Position numbers and translations under genes: made by a program
NCBI RefSeq assembly: GCF_013394165.1
Contig: NZ_CP041331.1
Coordinates: forward strand, 686,890 to 750,889
Source of the DNA: Pseudoalteromonas sp. Scap06
Lineage (GTDB): Bacteria > Pseudomonadota > Gammaproteobacteria > Enterobacterales > Alteromonadaceae
Direction of reading: 5' to 3'
Length of the DNA: 64,000 nucleotides
The notes under the pieces: generated by a model
The model's input: only the letters and a program-made list of their open reading frames with translations
Databases searched by the model: none
What the model was told of the DNA's origin: nothing
In this document: positions 1 to 64,000 of the stretch, piece after piece
How positions within the stretch are numbered: position 1 is the first letter of the stretch
Layout of the letters: every line of letters begins with the position of its first letter

Positions 1-612
1 CAAGCTTCAATTATCGATAATTATGAAATTGGTTTTAACTCTCAATTTGATGCAGTTCGTTTAGAAGTCGCAGCATATCGAAGCACCTCTGAGCTTGGCA
101 CTACAAACAAATTTAATGAAGTAACGGGTGTTTATGAACCGGTTAGAGCACCTCAAAAAATTTGGGGTTATGAAGCCTTAGTAGACTACACCATAAACCC
201 ATCTCTTAAATTACTGGCAACGTATAGTTATGTAGAAGGTAAAAATACTGAAGCAGATATATATTTAGGCTCTAAGCAAATCAGTCCACCAAAAGCCACA
301 GCCAACCTTAACTGGCAACCTACGGACACCCTGTCACTAACATTAAGTTACTTGTATGTGGGTGATAGAAAACGCTTTGCTCCTAATGATAATGGTAAAT
401 ATGTTGGCGATCAGGGGCCTGTCGATAACTACACGGTTTTTAATTTAAGCGGTCAGTATCAGTTTGCAGACAACTGGCAAGGTTTTATCGGGATAGAAAA
501 CCTATTTAATCAAGACTACTTCCCTGCCCGTGCGCAATCTTACACCTATGGTGGATACAACATTAAAGGTTTAGGTACAACGGCCACAGTGGGTGTTACT
601 TATCAATTTTGA
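1..612 (+). CDS. TonB-dependent receptor, C-terminal part (5' end outside window)
   Basis: The frame is open from the first base and encodes the last ~203 residues of an outer-membrane beta-barrel. Alternating aromatic/polar strands, the barrel-type segment GIENLFNQDYFPARAQ and the terminal strand ending in a C-terminal Phe (TVGVTYQF) are typical of TonB-dependent siderophore receptors, which import ferric chelates using TonB-ExbBD energy. The bacterioferritin pair just downstream fits a role in iron uptake. The plug domain and TonB box lie outside the window, so the ligand cannot be named. An inverted repeat follows the stop codon. Confidence 0.85.
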   Translation, partial: QASIIDNYEIGFNSQFDAVRLEVAAYRSTSELGTTNKFNEVTGVYEPVRAPQKIWGYEALVDYTINPSLKLLATYSYVEGKNTEADIYLGSKQISPPKATANLNWQPTDTLSLTLSYLYVGDRKRFAPNDNGKYVGDQGPVDNYTVFNLSGQYQFADNWQGFIGIENLFNQDYFPARAQSYTYGGYNIKGLGTTATVGVTYQF

Positions 613-620
613 TCACTTAC

Positions 621-647
621 GCGTTCATACTTTTACGGTATGAACGC
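621..647 (+). terminator. Hairpin after TonB receptor gene
   Basis: A perfect 10-bp inverted repeat (GCGTTCATAC / GTATGAACGC) with a 7-base loop lies 9 bases after the receptor stop. There is no strong T-run behind it, so it may be a weak or Rho-assisted terminator. Confidence 0.45.
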
Positions 648-832
648 GCTTATACCCTCAACTAACTTGCTGATCTAAAATACAAATAACAACTTGTCCA
701 TTTATTAACCAGCAATGCAAACTTAAACGAGAATCAAACTCAATATTAACCATATGATTTATAAGTAAATTACTTGCAATTCTGTGCCTATATACTAGAC
801 TAGCCACAATTAGAATTTTTAGGATAAGCGCT

Positions 833-1306
833 ATGAAAGGTAATCAAAAAGTAATCGACGCCTTCAATACATTGTTAGCTAACGAATTAGCTGCTATTGA
901 CCAGTATTTTATTCATTCTCGTATGTACGACGATTGGGGCTTAAACAAACTTTATGAGCGTCTTAACCATGAAATGGAAGAAGAAAAAGATCACGCTGAT
1001 TGGCTAATCAAGCGTATTCTTTTTTTAGAAGGCGTACCAAACATGACTAAACGTCGTGATCTGTTAATTGGTGACGATGTAAAAAGCATGATGCAAAACG
1101 ACTTAACCTTAGAACTTGAAGTGGTTGAGTGTGTTAAAGAGGTTATTGCTATCTGTGAACAACAGCAAGATTATCAATCTCGTGAAATTTTAGAAAAGCT
1201 ATTATTTGATACCGAAGAAGATCACGTTTACTGGTTAGAGCAACAACTGGGTCTGATTGACAAAATTGGCACTCAAAACTATCACCAAGCTCAAATGGGC
1301 GAATAA
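833..1306 (+). CDS. bfr: Bacterioferritin, ferroxidase-type subunit
   Basis: This 157-residue four-helix protein has the usual length of bacterioferritin, the iron-storage 24-mer of the cytoplasm. By alignment with E. coli Bfr, all dinuclear ferroxidase ligands are present: Glu18, Glu51, His54, Glu94 and the E-E-D-H motif near 128-131 (one residue longer than E. coli). The axial haem ligand Met52 is replaced by Lys52, so this subunit should oxidise iron but not bind haem. An AGGA ribosome-binding site lies 8 bases before the ATG. The second subunit starts 11 bases after this stop, so the two are almost certainly co-transcribed. A weak promoter-like pair (TTGCAA at 774, TAGACT at 796) precedes the gene; no clear Fur box was seen. 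Confidence 0.93.
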   Translation: MKGNQKVIDAFNTLLANELAAIDQYFIHSRMYDDWGLNKLYERLNHEMEEEKDHADWLIKRILFLEGVPNMTKRRDLLIGDDVKSMMQNDLTLELEVVECVKEVIAICEQQQDYQSREILEKLLFDTEEDHVYWLEQQLGLIDKIGTQNYHQAQMGE

Positions 1307-1317
1307 GGACTTATATT

Positions 1318-1782
1318 ATGAAAGGCGATAAAGACGTTATTGCAGCACTAAATAAAGTACTTGCTAATGAGCTTGTGGGTATTAACCAATACTTTTTACA
1401 TGCACGCATGTTTAAAGATTTTGGTTTTAGTAAACTAGACAAAGCTGATTACAAAGTATCGATACAAAAAATGAAAAACGCCGATCGTTTAATTGAGCGT
1501 ATTTTATTTTTAGAAGGCCTGCCTAACCTTCAAGATTTAGGACGCTTACGCATTGGTGAAAACAGCGAAGAAATGATTGCCGCTAACATGAGCTTTGAAC
1601 TTGATACAGTAGATGAGCTACGTGCTGCGATTAAACTAGCTGAAAGTAAAAAAGATTACATTAGCCGTGAAGCGCTCGATAACATTTTAAATGAGCAAGA
1701 AGAGCAAATTGATTGGCTAGAAACACAGCAACTGCTGATCAAAAACACTGGGCTTGAAAACTACTTACAATCGCAATTGTAG
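1318..1782 (+). CDS. bfr: Bacterioferritin, haem-binding-type subunit
   Basis: This 154-residue bacterioferritin paralogue is encoded directly after the first subunit. It keeps Met52, the inter-subunit haem ligand of E. coli Bfr, plus Glu18 and Glu94. The ferroxidase positions 51 and 54 are Lys and Asn, and the late E..H pair is Gln/Gln (segment NEQEEQIDW). It should therefore bind haem but lack a working ferroxidase centre. Paired subunits with split functions are known in several proteobacteria, so a mixed shell with the upstream protein is the likely assembly. Haem is probably the electron port used by Bfd, encoded convergently next door. Confidence 0.93.
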   Translation: MKGDKDVIAALNKVLANELVGINQYFLHARMFKDFGFSKLDKADYKVSIQKMKNADRLIERILFLEGLPNLQDLGRLRIGENSEEMIAANMSFELDTVDELRAAIKLAESKKDYISREALDNILNEQEEQIDWLETQQLLIKNTGLENYLQSQL

Positions 1783-1800
1783 GTTAAAGTTATAAATACA

Positions 1801-1827
1801 AAAAAAGCAGCTAAGGCTGCTTTTTTT
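1801..1827. terminator. Bidirectional terminator between bfr and bfd
   Basis: An A-run, stem AGCAGC / GCTGCT with a TAAG loop, then a T-run. The symmetric A/T flanks make it usable from both strands for the convergent bfr and bfd genes. Confidence 0.85.
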
Positions 1828-1890
1828 ATGTTTAATTTTTTAAATGTTATACCAATTCGTTTAGATAGGGCCTACTTTTATAAATTACTA

Positions 1891-2085
1891 TTAAGCCACT
1901 TGATCGGTTATATCTGCAATTTGAATCAGTTTACGATTGAGGATCTTTTTAGTACAGCAACAACACTTACCGCATTGGCTGCCCACTTTAAGCTCTTTAG
2001 TTAGCTCGCGCATGGTAGTAGCACCATCGTCGATGGTTTGCTCAATTTTTTTATCGGTCACACCGTGACAAAGACAAACATACAT
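1891..2085 (-). CDS. bfd: Bacterioferritin-associated ferredoxin
   Basis: A small [2Fe-2S] protein of about 64 residues. The N-terminal MYVCLCHGVTD and the later cluster QCGKCCCC supply the four-cysteine Fer2_BFD ligand set. Bfd docks on bacterioferritin near the haem and passes electrons that release stored iron. An upstream in-frame TTG would add four residues; I chose the ATG at 2085 because it gives the family-typical MYVCLC start. It is convergent with the two bfr genes and shares their terminator. A cluster of four almost consecutive cysteines at the second site is slightly unusual. Confidence 0.93.
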   Translation of the reverse strand: MYVCLCHGVTDKKIEQTIDDGATTMRELTKELKVGSQCGKCCCCTKKILNRKLIQIADITDQVA

Positions 2086-2641
2086 GAATACAAACAACTC
2101 TCAATTTTATTTAGTGGGTTTATATTAATCTAAACGAAAATAGTTATCAATTGGTTTTTTATAAAATTTGAATTTTTTGCATTTTTTTGGCCAACGCCAC
2201 TTAAGTTGAGAATTCGCGGCAGGTTGAGAATTGTTTGAATTTCATTCGAAGTATGGCACTTAAATTGAGATTTATTAACTAAAGTCTCGCCTTAAATTTA
2301 AGTAGGTTTAGTTAAATAGTTGAATGATTTAAATTAATTTCATTAAGGCTGAAGAAACCTTAATGTATAAATACAAAATTAGTGCATGGACTCTGTACGG
2401 TTTGTGAAATAAGCAGACATTCACATAAAAATCGCTTATGTCCCACATATTTTAACTTAAAGACTTTTTTACGCTTTCTGTAGTAAGTTATTAACTAGTC
2501 GTTGATAACTTGCAACGGAGCTGTAGCTTCATATATTAGCTGACTATCTAGGTAAAACACCATGTAAGTAAGAACAAGGTGTTTTTATGAGGCATAAAGT
2601 CCGTAGAGTAGAGCTACTTAAAAATACTTAACAATGCTAAA
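2086..2641. other. Intergenic region with repeat copy 1
   Basis: No convincing gene. It holds the bfd promoter side, a partial internal duplication of the motif CACTTAARTTGAG (near 2198 and 2257), the first copy of the ~160-bp repeat (2257-2421), and AT-rich sequence downstream of mdaB. Confidence 0.6.
2257..2421 (+). repeat. ~165-bp direct repeat, copy 1
   Basis: The first 54 bases (2257-2310) are identical to 6917-6970. After that, similarity continues in blocks: GAAGAA.CCTTAATGTAT, then AGAATTAGTG/AAAATTAGTG, ending in GCAGACATT. It contains the palindrome CTTAAATTTAAG and, in this copy, the inverted repeat CATTAAGG / CCTTAATG. The two copies are in direct orientation around the mdaB-LysR block. 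Confidence 0.85.
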
Positions 2642-3226
2642 TCAGATCTTAAGTGCTGCACCCAAATGTAGTTTATATCGCTCCATATCGACTTTTACTT
2701 GGGGATTTTTCATAACATCGCTGCAAATAAAAGTTTCTAGTGGCTTCATTCCTAAAAACTGATTTGCTTTATGCACGGGTAAATACACACCATCTACCCC
2801 AGTCCCCTCAAAAAACTGCTCACTATCGATGAACGCATCTATTGGGGCATTCCACGTGACAGAAAGCATGTACTTTTTACCGTGAAGTAAACCTCCAGAT
2901 CCATACTGCTTTGAAATATCACCTCTAGACCTACCGTCGCTTTCATACAACTTCCCGTGCCCTTTGGTAAACACCTCATCCATGTACTTTTTCACAGTCC
3001 AAGGAGGCCCCATCCACCATGCGGGCATCTGAAAGATTACCAAGTCAGCCCACAGCCATTTAGAAATTTCTTCATCGACATCATATCCCTTATCAATAGT
3101 CGTGTTACGAACATTACAGTTACTTTGTTCAAAGAAGTTTTCAGCAAAGGCTGTGAGCGAATTGTTAAGCTCACCTTGAGAGTGAGCGAAACATTTACCG
3201 CCATTTAAAATTAAGATATTTTTCAC
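2642..3226 (-). CDS. mdaB: NADPH:quinone reductase, MdaB family
   Basis: A 194-residue flavodoxin-fold protein matching MdaB (modulator of drug activity B), an FAD-dependent NADPH quinone reductase that makes two-electron reductions and so avoids radical semiquinones. Recognisable family blocks are QMPAWWMGPPWTVKKYMDEV, the KYGSGGLLHGKKYMLSVTWNAP block and the GVYLPVHKANQFLGM block. The start codon is GTG. It is the most downstream gene of a minus-strand set of redox and electrophile-handling genes and probably protects against quinone stress. Confidence 0.92.
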   Translation of the reverse strand: MKNILILNGGKCFAHSQGELNNSLTAFAENFFEQSNCNVRNTTIDKGYDVDEEISKWLWADLVIFQMPAWWMGPPWTVKKYMDEVFTKGHGKLYESDGRSRGDISKQYGSGGLLHGKKYMLSVTWNAPIDAFIDSEQFFEGTGVDGVYLPVHKANQFLGMKPLETFICSDVMKNPQVKVDMERYKLHLGAALKI

Positions 3227-3299
3227 TATGTACTACTACCCATTCTTTCTTGAAATTCACTTAAAAACCTTTAATTGATAAGTGTCTGAAATTAAATAT

Positions 3300-4037
3300 C
3301 TATTTGATGCCTTTTAATTCAGTCAGAATCTCTTTGCCCACTTTACGAGCTGATTGCGGGTTTTGACCAGTAATAACTCGCCTATCATTCACAACGTTTA
3401 CCGTCCATGCAGCACCATAAATGTGCTTTGCACCTTTAGACATTAATGTATCCTGTAGTGAGAAAGGAACAACTTCTGTTAGCCCTACATTTGACTCTTC
3501 CTCGTTAGTAAATGCAGCTAATTTTTTTCCTTTAACGAGGTATTGTCCGTTACTAAGCTTGACGTCTGTAAGAGCCGCTGGGCCATGACAAATCGCGCTT
3601 ACAATACCGCCTCGCTCATATATTGAAACAGTTAATTTATTGATAAGTTCATTGTTCGAGAAGTCCCACATAGTTCCGTGACCGCCTGCATAAACTACTG
3701 CTTGATAATCTTTACTGTTTACATCTTCAATCGCTTTTGTATTTATAATTGAAGCCATGAGCTTTTTATCATTTATAAACCTAGCATTATCTTCATCTGA
3801 AAAATCTAGACTTTTAGGGTCTATTGGGGCCATTCCACCTTCAATGCTAGCAACATCAACTTCAAAGCCTGCATCAGCAAGGACGTAATAAGGATGTGTT
3901 AACTCACCTAACCAAAAACCTGTTTTCATATCTAACGAACCCATTTTATTGTGGCTAGTCAGTACGAAAAGGATTTTATCCGCAGCAAAACTTGGAGCCG
4001 CGAAAACTAGTGTCATGAATAATAATAGAAATTTCAT
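3300..4037 (-). CDS. Exported DJ-1/PfpI family protein
   Basis: A 245-residue class I glutamine-amidotransferase-like protein. The N-terminus MKFLLLFMTLVFAAPSFAA is a clear Sec signal peptide with an AxA-like cleavage site, so the mature protein should be periplasmic. The nucleophile elbow AICHGPAAL carries the conserved Cys of DJ-1/Hsp31-type proteins, and YAGGHGTMWD precedes it as usual. Such proteins act as methylglyoxal hydratases, deglycases or chaperones; which applies here cannot be told. I chose the ATG at 4037 over the longer frame because it has a GAGAAAG Shine-Dalgarno and starts the signal peptide. Most relatives are cytoplasmic, so export is notable. Confidence 0.88.
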   Translation of the reverse strand: MKFLLLFMTLVFAAPSFAADKILFVLTSHNKMGSLDMKTGFWLGELTHPYYVLADAGFEVDVASIEGGMAPIDPKSLDFSDEDNARFINDKKLMASIINTKAIEDVNSKDYQAVVYAGGHGTMWDFSNNELINKLTVSIYERGGIVSAICHGPAALTDVKLSNGQYLVKGKKLAAFTNEEESNVGLTEVVPFSLQDTLMSKGAKHIYGAAWTVNVVNDRRVITGQNPQSARKVGKEILTELKGIK

Positions 4038-4093
4038 ACTATCTTTCTCATATAAATTAAACCAACCGATTCGTTGGTTACTTGTTAAATACG

Positions 4094-4491
4094 CTACCAA
4101 CTTTCATTGTTAGGCGTTGAAGCCCAAGTCTCAGTTTTTGGTAGCAGCTCACCTGCTTGTAACAACTCGACGAAAATATTATCCGCAGAGCGTATAAAAG
4201 CCATTTGACCGTCTCGAGGAGATCGATTTACTTCAATGCCTAGTTCCTGTAAATGAGTGTATGTCTCGTATATATTTTCAACTCTGTAAGCTATATGACC
4301 GAAGTTTTCCTGTATTTTGATACTCAGCTCCCATTTATAAGTAAGTTCAATTTGAGCGCTTTCATCACCTTGTGCGGCTAAAAGATAAGAGAAAACTTTG
4401 CTTCAAAGTAGTCTTTCCTTTTTAGAACTTTCAACCCTAGACCCTCATAGTAAAATCTTAGTGATGCTTTAATATCTGATATACAAAGCAT
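4094..4491 (-). pseudogene. Frameshifted VOC/glyoxalase-like gene
   Basis: Reading the minus strand from an ATG at 4491 gives MLCISDIKASLRFYYEGLGL and then ...KFSLIF followed by an immediate stop. In the next frame the protein resumes as LAAQGDESAQIELTYKWEL and runs through ENFGHIAYRVENI to a stop at 4094. The pattern is a lactoylglutathione-lyase-like vicinal-oxygen-chelate protein broken by loss of one T in a T-run near 4389. Total length (398 bases) is one short of a multiple of three. The 5' end may also have lost its start, since in-frame KYLRT precedes the ATG without a start codon. A sequencing error in the T-run is the alternative. Confidence 0.8.
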
Positions 4492-4521
4492 TGTGCGAAG
4501 ATATTTTATTTATCACAAGCC

Positions 4522-4812
4522 TTAAAACACACGAGCTGTTTTAATATCGACTGATAGCACTCTACCTTCTAAAGACTTTTGTAATTGAAGATAATGCGGC
4601 AGTGTCTTATGTTGCTCTAAAGTATCTATGTCACGCCACATTTCAATTAATGTGATTCTTTGTGACCCATTAACATCAGGGAAAACATCATAACGCTCGC
4701 ATCCACTTTCAAAAATACTGTCACTCGCACATTCATAAATTGCATTTAATACGGTGCTGTAATGTTGTGTTTCACATAGAATATCCACAACAATCATTAC
4801 TTCATTATCCAT
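4522..4812 (-). CDS. Antibiotic biosynthesis monooxygenase (ABM) domain protein
   Basis: A 96-residue ferredoxin-like-fold protein of the ABM/YgiN type. Family hallmarks are the N-terminal strand VMIVVDILCET, the central ESGCERYDVF and the HKTLPHYLQLQ helix. YgiN-type proteins are cofactor-independent quinol monooxygenases acting on hydroquinones, and E. coli ygiN sits beside mdaB, which supports a shared quinone-redox role here. It lies between the broken VOC gene and the dehydrogenase on the same strand. Confidence 0.85.
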   Translation of the reverse strand: MDNEVMIVVDILCETQHYSTVLNAIYECASDSIFESGCERYDVFPDVNGSQRITLIEMWRDIDTLEQHKTLPHYLQLQKSLEGRVLSVDIKTARVF

Positions 4813-4873
4813 TTTTAACCTTTATCTTGGTTTATAAGGCTGCTTACACAGCCTTTAATTAAATAACAGAAAT

Positions 4874-5866
4874 TTAACGCTCGATTACGATTTTACCTGT
4901 GGCTAACCCTGACTCTAGACGAGTGTGAGCATCTTTAACTCCTTGTAAAGTTAAAGGGAAAACACTATCGATAAGAGGTTTAACTTGACCATTATCCACA
5001 AGCCCAGCAAGTCGGCGTAAAATGTCACCGTGAGTCTCTCTATCGATGTTATGAATAATTGAAATCGCCATAAATACTAGGTCTAACCTTAGAGCCTTAA
5101 AGTGCATTTCAGTTAAGTTATAATCAGCATAACCAATTGTAGAGATAACATGCCCCTTCAGTTTTGCAGCGATTAATGAGTTTTGTAAAACGGGCCCGCC
5201 CACTGTATCAAATACCGTATCGAAGCCTTGATCATTGGTTAGTCGTTCAACATATTCCTTTGGCTCTTCTGTAGGGAATAGTACCGTTTCATCTGCGCCT
5301 AGTTGTTTTGCAATTTCTGCGCGAGCTTCATCTGCAACAGTCGTTGTAACATGTGCACCTAGTGCTTTTGCAAGCTGAAGACCAATGTGGCCTACGCCAC
5401 CCGTACCACCATGAACCAACACTCTATCGCTTGGCTGGATTTCAGCTCGACCAATAATTGCTTCCCATGCTGTAATTGCTACTAAAGGCAAGCTAGCCGA
5501 CTCACCAAAGCTAAGCGTTTTAGGTTTATGTGCTAATAATACAGCGTCAGCTTCAACCTTATCTGCAAGAGTACCCGGAATGCCAACGATACCGCCGACA
5601 CAACCGTATACTTCATCACCAATTTTAAAGTTAGTCACACCTTCACCTACTTCACTGATTACGCCCGATACATCCATGTGAAGGATTGCTGGATAAGTCA
5701 TACCAGCAGTGCCTTCACTGCCTTGACGGATTTTAGTATCAACAGGGTTAACACTTGTCGCTTTTACATCGATTACGACGTGACCGCGTTTTGGTTTTGG
5801 CGCATCAACTTCGATTTCATGTAAAACATTAACGTCACCATGACCATTAATAGCTATTGCTTTCAT
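4874..5866 (-). CDS. Zinc-free MDR alcohol dehydrogenase / quinone oxidoreductase
   Basis: A 330-residue medium-chain dehydrogenase/reductase. It begins MKAIAINGHGDVNVLHEIEV, has the Rossmann glycine motif VHGGTGGVGHIGLQLAKALG for NAD(P)H, and lacks the structural and catalytic cysteine clusters of zinc enzymes. It therefore fits the quinone-oxidoreductase (QOR/zeta-crystallin-like) branch, which reduces quinones or enals. I chose the ATG at 5866, preceded by AGAGGAAATT, over an upstream extension. It is first in the minus-strand set and divergent from the LysR gene, its probable regulator. Confidence 0.88.
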   Translation of the reverse strand: MKAIAINGHGDVNVLHEIEVDAPKPKRGHVVIDVKATSVNPVDTKIRQGSEGTAGMTYPAILHMDVSGVISEVGEGVTNFKIGDEVYGCVGGIVGIPGTLADKVEADAVLLAHKPKTLSFGESASLPLVAITAWEAIIGRAEIQPSDRVLVHGGTGGVGHIGLQLAKALGAHVTTTVADEARAEIAKQLGADETVLFPTEEPKEYVERLTNDQGFDTVFDTVGGPVLQNSLIAAKLKGHVISTIGYADYNLTEMHFKALRLDLVFMAISIIHNIDRETHGDILRRLAGLVDNGQVKPLIDSVFPLTLQGVKDAHTRLESGLATGKIVIER

Positions 5867-5967
5867 AATAATTTCCTCTTTGTTATTGACGAAAGTGATG
5901 TTATCAACATAATTAACAACCAAAAACACACTAAAAGTTTAATGATTAATTCCAAAAGGTTGATAAT

Positions 5968-6861
5968 TTGATTGATTCAATAGAAGAACTAAAGATATTC
6001 AGTACAATTTTTGAACTCAAATCTATTCGAATGGCTGCTGATGCTCACAACCTAACGGCTGCAGCAGTGAGTAAAAGGTTGATAGCGCTCGAAAACAGAC
6101 TGAGTGCTAAATTATTTTATAGAACAACACGGACCCTTAGTCCGACATTTACGGGTGAGAAGCTATATAACCATGCGCAAAGACTTTTAAGTATTAGCGA
6201 TGAGATTGAACATGACCTCGACCCAACTAATACGTTAAAAGGAAAAATAAAAATAACTGCGTCAGCTTCTTTTACACAAAGCTATCTATTACCTGTGATT
6301 AGCAGCTTTTTAGAAAGTTACCCGCAGGTTAATATTGAAATCATTTCTACAGATAGTTTAGTTAATTTAACTGAACAAGGTGTTGATTTGGCGATTAGAC
6401 ATGGCCCTTCGCGAGATTCATCATTAATTGGTCAAAAGCTATCTGATACAAAGAGAGTATTATGTGCAACGCCGAGTTATTTAGAAAAAGAAGGAGTACC
6501 ACAATCACCTGAATATTTAACTGATCATAGTTTATTAACCGTTGGGAATGAAACTAACTGGTCATTCATTAGAGAAAGTGAACGAAAAACAGTTAAATTA
6601 AACCCCAGCTTTTCTTCTAGCTTAGGGGATAGCGTTTTGGGTATGGTGGAATTAGATCATGGTATTGCACTCTTGTCAGATTGGCATATTAAAGAAGGTG
6701 TTGAAAAAGGGCGCTTAAAGGTTATTTTAGAAGATTGGGAATGTGACCCATCAATTTCAATTAACCTATTATATCCGTCTAGGAAAAACCAATCGATGAT
6801 AGTTAGAAACTTCATTGACCACTTGAAAGAATGGATAAAAAGCAATCCGCTTTCAAAATAG
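5968..6861 (+). CDS. LysR-family transcriptional regulator
   Basis: A 297-residue LTTR. The winged helix-turn-helix is at residues ~3-60 (FELKSIRMAADAHNLTAAAV, then SKRLIALENRLSAKLFYRTT), followed by a periplasmic-binding-like effector domain from ~85. The start is a TTG preceded by AAAGG. Its divergent position beside the quinone-oxidoreductase gene suggests it controls that operon. The 101-bp shared intergenic contains TTAT-CAAC-ATAA near 5901, a small dyad that could be part of its binding site. The inducer is unknown but probably a quinone or electrophile. Confidence 0.9.
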   Translation: MIDSIEELKIFSTIFELKSIRMAADAHNLTAAAVSKRLIALENRLSAKLFYRTTRTLSPTFTGEKLYNHAQRLLSISDEIEHDLDPTNTLKGKIKITASASFTQSYLLPVISSFLESYPQVNIEIISTDSLVNLTEQGVDLAIRHGPSRDSSLIGQKLSDTKRVLCATPSYLEKEGVPQSPEYLTDHSLLTVGNETNWSFIRESERKTVKLNPSFSSSLGDSVLGMVELDHGIALLSDWHIKEGVEKGRLKVILEDWECDPSISINLLYPSRKNQSMIVRNFIDHLKEWIKSNPLSK

Positions 6862-6916
6862 ACTTAACTTGTTGGGGTGTTCACTACTGTTAACTTTTTA
6901 GGGTAGTAGCCAGCGT

Positions 6917-7076
6917 CACTTAAATTGAGATTTATTAACTAAAGTCTCGCCTTAAATTTAAGTAGGTTTAATAGTTTAATTAACAATATTAATTACAACA
7001 AGCCTGAAGAAGCCTTAATGTATCAATATAGAATTAGTGAGTGGGCTATTTCCGTTTTGTGCCATGAGCAGACATT
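6917..7076 (+). repeat. ~160-bp direct repeat, copy 2
   Basis: This copy starts 56 bases after the LysR stop. Bases 6917-6970 are identical to 2257-2310; the rest matches in blocks down to GCAGACATT. Together the copies flank a ~4.5-kb block (mdaB to lysR), as if that block were a unit bounded by related ends. Confidence 0.85.
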
Positions 7077-7077
7077 G

Positions 7078-7105
7078 GTAACGCCCTCCATAGTCTCTTG
7101 TTAGG
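7078..7105 (-). other. Possible attC remnant
   Basis: On the minus strand the acetyltransferase stop codon lies inside GCCTAAC, and GGCGTTAC follows after about 14 bases. These match the outer simple sites of integron attC (GCCTAAC ... GCGTTA). The spacing (28 bp) is far too short for a working attC, so this could be a deleted site or chance. Confidence 0.3.
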
Positions 7106-7595
7106 CATTAGTGATAACAAACTCGTGGTAGCCTTCTGTTTCAGGAGGGTCAACTTTATCAACACGCATAACATTTAATTTAGCAAACAAACTATTCCAA
7201 AATTTTAACGCTAAACTATCGTTTAAGTGGACTGCTACATGCCACTGATTTGTTTCAACAGGCATCAAATTTTGAATAACAAATTTGGCAATGCCTTGTT
7301 TTCGGTATTTGGGTAGAATAAAAATATCAGCCAACTCAGGTATTTCTTTGCCAACGATCTCAGTTGGTTCTACGGTAGCAAAACCAGCAATTTGGTTAGA
7401 AACGAGTACAAGATAAATACTGCAGTCTTCCTCACCACGAACTACACATTCTAAATACTCTTCATCAATATCATAGCAACCATCTAAACCAATATCTTCT
7501 AAGTCAAATATACTTTGATGGTATTGATAAAACTGCCACAACATTTTTATTGCAGCGATATCAGTTGATTCAGCTTTTCGTATTGTAGTGTCCAT
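7101..7595 (-). CDS. GNAT family N-acetyltransferase
   Basis: A 164-residue protein with the GNAT fold: N-terminal TTIRKAESTDIAAIKMLW, the acetyl-CoA pyrophosphate loop in LPKYRKQGIAKFVIQNL (the Q/R-x-x-G-x-A motif) and the late strand NQWHVAVHLNDSLALKFW. Such enzymes acetylate amines of small molecules or proteins; the substrate is unknown. It is a single gene with its own AGGAAATAGG ribosome-binding site, placed between the direct repeat and the arsenic operon. The 3' end abuts attC-like sequence, hinting at a cassette origin. Confidence 0.85.
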   Translation of the reverse strand: MDTTIRKAESTDIAAIKMLWQFYQYHQSIFDLEDIGLDGCYDIDEEYLECVVRGEEDCSIYLVLVSNQIAGFATVEPTEIVGKEIPELADIFILPKYRKQGIAKFVIQNLMPVETNQWHVAVHLNDSLALKFWNSLFAKLNVMRVDKVDPPETEGYHEFVITNA

Positions 7596-8063
7596 TTTAT
7601 ACCTATTTCCTTATGTGTGCTCCGGCATTAGCTTTCACTAAAGGGATGAAGATTCGCCAGTAGCTATCTTTAAAAAATATCATGTTATTAAACGAAAACT
7701 ACTCGAAAATAACAACAAAATAAATTTTAAGAATGGATTGAAAAAAACGCCAATAAGCTAATAGTCATACGGATAAAGTTTCACGTCAAACAGAGAAACT
7801 CGACTGACTGCTTATCGCCAAACAGCCGAGGTTCGGCTCAGTGCCAATTTCAATCATGCGGTATACCTTCCCTCTGCCTCAAAACGCTTTAGGGTAAATA
7901 CTTTATAGGTGTCTTTGAGCTAATTTATACGTTCACTCCTTTTAGAAAGGCAGTAGTTTTGTGTCACAATGCAACCATTAAGCTAAAAGCTTATTGCCAT
8001 GAGGTAGTTAACTATCCCCTGACGGATGAGTGTCATAGGATAGTTATTAAATCAGCTATATAA
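7596..8063. other. Intergenic region upstream of GNAT and downstream of ars operon
   Basis: No supported gene. It holds the acetyltransferase promoter side, unassigned AT-rich sequence, and a hairpin TAACTATCC (8009-8017) / GGATAGTTA (8038-8046) just after arsJ. Confidence 0.5.
8009..8046 (-). terminator. Hairpin after arsJ
   Basis: A 9-bp perfect inverted repeat with a 20-base loop lies 18 bases beyond the arsJ stop. It has no T-run on the minus strand, so it may stabilise the mRNA end rather than terminate by itself. Confidence 0.4.
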
Positions 8064-9278
8064 TTATTTAGTTGCTTTTGTTGGTAACTTTGTTGAGAAA
8101 AGCCCAGCCAGTGTAATAAATACAAACGATATCGCTAAACAAGCCGCTAACCCATATAGCTGGAAAATCCAGCCTGACAATACTGTACCAATCAAACGCC
8201 CCATCGCATTAGCCATATAGTAAAAGCCAACATCGAGGGAAACACCGTCGGCATCTGCCATGCTAACAATTAAATAACTGTGCAGCGATGAATTAATGGC
8301 GAACAGTACACCAAACAACATTAAACCAGCAATAAGCACTGTTTTTACTTGCCAATTAAAATACAGGGATAAAGCGATACCTAATGTAACCAGTGCCAGT
8401 GAACTCGCCCATTTGGTTGTTTCTATAGCAGGCGAGAACCCTTCTTTGAGATTCATTACCTTAGGTGCGATAGATTGTACGAAACCGTAGCCAATCACCC
8501 ATAGTGCCAAGAAGCCGCCTACCGTCCAATGATCCCAATTAAAGGCTTGCGATAAAAATACGGGCAGTGCAATCACAAACCAGACATCACGTGCACCAAA
8601 CAAGAATAGTCGTGCAGCCGACAAAAGGTTAATTGAACGACTTTTTGAGAATATATCGGTGAACTTAGGTTTGCTCTTCGCTTTTCCTAAATCACTTTTT
8701 AAAGCGTAAAGGCTGTAACACCATACAAGTGCTAAACCACCCGTCATCAACAGCATTGCACCTTTAAACGATAATAAGGTTAACAGTAAACCACCCAAGA
8801 AAAAGCCAACGCCTTTTAATGCATTTTTGGAGCCTGTTAATATAGCTACCCATTTGAAAAGCGTGCCTTCTTGCCCATCGGTAACCAACGACTTGATAGC
8901 ACTTTTAGCGCTCATTTTATTTAAGTCTTTGGCAATACCAGAAAGCGCTTGGGCAATCATCACATATACAACTGTTAACCATTCAGAGGGAACAGCTAGC
9001 ATGAGCAAGGCAACAATTTGAATAGCCAAACCAATGTTCATGGTTTTATTTAGCCCTAAACGAGCACCTAAGAAACCGCCAATCAAGTTGGTTACAACGC
9101 CAAAGATTTCATAAAACAAAAACAGCATAGCAATACCAAGCGGGCTATAACCTAACGCGTGGAAATGAAGCACTACCAACATGCGTAGTGCACCATCGGT
9201 TAAGGTAAATGCCCAATAATTACCTGTAACAACAAGGTATTGCTTAATATCGTCTGATAATGATGCCAAGCGCTTCAT
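8064..9278 (-). CDS. arsJ: Organoarsenical efflux MFS transporter ArsJ
   Basis: A 404-residue major-facilitator protein with about 12 hydrophobic segments and the ArsJ-type N-terminus (YLVVTGNYWAFTLTDGALRM). ArsJ exports 1-arseno-3-phosphoglycerate, the unstable product made when GAPDH uses arsenate in place of phosphate; it then breaks down outside and releases arsenate. It lies 16 bases after the GAPDH gene, its usual partner, as the last gene of a five-gene minus-strand operon. The assignment rests on sequence resemblance and this pairing. Confidence 0.92.
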   Translation of the reverse strand: MKRLASLSDDIKQYLVVTGNYWAFTLTDGALRMLVVLHFHALGYSPLGIAMLFLFYEIFGVVTNLIGGFLGARLGLNKTMNIGLAIQIVALLMLAVPSEWLTVVYVMIAQALSGIAKDLNKMSAKSAIKSLVTDGQEGTLFKWVAILTGSKNALKGVGFFLGGLLLTLLSFKGAMLLMTGGLALVWCYSLYALKSDLGKAKSKPKFTDIFSKSRSINLLSAARLFLFGARDVWFVIALPVFLSQAFNWDHWTVGGFLALWVIGYGFVQSIAPKVMNLKEGFSPAIETTKWASSLALVTLGIALSLYFNWQVKTVLIAGLMLFGVLFAINSSLHSYLIVSMADADGVSLDVGFYYMANAMGRLIGTVLSGWIFQLYGLAACLAISFVFITLAGLFSTKLPTKATK

Positions 9279-9294
9279 AGTGTTACATTACCCT

Positions 9295-10299
9295 TTAAAT
9301 TGATAAAGCGACTTTACGAGCAAGCTCAGCCGTTCTGTTGGCGTATCCCCACTCGTTGTCATACCATGTGTACAGCTTCAACTGAGTGCCGTTAACGACC
9401 ATCGTTGACAGTGCATCAACAATGCTAGAACGCGGGTCAGTTTTATAATCGATAGATACTAGCGGCTTTTCTTCATAGCCCAAAATACCTTTTAACTCGC
9501 CTTCAGCCGCTTCTTTCATCCAAGCATTAATTTCAGCTTCCGTTGTTGCACGCTCAACTTCAAATACACAATCAGTTATTGATGCATTTGCTAGTGGTAC
9601 GCGAACGGCGTGACCATTTAGTTTGCCTTTTAATTCAGGGAAAATATGGGTAATAGCCGTTGCAGAGCCCGTAGTGGTAGGGATTAGGCTCATGCCACAG
9701 GCACGCGCTCTGCGTAAATCTTTGTGCGGAGCATCTAAAATGGTTTGAGTATTGGTAATATCATGGATAGTCGTCATCGAGCCGTGTTTAATGCCGATTT
9801 TATCCTGTAATACTTTTATCACTGGTGCTAAGCAATTGGTGGTGCAAGATGCTGCTGTCACAATGGCATGTTGTTCAGCATTATAAAGGTGGTCGTTAAC
9901 CCCCATCACCACATTGAGTACGCCTTCTTCTTTCACTGGTGCAGTGACCACCACCTTCTTAACACCTTGATCTAAGTAGGCTTGCAGCAGATCGGTTTTT
10001 TTCATTTTACCTGATGCTTCAATGACGACATCACATTCAGACCAATCCGTATCGTTAATTGCTTGATTTTGAGTGACCCGAATAGCTTGACCGTTGATTA
10101 TCACATTATTGTCATCATTAGATACATCATGTGACCAAGTGCCATGCACTGAATCGTATTTTAATAGGTGTGCCAGTGTTTCTGCGTTGCCAGCAGGATC
10201 GTTGATTTGCACAAACTCAATATTTTGCCAACCAAAGGCTGCTCTAAGCGTTAATCGGCCCATGCGGCCAAAACCGTTAATACCAATTTTAATTGTCAT
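9295..10299 (-). CDS. gapdh: ArsJ-associated glyceraldehyde-3-phosphate dehydrogenase
   Basis: A 334-residue GAPDH. It has the NAD-binding start [13 protein letters not shown], the catalytic Cys motif [10 protein letters not shown], and the C-terminal [11 protein letters not shown]. In arsenic operons this paralogue converts glyceraldehyde-3-phosphate plus arsenate to 1-arseno-3-phosphoglycerate, which ArsJ exports, giving direct arsenate resistance. The ATG is 2 bases after the phosphatase stop, and its Shine-Dalgarno (GTAGGAG) lies in the last codons of the phosphatase, so translation is probably coupled. Confidence 0.93.
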
Positions 10300-10301
10300 G
10301 G

Positions 10302-10805
10302 TTAAACTCCTACTTTTTGATATTCATTAAAAAATGAAAGTTGCACAGGATTAGAAAGCGCCTTGGGGCGTACTTTCTGTACTTGGTTAATAATGCTTGT
10401 CTTGTTGTAACCTAACTCATACATCAGTATGCCAATCACTAAGCCCGTGCGACCTGAACCGCCTTTACAGTGCACAGCTATCGTGCCCTGATTACGCAAA
10501 ATAGCTAACACGTCATCAAGGTGAGATTTGAACGCCGTTGCAAAGTCATTATTAGGCGCATCATCATCTAAAATAGGTAACTGAAACCATTTTATGCCTT
10601 GTTCGTTACAAACTTGAGGAAGTGTTTCGGCCTCGTTTTTCTTTATTTCTGCGTCATACATCAGAGTAACAATCGCTTGTGCTCCCGCATCTTTTAGTTG
10701 CTTTACCGATGTTGTTAAATCAACCTCTTTCGTTCCTGGGCATGGCGTAAATATAAAACTAGCGCCATTATCAAGTGTCAGTTTGTCATAAGGGTGCATT
10801 TGCAT
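10302..10805 (-). CDS. Dual-specificity/tyrosine-like phosphatase in ars operon
   Basis: A 167-residue cysteine phosphatase. The signature [10 protein letters not shown] fits the HCx5R loop (Cys nucleophile, Arg phosphate binder), with an upstream Asp-containing loop ([12 protein letters not shown]) as candidate general acid. It is a different fold from the LMW-PTP-like arsenate reductase encoded two genes upstream. It sits between acr3 and GAPDH, tightly linked to both, so it is an integral operon member. Its substrate is unknown: an arsenylated or phosphorylated metabolite or a regulatory phosphoprotein are possibilities. An AGAGGA ribosome-binding site precedes the ATG. Confidence 0.85.
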
Positions 10806-10819
10806 AAGAATCCTCTTAA

Positions 10820-11842
10820 TTATTCGTTAAACCAATGTTTTGTTCTGTTTACAATCGCTACGAGAGATAGCATCACAGGCACCTCTACAAGTACACCAAC
10901 CACGGTTGCTAGCGCTGCACCTGAATGCAAGCCAAAAAGAGAAATCGCTACAGCTACAGCCAACTCAAAGAAATTTGATGTACCAATTAAGCACGATGGA
11001 GCTGCAATGTTATGTTTAAGCTTGATTTTTAGCGCAATAAAATAGGCAATGATGAAAATGCCATACGTTTGAATAACCAGCGGAATAGCGATTAACAAAA
11101 TATTGAGTGGTTGGTCTAAAATAGTGTTAGCTTGAAAGCCGAACAACAGCATAACTGTGGCTAATAAACCAATGACAGAAAATGGTTTTAACTTTTCTAA
11201 CAAGGCTGTAATAGTTGTTTCATCGCGACCTGAGGCATTTAAGTGCTTTCTGGTCAATATCCCTGCAATTAAAGGCAGTAATACGTACAACACAACCGAG
11301 GTGAACAAAGTTCCCCACGGCACATGAATATCCGATACCCCCAGCAGTAATCCGGCAAGTGGGGCGAATGCAAAAATCATGATAATGTCGTTAACCGACA
11401 CTTGAACTAACGTGTAGTTTGCATCACCTTTAGTTAATTGCGACCAGACAAATACCATTGCCGTACATGGCGCTACGCCAAGTAAAATCATTCCTGCGAT
11501 ATATTCTTGTGCAGTTTCTGGTGAAACAAAATCTGCAAACAATCCTTCAAAGAAAAGCCAACCCAATGCAGCCATAGAAAATGGTTTGATAAGCCAGTTA
11601 ATCACTAAAGTTAACACCAGTCCTTGTGGATTTTTACCCACCTCTTTAATTGTTGAGAAATCTATTTGTACCATCATGGGGTAGATCATTACCCAAATGA
11701 AGATGGCAACGACGATATTAACATGCGCCACTTCGAGCTCTGCGATTGCTTCAAAAAGCGGCGGGTAAATAACCCCTAATGAGACACCAGCAGCAATTGA
11801 TATAGCGACCCAAACAGATAAATAGCGTTCAAAAATTCCCAT
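10820..11842 (-). CDS. acr3: ACR3-family arsenite efflux transporter
   Basis: A 340-residue inner-membrane protein with about ten transmembrane segments. Family blocks include [16 protein letters not shown], the Cys-containing [20 protein letters not shown] and [20 protein letters not shown]. Acr3 pumps arsenite out using the proton-motive force, the final step after arsenate reduction. It directly follows the arsC-arsR gene (11-base gap) with GGGAG before the ATG and precedes the phosphatase, so it is the second gene of the operon. Confidence 0.94.
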
Positions 11843-11853
11843 AATAATACTCC

Positions 11854-12615
11854 CTAGTTACAGCAGCTTGCTACACGCGTGGGACGATCACCCATCGCAT
11901 TTAATCTGGCTAGCTCTTGTTCAATGAAAATGGGATCATTCACTACCGTTGATGTAATAGTTTGCTTCATCCACTCTGGTAGTGTTGGATTGATCGAATA
12001 AAAAACCCATTGCTGGTGTTTTCTATCGGATAAAATGCCCGTTTTTCTAAGTTGTGCTAAGTGACGAGAAACTTTAGGTTGGCTCTCTTCACTCAAAGCA
12101 GTCATTAGCTCACAAACACATGCTTCACCTTCAACAGCAATAATTAATAGACTCTTCAAACGAATATCATCAGCTAGCGCTTTGTAAAAAGTAGTTGGTG
12201 TGATTGGCGCTAGTTTTTGCTTTTCTTTTGTTAGCAAAAACATTTTGAGCCGTTCATTTAGCTCTTGTAGTGTTTTTTCAAACGGATTGGCTTCTTTGCG
12301 GGAACGAGGTTCAGGAAAATCCCACGCAAGGCAATTGGTGCCATTAACTCGACTATCGCACTCTTTTGCCGCTTTATCACACAGGGTAATAACAAAATCA
12401 AAATGGATATTGCTAACTTCATCAAGGTGTTTTGAGCGTAAACCATCGGTACGCAACCCAAAGTGTTCAATAGCTGACAGCGTTCGACTGTCCACATTAT
12501 TTGGCTCAGTACCAGCGCTGTAAACCTCGTACTCACCTTTACCATGATGTTTTAACAACGCCTCGGCCATGATAGATCTCGCCGAGTTTTCAGTGCACAA
12601 AAATAGAACTTTCAT
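11854..12615 (-). CDS. arsC-arsR: ArsC-ArsR fusion: arsenate reductase plus arsenic repressor
   Basis: One continuous frame encodes two proteins. Residues ~1-132 are an LMW-PTP-type thioredoxin-linked arsenate reductase: P-loop CTENSARS, then the redox pair in [12 protein letters not shown]. Residues ~140-253 are an ArsR/SmtB winged-helix repressor with [12 protein letters not shown] (the CVC arsenite-sensing pair), a [14 protein letters not shown] recognition helix, and a C-terminal CC. Reductase and sensor are thus made in a 1:1 ratio. I chose the ATG at 12615 because an alternative ATG at 12627 lies inside the operator palindrome only about 8 bases from the predicted transcription start. 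It is the first gene of the ars operon. Confidence 0.92.
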
Positions 12616-13108
12616 AACCACTCGCATAACAAATTTGTTATATAATAAATTTGTTATGCGGAAGGTGCAATAGTAATCGTTGAAAAAGAAATAAATAGGA
12701 ATATTGTTTGAACGATACTGTCAGTCTTTACTCAATCATTTATTTTCATCACAGTTTAATGAACGCCTTTTTAGAGTTAGTTTTCCATTATTAAATTGAT
12801 GCTTAGAAACTCTGTTGGGTGGCGTCTTCGGCTTAACCAACCTACCTTTTGACGTAGGTCGAATAAGTGGCGAAGCCATGCGTTCCACAATCACCTTGGC
12901 AATGAGAGTCCGCGAAAAATACTAGAATACGAAACACCTGCGGAACGATTTAAGCTGTATGTTGCATAGAATGGTTGAACTCACAGCGCTAAGCGGAACT
13001 TCAATCAAAACATAAGAATTATTAAACCTAAATATTTTATTGTAAAAATTCAGTAAAATTTTTTATTCATATTATACTTTTTTATTATTGCTGTAATTTT
13101 GGATAACT
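12616..13108. other. Intergenic region upstream of ars operon and chemoreceptor
   Basis: It contains the ars promoter/operator, then about 380 bases without a supported gene. That part carries dyad-rich sequence around 12815-12960 and a segment (about 12960-13000) resembling one near 58800, then an AT-rich leader before the chemoreceptor gene. Confidence 0.55.
12623..12670 (-). promoter_or_regulatory. ars promoter with ArsR operator palindrome
   Basis: A perfect 14-bp inverted repeat, CGCATAACAAATTT (12623-12636) and AAATTTGTTATGCG (12647-12660), separated by 10 bases. On the minus strand, TTGCAC (12670-12665) and TATTAT (12647-12642) form a sigma-70 pair with a 17-base spacer. The -10 sits in the centre of the palindrome, so repressor binding would block RNA polymerase directly. 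Arsenite binding to the CVC pair of the encoded ArsR domain should relieve it. Confidence 0.82.
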
Positions 13109-14734
13109 ATGTTAAACAATTATTCTGTGCGTACCCGTTTAGCCGTGCTTGCATTGCTGCCAATTATGATTTTTTTAATTACATCGTTTTTTTCAATAAA
13201 CACAATGGGAAGGTTAGTAGCAGGGATTGATAGTTTATACGACGACCGTGTCGTACCACTTAAGCAAATTAAGCATGTGTCAGATAATTACGCCGTAAAT
13301 ATTGTTGATTTACTTCACAAGTATCGTGCTGACTCTATTACCAAGTCAGAACTCTTAGCAAATATTAATGATGCTAGAAATACGGCTGATAATGAATGGA
13401 AAGCTTACTTGAGCACAAAGCTAACAGTTGAAGAAAAGCGCTTGGTAGATAACGTTGAAAAGAAACTAAAGCCTGTGCTTATGCATTTGAATAATTTAAT
13501 TGTAAGCATTAATAATGGTGAGTTTTTATCACTACCACAAAATAAATTTGTTTATGAGCTTTACGAACTCTTTGATCCGCTTAGTGCCAGTTACCAGGCT
13601 TTAATTGATTTACAACTTAAAGAAGCGAGTGACTTTAGAGTCAAAGCTGATGAAAATTATAAATTAATAAAGTTAATAATGAGTGCCACGATCGCAATAT
13701 TGATTTTACTATTACTGATTGTTGCCTACTTTATTTACTGCTCGATACAAAATCCATTAATGTCATTACGCGATACCATAACGAATATTGCAACCAATGC
13801 CGATTTAACAGCTCGTGCTAAGGTTCAGGGTAAAGACGAAATTGCAGATACCGCATCTAACTTTAATGATATGTTACTTCGGATCCAAGATTTAGTAAAA
13901 GATATGGCAGGAGCAACACTAACACTTGCTTCAGCAGCTGAAGAAATGAACTCAATTAGTATTCAAGTAGCCAGTACAGCAACCCAGCAAGAGCAACAAT
14001 CAGCTATGATTGCAACTGCAATTACCCAAATGAGTAGTGCAATAGAGCAAGTTGCTCAAAACGCTCAAGTAACCTCTGACAAAGCAACAAATGCCGACAT
14101 AAAGGCAGGTCAAGGACAACAAGCTGTTGCTGATAATATCGAGTCAATAAATACGCTTTCAACTTTGGTTAATACAAATACGCAGCTTATTGCAGACCTA
14201 AATACTCAAACCAATGATATAAACCAAGTTGTGATGATGATTCAAGGTGTGGCTGAGCAAACAAACTTGTTAGCTTTAAATGCAGCCATTGAAGCAGCAA
14301 GAGCTGGAGACTCTGGTCGTGGATTTGCCGTTGTAGCCGATGAAGTAAGGCAACTTGCCCACAACACTCAAAAAGCAACCGCTAGCATTAATGAAATGAT
14401 CACAAAACTACAAGGTATGGCTCAGCAAGCAGTTAGTGCTATGAGTAACGCTGAAAGCAGTGCTAAAGAAAGTGTTGACCACGCTAATTTTTCTTCACAG
14501 GTGCTCAGCGAAATTAACCAAGAAGTCACCGAAATTGCAGATATGAATACTCAAATATCAACCGCAACTCAGGAGCAAAAAATGGTCGCAAATGAGCTAA
14601 GCAGCAATATTAATGAATTTAGTTCTAGTATTACTTCGGTTAGCGAAAGCTCACAACAAAATGCTCAAGCATCGCAAGAACTCGCACAGCTTGCGGCAAT
14701 GCTACAAGGACAAGTTAATGTATTTAAAGTTTAG
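13109..14734 (+). CDS. Methyl-accepting chemotaxis protein
   Basis: A 541-residue chemoreceptor. TM1 is at ~10-30 ([18 protein letters not shown]), followed by a periplasmic four-helix-bundle (4HB_MCP-like) domain. TM2 is at ~189-210, with a HAMP domain at ~211-265 and a long coiled-coil signalling domain. The hairpin tip around residue 395 has the conserved [20 protein letters not shown] segment that binds CheA/CheW. There is no C-terminal CheR-tethering pentapeptide. The ligand is unknown; small organic ligands are usual for 4HB domains. It is a single gene ending at a strong bidirectional terminator. Confidence 0.93.
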
Positions 14735-14784
14735 GTGCTTTAATTTTGAGGCATATTAGCGCTTATACTTTAAATAAAAACCTT

Positions 14785-14820
14785 ATATGCCATCATTTAA
14801 ATGATTAAATGATGGCATAT
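14785..14820. terminator. Bidirectional terminator
   Basis: A perfect 16-bp stem (ATATGCCATCATTTAA / TTAAATGATGGCATAT) with a 4-base loop lies between the chemoreceptor gene and the convergent small gene. Confidence 0.8.
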
Positions 14821-14828
14821 TGGTTATT

Positions 14829-15140
14829 TTAAGCGCGAGTTTGATTAGATAATATACTTATCCAATCATGGGGGTTTGAGAGTATAAACTGATACGAACT
14901 GCCATCTTGCGTGAAAACCTCTATCGCATCAGCTGTTATTGGCACAAGGCCTGCGCCCTTGCCTTTACATTCAACCACTTTTAAAATTGTATCGCGGGCA
15001 ATTGTGTATTGTTCTAACCCCAATTTTTCATTAAAAGGTTCAAAATTTAAGTCGGTTTGCGTGATCCAAAACTTTCCGTCCGCTTTCATAACTCCATTTT
15101 GAATGGTTGCCATTGTTGATTTAACGATTGTTCCTTGCAT
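14829..15140 (-). CDS. Small PH/GRAM-like domain protein
   Basis: A 103-residue protein of unknown function. The alternating beta-strand pattern and final amphipathic helix (GSSYQFILSNPHDWISILSN) resemble bacterial pleckstrin-homology or GRAM-like domains, which usually bind membranes or partner proteins. It has no signal peptide or membrane segment. The start could be the ATG at 15140 or an internal Met (MATIQNG) nine codons later. It is a lone gene between the chemoreceptor terminator and the manganese riboswitch region. Confidence 0.7.
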   Translation of the reverse strand: MQGTIVKSTMATIQNGVMKADGKFWITQTDLNFEPFNEKLGLEQYTIARDTILKVVECKGKGAGLVPITADAIEVFTQDGSSYQFILSNPHDWISILSNQTRA

Positions 15141-15504
15141 ATTTTAATCCCTTCACACATGTCTATAATTTCAAATTGCTCAACTTCCATCTGTTTATTA
15201 TTACAGCTGACTTGATAGCTCAAAGCAAGTTTATTTGTGCACTAACACCACAAAGAGACCTATTAAATTTAAAAGTTACCCGCATATATTTACCTGCTTT
15301 AAACTTTGTGGAATAATCGCCCTCCTCTTAGGGGAGTAGCCCGCTCAGTAATGAGTAAACTTATCAACATAATTGCACCTTAAGTGCATGGTAAGTTTGT
15401 AATGTTGTAGCAAGCGTTATCGGCGAGACCTAGGTAGACACTATCCTCATGGCGGGAGATAGCTGTTTGCCTTGGTTTAATATTCCCGCCTGAAGATTAT
15501 ATTA
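15141..15504. other. Leader region of the Mn exporter gene
   Basis: The first ~170 bases show no gene. The rest is the yybP-ykoY-type leader described separately. Confidence 0.6.
15318..15490 (+). promoter_or_regulatory. yybP-ykoY (Mn2+) riboswitch candidate
   Basis: The leader contains AGGGGAGTAGCC (from about 15329) and, some 100 bases later, the second conserved block CCTAGGTAGACACTATCCTC (15429-15448), the arrangement of the two loops that dock to form the Mn2+ site in this class. A downstream stem GGCGGGA (15451-15457) / TCCCGCC (15484-15490) ends 14 bases before the ATG and could be the expression platform, probably acting on translation. The regulated gene, a UPF0016 exporter, is one of the known targets of this riboswitch. 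Confidence 0.82.
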
Positions 15505-16065
15505 ATGGATATTTTTTTAACCTCTACCGTCACTGTTGCCCTTGCCGAAATAGGCGATAAAACTCAACTTCTATCGCTATTACTTGCGGCACGTTTTCAT
15601 AATAAAATAGCGCTTATTTTAGGTATTCTTGCCGCTACTATAATCAATCATGGTTTATCTGCCTGGTTTGGTGATTGGTTAAGTGGTAATTTTGCTGTTG
15701 AATACTTACCTTGGGTAGTCAATATAAGCTTTATTGTTGTTGGCTTATGGCTGCTTATTCCCGATAAAGACGAAGACGTTAGCCACAAGTACGATCGTTA
15801 TGGGGCATTTTTAGTGGCCTTAATCTTATTTTTTATTGCTGAAATTGGCGACAAAACTCAAATAGCGACTGTATTATTGGGTGCACAATATCAATCCGTT
15901 TTGTGGGTAACAATTGGTACAACTCTTGGTATGCTGATCGCAAATATACCCGTTATTTATGCCGGTAAGACGTTACTAAAAAGAATTCCATTAAACACAG
16001 TAAGAGCTATTGCCGCCACTGTATTTGTATTACTAGGTGTTTATGGCTTAATAACCATGGTGTGA
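15505..16065 (+). CDS. UPF0016/GDT1-family manganese exporter (MneA/MntX-like)
   Basis: A 186-residue inner-membrane protein with six predicted helices in two repeats. Each repeat carries the family's E-x-G-D-K-T motif: AEIGDKTQLLSLLLA at ~14 and AEIGDKTQIATVLLGA at ~112. These acidic motifs bind the transported cation. The family (TMEM165/GDT1) includes bacterial Mn2+ exporters such as Vibrio MneA. The manganese-type riboswitch in its leader strongly supports Mn2+ as substrate. It is a single gene with its own hairpin terminator. Confidence 0.92.
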   Translation: MDIFLTSTVTVALAEIGDKTQLLSLLLAARFHNKIALILGILAATIINHGLSAWFGDWLSGNFAVEYLPWVVNISFIVVGLWLLIPDKDEDVSHKYDRYGAFLVALILFFIAEIGDKTQIATVLLGAQYQSVLWVTIGTTLGMLIANIPVIYAGKTLLKRIPLNTVRAIAATVFVLLGVYGLITMV

Positions 16066-16085
16066 TTAAGTAACCTACAACAAAA

Positions 16086-16114
16086 AACCGCTTACCTAAA
16101 GTAGGTAGGCGGTT
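16086..16114. terminator. Terminator between Mn exporter and convergent genes
   Basis: A 12-bp stem with one G-T pair (AACCGCTTACCT / AGGTAGGCGGTT). The A-run on its left gives a T-run on the minus strand, so it mainly serves the convergent 16683-16159 gene. Confidence 0.75.
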
Positions 16115-16158
16115 CAAGGAAGTATAAGCAGTTATCGTAGAATAAAAACGAGCTTCTT

Positions 16159-16683
16159 TTATGCTCGGTTAATGCAATAGCACCCTTTTGTGTTGGCAAT
16201 TAACAAAGATGAGTTAAAACCAGCCTGTAAATTGCTTATCACGGTCTCTACAAACCCGCTACCTTGTGAACAAGCCAACCCTTCTGATAAAGGTCCTGCA
16301 TAAACAAACTCACCATTTTTATCAATTAACACTGCGGCTGGCGTTGCCGGAACCACTGACTTTAGTTGGCTATTGAGTTTAAATGTTTGAACCTCAACGC
16401 CCTGATTTTTCGCAAAGCGCTGTAAGGCTGATAAGTGCGGTTTAGCTTGTATGGTACAGCCACAATTATCTTCAGTGATAATAAGTAGTTGCGCACTATC
16501 TTTGTTTTGCCAAACAACGTGTTCTTTAAATTGCGAAAACCAGTTACGGCGCTCAAGCATTTTATTCTCATCAAAAGGCTTTAATTGACCAAGTTGAAAA
16601 TACACTAAGCCCGACACAACAACCACAAACCACACACCAATCAATGTAAAAGTAAAATAGCGCTTATTAGTTAAATTTTGCAA
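16159..16683 (-). CDS. Membrane-anchored thioredoxin-like protein (DUF6436-type)
   Basis: A 174-residue protein with one N-terminal membrane anchor (residues ~10-32) and a periplasmic domain with thioredoxin-like features. [19 protein letters not shown] places a C-x-C pair where CxxC normally sits, followed by a cis-Pro-like [21 protein letters not shown] associate it with DUF6436; function is unknown and a periplasmic thiol role is only inferred. Its start overlaps the end of the upstream chemoreceptor gene by 17 bases, so the two are co-translated. Confidence 0.75.
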
Positions 16684-18133
16684 TACTTTGCTCTAATACA
16701 TCGATACTGACATCAATCATTTGTACCTTAGCGGTAAGTTGATCAACAATTTTTCCGTCTTCATATTGGCGTTGACGCATTTGATCTGTGCTTGTTGCAA
16801 TCTGCTCAGTATTGCCAGCCTGTTCAGCAACTACTTGCGCAACTGAGTCAGAACTTGTGGATACGGCCTGTATTTGCTCGCTCATGGAAGAGATATTCTC
16901 TTTCATGGTGGCACTAATTTTCGTAAGATCTACAACAAACTCAACACACTGATTCATGGATTGTGTTGAAGTACGGCTGTTATCCACTAAATCTGTTAAT
17001 GTAGATGCTATTTTAGCTGTTGTTTTCTGGCTGTTATTCGCTAAAGAACGAACCTCATCTGCAACTACAGCAAAACCACGACCATGCTCACCGGCTCTAG
17101 CAGCTTCAATTGCAGCATTTAACGCTAGCAAATTAGTTTGATCAGCTATACCTGATATCTCATTCAATAAGCTTGTAATTACATCTCCAGCAGCCACTAA
17201 ATGACTTAATTGCTCTTCGGTATTAGTTAATAACGTGAGCAACTCTTTACTCTTACTGTCTGTTTGTAACACTTCTTGTAAAGCAACATGGGCAGAGTCG
17301 GTAATGTTGCTCACTTGCTGCTTTAAAATATTGCTTTCTTGCTCAACCAGTTTAAAACCATGAGCAACTTGTGAACCTGAATTAGCTATATCATCAGTTT
17401 GTGTATTTCGGTGCTTAGCACTGTCTGCCAGCTCATCATGGACATTTATTAACTCTTGGGAGTTATTTTTTAATGAATCAGATTGCGTTTGCACCTGCTT
17501 AATAACATCCGACAAGTATTCTAGTAGCGTGTTAAAACCTACCACTGCACTGCTATCTGTATCATCTGCTCGCATTGAAAGTTTTATTTGATTTGGGTCT
17601 TGCATTATTTGCTCTGTGGTATGACTTAACGACAAACCAGCTTGGCGTTCACGCTTTAATGTCACTGCAATAAAGCCAGCAACAAGCGCTTCAACTATGG
17701 CATAGGCAGCGTGAATAAGCACAGTTGAAAAAGCTAAACGATCAGGGTCGAAAACATAAAACCCAGTATTTTGCGTTTGTAAATAGTAAAAAGATAAATG
17801 ATGAATAGCAACAAACACAATAGCCGTAATAAACACTCGCCATTCAACAAACATTATCAGCATGGCTAGGAAAATAAATATTTCGAAATGGACCTCAATA
17901 AGCCCATACGCTTGCTGAATATGCAAAAATGAAAACATCATGATTGCAGCAGCAACAACATGAGGTGTAACTTTACTTTCGGGTTGGGTTTTTAATAACC
18001 AAATAGGAAGCAAGCACAAGGGCAAGCCGACCAGAAACGCCTCTGTTAGTGTATCGAAATAAAGGCCGATACCAACAGATTCGACAAACAAAAAACAGAA
18101 TATGATTGTAAACAATCGACTCACACTAGACAT
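16667..18133 (-). CDS. Methyl-accepting chemotaxis protein with polytopic membrane sensor
   Basis: A 488-residue chemoreceptor without a periplasmic sensor domain. The first ~165 residues form about six hydrophobic segments, after which the cytoplasmic signalling coiled coil begins. The CheA/CheW-contact tip [20 protein letters not shown] lies near residue 340. Such receptors probably sense membrane or energy state or a membrane partner. The next gene overlaps by 17 bases and encodes a membrane-bound thioredoxin-like protein, suggesting a functional link, perhaps redox sensing. Confidence 0.92.
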
Positions 18134-18263
18134 AAAAACCTTAATTAATTTTGTAATAAATTAAACACGCTAGTTGTTAGTATAGCCCTTAACAACTGGC
18201 AATTTTTTATTTTAAATCAAGCCGAACATTATCAATTAGGTTGATTTAAAATTTTTTAGTGCG

Positions 18264-18818
18264 CTACTTAACAATTGATAGTATTTGTTTAAAAGTAGAC
18301 GTCCCTGCTTTTTTTGTCCATTGGAATATTATTGTTTCAGCACATGATATTACTGCTCCTGCTTGACGAAGCTGCTCAACTGCAATGGCTTTGTGCTCTG
18401 CATTTCTTGAGGCTATTGCATCTGTAGCAACAGTCACTGCATAACCATGTTGTAGTAAATCTAAACAAGTTTGTAATACACAAACATGCGCCTCTGTACC
18501 AGTAACTACTACATGAGGGCGCTGCAATAGCGAAATAGTATCTAAGAACCCCTCTTCGGCGCAGGCACTAAAGCTTATTTTTTCAATATACTGCGCGCTA
18601 GGTAAAGCTTGCTTTATTTTCTCATCACTTTCACCTAGCCCTTTTTTATAATGCTCTGTAATTATTGAAGGAATTTGATGAATAGCACTTGCATTTGCAA
18701 GTTGTAAAGCACACTCTAGAGTCGTATTAAATGAAGCGATGGCCGGAGCCAGTTTGCTTTGCAAATCGATGACTAAAAGCACGCTGTGCTCTGAGTTAAT
18801 ATTTTCTCTAAAATTCAT
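18264..18818 (-). CDS. Isochorismatase-family hydrolase (YcaC-like)
   Basis: A 184-residue cysteine hydrolase. The Asp-Lys-Cys triad is visible: VLLVIDLQSKLAP (Asp), the central ITEHYKKGLG Lys region, and TGTEAHVCVLQTCLDLL (nucleophilic Cys). YcaC-type members are predicted amidohydrolases, and the true substrate is unknown. An upstream in-frame extension exists, but the ATG at 18818 is preceded by AAAGGACTC, an excellent ribosome-binding site. It is a single gene divergent from the large signalling protein. Confidence 0.88.
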   Translation of the reverse strand: MNFRENINSEHSVLLVIDLQSKLAPAIASFNTTLECALQLANASAIHQIPSIITEHYKKGLGESDEKIKQALPSAQYIEKISFSACAEEGFLDTISLLQRPHVVVTGTEAHVCVLQTCLDLLQHGYAVTVATDAIASRNAEHKAIAVEQLRQAGAVISCAETIIFQWTKKAGTSTFKQILSIVK

Positions 18819-18971
18819 ATGGAGTCCTTTGACTTTTGCTAAACTGACTTTTAACACCCACAAAAAAGCAACAATTAATTCACACCTATGGTGCTTTTTG
18901 TAATTTTTAAATTAAACTCATGCTATATTACACCAATACTAAATACCAACCTTGTCGGCCAAAAAGGGTAA

Positions 18972-21900
18972 GTGCTTTTGAGTAAGTTTTTCTTCGTTGT
19001 TTACATATTTTTATTAGTTTGGATGCAACAGAGCTTTGCTTCACAAACTTACTCTGAACAACTACAACGTATTTCTATCAATGAACAACTTTCGCAAAGC
19101 TTTGTAGTAAAATCTGTACAAGATGATATTGGTTATGTGTGGGTAGCCACTACACAAGGCCTGTTTCGGTTCGACGGTTACCAGGTTACCCTTTACGAAA
19201 GCCCTACAGGTTTAAAAAATAATTATATAGTTAATATCTACAAAGCTAATAACGGTAAATTATTAGTTAGCACACAGCTCGCTGGAAGTTATTTAATTGA
19301 CCCAAACACATTAAATGCTGAACAAATATATTCAGGTCATTTGAATCAAAATGAAGAAAAATACTCTCCGGTTGTTGCAGTTGCTGAGCAACTTACACAT
19401 TTTTATTTTTCTATTGATGCGCACGTATATCGGTTTGATAAAAAAACAAAAAAGTTATCTCTTGTCATATCTTTGCCCAATGAAAATATGTTTATCCGTG
19501 CGTTGTCACTTTACCAAAACACCTTATATATTGGTTCCGATCAGGGCCTATACACTTATAACTCTGAAAGTAGCGAACGCCAACAAATAAAACTTAACGA
19601 CACGAAAAAAGTTACTAATGATGGTAACAACGTAAAATTTCTATCTATAGACGAGAAACTTGGATTGTTCGTTGGTACGGTTGAAGGAATGTATCGGATT
19701 GCTTTTGATGAAAATAAACATATAGATCCTACAGCATTATCAACACTTATTAGTGATTATAATATTTGGGATTATGTAAACACACCCTATGGCGAATTTA
19801 TTGCTACAGAAAGTGGTTTATTTGAGTTTGACAGAGCAACCTCAGAGCTCACTCATATTTTAAATTTTAAAGATAGTAGCTACAACATTACTGAAAACAC
19901 AATCAACGATATTATGTTTGATGAATCTGGTTTGTTGTGGCTTGGTTCAAGAACTCATGGTGTATTAACATGGGCCGCACAAACAAAGAAATTCAAAAAA
20001 ATCACCCTACCTGAAAATAATATTGTAAATGTTATATATCAAGATACACCGCAACTGCTCTGGATAGGCACTGACGACGGGCTTGTTCGTTATAACTCAA
20101 AAACAAAAACGAGTGATTTATTTTTACAATCTAAAGATAAGAAAGCAGCTTATGGTTTATCTGCTATCGGAGATATTTACTCTGCCAAAAGTATAGGCAA
20201 CAACTACCTTTGGTTAGTGACTTTTTTTGGGCTTGAGCTTTTTAACAAAGAAACAGGCGCATTTGAACAAAACAAATTTATTACCGAGCATAATCTAAAC
20301 ACTGACTATTTATTTGGCCTTGCACAGGTAGCACCCAATACATTTGCTTATATTAATAATGATAACTTCTATATTTTTGACGGTTACTCTGGTGAAAATA
20401 GAGTTATAAAAGGTCTAAAAGAGCAAATATCTCCTTTACAGGCATACGCATTTCATACCCCTTCAAAAGCTTACCCCGATGAATTGCTATTAAGTACATC
20501 TGACTCGCTTTATCGATATAATGAAGCAACGGGCACTTTAACTACTATTTTTAAATCTAAAACAGCAAAAAATAATCTTTTTCATACCGTAGAAAACTAT
20601 TACTTAGATTCAAAACGTGAATTACTTTGGTTAGCAACCACACAAGAGGGCTTAATTGCCGTTAACACTAAAACTTACGAGCAAGTTCATACTTTTGATA
20701 AAAACAATTCATTAAACACTAACTCTATTTTCGAACTTATTGCTGATGATAATGATTTTTTATGGGTTAGTTCCGATAATGGGCTATATCGACTTAATTT
20801 AAATACGTTAAACATAACCACCTATACAATAAAAGACGGTTTAAGCAACAACCACTTTACTGCAATTGCTGCACTAAAATTACAAAATAATGAGCTCGTG
20901 TTCGGTAATCGTAGCGGTGTACTGCAGTTTGACCCTTATCAATTTAAAAGTGGCCAAAAAAACACCCAAAGTAAATTAGCGATCACAAATATTAATTTGT
21001 TTTCAGAGACGCTCAACTACTCGCCTGAAAAATACCGTAATGAACCGTTAAAACTAAATCATGATGATATGGGGTTGACGGTTAGATTTTCTAATTTTGA
21101 TTATAACAATATAGGTAAAACCTACTACAAAGTAGAGCTGAATGGTCCGTCATCTTTAAGTTATAACGACTTAAAATCTAATCAGGTGTTTTTTACTAAA
21201 TTACAACCAGGTGATTATGAGCTATCAGTGTCCACACAACAACGAAATGGGGTTATTACCAGCGAGCCCGTAGTGCTTAAGTTTAGTGTTGCATATGCTC
21301 CTTGGCAGTCTCCTATTGCCTACGCATGCTATTTCCTCGCAGTGACCATAATTCTGTTTTTATTTTTTTGGCAATACCGTAGCCGTAAAATGGCGATTGA
21401 ACGCGCCCACCGTGCAGCTATTCACTCTAAAGCTCAAACTGAATTAGCATTAAAGAGTAACAAGAGTGGCGTTTGGAACTACAGTTTTATAGACAATACT
21501 GTTAATACAGCCAGAGGAACTGAATTAGGTTACGAGAATATATCGAAACGTATTGATATAAGCAGACTTTTTAATATTATGCATCCTGATGAGCGCCGCA
21601 GAATACAAAGTAAGTGGGATGCATTTATAAAACAAACTCAACCACAAGACTGGCAAGCGACTTACCGATTACGGCACAAAGATGGTCATTGGTTATGGTT
21701 TCATGACCTTGGGCAAATTATTTATAATCAAGACAGCAAAAAGCCTGAATATGTATCTGGTATTTTTACTAATATTACCGAGCAGTTAGCAAACGAACAG
21801 CAAGCTAAAATACTTGGCGAAGCTTTTAGCCAGATCAATGACTTTTTACTTATTCTAGATGAAAACCTTGTACCTTTCTCAGCTAATAATAGCTTTATGG

Positions 21901-23477
21901 AGGTATTCTCTGATGATGGTGAAGAGGGAGCTGTTACTACTGAGCTATTTATAAAAGCGATTGGTCAAACTAAATGCAAAGAATTTGCAACCACGTTAAA
22001 GGCACTGCAACCCAAAGAAAATTGGCGAACAAATGCCTATGTTAATACTACAAAAGCACAGCAACACCCTATTCATATAAGTGCCACTGCAGTCGCTAAT
22101 GAAGAAGGTAAAGTTGGTTATTATGTAATTGTAATTACAGACTTAACCGAGCAAAAACGTGCTGAAAATGAGTTACGTTATTTGGCCAACTATGATGCGT
22201 TAACCGGGCTACCTAATCGTAGCTTAATGAATCAAAAAATTGAAAATGCCATCACAAAGGCCGCTAAAAACGACTTGCAATGTGCGGTTATATTTATAGA
22301 TTTAGATAAATTCAAACCTGTGAATGATTCGTTTGGGCATGCAGTAGGCGACAAGTTACTGTGTAACATTACTGAACGAGTTGCCTTATACCTAGGTGAC
22401 CACGCGACTTTTGGACGCCAAAGTGGTGATGAGTTTTTAGTCTTAATCGAGAACATTACTTCTATGTCTTCTCTGCAACACACGCTTAACGAAATGAGTA
22501 ATGAGCTCGCAAGCAAAGTTATTATTGAAGACTTTTCTATTAATATATCTGCCAGTATTGGTATTGCCTTATATCCCCATGATGCATGCTCAACTGATGC
22601 TTTGATCCGCAATGCAGATATCGCTATGATGCATGCAAAACAAGCAGGTCGAAATGGATTTCAGTTTTTTAATGAAAAAATGAATGAGCAAATTAAACAA
22701 AAACTTATTCTTGAAAATGACTTAAAAGATGCCGCAAAAGATAACCAATTATTTAATCATTACCAACCCGTGGTTAATACAAAAGATAAAACAATAAGTG
22801 GCGTTGAGTTATTGATGCGTTGGGAAAACCAAGGAAAACTTATCTCTCCGGCTTTATTTATACCGGTGGCAGAAGAAACTGGCCTAATTGATATGCTTAC
22901 TGAGCAAGCATTGCAACGTGCAATCACAGAGCTTGCGCCTATCCTTAGCGTAAACCCACTGTTTTATATTTCGTTAAATGTATCACCAAAACATATTTTA
23001 AAGGCCAATATAACCGAGCGACTGAGCGCTATACTTGAGAAAGCCAGTATTAAACCACAGCAAATACGCCTAGAAATCACAGAAAACACGCTGTTAGAAG
23101 ATAAGTACAAAGCAGCAAAACAACTTAAAAGCCTTCAAGCTGCAGGGTTTAAACTATTTCTTGATGATTTTGGTACTGGCTATTCATCACTCACTTATTT
23201 GAGCCAATTTCCAATTAATGTAATAAAAATTGACCAAAGCTTTGTTAACAGTATTGGCACAGACAAAGGTGACGAGTCGATTATTAAAACTATTTACTCG
23301 CTTGCTGAAAACTTAGAGTTATATTGTATTGCTGAAGGGGTAGAGACGCGGGAGCAACTAGACTTTTTAACAAACATAGGTTGCTATAAACTTCAGGGTT
23401 ACTATTTTGCTCGCCCTATGAGTGCCAGCGATTTAATGAGCCCTGCATGCTTTGAGAAGATTATTGATTTAATCTAA
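18972..23477 (+). CDS. Beta-propeller sensor protein with PAS, GGDEF and EAL domains
   Basis: A 1501-residue inner-membrane protein. A GTG start gives a signal peptide ending SFA-S at ~24. Periplasmic two-component-regulator propeller repeats run from ~30 to 660 (recurring LWLGSRTHG, LWIGTDDGL, LWVSSDNGLYRL), then a Y_Y_Y domain at ~690-770 and a TM at ~777-797. Two PAS domains follow (~820-940 and ~945-1060), then GGDEF (~1070-1225, active-site variant SGDEF) and EAL (~1245-1490, first motif ELL in place of EAL, but DDFGTGYSS intact). It should couple an extracellular cue, often a carbohydrate for such propellers, to c-di-GMP turnover. The two variant motifs leave the net activity open. Confidence 0.93.
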   Translation: MLLSKFFFVVYIFLLVWMQQSFASQTYSEQLQRISINEQLSQSFVVKSVQDDIGYVWVATTQGLFRFDGYQVTLYESPTGLKNNYIVNIYKANNGKLLVSTQLAGSYLIDPNTLNAEQIYSGHLNQNEEKYSPVVAVAEQLTHFYFSIDAHVYRFDKKTKKLSLVISLPNENMFIRALSLYQNTLYIGSDQGLYTYNSESSERQQIKLNDTKKVTNDGNNVKFLSIDEKLGLFVGTVEGMYRIAFDENKHIDPTALSTLISDYNIWDYVNTPYGEFIATESGLFEFDRATSELTHILNFKDSSYNITENTINDIMFDESGLLWLGSRTHGVLTWAAQTKKFKKITLPENNIVNVIYQDTPQLLWIGTDDGLVRYNSKTKTSDLFLQSKDKKAAYGLSAIGDIYSAKSIGNNYLWLVTFFGLELFNKETGAFEQNKFITEHNLNTDYLFGLAQVAPNTFAYINNDNFYIFDGYSGENRVIKGLKEQISPLQAYAFHTPSKAYPDELLLSTSDSLYRYNEATGTLTTIFKSKTAKNNLFHTVENYYLDSKRELLWLATTQEGLIAVNTKTYEQVHTFDKNNSLNTNSIFELIADDNDFLWVSSDNGLYRLNLNTLNITTYTIKDGLSNNHFTAIAALKLQNNELVFGNRSGVLQFDPYQFKSGQKNTQSKLAITNINLFSETLNYSPEKYRNEPLKLNHDDMGLTVRFSNFDYNNIGKTYYKVELNGPSSLSYNDLKSNQVFFTKLQPGDYELSVSTQQRNGVITSEPVVLKFSVAYAPWQSPIAYACYFLAVTIILFLFFWQYRSRKMAIERAHRAAIHSKAQTELALKSNKSGVWNYSFIDNTVNTARGTELGYENISKRIDISRLFNIMHPDERRRIQSKWDAFIKQTQPQDWQATYRLRHKDGHWLWFHDLGQIIYNQDSKKPEYVSGIFTNITEQLANEQQAKILGEAFSQINDFLLILDENLVPFSANNSFMEVFSDDGEEGAVTTELFIKAIGQTKCKEFATTLKALQPKENWRTNAYVNTTKAQQHPIHISATAVANEEGKVGYYVIVITDLTEQKRAENELRYLANYDALTGLPNRSLMNQKIENAITKAAKNDLQCAVIFIDLDKFKPVNDSFGHAVGDKLLCNITERVALYLGDHATFGRQSGDEFLVLIENITSMSSLQHTLNEMSNELASKVIIEDFSINISASIGIALYPHDACSTDALIRNADIAMMHAKQAGRNGFQFFNEKMNEQIKQKLILENDLKDAAKDNQLFNHYQPVVNTKDKTISGVELLMRWENQGKLISPALFIPVAEETGLIDMLTEQALQRAITELAPILSVNPLFYISLNVSPKHILKANITERLSAILEKASIKPQQIRLEITENTLLEDKYKAAKQLKSLQAAGFKLFLDDFGTGYSSLTYLSQFPINVIKIDQSFVNSIGTDKGDESIIKTIYSLAENLELYCIAEGVETREQLDFLTNIGCYKLQGYYFARPMSASDLMSPACFEKIIDLI

Positions 23478-23511
23478 ACCTAAAAGCGACTTAACCAAGT
23501 CGCTTTTAGGT
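23478..23511. terminator. Bidirectional terminator
   Basis: A perfect 15-bp stem (ACCTAAAAGCGACTT / AAGTCGCTTTTAGGT) with a 4-base loop lies between the convergent signalling and cation-transporter genes. Confidence 0.88.
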
Positions 23512-23519
23512 TAAACTTT

Positions 23520-24413
23520 TTAATGGATGTGCTTGCATTCATAGCTTTCGATTTGTAGCACACTGTTACGAACATTAAATTTATCTGCAAGTAGTTTGAT
23601 TACTTTTAAACGACATTCTTCATCATGCTTTTCTATAGTGCAATGTTGCTTTAACACTACGTGAGCACCTACTATCACTTTTTTATTTTTACGAACAACG
23701 GTAACGTTATGCACATTTGCAACATGCTCCATACTGGTTATTTCTGTTTCGATATCTTGGACTTCTGGCAACTTTGCTTTATTTGAGCGTAGCCCTTTAA
23801 TGCAACTAATTATCACCTTAATTCCCGTAAACAGTACAAATGATGCAATTAACATACTCGATAAAATATCAATCACATTCCAGCCTGTAATATAAATAAG
23901 AACACCGGCAACAAAAGTGGAAACAGTCGAGATTAAATCAAAAAACGAATGTAAAAATACCGCATACACATTAATACTGGCTTTACGACCTTTATATAAT
24001 ACCCACGCTGCCGCACCATGAAATAAAAAACCGATAGCTGCAATCACCGACATTAAATAACTATTTATGATCAGCTCATGTCCACCTTTGTGGTCCAAAA
24101 AGCGCTCAGCTCCCTCAAATAAAATAAGTAAACTGATAGTAAGATATAAAATGCCGTTGATCAGACCGCCGATTAATTCAGCTTTTTGATGGCCGTCGTT
24201 ATAAGTTTTAGCCAAATGAATAGCAAAGCTTGAGGCAATAAGTGCTATAAATAGTGAGCTGTTATGAACAAATAAGTGACCGGCATCAGCAAGAACAGCC
24301 AGTGAATTAGCATAATAAGCACCTATAAGCTGAATCACCATAAACGAACAGGTAATTGCAAGTGCAATTAATAGACGGCGACGGGAGGCGTGATGTGTAG
24401 TTATTTCTGTCAT
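23520..24413 (-). CDS. Cation diffusion facilitator (ZitB/CzcD-like)
   Basis: A 297-residue CDF antiporter with six membrane helices and a C-terminal cytoplasmic ferredoxin-like domain ending in a metal-binding-like CKHIH. TM5 keeps the H-x3-D pair (HSFFDLISTVSTF). In TM2 the usual H-x3-D of Zn transporters reads DAGHLFVHNSS, that is H-x3-H, which may alter metal choice. The family exports Zn2+, Co2+, Cd2+ or related ions in exchange for protons. It is a single gene sharing a terminator with the GGDEF/EAL gene. Confidence 0.9.
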   Translation of the reverse strand: MTEITTHHASRRRLLIALAITCSFMVIQLIGAYYANSLAVLADAGHLFVHNSSLFIALIASSFAIHLAKTYNDGHQKAELIGGLINGILYLTISLLILFEGAERFLDHKGGHELIINSYLMSVIAAIGFLFHGAAAWVLYKGRKASINVYAVFLHSFFDLISTVSTFVAGVLIYITGWNVIDILSSMLIASFVLFTGIKVIISCIKGLRSNKAKLPEVQDIETEITSMEHVANVHNVTVVRKNKKVIVGAHVVLKQHCTIEKHDEECRLKVIKLLADKFNVRNSVLQIESYECKHIH

Positions 24414-24631
24414 GAAATATAAAAGGCCTTTACTGAAAACAAAGTAAGCTAATGAAATAAAGCAAATTAGAAAGTGCGAAATGATATACAGTCACAATTG
24501 TAATACGAAGACCAATTAAACGCACTAAAAACTTAGTAAAATGCAAAGAACTGTACTAAATATAAAGAGACATATATTATTAATAATTAAAAGATTTGGC
24601 GAGTTCTGCCTGTATAATTGCGGAGAAATCA

Positions 24632-26056
24632 GTGAGTCATGACTCAGACAAAACAATTTGGCAGGTTTTTAATCTTATTAATTTAGCCGTGATTGTTTAT
24701 GATGATAAAAACCAAAACTACACATTAAATCAGCATGCCAAAACGTTACTCAAAATAGAGGATGAAAGTGCTGTTAAAAAAGGTGCTTTTAGCAATGTTG
24801 TGCTGCGCGACTTTAGTAATGATGAAGTTGTCAGTATTGAGCAATTATTTTCTTCTAATATAACAACCGTTTTATTAGATTCTGAATCCACTTTACAACT
24901 GTTAAATATTGATCATTCTATAATTGATGGCTCTATATCTATGCTCACTTTAGAGCAAAATCATACACTCACAGAGCAATACAACTTTGATCATATTATC
25001 TCTAAAATCTCTACCAAACTTATTGATATACAAAACGATAATATAGACCAACAAATTAACTTTGCCCTCAAAGCCATTGGCACCGTATTAAAGGCTGACC
25101 GTAGTTATTTATTTGAATTTAACACTGACAATGAAACTATCACTAATACTCACGAATGGGTTAATAAGGGTATTGTTGCTTGCAAAGACAGACTGCAAAA
25201 CATACCAAAGGTTGAACTCCCCTATTTTTTTGAAGTGATGAATGAGAACCATCTATTTCAAGTAAATGATATTGAGCTATTACCTACTAAAGCTGACGCT
25301 GAAAAAGCAGAGTTTAAAGAGCAAAGCATTCAGTCGGTTTTATGCATAGGCCTTCGTTTCGATGAGGAACTGGTAGGCTTCATCGGCTGTGATTGCGTTA
25401 AAACTAAGCGCAATTGGAGCAAAATTGATTTGATTAGAATAAAGCTCGTAGGTGAAATCATCAATAATGCCCTCAAGAATATTAACTATAAAAAAAAGCT
25501 GCAGTTAACCCAACAGCAATTAATTAACGCCAACACTAAGCTCAATAAATTAGCGAATACCGATGCACTTACTGATATTGCAAACCGTCGCTTTTTCGAT
25601 AGCACTCTCAACAGTGAAATTAAGCGTTGTGCAAGACATAATCAGCCTATTAGTTTGATTATGTGTGACATCGATTTCTTTAAACGCTATAACGATAACT
25701 ATGGTCACCAAAAAGGTGATGACACATTAAAACAAGTGGCGCGCGCTTTAAAAAGCGTATGTAAACGTGAGGGTGATATAGTAGCTCGGTATGGAGGCGA
25801 AGAATTTACAATTATTTTGCCGGCCTCTAATAAAGAACAATGCCAAAAGTTTACTGTACTGATACAGCAAAAAATTAAAGCGTTAAATATTCCCCATGAA
25901 TTTTCTTCTGTTACTCCTCATATCACAATGAGCTTTGGGTATTTTACCACTTACCCAAACGCTAATACTAATATGCAAACGATAATAAAAAATGCCGACA
26001 TTGCTTTATACAAAGCTAAAAAAGCAGGCAGAGATCAAATATGTTCTTTTGAATAA
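24632..26056 (+). CDS. Diguanylate cyclase with GAF domain
   Basis: About 474 residues: an N-terminal PAS-like region (~5-110), a GAF domain (~120-290, ALKAIGTVLKADRSYLFEFN) and a C-terminal GGDEF domain (~308-472) with an intact GGEEF active-site motif near 388. It should make c-di-GMP from two GTP in response to a cytosolic signal. There are no membrane segments. I chose the GTG at 24632 because GGAG lies 6 bases before it; a longer TTG start at 24596 has no such site. It is a single gene. Confidence 0.9.
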   Translation: MSHDSDKTIWQVFNLINLAVIVYDDKNQNYTLNQHAKTLLKIEDESAVKKGAFSNVVLRDFSNDEVVSIEQLFSSNITTVLLDSESTLQLLNIDHSIIDGSISMLTLEQNHTLTEQYNFDHIISKISTKLIDIQNDNIDQQINFALKAIGTVLKADRSYLFEFNTDNETITNTHEWVNKGIVACKDRLQNIPKVELPYFFEVMNENHLFQVNDIELLPTKADAEKAEFKEQSIQSVLCIGLRFDEELVGFIGCDCVKTKRNWSKIDLIRIKLVGEIINNALKNINYKKKLQLTQQQLINANTKLNKLANTDALTDIANRRFFDSTLNSEIKRCARHNQPISLIMCDIDFFKRYNDNYGHQKGDDTLKQVARALKSVCKREGDIVARYGGEEFTIILPASNKEQCQKFTVLIQQKIKALNIPHEFSSVTPHITMSFGYFTTYPNANTNMQTIIKNADIALYKAKKAGRDQICSFE

Positions 26057-26226
26057 CGTATATATTAATTTTTAAAAACAAGTTATCGCTTCTATTCCCT
26101 GCAACCTTTGATATTTTCTTATCCTAACTAATAATTAAAACAAGTCCCGAATCAAAGCAAAAAGTTGCTCGCACAGTTTGAGCACACTTGGTAGCATAAG
26201 TGTATTGTCAAAGGAAGGAAGTTAAC

Positions 26227-27078
26227 ATGAGCAATAGCCAACATACATTAGTGGTAGAGGGTGGTGCCATGCGCGGTATTTTTGCAGCTGGCGTGCTAGA
26301 TGAGTTTTTAGCACAACAATATCAACCTTTTACCAGCTATTTTGGTGTATCTGCTGGAGCAACGAACGTCGCGGCTTATCTATGTAAGCAAGCAACTCGA
26401 AACTACAAAGTGATTACTGATTATTCCTGTAGGCCTGAATTTATTAACCTTTCCCGATTTGTTAAAGGCGGCCATTTGTTTGATTTGGACTGGCTTTGGC
26501 AAGAGACCATACGTGAAATTCCTTTAAATACCGACGAATTCTCTCAATCCCCTCACGACTTTTATATTGTTGCAACGGCAATCGAGTCTGGGCAAGCTCA
26601 TTATTTACAAGCAACAGGCAGCGAAATGGTAGAGCAATTAAAAGCCTCTTGCGCTATACCCATAGCTTATCGGGATTATCCAAAAATAAATGGCATGGCC
26701 ATGACCGATGGTGGCGTTGCCGACTCTATTCCGGTAAAAAAAGCTTATGAAATGGGGGCATCAGAAATAACGGTTATCCTTTCTCAACCTTTAGGCTATC
26801 GTAAAAAAGATAACAAAGTACCGTGGTTAACTAAACAACTCTATAAAGATACTCCTGCACTTGCACAGGCCACTATTCAGCGTTCTAAAAACTATAATGA
26901 CAGTATTGATTTTTTGCATAATGCTCCACCTGATTGTAAAGTAAATATTATCGCACCTCCAATGGGGTTTAAAGTCGGTCGCACCACTAAAAATCGGGCT
27001 ATACTCAATTCAGGCTATCAAATGGGCATAAGTGAAGCTAAAACCTACTTGAATAACTCTCGATTTGCTAAGGAATGA
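26227..27078 (+). CDS. Patatin-like phospholipase (YjjU-like)
   Basis: A 283-residue patatin. The oxyanion loop EGGAMRGIFAAGVLD, the nucleophile elbow GVSAGA (G-x-S-x-G) and the catalytic Asp in TDGGVAD are all intact, forming the Ser-Asp dyad of lipid acyl hydrolases. It has no signal peptide, so it acts inside the cell, with phospholipid or lysophospholipid as likely substrate. The ATG at 26227 follows GGAAGGAAG; an upstream in-frame Met lacks such a site. It has the length of the E. coli YjjU group. Confidence 0.9.
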   Translation: MSNSQHTLVVEGGAMRGIFAAGVLDEFLAQQYQPFTSYFGVSAGATNVAAYLCKQATRNYKVITDYSCRPEFINLSRFVKGGHLFDLDWLWQETIREIPLNTDEFSQSPHDFYIVATAIESGQAHYLQATGSEMVEQLKASCAIPIAYRDYPKINGMAMTDGGVADSIPVKKAYEMGASEITVILSQPLGYRKKDNKVPWLTKQLYKDTPALAQATIQRSKNYNDSIDFLHNAPPDCKVNIIAPPMGFKVGRTTKNRAILNSGYQMGISEAKTYLNNSRFAKE

Positions 27079-27283
27079 TCATAAGCTATAAAATCAACCT
27101 ATAAGAAGTATACATTGATATAACCTTTGAATTTACAGCTTACTCCAGCTATTAATTTTTAAACCAACGGGGTAATGTAATAAAGAACGATGTGTTCGCC
27201 ATCGTATTGCAAAAAACAGATTAAATTTAGGCGTGTTTTTTGCATTAAATTTTGTGTACACACCAAATAAATTAAGGGTTTTT

Positions 27284-29308
27284 GTGAATTTTCTTCGATG
27301 CTTTCATAATATAGTCTCAGATCAGCAGCTAAGCTTTGATCAAAAAATTGCAGACTTACTTGCTTTTGGGCTCGATGTTTTTCAACTCGACTTAGCTATT
27401 ATCAGCCGTGTAAAAAATGATTCTTACATTGTTTTACATGCCATCACCCCTGACAATTCTCTTGCTATTGGCACTGAGTTTGAGTTAAACGGCACCTATT
27501 GCACGCATACCTTGTCGGCCAACTCTGCACTCGCATTTCATAATGCGTCGCAAAGTAGTATTGCAAATCATCCATGCTACATTAACTTCCAATTAGAAGC
27601 GTACATTGGTGCGCCTATACGAATAGGCACAGACGTGTTTGGTACCGTTAACTTTTCATCAGCTCAAGAATGCGCTCCTTTTAGCGATGAAGCCTATGAT
27701 TATATTGAATTATTAGCGCAGTGGTTAGGCTCGGAATTTGCGCGCAATCAGGATAAAGCCAATCTCACTAAAAATAGTGACACTTTATTAAAGCTTGAAA
27801 GCGTGGCAAATATAGGTACATGGGAAGTCGACTTAATAGAAAATACTATTTTTTGGAGCCAACAAACTCGGCGCATTCATCAAGCCGAAGAAGGCTTTAC
27901 TCCTGATATGAATACCGCTATCGAGTTTTATAAAGCAGGAAAAAGCCGCAATAGTATTAATAAAGCGGTAGAAAATGCGGTATCTAAGGGTGAAAAATGG
28001 CATTTAGAGCTGGAAATAATTACCGCTAAACAACAAAACATTTGGGTTTCTACCTTTGGTGAGGCCGAGTTTAACAACGGCCAATGTGTGCGGTTATTTG
28101 GTACTTTTCAAGATATAACTGAAGCCGTAAAGTTACGCGAAGAGTTAAAACAAAAAAAAGCGCTCGCTGAACAATTACTCAAAGATAGAAGTATGCTGTT
28201 TGCAAAAATCAGTCATGAGCTACGCACTCCGCTAAATGGCATTACGGGTATGTTAGCGACACTCATAGATGAACACGATTATGACAAGCGGGCGGAAAAA
28301 ATTAAAGTCGCCCTTCGAAGTGCTGATATTTTATTGAATATTATTAATGAAGTACTCGATTTTTCAAAAATAAATCATGGTGAATTAAAACTGGAGCCTC
28401 ATCACTCCCTACTTAAAACGGTATTTACCGATTTGGTTTCTTTGTATTCGGTATTGTTTAGCAATAAAAACATTGAACTACGAGCCACTAACCTCATTCC
28501 TAATGATGTTTGGGTATACTGCGACACTTCTCGATTAAGCCAAATTATCTCTAATTTACTGAGTAACGCATTAAAATTTACAGAGCATGGTTCTGTTTCT
28601 CTCGATTCACAGTTAGCATTAAATACAAAGCGCCCTTTACTTACAATTAAAATAACCGACACGGGTCGCGGCATGAGTAAAGCATATTTAAACTCATTAT
28701 TTAAGCCCTTTACCCAAGAGGTTGATGCTAACAACAATAAAGGTGGCACCGGGTTAGGCTTAGCCATAGTTAAAGAGCTCGTTGGTTTTATGAATGGTAA
28801 AATTGAGGTAACCAGTGAGGTTAACGTGGGCACGTGTTTTACCTTAACTATCCCAATTGAGCTTGGTAAACAACAAACACAAAAACCTAGCCTTAAATTT
28901 ATTAATAACCATAGTAATCAGCTCTCGGTTTTGGTGGTTGATGATAACGAAATAAATCGCCTGGTATTAGAATCTGCACTGGATAAATTTAATATAAAAT
29001 CAGACTTTGCTATTGACGGCCAAGATGCCCTGTTAAAATGCAAACAAAAGCATTTTGACCTTATTTTTATGGATTGCATTATGCCTATCATGGATGGTTT
29101 TGAAGCCACCAAGCAACTAAAGGCACAAGGTATCTGTGACTCGCAAGAAACTTATATTGTGGCGTTAACTGCTAATGCATCCTCACAAGATAAACTAAAC
29201 TGTAAGCAAGCAGGCATGGATATGTTTATAGCCAAACCGTTTAAACTGCCAGCGATAGAAGAAGCAATTACAAATACACTAAAAAGACTGGGCGTAGCCA
29301 CATTATAA
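27284..29308 (+). CDS. Hybrid sensor histidine kinase, GAF-PAS-HisKA-HATPase-REC
   Basis: About 674 residues, soluble. The GAF domain (~5-155) has the ELNGTYCTHTLSANSAL type of core. A PAS domain follows (~165-285), then HisKA with phospho-acceptor His in KISHELRTPLNG (~308), HATPase (~415-525, GGTGLGLAIVKEL) and a receiver domain (~545-670) with its phospho-Asp in LIFMDCIMP (~597). There is no Hpt or output domain, so the phosphate must go to a separate partner. I chose the GTG at 27284 because AAGGG lies 5 bases before it; a GTG at 27233 is in frame but lacks a site. The small DUF3185 gene follows after 49 bases. Confidence 0.9.
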   Translation: MNFLRCFHNIVSDQQLSFDQKIADLLAFGLDVFQLDLAIISRVKNDSYIVLHAITPDNSLAIGTEFELNGTYCTHTLSANSALAFHNASQSSIANHPCYINFQLEAYIGAPIRIGTDVFGTVNFSSAQECAPFSDEAYDYIELLAQWLGSEFARNQDKANLTKNSDTLLKLESVANIGTWEVDLIENTIFWSQQTRRIHQAEEGFTPDMNTAIEFYKAGKSRNSINKAVENAVSKGEKWHLELEIITAKQQNIWVSTFGEAEFNNGQCVRLFGTFQDITEAVKLREELKQKKALAEQLLKDRSMLFAKISHELRTPLNGITGMLATLIDEHDYDKRAEKIKVALRSADILLNIINEVLDFSKINHGELKLEPHHSLLKTVFTDLVSLYSVLFSNKNIELRATNLIPNDVWVYCDTSRLSQIISNLLSNALKFTEHGSVSLDSQLALNTKRPLLTIKITDTGRGMSKAYLNSLFKPFTQEVDANNNKGGTGLGLAIVKELVGFMNGKIEVTSEVNVGTCFTLTIPIELGKQQTQKPSLKFINNHSNQLSVLVVDDNEINRLVLESALDKFNIKSDFAIDGQDALLKCKQKHFDLIFMDCIMPIMDGFEATKQLKAQGICDSQETYIVALTANASSQDKLNCKQAGMDMFIAKPFKLPAIEEAITNTLKRLGVATL

Positions 29309-29357
29309 CAACGAGTGTCGCCCAGATTAACTAGCACTAAAAACACAAAGGATCATT

Positions 29358-29549
29358 ATGACAAATAAAATCATTGGTATTGTACTTATTGTTATTGGCG
29401 TAGCACTTGGTATGTGGGGTTATGATGTTTACGATTCTGCAGCTTCACAAGTTACTCGTGCATTCAATGGCGAAACCCCAGCAGAAGCATGGCTTGGCTT
29501 TATTGGTGGCGCAGTTTGTATTTTAGTAGGCCTTACCCGACTTAAATAG
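29358..29549 (+). CDS. Small DUF3185 membrane protein
   Basis: A 63-residue protein with two hydrophobic helices (residues ~4-22 and ~45-60) and a short polar loop. It matches the DUF3185 pattern (N-terminal KIIGIVLIVIGVALGMWGYD). The function is unknown; such proteins are small inner-membrane proteins common in marine gammaproteobacteria. It has a good AAAGGA ribosome-binding site and is followed by a clear terminator. Confidence 0.85.
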   Translation: MTNKIIGIVLIVIGVALGMWGYDVYDSAASQVTRAFNGETPAEAWLGFIGGAVCILVGLTRLK

Positions 29550-29555
29550 CACACA

Positions 29556-29583
29556 AAAAAGCCGCCTTTGGAGAGGGCGGCTT
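29556..29583 (+). terminator. Hairpin terminator after DUF3185 gene
   Basis: AAGCCGCC / GGCGGCTT stem flanked by an A-run. The T-run falls on the minus strand, so it may mainly be an end for readthrough from ahpF. Confidence 0.7.
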
Positions 29584-29643
29584 GGGTGAACAAACAGCTA
29601 TGGGTGAGAGCTGTTTTATCAAGAGGCTTACGCTAAAACACTA

Positions 29644-31221
29644 TTAAGCAGCATTTTGCTCTGCATCGGGTGTTTGGCGAATTAAATAGTCAAAAGCTCC
29701 TAAGCTAGCAGTTGCTCCGGCGCCCATAGCAATAATAATTTGCTTAAATGGCGTATTGGTCGCATCGCCCGCACCGTATATACCCGGTAACGACGTTGCA
29801 CCTTTTGCATCAATGAGTATTTCACCAAATTGACTAAGCTCAAGGTCACTCTCTTTTAACCATTCGGTGTTTGGTATCAAACCAATTTGTACAAATATAC
29901 CGGCTAAAGCTAGCTCCTTACTTTCTCCAGAAACACGATCGGTATAATTCAGGCCTATAACTTTGTTACCATCACCGAGTACTTCAGTAGTTTGTGCATT
30001 TTTAATAATAGTAATGTTTTTTAAGCTATTAGCTTTACGAATAAGCACTTCGTCAGCACGTAACGTATCGGCAAATTCAAGCACCGTTACATGCTCAACA
30101 ATGTTGGCTAAATCAATAGCCGCTTCAATACCTGAGTTACCGCCACCTATTACAGCAACAGGTTTGCCTTTAAATAATGGTCCATCGCAATGCGGGCAGT
30201 ATGCAACGCCATGGCCTTTATATTGCTGCTCGCCAGGTACGTTCATTTCACGCCAGCGTGCACCGGTTGCTAGCACAAGTGATTTAGCTTGTAATACAGC
30301 GCCATTTTCTAAAGTAATATCATAGCCATTACTGCCTTTTTGCAGATTTGCAGCGCGTTGGTTGTGCATTACATCAACATCATATTCTTTAACGTGCTCT
30401 TCAAGCTGAGCCACCATTTTTGGCCCTTCGGTTGCTTTTACCGAAATAAAGTTTTCAATGGCCAATGTGTCAGCTACTTGGCCACCAAATCGATCGGCAA
30501 CCACCCCCGTATTTAGCCCTTTACGTGCAGAATAAATAGCTGCCGAAGCACCTGCTGGCCCACCACCGACGACAAGAACATCAAACACTGATTTTTCATT
30601 CAATGCTTTGGCTTGGCGCTGTGCACCTTTGCTATCAACTTTATTTAAAATATCGGTTAGGCTCATTGCCCCTTGGCTAAAAGGTTCTCCGTTTAAGTAC
30701 ACAGCGGGTACAGCCAATATATTTCGTTGCTCTACTTCATCTTGAAACAGAGCACCATCAATCATGGTGGCTTTGATATTGCTATTTGTAGCAGCCATTG
30801 TATTGAGCGCTTGAACCACTTGCGGGCAGGTTTGGCAGCTCAAACTAATATACACTTCAAAATTGAGTGTTTGCTCAAGTGTTTGTATTTGTTCAATGTC
30901 ATCTTTGCTTGCTTTACTAGGGTGACCACCCGTATGTAATAGCGCTAACACTAAACTAGTAAATTCATGACCCATAGGTACCCCTGCAAAGGTAATATGG
31001 GTGTTTTTTTGTGGCGAATGCACCACCATTGAAGGTCTGCGTGCCGAAGTATCTGGATTGTTACTCACACTAAACTTATCGCTTAGTGATGCTAAATCAT
31101 TCGCTAAACTTTCTACTTCTGTTGATTTTTTGCTGTCATCCAAGGCGATAAGCAGCTCAACAGGCTGAGTCAGCGATTCAAAATGGCTTTTTAATTGGTT
31201 CTTTATGTTGTTGTCTAACAT
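29644..31221 (-). CDS. ahpF: Alkyl hydroperoxide reductase subunit F
   Basis: A 525-residue flavoprotein. An N-terminal tandem thioredoxin fold carries a CxxC in [10 protein letters not shown] (~130), then come an FAD site ([17 protein letters not shown], ~217), the redox disulphide CPHCDGP (~345) and the NADPH site [10 protein letters not shown]. AhpF passes electrons from NADH to AhpC, which reduces H2O2 and organic peroxides. It lies 161 bases downstream of ahpC on the same strand. The gap holds a hairpin that may lower ahpF expression relative to ahpC. Confidence 0.95.
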
Positions 31222-31315
31222 GGCTTAGCCCCTTAAGGAAAAATAAAACAGCAGAACCCCCATGCCATCAGTGCATGTGCGAATTTTAGAAAAGAGTGAT
31301 GGCGCGGGAGAGTGC

Positions 31316-31340
31316 CCAGTGAGCCAAGTAGGCTCACTGG
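31316..31340 (-). promoter_or_regulatory. ahpC-ahpF intergenic hairpin
   Basis: A perfect 10-bp stem (CCAGTGAGCC / GGCTCACTGG) with a 5-base loop lies 43 bases after the ahpC stop. There is no T-run, so it looks like an mRNA-stabilising or attenuating hairpin rather than a full terminator. Confidence 0.5.
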
Positions 31341-31382
31341 TATTAGAGTTATGTACTACTCTAAGTTTAGTGAAGGTAAGGT

Positions 31383-31952
31383 TTAAATCTTACCAACTAG
31401 GTCTAGTGAAGGTGCTAATGTGTCTTCACCTGGCTGCCAAGATGCAGGACATACTTCACCGTCATGAGTGGCAATGTATTGTGCGGCTTGTACTTTACGA
31501 ACAAGTTCTTTAGCACTTCGACCAATACCTAAATCATGCGTTTCAACAACTTTGATTTCACCCTCTGGGTTCATTACAAATGTACCGCGAAGTGCTAAAC
31601 CATCATCTTCAATCATTACACCAAAGTTACGTGTAATGCGTCCTGTTGGGTCGCCAATCATTGGGTAAGTAATTTTACCGATAGTGTCTGACGTGTCATG
31701 CCAAGCTTTGTGCGTAAAGTGCGTATCTGTTGATACCGAGTAAACCTCTACGCCCATTTCTTGTAGCTGTGCATAATGATCTGCAAGGTCACCTAATTCA
31801 GTTGGGCATACAAATGTGAAATCTGCTGGGTAAAAGAAAAAGATAGACCACTTACCTAATACGTCTTTTTCAGTGAGTTCTACAAAGTCACCATTGTGGT
31901 AAGCTGTTGCATTGAAAGGTTGTAATTTTGTGTTAATCAATGAAGTGCTCAT
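31383..31952 (-). CDS. ahpC: Alkyl hydroperoxide reductase subunit C (peroxiredoxin)
   Basis: A 189-residue typical 2-Cys peroxiredoxin. The peroxidatic Cys is in DFTFVCPTELGD (~47) and the resolving Cys in GEVCPASW (~166), with the GGLG/YF-like sensitive region as in bacterial AhpC. It detoxifies H2O2, alkyl peroxides and peroxynitrite, with AhpF encoded next. I chose the ATG at 31952, which is preceded by GAGGAATACT and gives the standard MSTSLINT start. OxyR control is expected from family knowledge, but I did not identify a convincing OxyR site. Confidence 0.95.
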   Translation of the reverse strand: MSTSLINTKLQPFNATAYHNGDFVELTEKDVLGKWSIFFFYPADFTFVCPTELGDLADHYAQLQEMGVEVYSVSTDTHFTHKAWHDTSDTIGKITYPMIGDPTGRITRNFGVMIEDDGLALRGTFVMNPEGEIKVVETHDLGIGRSAKELVRKVQAAQYIATHDGEVCPASWQPGEDTLAPSLDLVGKI

Positions 31953-32168
31953 AGTATTCCTCATTTATGTTTAGTGTATTTAAAAAAGTTAACGCCTTGT
32001 GCGTTGGCTTGATTAATACAATAAGGCCATTGAGAAATTAAATAAAATTGATTGTTTAGATTGAAATAATCGCTTTTTAAGATTACTCAAGCTAATAAGC
32101 CACAATAATTGAATGCAAGCTATCTTAAAATTAAAAATACTAGTTACACTGAGCACTAAAGGTAGCCA

Positions 32169-34271
32169 TCAGAAAATGAGATTTTCAAATTCATTTTCAG
32201 GTAAAGCTTTGCTAAACAAAAATCCTTGCCCTTCTTCACACTCAAGCGAAATAAGTGTATCGAGCTGTGCTTGAGTTTCAATGCCTTCACCAACAATCTT
32301 TAAATTAAGTGAGTGTGCTAAATGGGTGATTGCTTTCACAATATCTAGGCTTTGCTTATCATCAACCATATCTTTAACAAATGACTGGTCAATCTTTAAT
32401 ACATCAACAGGAAATAACTTTAAATACGATAAACTCGAATAGCCCGTTCCAAAGTCATCTATCGCTATGCTCAAACCAAGGTTTGAAAGCCCGTTTAATA
32501 TCCTACTTGTTTCATCAAAATCACTCATTAAAGCGCTTTCTGTCACTTCTAATTCAAGATAACCACTAGGAAGCTCAGTATCCTCAAGTACTTGTGCTAC
32601 GCTTTCTATAAATTTAGGATCTGTAAATTGTTTAGCAGCAACATTAACAGCAACTTTAATTGGATGGCCTTTATCTAGCCAGCGTTTAGCCGCTCTGCAG
32701 CTTTGTTTTAAAACGCTATGACCCAACTTATTAATTAAACCAGTCTCTTCAGCTAATGGAATAAAGTGTAACGGCGATATAAAACCGTCTTCCTCATCTC
32801 TTAACCTCACTAACGCCTCAGCACCTATGATTAATTTATTTTTTAAACTAAGCTTGGGCTGAAAGTGAACTTCCAACGTGTCTTTTTCAAGTGCATTTCT
32901 CAAAAGCTTATCTATATTTTGACGTTGATGAAACTCATGTTCTAAGTCATCTGAAAAATAACAAAATCTATCTCTACCATGCTCTTTGGCTTTATACATT
33001 GCTGCATCAGCATGCGACATCATTAATTCGGCAGAATCAGAATCCGTTGGATTAATACTAATTCCCACGCTTATAGTTAAATTAAACTCTCTTCCATCAA
33101 CACGAAAAGGTTGATGCATTGCATACAAAATATCAGATGCAACAGCATCAACATGACACGGCGATTTAATACCTGGGAGCAACAATACAAATTCATCCCC
33201 GCCAACACGGGCCAAGGTCGTATTTAAATCAACAATAGATTCAAGTCGTTTAGCAACCAGTTTTATGATTTGGTCGCCAATATGGTGTCCCTCTGTATCA
33301 TTTAAATATTTAAAATGATCAATATCAATTAACATTAACGCCACTAAAAAACCATTACGCACAGATACCTGACAAGCATGCGCAACGCGATCATGTAATA
33401 AAATTCGATTGGGTAAATCGGTTAATTGGTCATGGTTTGCTAAATGGCTCATCTTAACAGCCATCGCAATCGACTCGCTCACATCATGAAAAACTATAAT
33501 CGCGCCAATAATATTCCCCTTTTCATCTCTGATGGGGGAAGCAGAATCCTCAACCCGATGAATTCTGCCATTTAAGCTCGTTAATTGGCAATTAAGCGCC
33601 ATAGCTACTCTTCGCTGCTCTTTTAAAGCAATAGAAATTGGATTAAGGCTTTTGTGCTTTGTGGTTGCATCCCGTAGTTGCATAACCTCTGAAATATGAT
33701 TACCAACTGCTTCATGCATTACCCAACCGGTCATCATTTCTGCAATCGGGTTCATAAACGTTATTTTTTCGTCTTTGTCTGTTGCTATAACTGCGTCGCC
33801 AATCGAGTTGAGCGTTACGCGCAATCTTTCTGATTCAATAGCAAGTAAACGCTGTGAATGTTTTAGTTGTTGCTCTTGTGTTTTTAGTTTTAGATGATTG
33901 CCAACGCGCAAGCGGCATACCTTAAGATCAACGGGCTTTTGTATATAGTCAATCCCACCCAACTCTAAAGACAAATGCTCAAACTTACTCTCATTATGGG
34001 AGGTAATAAATATTACTGTTACACCACTAGTTTTGGGATCGTTTTTTAAGCGTTTACACACTTCTAACCCGCTAATATCAGGTAATTCAATATCTAATAA
34101 AATAATTTCTGGTAAGAACTGCTGTGCTTTTTCAATGGCGCCAAAACCAGTATCGCTACATATAACTTCTGCAATATCTGATAAAGCTCCCTCTAAAATC
34201 ATTAAACTAGTGGGTTCATCATCAACAATAAGTACTCGTTGCGCAAAGCTTTGATCTACAGTGGTTAACAC
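32169..34271 (-). CDS. Response regulator with PAS, GGDEF and EAL domains
   Basis: About 700 residues, soluble. A receiver domain (~10-130) has phospho-Asp in EIILLDIELPD, followed by a PAS domain (~150-275), GGDEF (~285-440, intact GGDEF near 357) and EAL (~455-695, EAL intact in GAEALVRLRDE and DDFGTGYSS near 607). Both c-di-GMP synthesis and hydrolysis motifs are complete, so it may switch between activities on phosphorylation. I chose a GTG start with GGGAAG just upstream; an ATG at 34304 is in frame but poorly placed. It is divergent from the 1176-residue hybrid kinase, which ends in an Hpt domain and is a plausible phosphate donor. Confidence 0.92.
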   Translation of the reverse strand: MLTTVDQSFAQRVLIVDDEPTSLMILEGALSDIAEVICSDTGFGAIEKAQQFLPEIILLDIELPDISGLEVCKRLKNDPKTSGVTVIFITSHNESKFEHLSLELGGIDYIQKPVDLKVCRLRVGNHLKLKTQEQQLKHSQRLLAIESERLRVTLNSIGDAVIATDKDEKITFMNPIAEMMTGWVMHEAVGNHISEVMQLRDATTKHKSLNPISIALKEQRRVAMALNCQLTSLNGRIHRVEDSASPIRDEKGNIIGAIIVFHDVSESIAMAVKMSHLANHDQLTDLPNRILLHDRVAHACQVSVRNGFLVALMLIDIDHFKYLNDTEGHHIGDQIIKLVAKRLESIVDLNTTLARVGGDEFVLLLPGIKSPCHVDAVASDILYAMHQPFRVDGREFNLTISVGISINPTDSDSAELMMSHADAAMYKAKEHGRDRFCYFSDDLEHEFHQRQNIDKLLRNALEKDTLEVHFQPKLSLKNKLIIGAEALVRLRDEEDGFISPLHFIPLAEETGLINKLGHSVLKQSCRAAKRWLDKGHPIKVAVNVAAKQFTDPKFIESVAQVLEDTELPSGYLELEVTESALMSDFDETSRILNGLSNLGLSIAIDDFGTGYSSLSYLKLFPVDVLKIDQSFVKDMVDDKQSLDIVKAITHLAHSLNLKIVGEGIETQAQLDTLISLECEEGQGFLFSKALPENEFENLIF

Positions 34272-34526
34272 AATCACTTCCCATAAAAAATTAAACAAAT
34301 GCACATAAAGCCTAGCTTAGTTAACCCAAACCTCCACCAATTACCTAAAATATATACTTAAGTATTATATTATTAGCGTCAATCAAAAAGGGTTTGTAGA
34401 GTTCTAAATTTGAGATAAATAAATACAAAACAAAACTCTTTATTAAAAGTAAAACTTGATCAATTACCTATAGCTCTCTAAGTTTAGGGTAGCTAAATAA
34501 TGGCTGGTCTTTAATTGGAGTAGTGG

Positions 34527-37500
34527 ATGCCAATAAATCTTAAGAAAAGGATAATTCGTCAGGTAAGTAATTACACCCTTTTATTCCCAATTTCTTTATC
34601 CGCCATAATGACCTTAATTGTTGTAGCCATTATTATTAATGAAGCAAGTTTATCGCGCTCAGTACTTAGCTTTGTAGAGCATGAAATCATAGACAAAAAC
34701 CAATCTATTAATTCACAAACGCAAGAGGTTATTGAAAACTACCGTCGAGATATTCGTTTTTTACACGCAACCCCTCCAATCAAAGGTTTAGCTAGGGCAT
34801 CAAATAACAAAGGAGTAGACCCACTAGAAAACACCACCTATGCTCAATGGAAAACTAGGCTTGAAATTATATTTGCAGCGTTTTTAAAAAATAACCCCGA
34901 TTACGAGCAGCTAAGAATCATCAGTACCAACAAAAAAGGACAAGAACTGGTAAGGGTTGATCGCGTTCAGGGTGCAGTAGAGGTTATAGATTTAAATAGG
35001 CTCCAAAATAAAGGAGCGCAAGAGTACTTTACGGCCAGTAGTAACCTCTCTGATGGCGAAATATATATGTCTGAAATTTCGTTGAATAGAGAGTACGGTA
35101 AAATAGAGTTTCCTTATCGCCCGATGTTGAGGCTGTCTATGCCAATTTTTGATGAAAATCAAAATAGATTTGGCTTTATCATAATTAACGTGAATGCTAA
35201 CAACTTATTAACCCTTTTAAAAAACAGTATTAATACACCATTTCAACTCGCTTTAACTGACAGTAACGGCTATTTTTTATCACACCCAAATAAAGATTTC
35301 ACCTTTGGTAAAGACCTAAATAGTGATATTAGCATCAATAATAATTACACTTTTAACCCCGTTGCTAATAGCTCATTGTCGCTTATAAAACCAAAAAGCA
35401 ATGCGCAAACAAGTTATTACACCGCAAGAAAAAAAATCACTTTAGCGCTGGGTGAAAAACAAAACTTTTTATCTAGCCACGTTTTAGCGCCTGTTGAGTA
35501 TATAAAAAATATTGAAATGGAACGTAGAACAAAGCTCTACGCCTTTTTACTTATTTTGGTTATTGTATTAACTATCATTCTCGCATTTTTCAATCGTAGT
35601 CTTCGCAAAAGCCAAGAGCTTGCAAATGCGCGCGCACAATCTGAGGCGATTATAACCGGATCATCTGATGCGGTAATTGGCATTACCAATAACGGTATTG
35701 TCTCTAGTTGGAATAACGCCGCAACTCTGATGTTTAAACTTGGAGAATTAGAAGCTATTGGAAAATCAATTAATGATTTAAAAATAATAGATCAGCTAAA
35801 TTTTAACGAGATAATTGAAAAGTTCACTGGTGGTACTCGTCAATTTAAGCAAGACGCTAGTATCAGTAACGGCTCTACTAAACGCTACTTTTCACTCTCT
35901 TTATCAGCCATTATCGATCAATTTGGAATGTTTATTGGTATAGCAATAATAGCCAGAGATGTAACCAAAGAGCGCACCATTGAGAATGAAATAATAAAAG
36001 TAAATCATGAGCTTGAAAATAAAGTAGCTATTCGCACTAAAGAGCTCAAACAAGCCAGTGAAGTAAAAAGCGCGTTTATTTCTAATATAAGCCATGAAAT
36101 GCGTACTCCACTTAATGGCATAGTGGGTACTTTAAACTTAATAAAAAAAGAGCCATTAAGTGAAACACAAAAAAACTATTTAGAAATGACCGAAGTAAGT
36201 GTGAGTGCTTTATCTGTATTAATAAATGATATTTTGGATTTATCTAAAATAGAAGCCGGTAAACTTGAGTTGAACTTTAAAGAGTTTAATTTAATAAAAT
36301 TAATCGAAAGCGTTTGTGGCAGTATGGCTGTTAAAGCTCAGGAGAAAGGCCTCGAATTTGTTTTAGATGTTGTGAATTTAAAATGTAAAACGATTACAAC
36401 TGACCCCCATCGTTTTTCACAAATCCTGACTAACTTAGTAAATAATGCGATTAAATTTACTGAAACTGGGTTTATAAAGGTCACCGCTTATTGCGAGCAA
36501 ACAAGCAATGATACTGTGACCGTTCACGTAAAAGTTACCGATAGCGGTGTGGGCATTGCACAAGAAAACCAGAACAAATTATTTACCGCCTTTTCCCAAG
36601 AAGACAAAAGCGTGGCATCTAAATTTGGTGGAACAGGGCTGGGGCTTTCTATATGCAGACAGCTTTGTAGCCTTCTAGGCGGAGAAATTAGCTTTGAGTC
36701 AGAAAAGTCTCTAGGTAGTAGTTTTCACATAAAACTAACACTGAGCAACGCTGATACAACTCATTATAGTTTTGCCCCACGATTAAAAAACAAAAGCTTC
36801 GCTATTGTGACTAAAAATAACGAGTTAGCCGACAGCATAAATAATTTAATAGCTGCTTTTTCTGGAAATAGTTTTTCAGCTGAACAATTACAACAATCTC
36901 TTGTTTCAGATGATATAAAAAACGTGTCTTTACCTGACTTTATACTTATTGAACAAGACGACACATTGTTAAAACGTTTAGATGAAATGTGGCCAACTAT
37001 TGCTAATAATCATGTAATTAAAGTTATTTTATTAGCAAATCGCGGTTATCCTCAAATTAAAACAAGACACGTGCAAGCCAGCTTACTTTCTAAACCAATA
37101 CTTATTTCAGAGTTTTTAAAAACAGTCGCCGATGAACGCAGCCTTGAAGATAAAATAAGTGCTGGTAGCAGTAATATTAATATTAACAAACGCCGTGAAT
37201 CAGACTCAGTTAAAACTGATAATTCTGACTTTAAAGGGGCACATGTTCTTATCGTTGATGATAACGAAATAAATATAGAAGTAGCCGCGGGTATATTGTC
37301 ATGTTTATCTTTAGAGATAGATACCGCGTCAAATGGCCAACAAGCAGTAGAAAAACTTGTTAACTCGGTGGCCAATAATCATCAATACCACTGTGTATTT
37401 ATGGACTGCCAAATGCCTATATTGAATGGTTATGATGCAGCAAAACAAATAAGAGCTGGTGAAGCAGCGCCTCAAAATATTGATATTCCCATAGTCGCTA

Positions 37501-38057
37501 TGACTGCTAATGCAATGATGGGTGAAAGACAAAAATGCCTAGATGCAGGAATGAATGATTACATCACTAAACCAATCTCTGCAGAGGTATTAGTTGCAAC
37601 GGCTACAAAGTGGTTGTCTTCAACTTTTATAAAAGAAGCTCCATTGGAAAATAATCAGCTTAACGAAATTAATAAACCAGTTTCTGATACTTTGGATAGT
37701 CAAAGTTTACCTGATTGGGATAAAGATAACGCGCTATCTCGGTTATTAAATAATGAAGAGCTTCTTATAAAAGTATGTGAATTATACCTTCAGAGTACAC
37801 CAATTAAGCTAGAAGAACTTGAGGATGCAATAAATAACAATAATTTATCGCAAATATCAAAATTAAGTCATGGCTTGAAAGGCTCATCGGGTGATGTAGG
37901 TGCGGCTAACTTGCATAAATTATTTGATGAATTAGAAGTAATGGCCAGTGAAAATGCCATGGGCAGTATGAAGAATAAATTAGAGCTCATTCAAACTAGC
38001 TACAAAAAACTCGAATCAACCATTAACAGCTACTTAGAGATACAACCCAGTAGTTAG
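34527..38057 (+). CDS. Membrane hybrid histidine kinase with receiver and Hpt domains
   Basis: 1176 residues. TM1 (~18-38), a large periplasmic sensor (~40-335, Cache-like with LSMPIFDENQNRFGFIIINV), TM2 (~337-356), PAS (~375-485), a coiled coil, and HisKA with His in NISHEMRTPLNG (~522). Then come HATPase (~620-740, FGGTGLGLSICRQL), a degenerate receiver-like segment (~745-870), a receiver (~905-1030, FMDCQMP) and a C-terminal Hpt (~1075-1170, LSHGLKGSSGD). The BarA-like phosphorelay ends on Hpt, so a separate response regulator is needed; the divergent REC-PAS-GGDEF-EAL protein is an obvious candidate. The ligand is unknown. Confidence 0.92.
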   Translation: MPINLKKRIIRQVSNYTLLFPISLSAIMTLIVVAIIINEASLSRSVLSFVEHEIIDKNQSINSQTQEVIENYRRDIRFLHATPPIKGLARASNNKGVDPLENTTYAQWKTRLEIIFAAFLKNNPDYEQLRIISTNKKGQELVRVDRVQGAVEVIDLNRLQNKGAQEYFTASSNLSDGEIYMSEISLNREYGKIEFPYRPMLRLSMPIFDENQNRFGFIIINVNANNLLTLLKNSINTPFQLALTDSNGYFLSHPNKDFTFGKDLNSDISINNNYTFNPVANSSLSLIKPKSNAQTSYYTARKKITLALGEKQNFLSSHVLAPVEYIKNIEMERRTKLYAFLLILVIVLTIILAFFNRSLRKSQELANARAQSEAIITGSSDAVIGITNNGIVSSWNNAATLMFKLGELEAIGKSINDLKIIDQLNFNEIIEKFTGGTRQFKQDASISNGSTKRYFSLSLSAIIDQFGMFIGIAIIARDVTKERTIENEIIKVNHELENKVAIRTKELKQASEVKSAFISNISHEMRTPLNGIVGTLNLIKKEPLSETQKNYLEMTEVSVSALSVLINDILDLSKIEAGKLELNFKEFNLIKLIESVCGSMAVKAQEKGLEFVLDVVNLKCKTITTDPHRFSQILTNLVNNAIKFTETGFIKVTAYCEQTSNDTVTVHVKVTDSGVGIAQENQNKLFTAFSQEDKSVASKFGGTGLGLSICRQLCSLLGGEISFESEKSLGSSFHIKLTLSNADTTHYSFAPRLKNKSFAIVTKNNELADSINNLIAAFSGNSFSAEQLQQSLVSDDIKNVSLPDFILIEQDDTLLKRLDEMWPTIANNHVIKVILLANRGYPQIKTRHVQASLLSKPILISEFLKTVADERSLEDKISAGSSNININKRRESDSVKTDNSDFKGAHVLIVDDNEINIEVAAGILSCLSLEIDTASNGQQAVEKLVNSVANNHQYHCVFMDCQMPILNGYDAAKQIRAGEAAPQNIDIPIVAMTANAMMGERQKCLDAGMNDYITKPISAEVLVATATKWLSSTFIKEAPLENNQLNEINKPVSDTLDSQSLPDWDKDNALSRLLNNEELLIKVCELYLQSTPIKLEELEDAINNNNLSQISKLSHGLKGSSGDVGAANLHKLFDELEVMASENAMGSMKNKLELIQTSYKKLESTINSYLEIQPSS

Positions 38058-38111
38058 CATTTTGTGGGTAATAATGAATAAACCACTGAAAATATGTATT
38101 GCTAATTAAAG

Positions 38112-38143
38112 TTAAAAGCGCCTAAAGGCGCTTTTAATTTTTG
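38112..38143 (+). terminator. Rho-independent terminator
   Basis: Stem TTAAAAGCGCC / GGCGCTTTTAA with a TAAA loop, then ATTTTT. It lies 55 bases after the hybrid kinase stop, between convergent genes. Confidence 0.88.
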
Positions 38144-38199
38144 AGTGTATTGCTAACCAATACCACCAAAAAATATAAAAGCACATAGGATATTTATTC

Positions 38200-40455
38200 T
38201 TACTCGCTATACTGGTCAATTATAACTTTTAAACTATTGAATTCTATAGGCTTGTTTATAGTGTTAGTTATACCCGCTGCCACGTACTCAGGCTCGTCTT
38301 TTTCAGTGATGTTTGCAGTAACGGCAATAATGGGCACATCGTGGTAATTGGCTAGTTCCCTAATATATTTAGTTGCCAAAAGCCCGCCCATTACCGGCAT
38401 TTGAATATCTATCATAATTAAATCAAATTGTTGTTTAGTACATAGCTCAAGCGCTATTTCACCATTATCTGCCATGGTTATATGTTTAATACCCATTGCT
38501 TTTAAAAAGCTTTCTAGCACGATTTGATTTACCGGATTATCTTCGGCAATTAATACTTGTATATCTTTATTTTTAATATTTACATCGGGTAATTGTGCTT
38601 GCTGTTTTTCAGCCACATTTGATGATGGAGTACTAAGCGTTAACTGAAAATAAAATCTCGAACCCTTATCCAATTCACTTTCTACTTGTAAATTACTGCC
38701 CATTAAGTTTAATATTTTACTAGAGATAGTTAATCCAAGCCCTGTACCACCAAAACGACGTGTTGTTGAAGTGTCAGCTTGGGTAAAAGCATCAAATAAC
38801 GTTTTTATACTATGTTGTGAAATACCTATACCACTATCGATAACGCTAAATAGTAACATCACTTCACTGCAATTTTTCTCTTTTAGAGCAACAGATAATG
38901 TTACTGTTCCACACTCTGTAAACTTAAATGCATTCCCCAATAAGTTCATTAGCACTTGTTTTAAACGGGTTTCGTCGCCTTGTACCAAATCAACAGAATC
39001 TACTTTTTCTTTTACTATTTTAAACTCTATATTTTTATGGTCGGCTTGCGATTTAAAAATTTGTTCCAGCTCATACAATAAAGCACTTAATTTAAACTCT
39101 CTATTTTCTAGTAGCATTTTATCGGCATCAAGCTTACTTAAATCAAGAATGTCATTAAGAATAACCAATAAACTGTTACCTGAAGAGCTAATAACCTCAA
39201 TCATGCGTTTTTGTTTAGCATCAAGCTCTGTATTACTCACTAGCTGTACCATGCCTAAAATACCGTTCATGGGAGTGCGTATTTCATGGCTCATATTAGC
39301 TAAAAACTCAGATTTGATTCGGGATGTTTCTTCGGCCGCTTTTTTTGCTTCAACTAGGCGCTCGTTTAGCACTCTAAATTTATTTGCTGCTTGGGCTAAA
39401 AACCCTATTTCGTCTTCACGGTTAATATCAGCTATGTTTGCTGAGAAATCACCATTTAGAAATGATCTAAAACTAACTGTGAGCCTGTTAATCGCTTTAA
39501 TAATATGAAAGTGAAAAAATAAAGCGAAAAGAATAAATAAGGTAACAGACAAAAATAACGACACTTGAATAACAGTTTGCGCAGCATCAATGCTCTCTTG
39601 ACTGGTTTTCGAAATATCACTAAGCAACAACAATGCATCTTCTTGCAATTTTTTGGCAAGTGCTGAAAACTCAACCGAATCACCGGCAATAACAATATTA
39701 CTTAAGGTTAAATAGTTTCTATTAGCTAGAATGGCCTCAGCAAATAAAGACTCGAATTTAGTTGTTAAACTATTTAGTTGCTCGACCTTGTTGTGGCCAA
39801 TCATTTTGTTTGTAGCGCCACTGTTGGTTAATTGTTTAATTAATTGTAGCCGCTGTTTTACTTGACTACGTTTGGCGTAATCGCGTTGAGTTAAAAACAG
39901 GACTGAATTGCGATACAGATGATGCCAATGATCCTTTAGCTGAAACAATAATAAGTCCTTGCCCAGCCTGGCCGTTTCTCCATCCCTGCTTGCTAAGGTA
40001 GTTAATGCTAATTCGTAGGTATTTGGTAACTGTTGCTCAATAATTTTAGACTTTTCATCATATCGTTTTTTAAGACTATCGATACTTTTGCCATAATTTA
40101 AAACCAATGATTGCATGGCGTTTAATGAGTTTTTAATCTTGTGTTGCTGAATTCGCTGTTGTGCTTCAATTAACCGCGCTTGAATACTTTGCTGAGTGCT
40201 TTTTATTTTATCAAAAATAACCTCGCTACCCGACACACCATAAACCGAAATATCTCGTTGAATCTGTAAAATATCTTTGTTAATTTCGAATACAACAACT
40301 GACAGCCCATTAATATTCAATACATTTTTACTGGCTTGCTCTATTTTGTCGGTTCGCTCATTAATAACAACGTAAACTATTATTTGTATTAAAATAAAAA
40401 TAGCCAACGAAGATAATACTTTAATAGATAAAGAACCAATTAACTGTTTCAGCAT
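38200..40455 (-). CDS. Hybrid histidine kinase paired with a solute-binding protein
   Basis: 751 residues. TM1 (~12-32), a helical periplasmic domain (~33-290) rich in heptad-like residues as in TorS-type sensors, TM2 (~294-316), HAMP (~317-370), and HisKA with His in NMSHEIRTPMNG (~388). HATPase follows (~495-620, GGTGLGLTISSKI), then a receiver (~630-748) with Asp in LIMIDIQMPVMGG (~681). It begins 9 bases after the stop of the solute-binding-protein gene, in one operon. By analogy with TorT/TorS and LuxP/LuxQ, the binding protein probably presents a ligand to this kinase. No dedicated response regulator is adjacent. Confidence 0.92.
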   Translation of the reverse strand: MLKQLIGSLSIKVLSSLAIFILIQIIVYVVINERTDKIEQASKNVLNINGLSVVVFEINKDILQIQRDISVYGVSGSEVIFDKIKSTQQSIQARLIEAQQRIQQHKIKNSLNAMQSLVLNYGKSIDSLKKRYDEKSKIIEQQLPNTYELALTTLASRDGETARLGKDLLLFQLKDHWHHLYRNSVLFLTQRDYAKRSQVKQRLQLIKQLTNSGATNKMIGHNKVEQLNSLTTKFESLFAEAILANRNYLTLSNIVIAGDSVEFSALAKKLQEDALLLLSDISKTSQESIDAAQTVIQVSLFLSVTLFILFALFFHFHIIKAINRLTVSFRSFLNGDFSANIADINREDEIGFLAQAANKFRVLNERLVEAKKAAEETSRIKSEFLANMSHEIRTPMNGILGMVQLVSNTELDAKQKRMIEVISSSGNSLLVILNDILDLSKLDADKMLLENREFKLSALLYELEQIFKSQADHKNIEFKIVKEKVDSVDLVQGDETRLKQVLMNLLGNAFKFTECGTVTLSVALKEKNCSEVMLLFSVIDSGIGISQHSIKTLFDAFTQADTSTTRRFGGTGLGLTISSKILNLMGSNLQVESELDKGSRFYFQLTLSTPSSNVAEKQQAQLPDVNIKNKDIQVLIAEDNPVNQIVLESFLKAMGIKHITMADNGEIALELCTKQQFDLIMIDIQMPVMGGLLATKYIRELANYHDVPIIAVTANITEKDEPEYVAAGITNTINKPIEFNSLKVIIDQYSE

Positions 40456-40464
40456 TCAATTCCC

Positions 40465-41733
40465 TTATGCGTTTAGTAGTTCAAACCATTTATCTAAACT
40501 GTAATCGTAGTTATCCATCACTGTATTCCACACCGCAATATTAGAAAAGCGCTTTTCATAGCTGCCGCCATCGCGAATTTGCCCTGGCATAATTATATTT
40601 TTGCCATCGGTACCCGCTAGTGGTTGAGTCGCTTCTTTGCCATCGTACCAATAATCCCATTCGGGGGTGGTAATTATTTCTTTACTACGTTCTGGATTAG
40701 AAATGTAATAACCTTGCTTGGAAATAAATGCACCAGGCCAGCCCGATAACCACCAGTTCATGTATTCATAAGCGGCGTCTTTTACATGCCCTACCGTATT
40801 AGCAGAGAGACACATCACTCCATGCCATGCTCGATACCCTTCTTTAGGAGATGCATTAACAACGGGTAAACCTTGGGCTCTACATGCAGTCACCCCCGGA
40901 GAAAATATACTTTGTATGTGCACACGCTTTTTAAGCATAAACTCAACCGATTGTGGCACCGACGTCCAAAACCCAGAAAAATGCCCTGCTTGCTTTTTAT
41001 TAATTAAAATTGCAAACAGTTTGTCTATTTCTGCAACACTCATATTGGCAATATTATTAAATGTCATCAGCCCTTGAGCCTGGGCTGCCAATGCGGCATC
41101 GAAAATACCTATGGTGGGGGCATTCACCAAACCTACATGACCTTTGTTACTCTCTTCAAGCAACCAGCCCCATGACTCAGTCTCGTAAGCCACACCCTTA
41201 GGTATAAAATTAGTGTTATAGCCAAATGAATCCACATTGTGAACATAAGGCATAAAACTTATTTTATCAGTTGCTTGGCTTCCAAGTGAGCCATCTTGTT
41301 GAACATATAAAATTTTGTTGGGCGCATCACCTGCGCCCAATTTTGCTGTGGGAACTAACTTACCGGTTTTGGTTAGTGGGTTTATTTCCTGCCAATATTT
41401 TAGTCTTTCTACTTCAATTGGTTGAATAGCATTGGCTTGCCACAATATATTAATTGAGTCAGACCATTGTTCATATAAATCAAATGAAGAGGGATCAGCT
41501 GCTGCTTTTTGTAAAACGGCCGCACTCCCCATAGGGGTAAATTCAATATTAATACCGAGCTCTTGCATGGCGCGGACTCTAAGCTCTTCTTGTAAAGTTA
41601 CATGCGTTCCCATGACTCTAAGCGTAACCGGTTTTTTTGCAAACACATACGGCGCTTTAAATGCGACAGCAGAGGTCGCAGCACCGACCGCTAGCGTACT
41701 TAAAAATTTACGTCGAGTGACATTGTTAGCCAT
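40465..41733 (-). CDS. Tat-exported ABC-type solute-binding protein
   Basis: About 422 residues. The N-terminus MANNVTRRKFLSTLAVGAAT is a twin-arginine signal (RRKFL) ending near AFA. The rest resembles spermidine/putrescine-type (PotD, family 1) binding proteins, with segments such as SFDLYEQWSDSINILW and MPGQIRDGG. No ABC permease or ATPase gene is adjacent; instead a hybrid kinase is co-transcribed. It therefore more likely serves as a sensor co-receptor in the periplasm than for uptake. I chose the ATG at 41733, which is preceded by GGATGA and gives the Tat signal. Confidence 0.88.
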   Translation of the reverse strand: MANNVTRRKFLSTLAVGAATSAVAFKAPYVFAKKPVTLRVMGTHVTLQEELRVRAMQELGINIEFTPMGSAAVLQKAAADPSSFDLYEQWSDSINILWQANAIQPIEVERLKYWQEINPLTKTGKLVPTAKLGAGDAPNKILYVQQDGSLGSQATDKISFMPYVHNVDSFGYNTNFIPKGVAYETESWGWLLEESNKGHVGLVNAPTIGIFDAALAAQAQGLMTFNNIANMSVAEIDKLFAILINKKQAGHFSGFWTSVPQSVEFMLKKRVHIQSIFSPGVTACRAQGLPVVNASPKEGYRAWHGVMCLSANTVGHVKDAAYEYMNWWLSGWPGAFISKQGYYISNPERSKEIITTPEWDYWYDGKEATQPLAGTDGKNIIMPGQIRDGGSYEKRFSNIAVWNTVMDNYDYSLDKWFELLNA

Positions 41734-41946
41734 ACTAATCATCCATTTAGTGATTCCCACAATCAGTATAGGTAATAATCGAATAATCACTAACTTAGCG
41801 CTTCCAAAAACACTATTTTAATTAAAATGAGTGATCGTCATAAATAACATGGTCGTTTAATCATTGTATAAATTTTATAAGATAACTCTATCTATCCTTG
41901 TTACACTAGCAGTGTTGAAATACCTACTCGATTAAGGCGCTTACCC

Positions 41947-42366
41947 ATGGAAAAATTTGTTAATCACATTCAACTAGGCTATTTGGGCTTGCTGCCGTTT
42001 TTAGGCTGTGTGGGTTGGCCACTTATGTTTGGCAGTAACAGTGTTAATTTAGAGTTTTTTAGTTTTTACAGCATCGCTATTTTAGCGTTTATGGCAGGTA
42101 ATTTATGGCATGCAGGGCAACAAAGCTTTGCCGATGCCATTAAAGCTGTGCTGCCGGTAATTCCTATACCGTTTTTATCATTTTTGCCGATTGAGTGGAT
42201 GCTTGCTTGGTTAGGCGCGAGCTTTTGGTTAGTACTGATTTTCGAAAAAGCGTCGATTCATTGGCAGAGTTACCACAAAGATTACCAAAAAATGCGCTTT
42301 GTGCTTACATCTGTGGTGTTTGTGTGTCATATCTTAATTATTGGTATGAGTATTTACCCTAAATAA
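41947..42366 (+). CDS. DUF3429-type integral membrane protein
   Basis: A 139-residue protein with about four membrane helices, starting FVNHIQLGYLGLLPFLGCVG, consistent with DUF3429. Its function is unknown. It is the first of three closely spaced plus-strand genes (67-base and then 1-base gaps from the probable starts), but no shared pathway is evident. No clear ribosome-binding site anomalies were seen. Confidence 0.78.
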   Translation: MEKFVNHIQLGYLGLLPFLGCVGWPLMFGSNSVNLEFFSFYSIAILAFMAGNLWHAGQQSFADAIKAVLPVIPIPFLSFLPIEWMLAWLGASFWLVLIFEKASIHWQSYHKDYQKMRFVLTSVVFVCHILIIGMSIYPK

Positions 42367-42433
42367 CACGCCATTACTTAACCATTGGTCTGTAATAGGG
42401 TAACATCCGCGCACTGTATTGAGAGGACACCCC

Positions 42434-42826
42434 ATGATAGACCAATTGCGCCAACAGCTTACTGACCTTGGTGAGAATTTTGTAGAAAAAAACGCCGCTT
42501 TTAAAATAAAAGTGATCCCTTTTTTTTGTGCCATTAGCATAAAAAAAGATCATAAAAGCGAAGGTCGTCTTTCTTTTTATTCAAATCAACTCATTGAAAT
42601 ACTAATGGTTGTGTTGTTTGTATTGTTTGGCTTATCTATATTTGATCCTGACGCAGGATTTACCCATGGTCCTATCCACATTGTTTTTGCTATTTTGATT
42701 ACCTTTAACCTAATTTTAAAACAGGTTGCTATTGAGGGTTTAAAAACACGTTTAGCTATGTACAGGTTGCATCAAGCACCTCAGCAAAATGATGAGCCCG
42801 AAAAACCAAACACATCTTCACGCTAA
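42434..42826 (+). CDS. Small two-helix membrane protein
   Basis: A 130-residue protein of unknown function. A polar N-terminal half (DQLRQQLTDLGENFVEKNAA, with possible coiled-coil character) precedes two hydrophobic helices at ~55-72 and ~82-100 and a polar, charged tail. I chose the ATG at 42434, preceded by GAGAGGA, over one five codons upstream that overlaps the ribosome-binding site. The stop codon TAA lies one base before the ATG of the following gene, suggesting coupled translation. Confidence 0.75.
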   Translation: MIDQLRQQLTDLGENFVEKNAAFKIKVIPFFCAISIKKDHKSEGRLSFYSNQLIEILMVVLFVLFGLSIFDPDAGFTHGPIHIVFAILITFNLILKQVAIEGLKTRLAMYRLHQAPQQNDEPEKPNTSSR

Positions 42827-42827
42827 T

Positions 42828-43637
42828 ATGTATTTAAATCCAAACTGGAACATACTTACGGTAGGTGATGGCGATTTATCGTTTTCAAATGCGCTTTATC
42901 GTCATATTAAGCCAAAAAAGTTAGTGGCATCCACTTACGACGACCAATCAACTATTGAGCAAAAGTACCCAGACAATGCGCTCAATGCTTTAAAGTCGCA
43001 AAAGGTAGAAGTACTTAATAGCTTTGATGTAACCAACCCACAATGTTGGCAAACGCTCGGCCAGCATTTACATAGTTTTGATGTGGTTATTTTTCAATTT
43101 CCGCTTATTCCTGCGTTTGTTGGTCGCGATGCATTTGAACACAATACACGCCATACCAGCATGAACGTACTTAACCGCGCATTACTGCATCAATTTATAA
43201 AATACGCCAATGAGTTTGCTTTAAATACACAAGGTGCAGGGCTATGTTTCATCACTTCAAAAGATGTTAAACCTTATCGAGAATGGAATATTGAAGGCAG
43301 TTTAAATACCCATTTAAACGCACAATATCAGGGACAAATGCCATTTGATATTAGTCTCTTTAATGGTTATAAAATTCGCAATGTTGACCGTGATAAACAC
43401 GTTAAAGACACCAGCGGCATTACCTATGTATTTAGTGAAAAACCCTTACCTGAACTAGCTAGCTTGTTAACTTTGCCTGCTTACTTATCCGATAATTATT
43501 GCTCGCTATGTCGTGTAGGGCCGTTTTTAGCTGACGAGGATAAAAGCAAGCATTTTGCTGCTAAAAAACACCTGCAAATGATCAAACTAGAGCAAGACTG
43601 GCAGCAATGGTTAACAGCGTTTTATAAGTCAAGCTAG
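42828..43637 (+). CDS. BMT5-like (DUF2431) Rossmann methyltransferase-like protein with zinc finger
   Basis: About 269 residues. The N-terminal WNILTVGDGDLSFSNAL is the hallmark of the DUF2431/BMT5-like family, whose yeast member is the 25S rRNA m3U2634 methyltransferase; FDVVIFQFPLIP is the matching second block. The C-terminus has YCSLCRVGPF...KHFAAKKHLQ, that is C-x2-C-x13-H-x5-H, close to a U1/matrin-type zinc finger. An RNA-modifying role is an inference. I chose the ATG at 42828, one base after the upstream stop. An ATG at 42789 is in frame but overlaps the preceding gene. The 3' end overlaps the convergent GMC gene by 9 bases. Confidence 0.82.
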   Translation: MYLNPNWNILTVGDGDLSFSNALYRHIKPKKLVASTYDDQSTIEQKYPDNALNALKSQKVEVLNSFDVTNPQCWQTLGQHLHSFDVVIFQFPLIPAFVGRDAFEHNTRHTSMNVLNRALLHQFIKYANEFALNTQGAGLCFITSKDVKPYREWNIEGSLNTHLNAQYQGQMPFDISLFNGYKIRNVDRDKHVKDTSGITYVFSEKPLPELASLLTLPAYLSDNYCSLCRVGPFLADEDKSKHFAAKKHLQMIKLEQDWQQWLTAFYKSS

Positions 43638-45227
43638 CTTAATTAAGTCAGCTGCTTTTTCGGCAATGGCTATCACACCGGCATTGGTGTTGCCGGTAAT
43701 TATATGCGGCATAATTGAGGCATCAACCACACGCAAATTTTTCACGCCATGTACTTGTAGTTGGCTATTCACTACCGCCATGGCATCTTGCCCCATTTTA
43801 CAAGTGCCTACAGGGTGATATTCAGTCTCGGCCGTTTGCCTAATATACTCAATAAGCTGCTCATTATTGTTAATATCTAGCGGGTAAACCATATTACCTC
43901 TAATTACATCAAATGCTTCACTTTGCATAATCTGCAGTGTTTTTTTAAGCCCCGCTAACATCACGTTTAAATCATCGGGGTGGCTTAAATAATTAGGATC
44001 AATAAGTGGAGCACTCAAGGGGTTAGCATCGGCTAATCGAATCATGCCACGGCTTTTAGGTTGCATAATACTACAGTGAATACTATAACCATGGCCTAGG
44101 TGCAGTTTACGGCTATGGTCATCCACCAGCCCAATTACAAATTCAAGCTGTACGTCGGGTACTTTTGAATCGGAAAATAGCTTTATAAAGGCATGTGATT
44201 CTGCAAAATTACTAGTAAGCTGCCCTTCACGTTTTACAAACCAATCAACGCATCCTTTTGCAATATTAAACGCCCCACCCGCACTTATACCAAATGTGCC
44301 TTTACTGTATTTAGCTTTATACAATGGCACAACGGTTAAGTGGTCATGAAGGTTCTCTCCAACACCAGAAAGCTCGTTTACTATTTCAATATTATGCTGC
44401 TTTAGTTGCTCTTTAGGGCCAACTCCCGATAGCATTAAAATTTGCGGTGAGTTAATTGCGCCAGCGCTTAAAACCACCTCTTTTTTTGCATGCAATACAA
44501 CGGCCTTATTGTTTATAGAAACAGAGACTCCGGTTGCGGTTTTATCGCAAAAAAGTACTTTATTAACGTGTACTTTGCTAAGCACAGTTAGGTTTTTTCG
44601 ATTTAAATGGGGGGTTATATACGCTTTTGCCGCGCTACAACGCTCCCCTTGATATTGAGTCACTTGCGATAACCTGGCTCCCACTTGCTGCCCTGCGTTT
44701 ATATCGCCATTGTGCGGTACACCTTGTTGTTCGCAGGCGTTTAAAAACAGCTGATTTACAGGGCTTGGCAGGCTTAAATCCTGCACATGTAAAGGGCCAT
44801 TAACCCCGTGTACATCACTTTCAGTAAAGGTTTTATTATTTTCAGCCTTAATGAAATAAGGCAATAAACTCTCATAATCCCAGCCCTCATTGCACAGTGC
44901 AGCCCAACTATTATAGTCGTGCTTATTACCCCGAATATAAACCATAGCATTAATGGAGCTTGAACCGCCAAGCACTTTGCCACGAGGCATAAATCCGCAG
45001 CGGTTATTAAGTTCTTTTTGAGGTACCGTATTGTAATGCCAGCTATTAATGCCATAAGGCACACTAGCAGCAACCCCTGCAGGCATTTGAACCATTGCAC
45101 CTTTATCACTGCCGCCCGCTTCAATTAAGCACACACTCACATTTTTATTTTCAGATAATCGCGATGCAATAACGCAGCCTGCACTGCCTGCGCCAACAAC
45201 AATGTAATCAAATGTAGTGGTATGCAT
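43629..45227 (-). CDS. GMC-family FAD oxidoreductase (choline dehydrogenase-like)
   Basis: A 532-residue flavoprotein. It has the FAD Rossmann motif DYIVVGAGSAGCVIASRL at the N-terminus, the GMC signature GGSSSINAMVYIRG (~85), the second signature GAINSPQILMLSG (~260) and the active-site His in YHPVGTCKMG (~467). The group includes choline dehydrogenase BetA and alcohol dehydrogenase AlkJ. Without a betaine-aldehyde dehydrogenase neighbour, the substrate is best left as an alcohol. The ATG at 45227 follows GGAG. It is divergent from an AraC-type regulator that probably controls it. Confidence 0.92.
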   Translation of the reverse strand: MHTTTFDYIVVGAGSAGCVIASRLSENKNVSVCLIEAGGSDKGAMVQMPAGVAASVPYGINSWHYNTVPQKELNNRCGFMPRGKVLGGSSSINAMVYIRGNKHDYNSWAALCNEGWDYESLLPYFIKAENNKTFTESDVHGVNGPLHVQDLSLPSPVNQLFLNACEQQGVPHNGDINAGQQVGARLSQVTQYQGERCSAAKAYITPHLNRKNLTVLSKVHVNKVLFCDKTATGVSVSINNKAVVLHAKKEVVLSAGAINSPQILMLSGVGPKEQLKQHNIEIVNELSGVGENLHDHLTVVPLYKAKYSKGTFGISAGGAFNIAKGCVDWFVKREGQLTSNFAESHAFIKLFSDSKVPDVQLEFVIGLVDDHSRKLHLGHGYSIHCSIMQPKSRGMIRLADANPLSAPLIDPNYLSHPDDLNVMLAGLKKTLQIMQSEAFDVIRGNMVYPLDINNNEQLIEYIRQTAETEYHPVGTCKMGQDAMAVVNSQLQVHGVKNLRVVDASIMPHIITGNTNAGVIAIAEKAADLIKLA

Positions 45228-45314
45228 AATTATTCTCCAATTAAAAAACCAGTTTGCATGGAACATCGAATAAAAACTTGTTATTTTTAGACACCCTCAC
45301 CAAAAGTATATTTT

Positions 45315-46316
45315 ATGAGCCGTTTAATTAGAGCCACTTCTTTACAAGGAATAGACCATTTAATTGCAGAACTTGGGGGAGGTTTCGCTGCCATAATGCA
45401 GCAGTGCGCCATTAATGTGGACTTTAATAAACTAGAGCAAGAGACCCTTACTTACCGCGCGTATGCACAGCTATTAGAGCATTGCGCCAATACACTGAAT
45501 TGTCCAAATTTTGGTTTAAAACTAGCAAGCCTGCAAAGCTTTGATATTTTAGGCCATATTGCAATAGCCGCTCAAACAGGCACTAATTTAGCCGAGGCGC
45601 TAGATTGGGTGATAAAATATTTGCACTTACATACGCCAGCGCTTAATTTAACCACTCACCCACTTGATGATAATGAGCACGTGTTTTTATCATTCGCTAT
45701 AAATCTCAGGCCATTACCGGCAATAAACCAAGTAATAGAGCTCACCATTGCATTGGCCATTGCCACTTTAAAAAATATAAGTAATGGCCGTTGTAAGCCA
45801 CAAAGTGTATTTTTACCTCATACCCTAGGCGCAAATAAGCAGACCTACCACCAGCATTTTGGCTGTAAGGTTATTACTCATAGAAATAGCGCCGGTGTAT
45901 TAATTGCCAAACAAGACTTAGATTTAACACTTAACGTAACTAAGCAACATAAAACCCAAGCAGCACTTAACTTTTTAGCTGAAAATAATGCTTATAGCCA
46001 ATCTTTACCCGCTCAGGTAAGCGCGCTTATTCGCATTATGCTGCCGATATTTCAAAGCGCTAATAATACTATTGCCGCTGCGCTTAATATTCACCCTCGC
46101 ACCTTGCACCGAGAACTTAAAAAGCACGATACCAGTTTTGTAAAGCTCAAAGACGCCACTCGCCGCGCCTTATGTGAGCACTATTTATTACAAAACCAAT
46201 TGTCGGTGACTCAAATTTCAGAGCTTTTAGGTTATCAGGAGCAAGCCACATTATGTACTAGCATTAAACGTTGGTTTAATTGCTCTGCCCGCGCATTTAG
46301 AGCCAAACATTGTTAA
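45315..46316 (+). CDS. AraC-family transcriptional regulator
   Basis: A 333-residue regulator. The N-terminal ~190 residues match the arabinose-binding-domain-like (PF12625) sensor, as in OruR/ArgR-type regulators. The C-terminal ~90 residues form the double helix-turn-helix (AAALNIHPRTLHRELKK, and TQISELLGYQEQATLCTSIK). It is divergent from the GMC oxidoreductase (87-base gap), so that gene is the likely target. The oxidoreductase gene downstream on the same strand starts 36 bases after its stop and may be co-transcribed. Confidence 0.9.
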   Translation: MSRLIRATSLQGIDHLIAELGGGFAAIMQQCAINVDFNKLEQETLTYRAYAQLLEHCANTLNCPNFGLKLASLQSFDILGHIAIAAQTGTNLAEALDWVIKYLHLHTPALNLTTHPLDDNEHVFLSFAINLRPLPAINQVIELTIALAIATLKNISNGRCKPQSVFLPHTLGANKQTYHQHFGCKVITHRNSAGVLIAKQDLDLTLNVTKQHKTQAALNFLAENNAYSQSLPAQVSALIRIMLPIFQSANNTIAAALNIHPRTLHRELKKHDTSFVKLKDATRRALCEHYLLQNQLSVTQISELLGYQEQATLCTSIKRWFNCSARAFRAKHC

Positions 46317-46352
46317 ACTGCGCCCTTGTTTAAAAACAGCAAAAGGCTAAAC

Positions 46353-47351
46353 ATGAATTTTGTAATTGTAGGTACTAATTTTATTAGCGACACCTTATTG
46401 GCAGCGGCTAATACACTAAGCAATTTTAATTTATACGGTATTTGCTCTCGCCAAATAAGCAGCGGCGAGCGCTTTTTAGCTAATCATCCAACAAATACCG
46501 ATGCTAAAATTTTTACCTCTATTGATGCTGTGTGCCAAGATGAACAAGTAGACGTAGTTTATATAGCGGCGCCAAATAGCCTGCACAGTGCATATGCAAT
46601 ACAGTGTTTAAAAGCGGGCAAACACGTATTAGGCGAAAAGCCCTCAGCGGCTAATAGCAAGCAACTTGCGGCTATTTTAACTGCGGCAAAGCAACATCAG
46701 CGCCTTTACATGGAAGCGATGATGACAACGCACTTACCTAATTTTGCGCACTTACAAGCTGCCCTAAAAAAAATAGGCACACCACGTAAGTTTATTGGTC
46801 AATTTAGTCAGTATTCATCACGTTACGACAAGTATAAAAATGGTGAGCGCCCTAATACTTTTTTACCTGAATTTGCTAATGGTGCCTTACTAGATTTGGG
46901 TATTTACCCACTTTATCTCGTTATTGCATTATGGGGAGCACCACGCTCTGTTCACGCCAGCGGCGTATTACTTGAAAGTGGTGTAGATGGTGCAGGCGAT
47001 GTGCTTTTAAATTATCCCGACAGACAAGCAGTGATCAGCTATTCGAAAATTTCACAAGGCGAAAATATCACTGAAATTCAGGGGGAATTAGGTCGAATTA
47101 GAATTGAAGCCGTGTCGCAGCTTAAAAAAATAGAGTTTATTGCTAACAATGGTCATAAAGAGCTTATCAGCACGGAATTTAACGAGCACTTTATGAAGTA
47201 CGAACTCGAGAACTTTATCAATACCATTGAGCAAAATCAGGGGGAGTCTAGCGTTAATACTCATCAGCTTTCTGTCGATGTAATGCAAGTACTTGACACC
47301 GCACGCGCACAACTTGGTGTTGTTTACCCAGCAGATTTATCCTCTGAATAA
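46353..47351 (+). CDS. Gfo/Idh/MocA-family oxidoreductase
   Basis: A 332-residue NAD(P)-dependent oxidoreductase. The N-terminal Rossmann domain includes DVVYIAAPNSLHSAYAIQCL and the EKP motif KHVLGEKPSAAN (~95-105). The C-terminal alpha/beta domain has LLDLGIYPLYLVIALWG, the usual D-x-G-x-Y catalytic region. Members act on sugars, inositols or trans-dihydrodiols; the substrate is unknown. The ATG at 46353 follows AAAGG; a longer in-frame start has none. A hairpin follows the gene. Confidence 0.9.
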   Translation: MNFVIVGTNFISDTLLAAANTLSNFNLYGICSRQISSGERFLANHPTNTDAKIFTSIDAVCQDEQVDVVYIAAPNSLHSAYAIQCLKAGKHVLGEKPSAANSKQLAAILTAAKQHQRLYMEAMMTTHLPNFAHLQAALKKIGTPRKFIGQFSQYSSRYDKYKNGERPNTFLPEFANGALLDLGIYPLYLVIALWGAPRSVHASGVLLESGVDGAGDVLLNYPDRQAVISYSKISQGENITEIQGELGRIRIEAVSQLKKIEFIANNGHKELISTEFNEHFMKYELENFINTIEQNQGESSVNTHQLSVDVMQVLDTARAQLGVVYPADLSSE

Positions 47352-47368
47352 AACAAAAACTACCGGCT

Positions 47369-47393
47369 AAGCGATAAGCGTATTTTATCGCTT
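47369..47393 (+). terminator. Hairpin after oxidoreductase gene
   Basis: A 9-bp stem (AAGCGATAA / TTATCGCTT) with a 7-base loop, 17 bases after the stop. The T-run is poor, so strength is uncertain. Confidence 0.5.
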
Positions 47394-47525
47394 GGCCTTT
47401 GAGCTCACTTTACTAAACACTGCTATTTTGAATTAAGCTTAAAAAGATCACAAAATTTGACTTACCTCTGAGATCAAAAGCAGGTAACATGCCGCCAAAA
47501 TTCATCGCAATCTTTAAGGAGATCC

Positions 47526-48392
47526 ATGCAAAAATCAACCAAAGATCTATTACTGGCTATTTTATGCATATTGCTAGCAATGATGACGATTCAGTCAGGC
47601 GCGTCACTGGCTAAACAGCTTTTTCCTATTGTTGGACCTGAGGGCACAACAGCCTTACGTTTAGGGTTTTCGGCCGCTATTTTGTGTTTGATTTTTAAAC
47701 CATGGAAACACTTCCCTGTTGCAAGCCAACGCTTACCCATATTAATTTATGGCTTAAGTTTAGGCGGCATGAATATTCTATTTTATTACGCGATAGAACG
47801 TATCCCATTAGGTATTGGGGTTGCGCTTGAATTTACAGGCCCATTAGCTGTCGCGTTGTTTTCTTCTCGCAGAAAACGTGACTTATTTTGGGTTGCCTGT
47901 GCAGTGGCCGGTATATTATTACTTTTACCTGATATGAAAGGTCAAGACAGCCTTGATCCAGTCGGTGTAGTGCTCGCACTTGCAGCGGGTGCCTGTTGGG
48001 CTGGCTATATTTTATTTGGTAAGAAAACAGGCAGCCAAAGCTCTGGTGGCGCAACGGTTGCGATGGGCATGACCATTTCAGCCATCGTGCTGGTGCCTTA
48101 TGGCGGCATTTCACAAAGTGCTGCATTTACTTGGGATATTATTCCATTAGGTATTGCTATCGCCGTGCTTTCAAGCGCCCTGCCTTATACTCTTGAAATG
48201 ATTACTTTACGTAATATGTCGCCACAAGGTTTTAGTATTGTAATGAGCCTAGAGCCTGCAATTGCAGCACTCGCTGGCTTAGTTATTTTAGGTGAACTGT
48301 TAAGCATTTGGCAGTGGCTGGCTATTTTACTGGTGATTATTGCCTCGGTAGGTAGTTCAATGTCTAATGGTAAAAAGCAGCCTGCTGCTTAG
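47526..48392 (+). CDS. rhtA: EamA/DMT transporter, RhtA-like amino-acid exporter
   Basis: A 288-residue inner-membrane protein with ten helices in two EamA repeats. The N-terminus (MTIQSGASLAKQLFPIVGPE, then GTTALRLGFSAAILCLIFKPW) closely follows the E. coli threonine/homoserine exporter RhtA, so the best guess is efflux of threonine/homoserine or related amino acids. It has a strong AAGGAG ribosome-binding site and is a single gene. Confidence 0.87.
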   Translation: MQKSTKDLLLAILCILLAMMTIQSGASLAKQLFPIVGPEGTTALRLGFSAAILCLIFKPWKHFPVASQRLPILIYGLSLGGMNILFYYAIERIPLGIGVALEFTGPLAVALFSSRRKRDLFWVACAVAGILLLLPDMKGQDSLDPVGVVLALAAGACWAGYILFGKKTGSQSSGGATVAMGMTISAIVLVPYGGISQSAAFTWDIIPLGIAIAVLSSALPYTLEMITLRNMSPQGFSIVMSLEPAIAALAGLVILGELLSIWQWLAILLVIIASVGSSMSNGKKQPAA

Positions 48393-48726
48393 AGTTTAAT
48401 AATTTAATTGCGTCATGAACTATCATGGCGCAACTTCTCATCTCCTATTTTACAACTCCCTCTTAGTATAACTAAGCCTGCGTTTTATCTCTCCTTTCAC
48501 ACCATTCATTGTTGCACTTAAAACAATATATACCATCTACTGTGTGTGCATTATTTATACAAACACCTTGTTATATTTAAACTTTAAATTTAAGTAAAAA
48601 CCCACGGTTTAATTTTTATTCTAAAAAAGTGAATTAAAATTCATATTTTTATTTCCATCAACAAAACTCCCTGATACTATTAGTGCTCATTTATTAACGT
48701 ACTAAATCTAACTGGGATCAATTTTT
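48393..48726. other. Intergenic region before TonB receptor
   Basis: It begins with a hairpin after rhtA. The rest is AT-rich leader and promoter DNA for the receptor gene. I saw no gene and no definite Fur or other operator. Confidence 0.5.
48408..48433 (+). terminator. Hairpin after rhtA
   Basis: Stem TTGCGTCATGA / TCATGGCGCAA (one G-T pair) with a 4-base loop, 15 bases after the stop, followed by a pyrimidine-rich but not T-rich stretch. Confidence 0.5.
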
Positions 48727-51141
48727 ATGTTTAAACCAAGCCTGTTAACCTTGGCTGTATCAAGCGCACTGAGCGGTGTATTATTTAGCGGTAATGCAAC
48801 AGCACAAGAGCAAATTATTGAAAAAAATAAATCGCTTGAAGTTATTGAGGTTACAGCAACACGCCGAAGTGGCTCTATTCAGGCTGCGCCTCTTAACATT
48901 ACTGCGCTTGATGCCGATGTAATGAAAGACCAAAATATCAGCGAATTAGCCGATGTAGCGCGTTGGGTGCCAGGTTTAACAATTACTGATCAAGGTGGTC
49001 GCTCTGGCTCACCTATTATAGTTCGCGGTTTAAATACAAATTCATCAGGCCCTTCATCAGATGGCGGCACGGTAGCCACTTACATTAACGAAATTCCAGT
49101 ATCGGTAGATATGCGCCTTGTTGATGTAGAACGAGTGGAAGTACTTATTGGGCCACAAGGCACACTATACGGGGCTGGTACATTAGGTGGCGCTATTCGC
49201 TACATGCTTAAAGAGCCAGAGCTTGATTTTATATCAGGTGAAGTATTTGGTGATGTTTTTCAAACTAAAGAAAGTGATTCAATCGGCGGCGAAGCCGGTT
49301 TTATCTTCAACTTACCATTAATTGAAGACAAACTGGCGGTACGTACCAGCTTAAATATTTATGAAGACCCAGGGTTTATTGACTACGCCTACACCGTTCG
49401 TGAACCAGGTGTGTCGATCACCGACCCTGATTGGACAAACCTTGATGCAGTAAACAGCAATCTTAAAAATGTAAAAGACGCCAACGGTGAAACCACCACA
49501 ACTGGGCGTATTTCATTACGTTACAAGGCAAACGAGTCATTCGAAGGCACATTAAACTACTTCTATCAAAAGCAAGACACCGAAGGTCGCTCAATTGTTC
49601 ATCACAATAGCCTAAACGAAAATAATGGTTTAAATGATCGCATCGGCAAATACGAGTCAGCGTACCGTTTTGAAGAGCCACGGGAAAAAGAAGATCAATT
49701 ACTCAGCCTTGAACTTAAAGCCGACTTAGGTTTTGCTGAGCTGGTATCAGCTACCGGTATTTCACACTTTGAAGCCGATGGTCAACGCGACCAAACTGAC
49801 CTTTTAATTCGTTTAGACTATGGCTACGAAGAGTTTCCTTCGTTTTCGGCATTTACCCGTGAATTAGACGAAGTCGATACCTTCACTCAAGAGCTACGTT
49901 TGGTCTCACAAAGCGATAGCGACCTAAGCTGGATTGTTGGTGGTTTTTACAATAAAACCGATACCGACGCATCAAGCAGAGAGTTTACGCCAGGCTTTGA
50001 TCAGTTCGCAGTTGATAATTTTGGTGGCGCACAGCTAAGACCAGACTCTTTAGAGTATTTAGAAATTACTGGCAGCAAAGTCACTGAGTCTGCACTTTTT
50101 GGTGAAGTGGGTTACCAGGTAACCGATAAACTCGACATTACCATTGGCGCGCGTTTTTACGAATACGACGTAGAATCAAAAGCGGCTTTTGATTTCCCAT
50201 TAGCAAATACCTTGTATGAAGGTACTGCACCTGATGCAATTTCAGTTAACTTTGAAGAGAACGAAGCCGGTGACAACGGTAATCTGTTCAAATTTAATGC
50301 TAAATACCAATTTACAGATTCAGTGATGGCGTATGCAACTATAAGTGAAGGATTTAGAATTGGTGGCTCAAATGGCTTAGTGCCTTGCCCTACACCTCTA
50401 CCTGAAGACCAACAAACAGGCTGTGGTAAACCAGATGAAATGCTATACGATGCCGATACAACCACTAACTATGAGCTAGGTTTTAAAAGTACCTGGATGA
50501 GAAGCCAATTACACTTTAACGCCGCCCTATTCAATGTAGATTGGGATAACGCACAAATTGCCGGTGCGACAATAGTAGGCCAATTACCTTACTTATCAAA
50601 TGCTGGTAGCGCAAATGCGAAAGGGATTGAAATTGCCACGCGTGCAATTTTATCAGACTCATTTACAGCCTATGCAACTTATGCCTATACAAAAGCAGAA
50701 CTAACCTCAGACGCTCCGTATTTATTTAATGCCGATGGCACTGATGGCGCAAAAGATGGCGACCGTTTACCGGGCTCACCTGAGCACCAGTTCTCTATGG
50801 GTATTAACTACCAAACAGAAGTGTTTAACGACAAAACCCTTGATATTAACTATGGTTTAACCGCACAAAGTGATGTAATTTCAAAAGTAGGCCTACGTGA
50901 CAACGGTGAAGCACTCCCGGGTTATAGCTTAAGTAATATTTCAGCTAAATTAACCGCCGATGCGTGGTCGACTACTTTATATGTAGATAACCTATTTAAT
51001 AAATATGCGGTTACTTCTGTTCGTCGTTCAGATGCGGATATTACAACAGCCAATGGCGCAGACATACAACGTAACTATGGTTACTTTATTAATCGCCCGC
51101 TTACTATTGGCATTAAATTTAACTATCAGTTTGAAATATAA
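48727..51141 (+). CDS. TonB-dependent outer-membrane receptor
   Basis: An 804-residue receptor. The signal peptide ends NATA-Q (~26), with a TonB box-like EVIEVTATRR at ~37. The plug domain (~50-165) has the VERVEVLIGPQGTLYGAG motif, and a 22-strand barrel follows to the end. The C-terminal strand reads GIKFNYQFEI, with Ile rather than the usual Phe at the last position. It imports an unknown ligand across the outer membrane. A TPR-sulfotransferase gene starts 86 bases downstream beyond a terminator. This pairing recurs in marine and sphingomonad genomes by my recollection, with no assigned function. Confidence 0.92.
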   Translation: MFKPSLLTLAVSSALSGVLFSGNATAQEQIIEKNKSLEVIEVTATRRSGSIQAAPLNITALDADVMKDQNISELADVARWVPGLTITDQGGRSGSPIIVRGLNTNSSGPSSDGGTVATYINEIPVSVDMRLVDVERVEVLIGPQGTLYGAGTLGGAIRYMLKEPELDFISGEVFGDVFQTKESDSIGGEAGFIFNLPLIEDKLAVRTSLNIYEDPGFIDYAYTVREPGVSITDPDWTNLDAVNSNLKNVKDANGETTTTGRISLRYKANESFEGTLNYFYQKQDTEGRSIVHHNSLNENNGLNDRIGKYESAYRFEEPREKEDQLLSLELKADLGFAELVSATGISHFEADGQRDQTDLLIRLDYGYEEFPSFSAFTRELDEVDTFTQELRLVSQSDSDLSWIVGGFYNKTDTDASSREFTPGFDQFAVDNFGGAQLRPDSLEYLEITGSKVTESALFGEVGYQVTDKLDITIGARFYEYDVESKAAFDFPLANTLYEGTAPDAISVNFEENEAGDNGNLFKFNAKYQFTDSVMAYATISEGFRIGGSNGLVPCPTPLPEDQQTGCGKPDEMLYDADTTTNYELGFKSTWMRSQLHFNAALFNVDWDNAQIAGATIVGQLPYLSNAGSANAKGIEIATRAILSDSFTAYATYAYTKAELTSDAPYLFNADGTDGAKDGDRLPGSPEHQFSMGINYQTEVFNDKTLDINYGLTAQSDVISKVGLRDNGEALPGYSLSNISAKLTADAWSTTLYVDNLFNKYAVTSVRRSDADITTANGADIQRNYGYFINRPLTIGIKFNYQFEI

Positions 51142-51165
51142 TTAAACGATAAGTTTAAGTACAAT

Positions 51166-51203
51166 CAAGAGGCTCAAATTAATTTGAGCCTCTTGATTTT
51201 GTA
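51166..51203 (+). terminator. Terminator after TonB receptor gene
   Basis: A 30-bp perfect palindrome (arms CAAGAGGCTCAAATT / AATTTGAGCCTCTTG) followed by ATTTTG. It separates the receptor from the sulfotransferase gene but may be leaky. Confidence 0.8.
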
Positions 51204-51227
51204 AGTATATTATTTATAAGAGTATTC

Positions 51228-52811
51228 ATGCAGCCAAACTTAAAGCAACTACACCAAAGCGCTATCAACAACTTAAACCAAGGCAATATTCAGCAAGCGC
51301 ATAAAGCACTGGTTGAGCTGGTAACACAAAAACCAGACTTTGCTGATGGCTACTTTTTGCTCGCTATGGTTAATTTACAGGTTGGCCAAATTTACAAAGC
51401 GATAAAGCTAATTGAAAAAGCATTAAGCTTTACCCAGTCTATTGAATATACAGCGCAACTTGCCAAGTGTTACGCTCTTACGGGCGACTTACAAAAAGCA
51501 AAAAACACCGCCCTCAGCGTTAAGATTGAACATATTAGTAAAGCACTTGATGCCGATACATTAGGCGTCGCGCTCACCCAAGCGGGTTTACATCAGCATG
51601 CTGCTGACTACTTTACATGCGCGTTAAATTTAGCTGAGGCGAGTAACAGCAGCCAACCGCAGTTTTATTATAACTATGGAGTATGCGCTAAGTTTTTAGG
51701 CCAGTTTGATAAAGCACAGCACGCGTTTGAAAATGCCATTGCACTGAACCCGCTTCATCATCAAAGTCATTTTGCCTTAGCCGATTTAACTAAAGTCACC
51801 GAACATAATAACCACATCACGCGATTAAAAAATGTATTTACACAGGTCAATCACCCCGACGCTAAACTACATATAGGTCATGCGCTAGCAAAAGAATATC
51901 AAGACTTAGGAGAGTTTTCAGCGGCCTTTAATGCATTACAACAAGGTAAAGCAGCTAAACTCGCTAATAAGGCGTTTGATAATCAAGCGTCTGAGGCTTT
52001 ATTTGCACATATAAACCAGCTCAGTGATAAATACAAAAACCAACAAACAGCTGGCAACCAAAGCAGTGAGCCAATTTTTGTGTTAGGTATGCCGCGCTCA
52101 GGCACCACATTAATTGAGCGCATTTTATCAAGCCACAGCGACGTACAATCGGCGGGCGAGCTGCAAGACTTTGGCCTAAGTGTAAAAAAACTTAGCCAAA
52201 CGCACACGCCTCAAGTACTCGATAAAGACACCTTAAGCCAAGCTTACCAGCTTGATTTTACAAAACTTGGCAGCACTTACCTTGAAGCAACCCGTGTTGT
52301 AACCGGCAGTCATAAACACTTTATTGATAAACTACCGTTTAACTTTTTTTATATTGATTTAATTACCAAAGCACTGCCAAACGCGAAAATAATTTGCCTA
52401 CTTCGCGACCCCATGGACACCTGTATTGGTAACTATCGCCAGCTATTTACCATTAACAACCCCTACTACGCGTACTCGTTAGACTTACTCGACACCGCTA
52501 AATTTTACAGCCGTTTTTATAAACTGATGCAGCACTTTAGCGCCCTGCACAGCAATATTAAACTAGTAAAATACGAAGAACTCATCGCCGCACCAGAGCA
52601 AAAAATAAAAGAGTTAGTGAGCTATTGCGATTTAGACTGGCAACCACAGTGCCTTGATTTTCATTTAAACACCGCACCGGTATCAACCGCTAGCAAAATG
52701 CAAGTGCGCCAACCGCTTAACAACAAGGCCATAGGCCGCTGGAAGAATTTTAAGCCACATACAGATGAAGCGCAGACTTATCTTTTAAAGCAAAATATCA
52801 GTTTTGAGTAA
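51228..52811 (+). CDS. TPR-containing sulfotransferase
   Basis: A 527-residue fusion. Tetratricopeptide repeats fill residues ~5-240 (QAHKALVELVTQKPDFADGY; AQHAFENAIALNPLHHQSHF). The C-terminal PAPS-dependent sulfotransferase domain starts at ~285 with the 5'-phosphosulfate loop FVLGMPRSGTTLIERILSSH and includes KIICLLRDPMDTCIGNY, the 3'-phosphate motif. It has no signal peptide. The acceptor is unknown; TPRs may select a peptide or protein target. It follows a TonB receptor gene. Its last 197 bases have a second, diverged copy at 56252-56448. Confidence 0.9.
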   Translation: MQPNLKQLHQSAINNLNQGNIQQAHKALVELVTQKPDFADGYFLLAMVNLQVGQIYKAIKLIEKALSFTQSIEYTAQLAKCYALTGDLQKAKNTALSVKIEHISKALDADTLGVALTQAGLHQHAADYFTCALNLAEASNSSQPQFYYNYGVCAKFLGQFDKAQHAFENAIALNPLHHQSHFALADLTKVTEHNNHITRLKNVFTQVNHPDAKLHIGHALAKEYQDLGEFSAAFNALQQGKAAKLANKAFDNQASEALFAHINQLSDKYKNQQTAGNQSSEPIFVLGMPRSGTTLIERILSSHSDVQSAGELQDFGLSVKKLSQTHTPQVLDKDTLSQAYQLDFTKLGSTYLEATRVVTGSHKHFIDKLPFNFFYIDLITKALPNAKIICLLRDPMDTCIGNYRQLFTINNPYYAYSLDLLDTAKFYSRFYKLMQHFSALHSNIKLVKYEELIAAPEQKIKELVSYCDLDWQPQCLDFHLNTAPVSTASKMQVRQPLNNKAIGRWKNFKPHTDEAQTYLLKQNISFE

Positions 52812-53030
52812 GGGTTTGTGGTTTGAAAGTTAAATGTATGAACTTAGAAATAGCTTGCTTTGTGCCAGAATAGCTCGAATAAGCAATGCGTCGCCCGACA
52901 AAGTAAAATACCTTACCAATTATTATCAATTGTAAGTGCTTTGCATACATTAGCGCGACAATTTCATGCTATTGTACTTGATGTCTTATCTTCATAATGG
53001 CCTCAATTAACCAAGACGTGGAATCGCATT

Positions 53031-54062
53031 ATGAAAAATTTAGCACTTATAATCTCGATACTTATTACTGCACTTGCATTGCAAGCTTGCGGTAGCAGTT
53101 CAAAAAAAAAAACTGAACCGACAACGACAACGGGTCCAACAACACCTGTAACCCCAGAAGCAATACATCATATTCAACCAGAAAATGTTGCTGAATATAT
53201 TGATACCTTTAAACGTCAATTTGACGCATTAGAACTGCAAATTGACGGTGTAAATTATGACATCTCATTCGTTGATATAGATCAAGATGATAATCTGATT
53301 TTTGCTCAATATGATAAAGGCTTTTTGTTTTTTGGCTTTGATTTTGAAGAAAATGATCCTATTGCATTTATCAGGGTAGTAGAGAGTGAACTGGAAGATA
53401 TTAACGAGGCACTTGCCGATGCTAATAATTATTTCTTTGGCAAGGACATTTCGGTATCACAAGATGATAACGAGAATGCAATATATGAGGGTAGTATTAG
53501 CCACCCTGAAAAAGGTGATTTTCCAATAAGAATGACTATTAATGAGTCTTTGATAGAAGGTGGCACTAGTACAGTTGAAGTATCTGGTACTCAAGCTCTG
53601 ATAAATGGTGACCTTGGCAGTCTAACATATGTACAGATCAGTGATTTAATTAATGACCATCCTGAAGTTGATACCTTGTTGCTTCAGGAAATTAGTGGCT
53701 CGGTAAATGATGCTATTAATATGCACACAGGTAGATTGGTACGCAATGCCATGTTAACCACAATGGTTGAAGCAACTTCTGATATTAACTCTGGTGGTGT
53801 TGATTTATACGCTGCTGGTTTTAGAAGAGTATATACTGAAGGTGCAAAGCTTGGTGTTCATTCTTGGTGTTGTACAGACGGTAAACCAGCTAATGAACTT
53901 GGTAGAGATCATGAAGGTCATGGTGCACAACTTACTTTCTTTCGAGAAATGTTAGGCAATGAGTTGGGTCCAGAGTTTTACTATTTTACCATTGAAGCGG
54001 CGCCTCATAATACGGTGCATGTGATGACAAAAGCTGAATTAGATAAATACTTGTTACCATAA
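53031..54062 (+). CDS. Lipoprotein with periplasmic ClpP-like protease signature
   Basis: A 343-residue protein. The lipobox LQAC places the lipidated Cys at 20, followed by a Lys/Thr/Pro-rich linker. The middle (~45-190) is acidic and unrecognised. Residues ~195-335 resemble periplasmic ClpP/crotonase-fold proteins: GDLGSLTYVQISDLINDHPE, then NDAINMHTGRLVRNAMLTT, then SDINSGGVDLYAAGFRRV and KLGVHSWCC. The SGG serine and the VHSW histidine match the expected catalytic Ser and His. The assignment comes from motif memory and needs a profile search. A strong terminator separates it from the response-regulator gene, and the three genes together are the insert between the two sulfotransferase 3' ends. 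Confidence 0.7.
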   Translation: MKNLALIISILITALALQACGSSSKKKTEPTTTTGPTTPVTPEAIHHIQPENVAEYIDTFKRQFDALELQIDGVNYDISFVDIDQDDNLIFAQYDKGFLFFGFDFEENDPIAFIRVVESELEDINEALADANNYFFGKDISVSQDDNENAIYEGSISHPEKGDFPIRMTINESLIEGGTSTVEVSGTQALINGDLGSLTYVQISDLINDHPEVDTLLLQEISGSVNDAINMHTGRLVRNAMLTTMVEATSDINSGGVDLYAAGFRRVYTEGAKLGVHSWCCTDGKPANELGRDHEGHGAQLTFFREMLGNELGPEFYYFTIEAAPHNTVHVMTKAELDKYLLP

Positions 54063-54084
54063 TTTATGGTATTTGAAGTGACTG

Positions 54085-54120
54085 AAAAGAGGCATTATTA
54101 GTGCCTCTTTTTTATTTTTT
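54085..54120 (+). terminator. Rho-independent terminator
   Basis: A 10-bp stem (AAAAGAGGCA / TGCCTCTTTT) with a 7-base loop, followed by TTTATTTTTT, 22 bases after the lipoprotein gene. Confidence 0.92.
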
Positions 54121-54166
54121 TGCTATATTTTTACTAGTAACCTACTAAGTGAGCTATCTATCTTAA

Positions 54167-54898
54167 ATGTCGAATATCCAAACTATTATGCTGGTTGAAG
54201 ATGATGATAAATTAGCATCTTTACTGCACGACTACCTCTCAAATTTTGGATTCGATGTTGTAGTGGTTCACTCGGGCATTGACGCTGTCGAAAAAATACT
54301 TTCTATTCAGCCCTCACTGGTCGTGCTTGATTTAATGCTACCAGGCCTTGATGGTTTATCTGTTTGTCGTAAGGTTAGAAGTCAATTTTCTGGTCGAATA
54401 TTGATGCTGACTGCTAGTGGTGATGATATGGATCAGGTGGCGGCACTTGAAATCGGAGCCGATGATTTTGTTCAGAAGCCAATTCAGCCACGGGTACTGC
54501 TAGCACGAATAAAAAATTTATTACGACGAGATCAAGGCTCTACAGAAGCAACTACATCAGCTGAATTAAATCAAGCAAGTCGTTCAGATAAAGAAAAAGC
54601 TTTTGGCTCTTTGTGGTTGAATGAATCATTGCAACGCTGCAAATTAAATGATGAATTAGTACCCCTTACCCCATCTGAATTTTTACTGCTATGGCACTTA
54701 GTTAAGCATGCAGAACAAGTGTTAAGTCGTGAGGAACTGTTGCAATCGTTGAGAAATATTGAATATGACGGTTTAGATCGCTCGGTTGATAACAAAATAG
54801 CCCAAATAAGAAAAAAGCTTAAAGATGATGCTAATCGCCCACAAGGTGTAATAACGGTTAGGGGTAAAGGTTATATGTTTGTACCTGATTATTGGTAA
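54167..54898 (+). CDS. OmpR-family response regulator (RstA-like)
   Basis: A 243-residue two-domain regulator. The receiver (~6-120) has acidic EDDD, phospho-Asp in LVVLDLMLPGLDG and Lys in VQKPIQPR. The C-terminal winged helix (~145-240) has LTPSEFLLLWHLVKHAEQVL, then SREELLQSL and VRGKGYMFV. It should bind DNA when phosphorylated by the kinase encoded 81 bases downstream. RstA/CpxR-type is the closest visual match. Confidence 0.92.
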   Translation: MSNIQTIMLVEDDDKLASLLHDYLSNFGFDVVVVHSGIDAVEKILSIQPSLVVLDLMLPGLDGLSVCRKVRSQFSGRILMLTASGDDMDQVAALEIGADDFVQKPIQPRVLLARIKNLLRRDQGSTEATTSAELNQASRSDKEKAFGSLWLNESLQRCKLNDELVPLTPSEFLLLWHLVKHAEQVLSREELLQSLRNIEYDGLDRSVDNKIAQIRKKLKDDANRPQGVITVRGKGYMFVPDYW

Positions 54899-54979
54899 TT
54901 GATATTCATACAAACACATACAGAATAAGAGCATATTTCAGGCTAAACTACTTGCATAACATTTAATTGTGCGAACTTT

Positions 54980-56254
54980 ATGACCAGATTATTTATTTCT
55001 TTGTATTTAGGGCTATTAGCGACACTCTATATTTTTATGATTGCTGCCCATTTAATTAATACCTATCTCTATGTTGACATAGAAAACATTATAAAAGCTG
55101 AAAACTTTGCTGCAGAAATAACATTACTTGAAGAACTTGATAGTCATATAACTTTGCAACACAGACAAGAGCTTATTGATGTTATTGCTGATAAAAACCA
55201 AATCATAATCAGCCCGGTTCCATTTGCTAATATTCCCACTCATATTCAAAAGGCATTAGAAAACCAGCCAACATGGTTTGATGACGAAGAGTATGATTAC
55301 TTCAAAGTCTTTTCACCTGCGCAGTATTACCAAATTGAAGAAGATGAAACACATCATTTGTTAGAAGTTGACGAAGCTGTTGGCGATGCTATTTTCATCG
55401 CACTAATTTGTTTTGTTGCTTCGGGGTGTTTTATTTGGTTATTTGGTCTACACCGGAAATTAAAACGTGTTGAGTCTACCCTTGTTGATATTAGCCAAGG
55501 TAACTTGACTGCACGCGCGTCGACCAAAAAACGTTTTCAGGTTGGGAGACTTAATACCTGTTTAAATGATATGGCAAAGCAGATGGAAGGCATTTTAGGT
55601 AGCCACAAACAGCTTACCCATGTTATTGCTCATGAATTTCGTTCTCCTTTATTTCGTATGCAAATGATCTTGGAAATGCTAGTAACTGCCAAAAACGACA
55701 ATATGATGGCTCATGTAAAAGGACTGGAGGATGAAATCTTCTGTTTAGAGGATTTAGTGAAGGAACTGTTAAGTTATGCGAAAATGGAACGAGCAGAGCT
55801 TAATCTACAACTTGAAGAAGTTAATATTGCTGATCTTTCACAATATTTACAGGAAAAGTTATTGATTGAATGTAAGGCAAGTCTTCAATGGAATAATCAT
55901 ATTTGTAATGAAATTAGCGTTTTACTTGATAAGTCGTTAACCGAACGCGCGATTACTAACCTTGTAAAAAATGCAGACAAATATGGTGAATCTGAAGTTT
56001 ATGTTTGTATGGTTAAAATTGTTGACTCAATAGTCGTTTCTGTTGAAGATAATGGCAAAGGCATTCCACCTCAGCAGCAAGCCAATATTTTTGAACCTTT
56101 TTATCAAATCAATGATGGTAATCAGAAAGCTGGTTTTGGGCTTGGATTAGCTATTGTGAAAGAAATTGCGCAGTTGCATGGGGGAAGTGTTGTTGTCAGC
56201 GACAGTAAATATGGTGGCGCCAAGTTTGATCTAACTTTGCCAATTAAACACTAG
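54980..56254 (+). CDS. Membrane sensor histidine kinase (RstB-like)
   Basis: A 424-residue kinase. TM1 (~5-25), a short acidic periplasmic domain (~26-135), TM2 (~138-160), HAMP (~160-212), HisKA with phospho-His in THVIAHEFRSPLFRMQ (~217) and HATPase (~310-422, NLVKNADKYGE and GFGLGLAIVKEI). It is the partner of the preceding regulator. The acidic periplasmic stretch (DDEEYDYFKV, EEDETHH) could sense cations. Its TAG stop codon lies exactly at the first bases of the duplicated sulfotransferase segment, marking a recombination joint. Confidence 0.9.
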   Translation: MTRLFISLYLGLLATLYIFMIAAHLINTYLYVDIENIIKAENFAAEITLLEELDSHITLQHRQELIDVIADKNQIIISPVPFANIPTHIQKALENQPTWFDDEEYDYFKVFSPAQYYQIEEDETHHLLEVDEAVGDAIFIALICFVASGCFIWLFGLHRKLKRVESTLVDISQGNLTARASTKKRFQVGRLNTCLNDMAKQMEGILGSHKQLTHVIAHEFRSPLFRMQMILEMLVTAKNDNMMAHVKGLEDEIFCLEDLVKELLSYAKMERAELNLQLEEVNIADLSQYLQEKLLIECKASLQWNNHICNEISVLLDKSLTERAITNLVKNADKYGESEVYVCMVKIVDSIVVSVEDNGKGIPPQQQANIFEPFYQINDGNQKAGFGLGLAIVKEIAQLHGGSVVVSDSKYGGAKFDLTLPIKH

Positions 56255-56448
56255 TGAGCTATTGCGACTTAGATTGGCAACCACAGTGCCTTGATTTTCA
56301 TTTAAACACTGCACCGGTATTAACCGCCAGCAAAATGCAAGTGCGTCAGCCGCTTAACAACAAGGCCATAGGCCGCTGGAAAAATTTTAAGCCTTATACC
56401 AATGAAGCCAAGGAGTACCTTTTAAAGCAAAGTATAACTATTGAGTAA
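56252..56448 (+). pseudogene. Orphan 3' fragment of a TPR-sulfotransferase gene
   Basis: These 197 bases match 52615-52811, the 3' end of the intact sulfotransferase gene, at roughly 85-90% identity by eye. They encode SYCDLDWQPQCLDFHLNTAP through WKNFKPYTNEAKEYLLKQ in frame to a stop. Most differences are synonymous, and the few replacements cluster at the C-terminus, so the fragment comes from a functional relative rather than a fresh copy. No start codon context or catalytic P-loop remains, so it is not a working gene. Confidence 0.9.
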
Positions 56449-56581
56449 AGAGTTGAGGTGCAGGAAGTAACGATCATTTTCTCAACCACTAAATACGGGG
56501 AATTTTAAAGTTTGAGATTAGTGTTTAATTTTCACCTAGGGTGGGCTGAGCGAAGCGAACCAACTAAAATACTCCCAACAA

Positions 56582-56605
56582 AAAACGCTTTTCTATAAAG
56601 CGTAT
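56582..56605 (-). terminator. Terminator of the minus-strand accessory genes
   Basis: On the minus strand, ACGCTTTA - TAGA - AAAGCGT is followed by TTTTT, 31 bases after the stop at 56636. It is a normal Rho-independent shape. Confidence 0.75.
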
Positions 56606-56635
56606 AAGCCTAGACAAAACATTTCAAAATTTATC

Positions 56636-57112
56636 TTAAACCTCTTTTGTAGCGTCACTTTCATCACGAACTCTGATCAAGCGGGTTGATATAATAATTA
56701 ACACACCACACACTATCCCCAAACCAATAGACTTACTTAATCCCAGTGTTCCTAAAACAGGTTTTATCATAAAATAATTAAAAATAACCATAGGTAAAAG
56801 CGCAATGAAAAACACTTTTATATTAAAGGTTACTGCAAATGGTTTTTTGCATTGCGGGCACTCTCTTATCTTGCTCCAACTTTGTAAGGCTTTAGAAAAA
56901 AATCCAATTTTTTCTTCACAATGAGGACATTTATAAAATTGTGCATTCGCCTCAAAACCATCCTCTACTTCATGACTCGTTGTTGGGTTTTCAAGGCGAT
57001 TATTTAACTCTTTCTTTAGTTCATTTGTTCTTTCAGGATACGCTTCTTGATCGATAGCACGTAATGACTCTTCTAGCTCTGAAATTGAATATTCTGAGTA
57101 ATCTGGTTCCAT
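56636..57112 (-). CDS. Zinc-ribbon membrane protein of unknown function
   Basis: A 158-residue protein. An acidic N-terminal segment (ELEESLRAIDQEAYPERTNE) resembles the short helical region found in some small membrane proteins. A zinc ribbon follows, with CPHC (~62) and CPQC (~82), then two hydrophobic helices (~95-112 and ~118-140). The topology suggests a cytoplasmic metal-stabilised domain on a membrane hairpin. Its function is unknown. It is the last gene of a minus-strand group. Confidence 0.75.
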   Translation of the reverse strand: MEPDYSEYSISELEESLRAIDQEAYPERTNELKKELNNRLENPTTSHEVEDGFEANAQFYKCPHCEEKIGFFSKALQSWSKIRECPQCKKPFAVTFNIKVFFIALLPMVIFNYFMIKPVLGTLGLSKSIGLGIVCGVLIIISTRLIRVRDESDATKEV

Positions 57113-57170
57113 ACCTTTTTTTTCCTTGTTTAATAAAGCCCACTGAAGAATAGTTTCGTTAAAGTATCGC

Positions 57171-57587
57171 TCAAGAGGCGCTAGTCGACTGTTTATTATA
57201 TAAATAAAATAAATGAAAAGTCGCTATAAAGGGTGCAATAATAATATATATAAAAATAAACTCTTGTGGTTTCATCGTACTAAATTCAGCCGTTGTTAAA
57301 ACAACAGGACAAAAACTACAACCTAATAACAATCCAAGTTTCACAATGATAGGATGCTTTAATACCGTTAAATTTTTCATCGTTTTTATTAATGAATGTA
57401 GTGACCATAAACCATATGCACCACCCAGCAAAAAATAGCCCAAAATAGGGTTTAATGTAAGTGAAAATACAACCCAACCAAATATACTATAAATCAAATA
57501 AAGCAATAACGTAGGTATAAAAACAAAAGCAGTATAAAGAGATATTATTTTTTGTAATTGAGAATTACTCATACGTCTTATAAACAT
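57171..57587 (-). CDS. Small integral membrane protein
   Basis: A 138-residue protein with about four hydrophobic helices (~14-32, ~38-62, ~80-98, ~108-128) and short polar ends. I do not recognise a family. It sits between the CHMI-like gene and the zinc-ribbon gene on the same strand, with 33- and 58-base gaps, so they may be co-transcribed. Confidence 0.7.
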   Translation of the reverse strand: MFIRRMSNSQLQKIISLYTAFVFIPTLLLYLIYSIFGWVVFSLTLNPILGYFLLGGAYGLWSLHSLIKTMKNLTVLKHPIIVKLGLLLGCSFCPVVLTTAEFSTMKPQEFIFIYIIIAPFIATFHLFYLYNKQSTSAS

Positions 57588-57620
57588 CCAAAACTGTATT
57601 AAATAACAGATAATAGCTGG

Positions 57621-57965
57621 CTAAAGCATCGTGCGATTGCAATATGTCGCTTTTTCAAAATCACTAATATTCATTGCAATGTTAGAAATTTCAGGAAATA
57701 AAGCAACAAGCTTACTAACAATTGCTCGTGAGAGGTTCGCTTTTTGCTCTGTTGTTCTTCCTTGCATTATATGGGCAAACACATGAATAAAGTCTTCACG
57801 CTTATTCCCCACAGAGAAAGTATTAAATGGATTTATTCTGACTTTTATATCACCTTCGTCGAATAAACCTGTAGCGTGAGCTACAAAATGAATTTGTTCA
57901 ATAATGTATTCCTCATCATGTTCCCCAAAAACACTTTCAGAACAGTCCATTATAAAATGAGGCAT
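57621..57965 (-). CDS. 5-carboxymethyl-2-hydroxymuconate isomerase-like tautomerase
   Basis: A 114-residue member of the CHMI family. MPHFIMDCSESV gives the N-terminal Pro (after Met removal) that is the catalytic base in this tautomerase group, and the length matches HpaF/HpcD (~125). CHMI acts in homoprotocatechuate breakdown, but no other hpa/hpc gene is near, so it is an isolated tautomerase of unknown substrate. It has a GGAG ribosome-binding site. Confidence 0.83.
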   Translation of the reverse strand: MPHFIMDCSESVFGEHDEEYIIEQIHFVAHATGLFDEGDIKVRINPFNTFSVGNKREDFIHVFAHIMQGRTTEQKANLSRAIVSKLVALFPEISNIAMNISDFEKATYCNRTML

Positions 57966-58014
57966 ATACTCTCCTTGATATTAATCGCTAATGTAAATAT
58001 TTATTTAATACAAC

Positions 58015-58524
58015 TTATATAAACATTTCGTGAGGGTTTAAAAAAAACATTCTTTTCCAACCCTGAGTCTGTGTTGTAGCTAACCAAGGAATTGGAATTA
58101 TTGATAAGATTGAATAATGAATATGCGGTTGTTTTCCCTGGGCATTACCTGAATCTCCCAAAACACCAATAACTGAGCCAGTCTTAACAACAGTACCCGT
58201 TGTAACAGAGTAACTGTCCATATGCGCGTAATAGTGAATACGCCATTTAGGCCCTAATACTGCCACTACATTCCCGCCTTTTCGTGTTGTGCCCGTATAA
58301 ATGACTAAGCCTTTGCTAGAAGAAAGTGTGGCAGTCCCTTTTTTACCAAATATATCAATCCCTTTATGGACCACAGAGCTTCCCCATGGCTCATACCAAA
58401 AAGTATTATGGTTCCAATCATTGGGTGTTGCACCCTCAACAGGAATAACAATGTCATCTGGTATGATCATACCTATAAAGAACACTGCGGTAAGTAGAAC
58501 GAGTATAAATCTTAATTTTTTCAA
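58015..58524 (-). CDS. M23-family metallopeptidase-like protein
   Basis: About 169 residues with an N-terminal signal anchor (KKLRFILVLLTAVFFIGMII). The LytM/M23 zinc motifs are present: H-x3-D in VVHKGIDIFGKKG, then HYYAHMDSY, and H-x-H in QPHIHYS. Such enzymes cut peptidoglycan cross-bridges in the periplasm. I prefer the TTG start at 58524, which has AAGGA 7 bases before it; an ATG at 58557 would add 11 residues but has a distant GGGAG. It is the first gene of the minus-strand group that ends at 56636. Confidence 0.85.
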   Translation of the reverse strand: MKKLRFILVLLTAVFFIGMIIPDDIVIPVEGATPNDWNHNTFWYEPWGSSVVHKGIDIFGKKGTATLSSSKGLVIYTGTTRKGGNVVAVLGPKWRIHYYAHMDSYSVTTGTVVKTGSVIGVLGDSGNAQGKQPHIHYSILSIIPIPWLATTQTQGWKRMFFLNPHEMFI

Positions 58525-58862
58525 TGAGCTATCCTTGGCACATATTAACTGAAACACTCCCTGTTAGTGTGTCTGCGTGGGAACTATTCATACAATGGGC
58601 TTTAGTTTATAAAGGGAAGGTTTTAATGCCCTAATTAGGCCACGTTAATAAAATGCGCTGCCCTAAGTCGTCCCTGCATTACTCAGCATATTTATTGCCT
58701 GATATTAAACCGAATTAAGCGCGTTAAATCAACACTCTAATTTCGACTATAAGTTAAGTTGAAGATGAGCGCCTCAATTAATACAAGGATAGCGTTGCAT
58801 TCACCAGTTGAACTCACAGCCATGAGCGGACTGTCGTAACCTTACGACTCTTGTTAAGTGCC
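58525..58862. other. Intergenic region with candidate attC
   Basis: It contains the promoter side of the M23 gene and unassigned sequence. At 58767-58859 there is a degenerate attC-like site next to the GFA gene. No ORF is supported. Confidence 0.5.
58767..58859 (-). other. Degenerate attC candidate
   Basis: On the minus strand it runs from ACTTAACAAGAG (like the R'' box of attC) through a GTCGTAA/TTACGAC hairpin to AATTGAGGCGCTC, where GAGGCGTTA would be canonical. It sits directly after the GFA-gene stop, as expected for a cassette, but the R' box is damaged and the internal pairing is weak. Confidence 0.4.
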
Positions 58863-59222
58863 CTATTGCTCAACATATTTAAAGGTATCAGCACCATCGA
58901 AAAACCTAACATTAACAGACTTAAATAGCTCAGGAGTAGCCATTCTGGTGTTGATTGCGACCCTATTTGTACCGTCATCTCTTTTTTGTGTGTAGTGAGT
59001 CGTGCAACCACAAAAAGTGCAAGAATGATATGAGCGAACTTTGCTACCCCACAAATGAACAGTAGCCTCTGATTTTACTTTAATATCAACTTGATCGACT
59101 GTGTAATAAGCCCAAAGAGCACCCAGCCGGTAACACATTGAACAATTACAACTGGTAATGGATTCTAGTAGCATGTCTGCTGTTATAACGATATTACCGC
59201 AATGACAAGTAGCTTTGACCAT
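58863..59222 (-). CDS. GFA (glutathione-dependent formaldehyde-activating enzyme-like) family protein
   Basis: A 119-residue protein with the GFA zinc-binding cysteine pattern: ATCHCGNI (C-x-C near 5-7), SCNCSMCYRLGALWA (~30-35), and HSCTFCGCTTHY (~75-80). The family includes the Paracoccus Gfa/centromere protein V fold; most members have no proven activity. I chose the ATG at 59222 because GGAGG precedes it closely; the longer frame would begin inside the upstream attC. Placement just after one attC and just before another candidate marks it as an integron-type cassette gene. Confidence 0.88.
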   Translation of the reverse strand: MVKATCHCGNIVITADMLLESITSCNCSMCYRLGALWAYYTVDQVDIKVKSEATVHLWGSKVRSYHSCTFCGCTTHYTQKRDDGTNRVAINTRMATPELFKSVNVRFFDGADTFKYVEQ

Positions 59223-59240
59223 GTTTCCTCCTTGAACACT

Positions 59241-59293
59241 TAACGCCTCAATCAGCCGACGCGTTAGCGGTCTGCTGGATTGATTTGTTAGCA
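59241..59293 (-). other. attC site (cassette of the DUF4386-like gene)
   Basis: On the minus strand it reads from TGCTAACAAATCAATCCAGC to CAGCCGACGCGTTAGCGG (opposite strand) and closes with GAGGCGTTA. Arms GCTGATTGAG and AATCAATCCAGC pair imperfectly, and the outer boxes GCTAAC / GCGTTA are well formed, at about 53 bp. The upstream gene ends inside it. Confidence 0.82.
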
Positions 59294-59931
59294 TTTTCCT
59301 CGGTTAGTAAACATATACCCAACCAAATAAACCAAACAATTTGTGATACGCCAAATATTTCAGTAAATAGTTTGTCAGGATAAACCGTTGCAATGCCCGC
59401 TATGCCTACAAAATATCCGAGATAGTTAAATGACCGGGGTAATCTGCCCTCTTGTATTGCTGCTACGCTAATCAATAGAACCCAAAGTCCGCCAACTAAT
59501 TCATTTCCACCACCTATACTTTCTGTTATCACTGAAACGATTATCCACATATCAAGGGCTTTTTCTGGATTTGCATCCATCAGATCGATTGCATGATCAA
59601 GCCCGATATTCGAAATCATTCCACTTGCGATCACCAGACCGACCCAAATGCCCCCGAATAGAGATCCAATAGTAATTAAGGGATTAACTTTATATTTAAG
59701 CCTCTTATACATACCAATAACGAGTATGGCCAGAAAAATGCCAAACACCACGTACATTAGAAAATAGATCATTGAAAATAGAAGTTGATTTTCTGCCATG
59801 TAAGTCATTTTTTCGACTGGACTACCATCAACCGGATATGACCAAAAAGCCCCAAAATACACAAAGGCTGCTATGTAAATAAGCCCTTGGAAAATTGCTG
59901 CGATACCAGCTAGTTTTTGTAGACCCTTCAT
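59248..59931 (-). CDS. DUF4386-like membrane protein, cassette-borne
   Basis: A 227-residue integral membrane protein with about six helices, starting MKGLQKLAGIAAIFQGLIYI, of the DUF4386 kind; function unknown. The last residues NKSIQQTANASAD are translated from the attC site itself, a known signature of integron cassettes. The start ATG lies ~28 bases after the R' box of the next attC, with little leader, also typical of cassette genes. No ribosome-binding site is evident beyond weak purines. Confidence 0.85.
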   Translation of the reverse strand: MKGLQKLAGIAAIFQGLIYIAAFVYFGAFWSYPVDGSPVEKMTYMAENQLLFSMIYFLMYVVFGIFLAILVIGMYKRLKYKVNPLITIGSLFGGIWVGLVIASGMISNIGLDHAIDLMDANPEKALDMWIIVSVITESIGGGNELVGGLWVLLISVAAIQEGRLPRSFNYLGYFVGIAGIATVYPDKLFTEIFGVSQIVWFIWLGICLLTEENANKSIQQTANASAD

Positions 59932-59959
59932 TTGGCGAAACCCCGTTTGTTGTATTGCT

Positions 59960-60051
59960 AAAACGCCTCATTCAGAGGCAAAAAATTGTTGGCTAAAATA
60001 GTGAACGAAGTGAACAAAAGCCAACTGTTTTTTGTCCGTTTAAGCAACTTG
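59960..60051 (-). other. attC site, part 1 (split by IS110-family element)
   Basis: This is the larger part of an attC. On the minus strand it has CAAGTTGCTTAAACGGAC, the arms AACAGTTGGCTTTTG and TTAGCCAACAATT, and ends TGAATGAGGCGTTTT. The missing start (CATAAC) is found beyond the insertion element at about 61677-61682. Joined, the site matches the layout of the attC at 62061-62166. Confidence 0.8.
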
Positions 60052-60130
60052 ATACTCATTGAGCCTCCTCCCCAGCATCGCGTTTATTCGCTACGCTGAA
60101 AAGGCAACCAACCTTACAGGAGAAAGCTCA

Positions 60131-61174
60131 ATGAACTTTTACAATAACATGCATCCATATTATTGTGGAATCGATTTACATGCCCGATTGCTTTACGTCT
60201 GTATCATTGATAATACAGAACTTATCCTTGTTCACAAGAAAATTAAAGATGACCCAGAAGCACTACTAAAGCTACTTAAACCCTACATTGGCGATATTGT
60301 TGTTGGCGTGGAGTGCATGCATTGCTGGTATTGGGTCGCTGATTTTTGCAAAGAGCACACTATCGACTTTATTCTAGGTCATGCCCTATACATGAAGGCA
60401 ATTCATGGCGGTAAAGCTAAAAACGATAAAATAGATTCGTATAAAATAGCCAAACTTATCCGTGGTGGTAACTTTCCACTCGCTTATGTGTATGACAAAT
60501 ATATTCGTGCTACGCGCGACTTATTACGGCGAAGAACCAAAATTGTTCGTCATGGCGCTGATTTAAAAGCCCATGTAGCCAATACTGCCAGCCAGTACAA
60601 TTTACCTGCCCACAATGTTAACTTAAAGAACGTTTGCGACAGAGAAAAGATGCGCTATTACTTCCCTGATCCCGTTGTGCAACGATCTATTAATTTAAAT
60701 ATGGCCATACTCGATTGCTATCACAATGAGCTTAAGCCTTTAGAGCATTATATTGAACAAATGGCCAAGCAACACAACCCTGTTCACCTTAATATTTTGC
60801 AAACAATTAATGGTATAGGCCGTATTCTTGCAAACACCATTATTTACGAAATTGGTGATATCAATCGCTTTTCAAGCGTACAAAAGTTCGCTTCATACAG
60901 TCGGTTGGTCAAATGCAAAGCGGAGTCTGCTGGCAAAACCTATGGCACCCAAGGTAATAAAATTGGCAATGCACATCTCAAATGGGCTTTCTCGGAAGCT
61001 GCCGTATTACTGCTGCGCCACAATCATAACGCTAACAAATACCTTGAAAAACTACAAAAGCGAATGAGCAAAGCCAAAGCACTGTCAGCGCTTGCGCATA
61101 AGCTTGGTCGCTGTGTTTATTACATGCTTAAAAAAGAGACGGTATTCGATGAAGCAAAATTCTTAAAGAGTTAG
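60131..61174 (+). CDS. IS110-family transposase (DEDD recombinase)
   Basis: A 347-residue transposase. The N-terminal RuvC-like DEDD domain shows Asp in YYCGIDLHARLLYVCI (~15), Glu in VVGVECMHCWYW (~60), and the paired Asp in GGKAKNDKIDSYKIAKL (~105). The C-terminal Transposase_20 domain is visible as LQTINGIGRILANTIIYEIG and FASYSRLVKCKAESAGKTYG. These enzymes move DNA without DDE chemistry and, by recent work on IS110/IS1111, use an element-encoded guide (bridge/seeker) RNA. I chose the ATG at 60131, which has AGGAG 8 bases before it; a TTG at 60059 is in frame. Confidence 0.93.
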   Translation: MNFYNNMHPYYCGIDLHARLLYVCIIDNTELILVHKKIKDDPEALLKLLKPYIGDIVVGVECMHCWYWVADFCKEHTIDFILGHALYMKAIHGGKAKNDKIDSYKIAKLIRGGNFPLAYVYDKYIRATRDLLRRRTKIVRHGADLKAHVANTASQYNLPAHNVNLKNVCDREKMRYYFPDPVVQRSINLNMAILDCYHNELKPLEHYIEQMAKQHNPVHLNILQTINGIGRILANTIIYEIGDINRFSSVQKFASYSRLVKCKAESAGKTYGTQGNKIGNAHLKWAFSEAAVLLLRHNHNANKYLEKLQKRMSKAKALSALAHKLGRCVYYMLKKETVFDEAKFLKS

Positions 61175-61676
61175 TCACGGTACTGAGTGAGCTGAACATC
61201 TAACTGGATTTAAGGCTGAGCATCAATCAATTGGGTGAGTTAATAACCAACAAGGTTTTACCTGATTATATGCCTACAGACCTAAGCCACTTGTCTTGAT
61301 TAGACGCTCAGTACGCGTGCATTAATACAATAAACAAAGTCGCTTACACCTGACTTGATAACTGCGTTACGCACCTTAATCTAACTGGATCATCAAAACC
61401 AGCCGCCTTTAATAGTGCCATGATGAGGTTAACCGATGAATGTCTAGTGCCCCAGCAACCCCAAAAGGATATGGGAAAAACCTGACAGCGATGAGATCGC
61501 AATAAGATATTACTGCGTAACGCACCCTATATGTGTTTGCCGTAAGCTACTTGCTTAACAGCCGTATCGACAGACAAAGTAAACGAATTTGTTTATTGGT
61601 TTAGAATTGACCGTCAATTTATAAAAACGGTCAAAAAGAACATTAATGCCTATTGACAGAGTTAAGGCTCATATGT
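61175..61676 (+). ncRNA. Candidate bridge/seeker RNA region of the IS110-family element
   Basis: About 500 bases of non-coding DNA follow the transposase. IS1111-group elements carry their guide RNA in this right-end region. Local dyads are visible, for example CCCCAGCAACCCC...GGATATGGG near 61450-61481 and GACCGT/ACGGTC near 61610-61632. The octamer TTGCTTAA at 61551 also occurs in the flanking attC on the opposite strand, which could be a guide match or chance. No ORF is supported. Confidence 0.4.
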
Positions 61677-61691
61677 GTTATGTTGAAACTG

Positions 61692-62048
61692 CTAGTTACT
61701 GCTTGTATTTCCTACATGCCATAAGATATCACAAGTAGAACATTCGTAAATTATTGCCTCACCGTCAGCCATACTGTTTTTGAGCGGTGCTTTAATCTCA
61801 GAGTTACACTCATTACAGCGAAACGGTTCTGATGAGGCTTTATAAAGAATAAAGCCTCGAATTAAACTAGCAAAAACTAGAGCGATAGAAATACCAACAC
61901 CAATGATTGTAAAAGTTTCATTTTTGAAATCTAAGTATTCAACTATTTTAAGGCCAACAAAAGCAAGAAAAATACCTAGAATGAAATGACTAGCTATATG
62001 CCCCTCGGCTTTAACATTAAAATTTTTGGCTGACTTTACTCTCGACAT
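61692..62048 (-). CDS. Zinc-ribbon membrane protein, cassette-borne
   Basis: A 118-residue protein. Two hydrophobic helices (~20-38 and ~45-68) are followed by a zinc ribbon with FRCNEC (~77) and ECSTCDILWH (~102). Its function is unknown. The gene starts 13 bases after an attC and ends just before the IS-split attC, so it is a complete integron-type cassette on the minus strand. It resembles in layout, not clearly in sequence, the zinc-ribbon gene at 56636-57112. Confidence 0.78.
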   Translation of the reverse strand: MSRVKSAKNFNVKAEGHIASHFILGIFLAFVGLKIVEYLDFKNETFTIIGVGISIALVFASLIRGFILYKASSEPFRCNECNSEIKAPLKNSMADGEAIIYECSTCDILWHVGNTSSN

Positions 62049-62060
62049 ACTCTTTTCAAC

Positions 62061-62166
62061 ATAACGCCAGCTTAAGCGGACTAAAATAATAGTTGGCTAT
62101 AATTTAGCGAGGAACGAGCGACAAGCCAACTATTATGTGTCCCATTACTTAATGCGCTTGTTATAT
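62061..62166 (-). other. attC site (cassette of the GNAT gene)
   Basis: A complete ~106-bp attC. On the minus strand: ATATAACAAGCGCATTAAG, then ATAATAGTTGGCTTGTCGC, a short centre, TATAGCCAACTATTAT, and CGCTTAAGCTGGCGTTAT. The arms ATAATAGTTGGCT / AGCCAACTATTAT pair perfectly over 13 bases, with outer simple sites at both ends. The acetyltransferase stop codon lies inside the site. Confidence 0.88.
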
Positions 62167-62697
62167 AGCATTGTACTCATGATTAAGTAACCCTAACTTT
62201 AAATCGTTGCACCAATTGCCACCTAATTTAAAGTTATCTCGAATTGTACCTTCATGAGTAAAGCCCAAAGCTTTTAGTAAATTAAATGAAGGGGAATTAC
62301 CTTCAGTGACAGTTGCGATCACTTTATGGAAGTTACATTGATTAAATGCATATTCAATAACGGCTTTAGTTGACTCTTTGCCATACCCTTTGCCTTGAAA
62401 TTTTGGACTTAGCAAGAAACCAAGTTCAGCCTGTTGATATGGTTCCCACTCAGGAAAAAAGCCAGTTACGCCAATTTTATTCCCAGTTGCGTGTTCAATG
62501 ATTGTTAAAGTTAACCATTGATTTGAAGTCTTTTTCCATTCACCTAAGCGAGAATTAAAGCGTTCACTTATTTCAGATTCGGTAAATGGATCGCTGACAT
62601 ATTTGAGTACACCGCTTGATTGATGAAGTTCCTCAAAAAATTCCCAGTCATCTTTACTAATTGGTTTTAAAGTCAACCTTTGGGTTTCAATTTGCAC
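62161..62697 (-). CDS. GNAT acetyltransferase (RimJ/RimL-like), cassette-borne
   Basis: A 178-residue GNAT: IETQRLTLKPISKDDWEFFE at the N-terminus, the acetyl-CoA loop KFQGKGYGKESTKAVIEYAF, and the RimJ-like VTEGNSPSFNLLKALGFTHE. Substrates may be protein N-termini or small amines. The start codon is GTG with GGAAAG before it. The stop lies in the attC at 62061-62166, and upstream of the gene is the end of another attC, so this is a full cassette. Confidence 0.88.
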   Translation of the reverse strand: MQIETQRLTLKPISKDDWEFFEELHQSSGVLKYVSDPFTESEISERFNSRLGEWKKTSNQWLTLTIIEHATGNKIGVTGFFPEWEPYQQAELGFLLSPKFQGKGYGKESTKAVIEYAFNQCNFHKVIATVTEGNSPSFNLLKALGFTHEGTIRDNFKLGGNWCNDLKLGLLNHEYNAI

Positions 62698-62714
62698 TGA
62701 CTTTCCTTTGCTAT

Positions 62715-62782
62715 ATAACGCTTTGCTAAGCGGAAATTAATGGTTGGCTATAATCGCGAAGCGATGGCCAACTGTTAATTTT
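62715..62782 (-). other. attC site, partial (interrupted by IS3-family element)
   Basis: On the minus strand: AACAGTTGGCCATCGCTTCG, then CGATTATAGCCAACCATTAA, and CCGCTTAGCAAAGCGTTATA. The arms AGTTGGC / GCCAACC and the R' box GCGTTAT are present. The R'' end is missing because the IS3-family terminus begins at 62782. Confidence 0.75.
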
Positions 62783-62817
62783 GATCTTCACCCGATAAAG
62801 TGGACACCGTCCACGTT

Positions 62818-63705
62818 TCAATTAACTGCCAATTCAAACTCGGCAGGTGATTTATATCCTAAACTCGAATGCAATCTCTGTCTATTGTAAAAATAATTTA
62901 GGTAAACCTTTAATTTTGATAATAGTTTACCGCTGCTCTCAAATTTATTTCCTCGAATTAAATCTGCTTTAAGCGAATGAAAGAACGACTCGACTTCTGC
63001 GTTGTCAGTACAGCACCCAGGCCTATTCATACTGGCTTTGATGTTTTTGCTAGCCAAATACTTTTGTACAACGTGAGCACGGTATTCTGCGCCTCGGTCA
63101 GTGTGAAATAATACACTCTCTGTTGGCTGTCGTTTCTTTATCGCAAGCCTTAGCGCCTTTAACGTAAGGTCTGTTGTTTTGTTTTTACCAAACGCCCAGC
63201 CGATTACTCGACGTGAATATAAGTCGATAACCACAGCAAGGTAATGCCAACGAGCGCCGACTTTTAAATACGTAATATCGCCAGACCATTGCTGATTGAT
63301 CCCCGTGGCCTTTTCACTATCTTTGCGTTTGTTTTCTATCTCTTTATAAAAGAACTTCACCTTCGCCGGTTTGCTGTAAGTCTTAAGGGCTCTGGCTCTT
63401 AAACCGTTTTCTCGCATTAAGCGGGCAACACGTTTTTGGCTTGTGTTTATACCTTCTTTTTTTAGCGCATGAAATACGCGTGGGCTACCATAGGTTTGAT
63501 GATTTACATTGAAAACGTGCTTTATCTTCAACAACATATTAGCATCTGACAGCGCTCTAGCTGACACTGTTCTGTCACGCCAAGCATAAAACCCACTACG
63601 CGAAACATTAAGCCAAGAACACAAGTATTTTACACCTAAGGCTTGTCCGAATTTTTGGATGAATCCAAATCGTTCTGATGTACTTCCGCCAGATACCGTT
63701 GCCAC
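62818..63705 (-). CDS. IS3-family transposase OrfB (DDE)
   Basis: The ~295-residue catalytic part of an IS3-family transposase. A HTH_21 region (HQTYGSPRVFHALKKEGINT) is followed by the rve integrase core: Asp in QWSGDITYLKVG, Asp in LFHTDRGAEY and Glu in NAEVESFFHSLK (D-D-35-E). It is probably not started independently: it is in the -1 frame relative to orfA and overlaps it by 70 bases, with A6G at the junction, so the active product is an OrfAB fusion. Confidence 0.93.
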   Translation of the reverse strand: MATVSGGSTSERFGFIQKFGQALGVKYLCSWLNVSRSGFYAWRDRTVSARALSDANMLLKIKHVFNVNHQTYGSPRVFHALKKEGINTSQKRVARLMRENGLRARALKTYSKPAKVKFFYKEIENKRKDSEKATGINQQWSGDITYLKVGARWHYLAVVIDLYSRRVIGWAFGKNKTTDLTLKALRLAIKKRQPTESVLFHTDRGAEYRAHVVQKYLASKNIKASMNRPGCCTDNAEVESFFHSLKADLIRGNKFESSGKLLSKLKVYLNYFYNRQRLHSSLGYKSPAEFELAVN

Positions 63706-64000
63706 TTTTTTAGCAGGTCATTCTCCTGCTTAAGACGCTCATTTTCTTTCTTAAGCTTTTGAATGTTATCCAGCTCTTTTTTTGTTGGGAATTTACTCAT
63801 TGTTTCATTGTTGCTTTGATAGCGCGGTACGTTTTTAAACTTACCTTCTCGATACTCTTTTCGCCAACGACTCAGCATTAACGGATGAATATTTAGCGCC
63901 TCGGCAACGTCCTTTGACATGACATCGTCTCGTAAGCTTAGTTCGACTGCTTTGATTTTAAAATTAACTGGGTAAAACCATGTCTTTCTAGGTTGGGTAT
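63636..64000 (-). CDS. IS3-family OrfA (5' end outside window)
   Basis: The frame is open to the window edge and reads TQPRKTWFYPVNFKIKAVEL, then MSKDVAEALNIHPLMLSRWR: the helix-turn-helix HTH_8/Tnp_1 DNA-binding domain of IS3 OrfA. A leucine-zipper-like coiled coil follows (IQKLKKENERLKQENDLLKK). An internal ATG at 63920 exists, but homology continues upstream of it, so the true start is beyond the window. The frame ends at 63636 after the frameshift site. Confidence 0.9.
   Translation of the reverse strand, partial: TQPRKTWFYPVNFKIKAVELSLRDDVMSKDVAEALNIHPLMLSRWRKEYREGKFKNVPRYQSNNETMSKFPTKKELDNIQKLKKENERLKQENDLLKKWQRYLAEVHQNDLDSSKNSDKP
63705..63711 (-). promoter_or_regulatory. Programmed -1 frameshift site A6G
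   Basis: Minus-strand AAAAAAG in the orfA Lys-Lys codons (LLKK), just where orfB's frame takes over, is the usual slippery heptamer of IS3-family elements and allows an OrfAB fusion. Confidence 0.85.

Follow-up and report, generated by a model that had tools for sequence, protein, structure and literature searches.

Insertion sequences of the IS1111 family that insert into attC sites make up a known group (ISPst6, ISKpn4 and ISPa25), reportedly described by Tetu and Holmes in 2008 and by Post and Hall in 2009. ISKpn4 and ISPst6 target attC with seekRNAs, which have been found experimentally in these two elements as well as in ISEc11 and ISPa11; a seekRNA is 70-100 nt long, with a longer RNA of about 150 nt, and the same target matches are common to ISKpn4 and ISPst6 and, by prediction, to ISPa25 (PMC11187229). 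According to Durrant et al. a bridge RNA is predicted for 93% of IS1111 elements, in most cases at the right end (PMC11208160). Since the ISKpn4 and ISPst6 work is the earlier, the principle of an RNA-using IS1111 element that targets attC is not new. The element described here, found in a 64,000-nucleotide stretch of the Pseudoalteromonas sp. Scap06 genome (the window), resembles this group in its family, in having attC as target at one end, in its fixed position and orientation and in its downstream non-coding region, but it belongs to a marine lineage, set apart from ISKpn4, ISPst6 and ISPa25 by descriptions and not by sequence. Apparently new are this lineage, its longer conserved RNA, and the variation of its guides between close relatives, with a fit to different variants of attC; a literature search of incomplete coverage gave no account of guides varying among elements that target attC, which is no proof of absence. 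From the comparisons below we put the probability at about 0.88 that we are dealing with an IS1111-family insertion sequence that chooses attC sites through an RNA which it encodes itself.

The element is intact and 1626 bp long, and both junctions can be read directly, the left one as GTCCGTTTAAGCAACTT|GATACTCATTGAGCCT (i.e. ...GCAACTT followed by GATACTCATTGAGCCT) and the right one as AGGCTCATATGT|GTTATG. One G is common to both junctions and the unit is therefore 60051-61676 or equally 60052-61677, with no target duplication at the junctions of 60051-61676. A first-pass annotation of the same DNA had proposed a precise attC insertion at 60052-61676; the precise insertion stands, while these boundaries leave one G too many. 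The subterminal repeats that it pointed out are found in the sequence at both ends (Table 1), and its DEDD transposase carries both IS110/IS1111 Pfam domains (DEDD_Tnp_IS110, 3.8e-16; the C-terminal Transposase_20, 3.3e-20) and passes the NCBIfam model NF033542 “IS110 family RNA-guided transposase” with 216 bits against a cut-off of 140. The non-coding right end, given as some 500 bases, measures 502 nt past the transposase stop (61175-61676) compared to 80 nt upstream, a trait of the IS1111 family. At the position of the C-terminal IS1111 motif GL-P----S(T)G (PMC11187229) the lineage shows RLVKCKAESAG, with the serine retained; L062, whose frame has an internal stop, is not part of this protein alignment. 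Of 8000 candidates scored in a protein search, the best 120 had E<=1e-20 throughout; every named relative with a 94-98% identical transposase is a Pseudoalteromonas, and an IS110-family transposase of a P. aeruginosa plasmid shows 34% identity to the one in the window.

Table 1 Features of the IS1111-type element and its insertion site, in window positions.
Feature	Position	Strand	Basis
Whole IS1111-type element, 1626 bp, intact	60051..61676	+	Junctions; like end motifs at 63 distinct sites, the motifs being the recognition criterion
Left end GATACTCATTGAGCCT, with the -10 half of the predicted circle-junction promoter and the left subterminal repeat TGAGCCT (60060-60066)	60051..60066	+	Sequence and comparison of ends
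DEDD transposase of 347 aa with its catalytic motifs, free of internal stops	60131..61174	+	Domains and alignment
Basal stem of the target-loop domain, 5' strand, 14 bp; pairs with 61305-61319, 61315 unpaired	61176..61189	+	98.3% of cells paired; changes on both sides in 11 of 14 pairs, 34 sequences
5' guide ATCTAAC; CTAAC would pair with top-strand GTTAG (right target half), 4 of 5 fit at the window site	61198..61204	+	Position and complementarity, no covariation signal of its own
3' guide TGTCTTG, equal to the left target half; CTTG fits the window site	61292..61298	+	Covariation with target -3, -4 and -5
Basal stem, 3' strand	61305..61319	+	Covariation as for 61176-61189
Long-range stem closing the second domain, 5' strand; pairs with 61542-61548, one mismatch in the window copy	61341..61347	+	Covarying pairs, 97.5% paired in 34 sequences, no shuffle control
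Second, target-like loop (CTAAC ... CCTTTAATAG); 3' strand diverged, CCTTT versus CCTTG or similar in most	61379..61417	+	Sequence comparison
Candidate 5' donor guide GATGAATGTC; would pair with GATACTCAT of the left end, with one wobble and save for one mismatch	61435..61444	+	Comparison by eye
Candidate 3' donor guide ATATGTG, equal to the right end plus the common G	61529..61535	+	Right-end -3 (T/G) covaries
Predicted circle-junction promoter, -35 half TTGACA; in the circle GATACT follows after 18 nt	61653..61658	+	TTGA-type hexamers in relatives
Right subterminal repeat AGGCTCA	61665..61671	+	Read in the sequence
Interrupted attC, left part (cassette orientation)	59962..60050	-	Homologues without insertion elsewhere in the genus
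R'' remainder of the interrupted attC (GTTATGT on +)	61677..61683	-	Junction and empty-site comparison
Neighbouring uninterrupted attC, the comparison site of the first-pass annotation	62061..62166	-	Sequence

The insertion point is the R'' end of a Pseudoalteromonas attC, and since the cassette genes are on the - strand the insertion cuts R'' off from L'' and the element points in the direction opposite to the cassettes. The interrupted attC of the first-pass annotation is real, as uninterrupted copies exist elsewhere in the genus. An 804-bp query (59248-60051) gave matches in 103 of 108 genomes of the genus, and among the matches listed nearly all fall in the last 90-100 bases, which are the attC, many of them stopping at the insertion point. 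When 40 homologous places were fetched, 31 continued as TT|GTTA and the remaining nine differed, three of them through group II introns; at five places (L181, L187, L194, L200 and L205) the window's own GTCCGTTTAAGCAACTT precedes TT|GTTA, which is the empty site. The attC core of the genus is uniform, with TT|GTTA in 31/31 and C at -3 in 29/31, and the right-hand cassette of the interrupted attC gave one match of 27 bases only in the 107 other genomes.

Other mobile elements were seen in attC sites along the way. The three group II introns (L213, L214 and L215, in attCs of G423, G186 and G255; Rfam RF02001/RF01998) lie, as we read them, no more than two bases from where the IS1111 element is inserted, in agreement with the published TTGT/T rule, and on that reading two unrelated RNA-using elements, a group II intron and an IS1111 element, occupy one attC spot. 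An IS3-type element with two open reading frames, its family assigned by look, is located at 62785-63920 in the window and interrupts an attC at about 62700-62790; a sequence with the same TGATCTTCACCCGATAAAGTGG end interrupts, at almost the same point, another attC of this genome (L210, about 1744 kb on C1). Two tyrosine-recombinase matches in frames of 339-341 aa (G000:C2:591051 and G000:C1:1526556) are far from the cassette cluster of the window; they could be integron integrases, and if so the cluster has no integrase of its own.

The host genome (two contigs) holds one full copy of the element and one 233-bp copy with both ends, and although the string YTTGTTA occurs 1942 times in this genome both occupy attC-like sites. 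The 233-bp derivative (L002 1378-1610; G000:C1:1667554-1667786) lacks transposase and guide RNA, is found at the attC-like half site GGCTT|GTTAGC, and presumably moved in trans. Seven cut-down copies in the genus (L150-L156) have kept the right end and lost the left part, with 122 to about 1480 bp remaining, and GTTA still adjoins the right end in the six that were examined for it (L150-L152 and L154-L156); another shortened copy (L157) has kept the left end instead.

For the wider comparison, 80 of 175 relatives were kept from one search and another search matched 53 of 395 genomes, giving 30 loci. Of 95 loci with a long enough transposase match, 73 had variants of the subterminal repeats at both ends, these motifs being the search criterion and many of the other loci being cut by contig ends, and 63 distinct sites were left after removal of identical flanks. 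A search for inverted repeats had returned mostly chance repeats as element ends and was replaced by the end motifs. With a right-end filter that admitted only GTT or GTGTG after the end, TT|GTTA was found at 59 of the 63 sites (departures in L048, GTTG; L054, GTTT; L081, GTGT; and L104, CCT before) and T|GT at all 63, while a pyrimidine was present at -3 in 57/60. Removal of the filter only brought up one spurious match and inner tandem copies; in L068, where the motif missed the right end, the next bases are ATTA.

Enough left flank for an attC test was available at 59 of these 63 sites (not L023, L084, L085 and L090). The hallmarks of the window attCs, AACGY together with GTC, were present at 37/59 occupied sites and at 1/71 background sites, the latter being YTTGTTA sites in the non-array DNA of our own genome and the former coming from many genera. 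The occupied sites also fold better than this background (mean -17.5 versus -9.6 kcal/mol, 59 versus 71 sites, p=2e-13), and the difference persists when only the ten sites of Pseudoalteromonas elements are used (p=6e-5). Eight sites lack both AACGY and RTC; three of these (L075, L105 and L081) fold among the best 7% of the background and L067 among the best 13%, which leaves four sites with neither hallmark nor stable hairpin (L072, L092, L097 and L113). The preference for attC is thus strong, not absolute, and the objection considered in the first-pass annotation, that other copies might sit at unrelated targets, does not apply to most copies. Two other detectors were discarded. A Smith-Waterman local palindrome score gave no separation (mean z 1.35 for occupied and 0.89 for control sites) because many control sites are attC-like themselves, and was replaced by the motif counts and folding energy; the pattern GTCC-N9-13-YTTGTTA had 15 matches versus 34 for its reversed control and is therefore unusable as a genome-wide attC count.

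Insertions elsewhere might be equally frequent and be lost by selection, so that the attC preference would mostly reflect survival. The seven-base core is common and insertions into attC are likely harmless, both of which would suit this explanation, but intergenic YTTGTTA strings very likely outnumber the attCs in such a genome, and still only the four sites above are without an attC sign. We find such a filtering by selection rather improbable as the main cause.

The right end was analyzed for conserved structure in 34 sequences, obtained by thinning at 90% identity and aligned over the first part of the right ends. RNAalifold returned a 14-bp stem with compensatory changes in 11 pairs; this helix is 98.3% paired, and a 3-bp inner helix above the loop 86.3%. 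Taken together the two helices have 96.2% of cells paired versus 78.3% in shuffled alignments, 105 changes on both sides versus 25.9, and a covariation score of 0.590 versus 0.219, none of the 500 shuffles being as high in any of the three, and 12 pairs with a change on both sides versus 9.6, reached in 13 of 500 shuffles. Sliding the stem partner by 1-3 columns lowers the pairing to 26-43%, and the single sequence of the window folds with z = -2.7. A scan of the whole right end, run without shuffle control, listed further covarying helices (61220-61223/61270-61273 and 61348-61352/61425-61429), covarying hairpins (61452-61485, 61488-61500, 61539-61562 and about 61605-61635) and the long-range stem in Table 1, which uses bases in common with the 61539-61562 hairpin, making the two mutually exclusive. 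No Rfam family matched between 55000 and 64000. These data support the view that the right end encodes a structured guide RNA, and a fold of 61175-61676 was indeed what the first-pass annotation had looked to; its other objection, the lack of a predicted structured RNA from the right end, does not hold. Compared to the 70-100 nt of seekRNAs (PMC11187229) the right end of this lineage is conserved as structure over about 450 nt. Its first domain resembles the bridge RNAs (PMC11208160) in having a target loop with two facing guides, while the second domain, unlike in bridge RNAs, contains another target-like loop; its pattern, CTAAC...CTTGAATAG, is near-identical to that of the target loop and is present in most of the aligned elements.

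Within the first stem CTAAC on the 5' side faces NNNYTTG on the 3' side, and the match to the top strand comes 5' of the match to the bottom strand, as in the seekRNAs of ISKpn4 and ISPst6. The guides could be compared with their own targets at 57 sites (excluded were L084, L085 and L090, with no flank, L086 and L106, with no guide found, and L064, with a short right flank). The 3' guide has on average 3.19 matches to its own target over -9..-3, where 2.29 are expected (p=5e-5). By position the observed and expected match frequencies are 0.877 and 0.498 at -3, 0.526 and 0.254 at -4, 0.579 and 0.41 at -5, and 0.474 and 0.384 at -6, with no signal at -7 to -9 in these 57 sites. When each of the 36 distinct guides is represented by one site, the median for -7..-3 is p=5e-4. 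Of 735 alignment columns, 465 have at least 40 letters; scanned against each target position, these give columns 170, 169 and 168, adjacent and in order, as the best for -3, -4 and -5, whereas at -6 the expected guide column is only 18th of 465. The 5' guide shows no covariation with the target at +5..+7 (p=0.09), and this strand hardly varies.

If the transposase protein recognized attC, and the right end were conserved for a promoter, for the ends or the like, the core target should be common to the elements even where the guides differ at -4 to -6, as it is. However, it is non-coding columns that covary in register with the target, and they do so between sisters with nearly identical transposases: in Marinobacter the transposases of L108 and L109/L112 are 96% identical, and the guides GCT and GAC are found at GCT and GAC sites. 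We therefore hold recognition by the protein to be barely credible.

The covariation might also be an artefact of relatedness, where the attC consensus is particular to each host and the element does no more than resemble it. The attC cores of Pseudoalteromonas are alike, as seen above, and the 3' strand of the second loop, which is not necessarily a guide, passes the test over all sites as well (2.45 versus 1.93, p=3e-4, mainly from -3, 0.75 versus 0.49, and -4, 0.375 versus 0.228). With one site for each of its 32 distinct guides the second loop drops to p=0.07 for -7..-3 and p=0.40 for -7..-4, which leaves it no more than a possible second target guide; relatedness alone can thus lift the all-sites test, and only the first loop passes both. 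Against the artefact speaks a comparison with unoccupied attC-like sites of the same locus over -6..-3, which included L064. The own site has a mean of 2.47 matches of 4 (58 elements), while 76 unoccupied control sites have 1.20; paired by element (36), 27 are up, 3 down and 6 equal (p=1.8e-5), and by distinct guide (25) p=3.6e-4. Among 51 non-independent pairs of sisters with different guides and at least 85% identical transposases, the own guide fits better in 32, the swapped guide in 5, and 14 are ties. The distinct-guide and sister tests thus keep the same direction, and we consider relatedness a very unlikely source of the signal. Collectively, the unoccupied sites of the same locus, the sisters and the 96% identical Marinobacter transposases support in-register covariation of the 3' guide with the left target half, and together with the covarying stem they lend comparative support to the idea, put forward in the first-pass annotation, that the element encodes an RNA recognizing attC. 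Guides that differ within the lineage stand in contrast to the identical matches of ISKpn4 and ISPst6 (PMC11187229).

The first-pass annotation suggested looking for guide loops matching the flanks, and in the window copy CTTG on the left and GTTA on the right are matched, not AGCAACTTG as a whole: the guide TGTCTTG fits the site GCAACTTG at CTTG only, and CTAAC fits GTTAT at four of five bases. The contiguous match is seven bases (CTTGTTA), which is the commonest value (19/57 sites, range 5-12). With a seven-base match and 1942 YTTGTTA strings in the genome, the guide match alone cannot explain the attC preference of the window copy, and some other factor must favour attC, perhaps the attC hairpin or survival. 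In one alternative the folded hairpin is the main target and the RNA adds only a short YTTG/GTTA check. Such a role fits the better folding of the occupied sites and the fact that YTTGTTA by itself is far too common. Since attCs are foldable by nature, that folding is possibly a by-product. Moreover, the four sites without hallmark or stable hairpin are occupied, three of them with 9-10 contiguous guide matches, where the median for the other 53 sites is 8. A precedent does exist, as group IIC-attC introns enter R'' at TTGT/T via the hairpin of the attC bottom strand (PMC7923331). All in all we regard the hairpin as main target as unlikely, albeit the most serious of the alternatives. The introns share with our element the R'' spot (TTGT/T and TT|GTT), an orientation opposite to the cassettes and a target chosen by RNA, but they are retroelements with a reverse transcriptase and a ribozyme, whereas the transposase of the window element is of the DEDD type and Rfam gave no intron there.

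On the donor side, the joined ends would read CATATG-TG-ATACTC in a circle. For the candidate 5' donor guide, L082 is the sole element with G at the corresponding left-end position and has the matching C, while a scan showed no covariation of the GATGAATGTC region with other left-end variants. For the 3' candidate, one clade with the right end ATAGGT has ATAGGTG in the RNA (identity 1.00 versus 0.85 expected), a change that is probably one evolutionary event. Both candidates are suggestive only; in IS1111 bridge RNAs donor-matching letters are held in a multiloop (PMC11208160). In 58 of 63 elements a TTGA-type hexamer precedes the junction by 17-18 nt, and it is missing in the other five; a junction promoter is known from ISEc11, judging from the title of a reference in PMC11187229.

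Ends, targets, stem covariation and guide-target covariation are direct observations, and the remaining steps of the following model are predicted around them. The element would excise as a circle whose joined ends form the promoter TTGACA-18-GATACT, and this promoter would drive the transposase and, after it, the right end, whose RNA would fold into two domains. The first would hold two short facing strands in a loop, where CTAAC on the 5' side would pair with the top strand of the right target half (GTTAG) and NNNYTTG on the 3' side with the left half, on its bottom strand. The donor would be held by the second domain through matches to the element's own ends, and the DEDD transposase would bind and exchange strands at the shared TG. 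With TTGTTA at the R'' end of these attCs and CGTT at the other, insertion would take place at R'' and in one orientation. The variable attC bases at -4 and -5, and perhaps -6, would also be read by the guide, and since lineages differ in their guide letters at -4/-5, each would prefer some attCs over others. More speculatively, and as part of the idea put forward below, the second target-like loop might enable a single element to use attCs of two classes. In one metagenome-assembled genome, copies L052 and L053 both show T at -3 in their first loop but C in their second, and they are found at a C and a T site; against this reading, in L054 of that assembly both loops have T and the site has C.

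We tentatively propose, as an idea with somewhat less than even odds, that evolution of the guide RNA allows a large lineage of mobile elements specialized on integrons to sample the variable attC bases, and that close relatives a few guide letters apart divide the attC repertoire between them. The question raised is how a seven-base match finds attC among about 2000 similar strings. The elements constitute a natural data set in which guide and target letters co-vary within one target class, so that part of an IS1111 guide (here -5 to -3) can be read base by base from genomes, and they suggest how an RNA-guided element may live off a variable recombination site, by keeping a fixed core and varying the rest.
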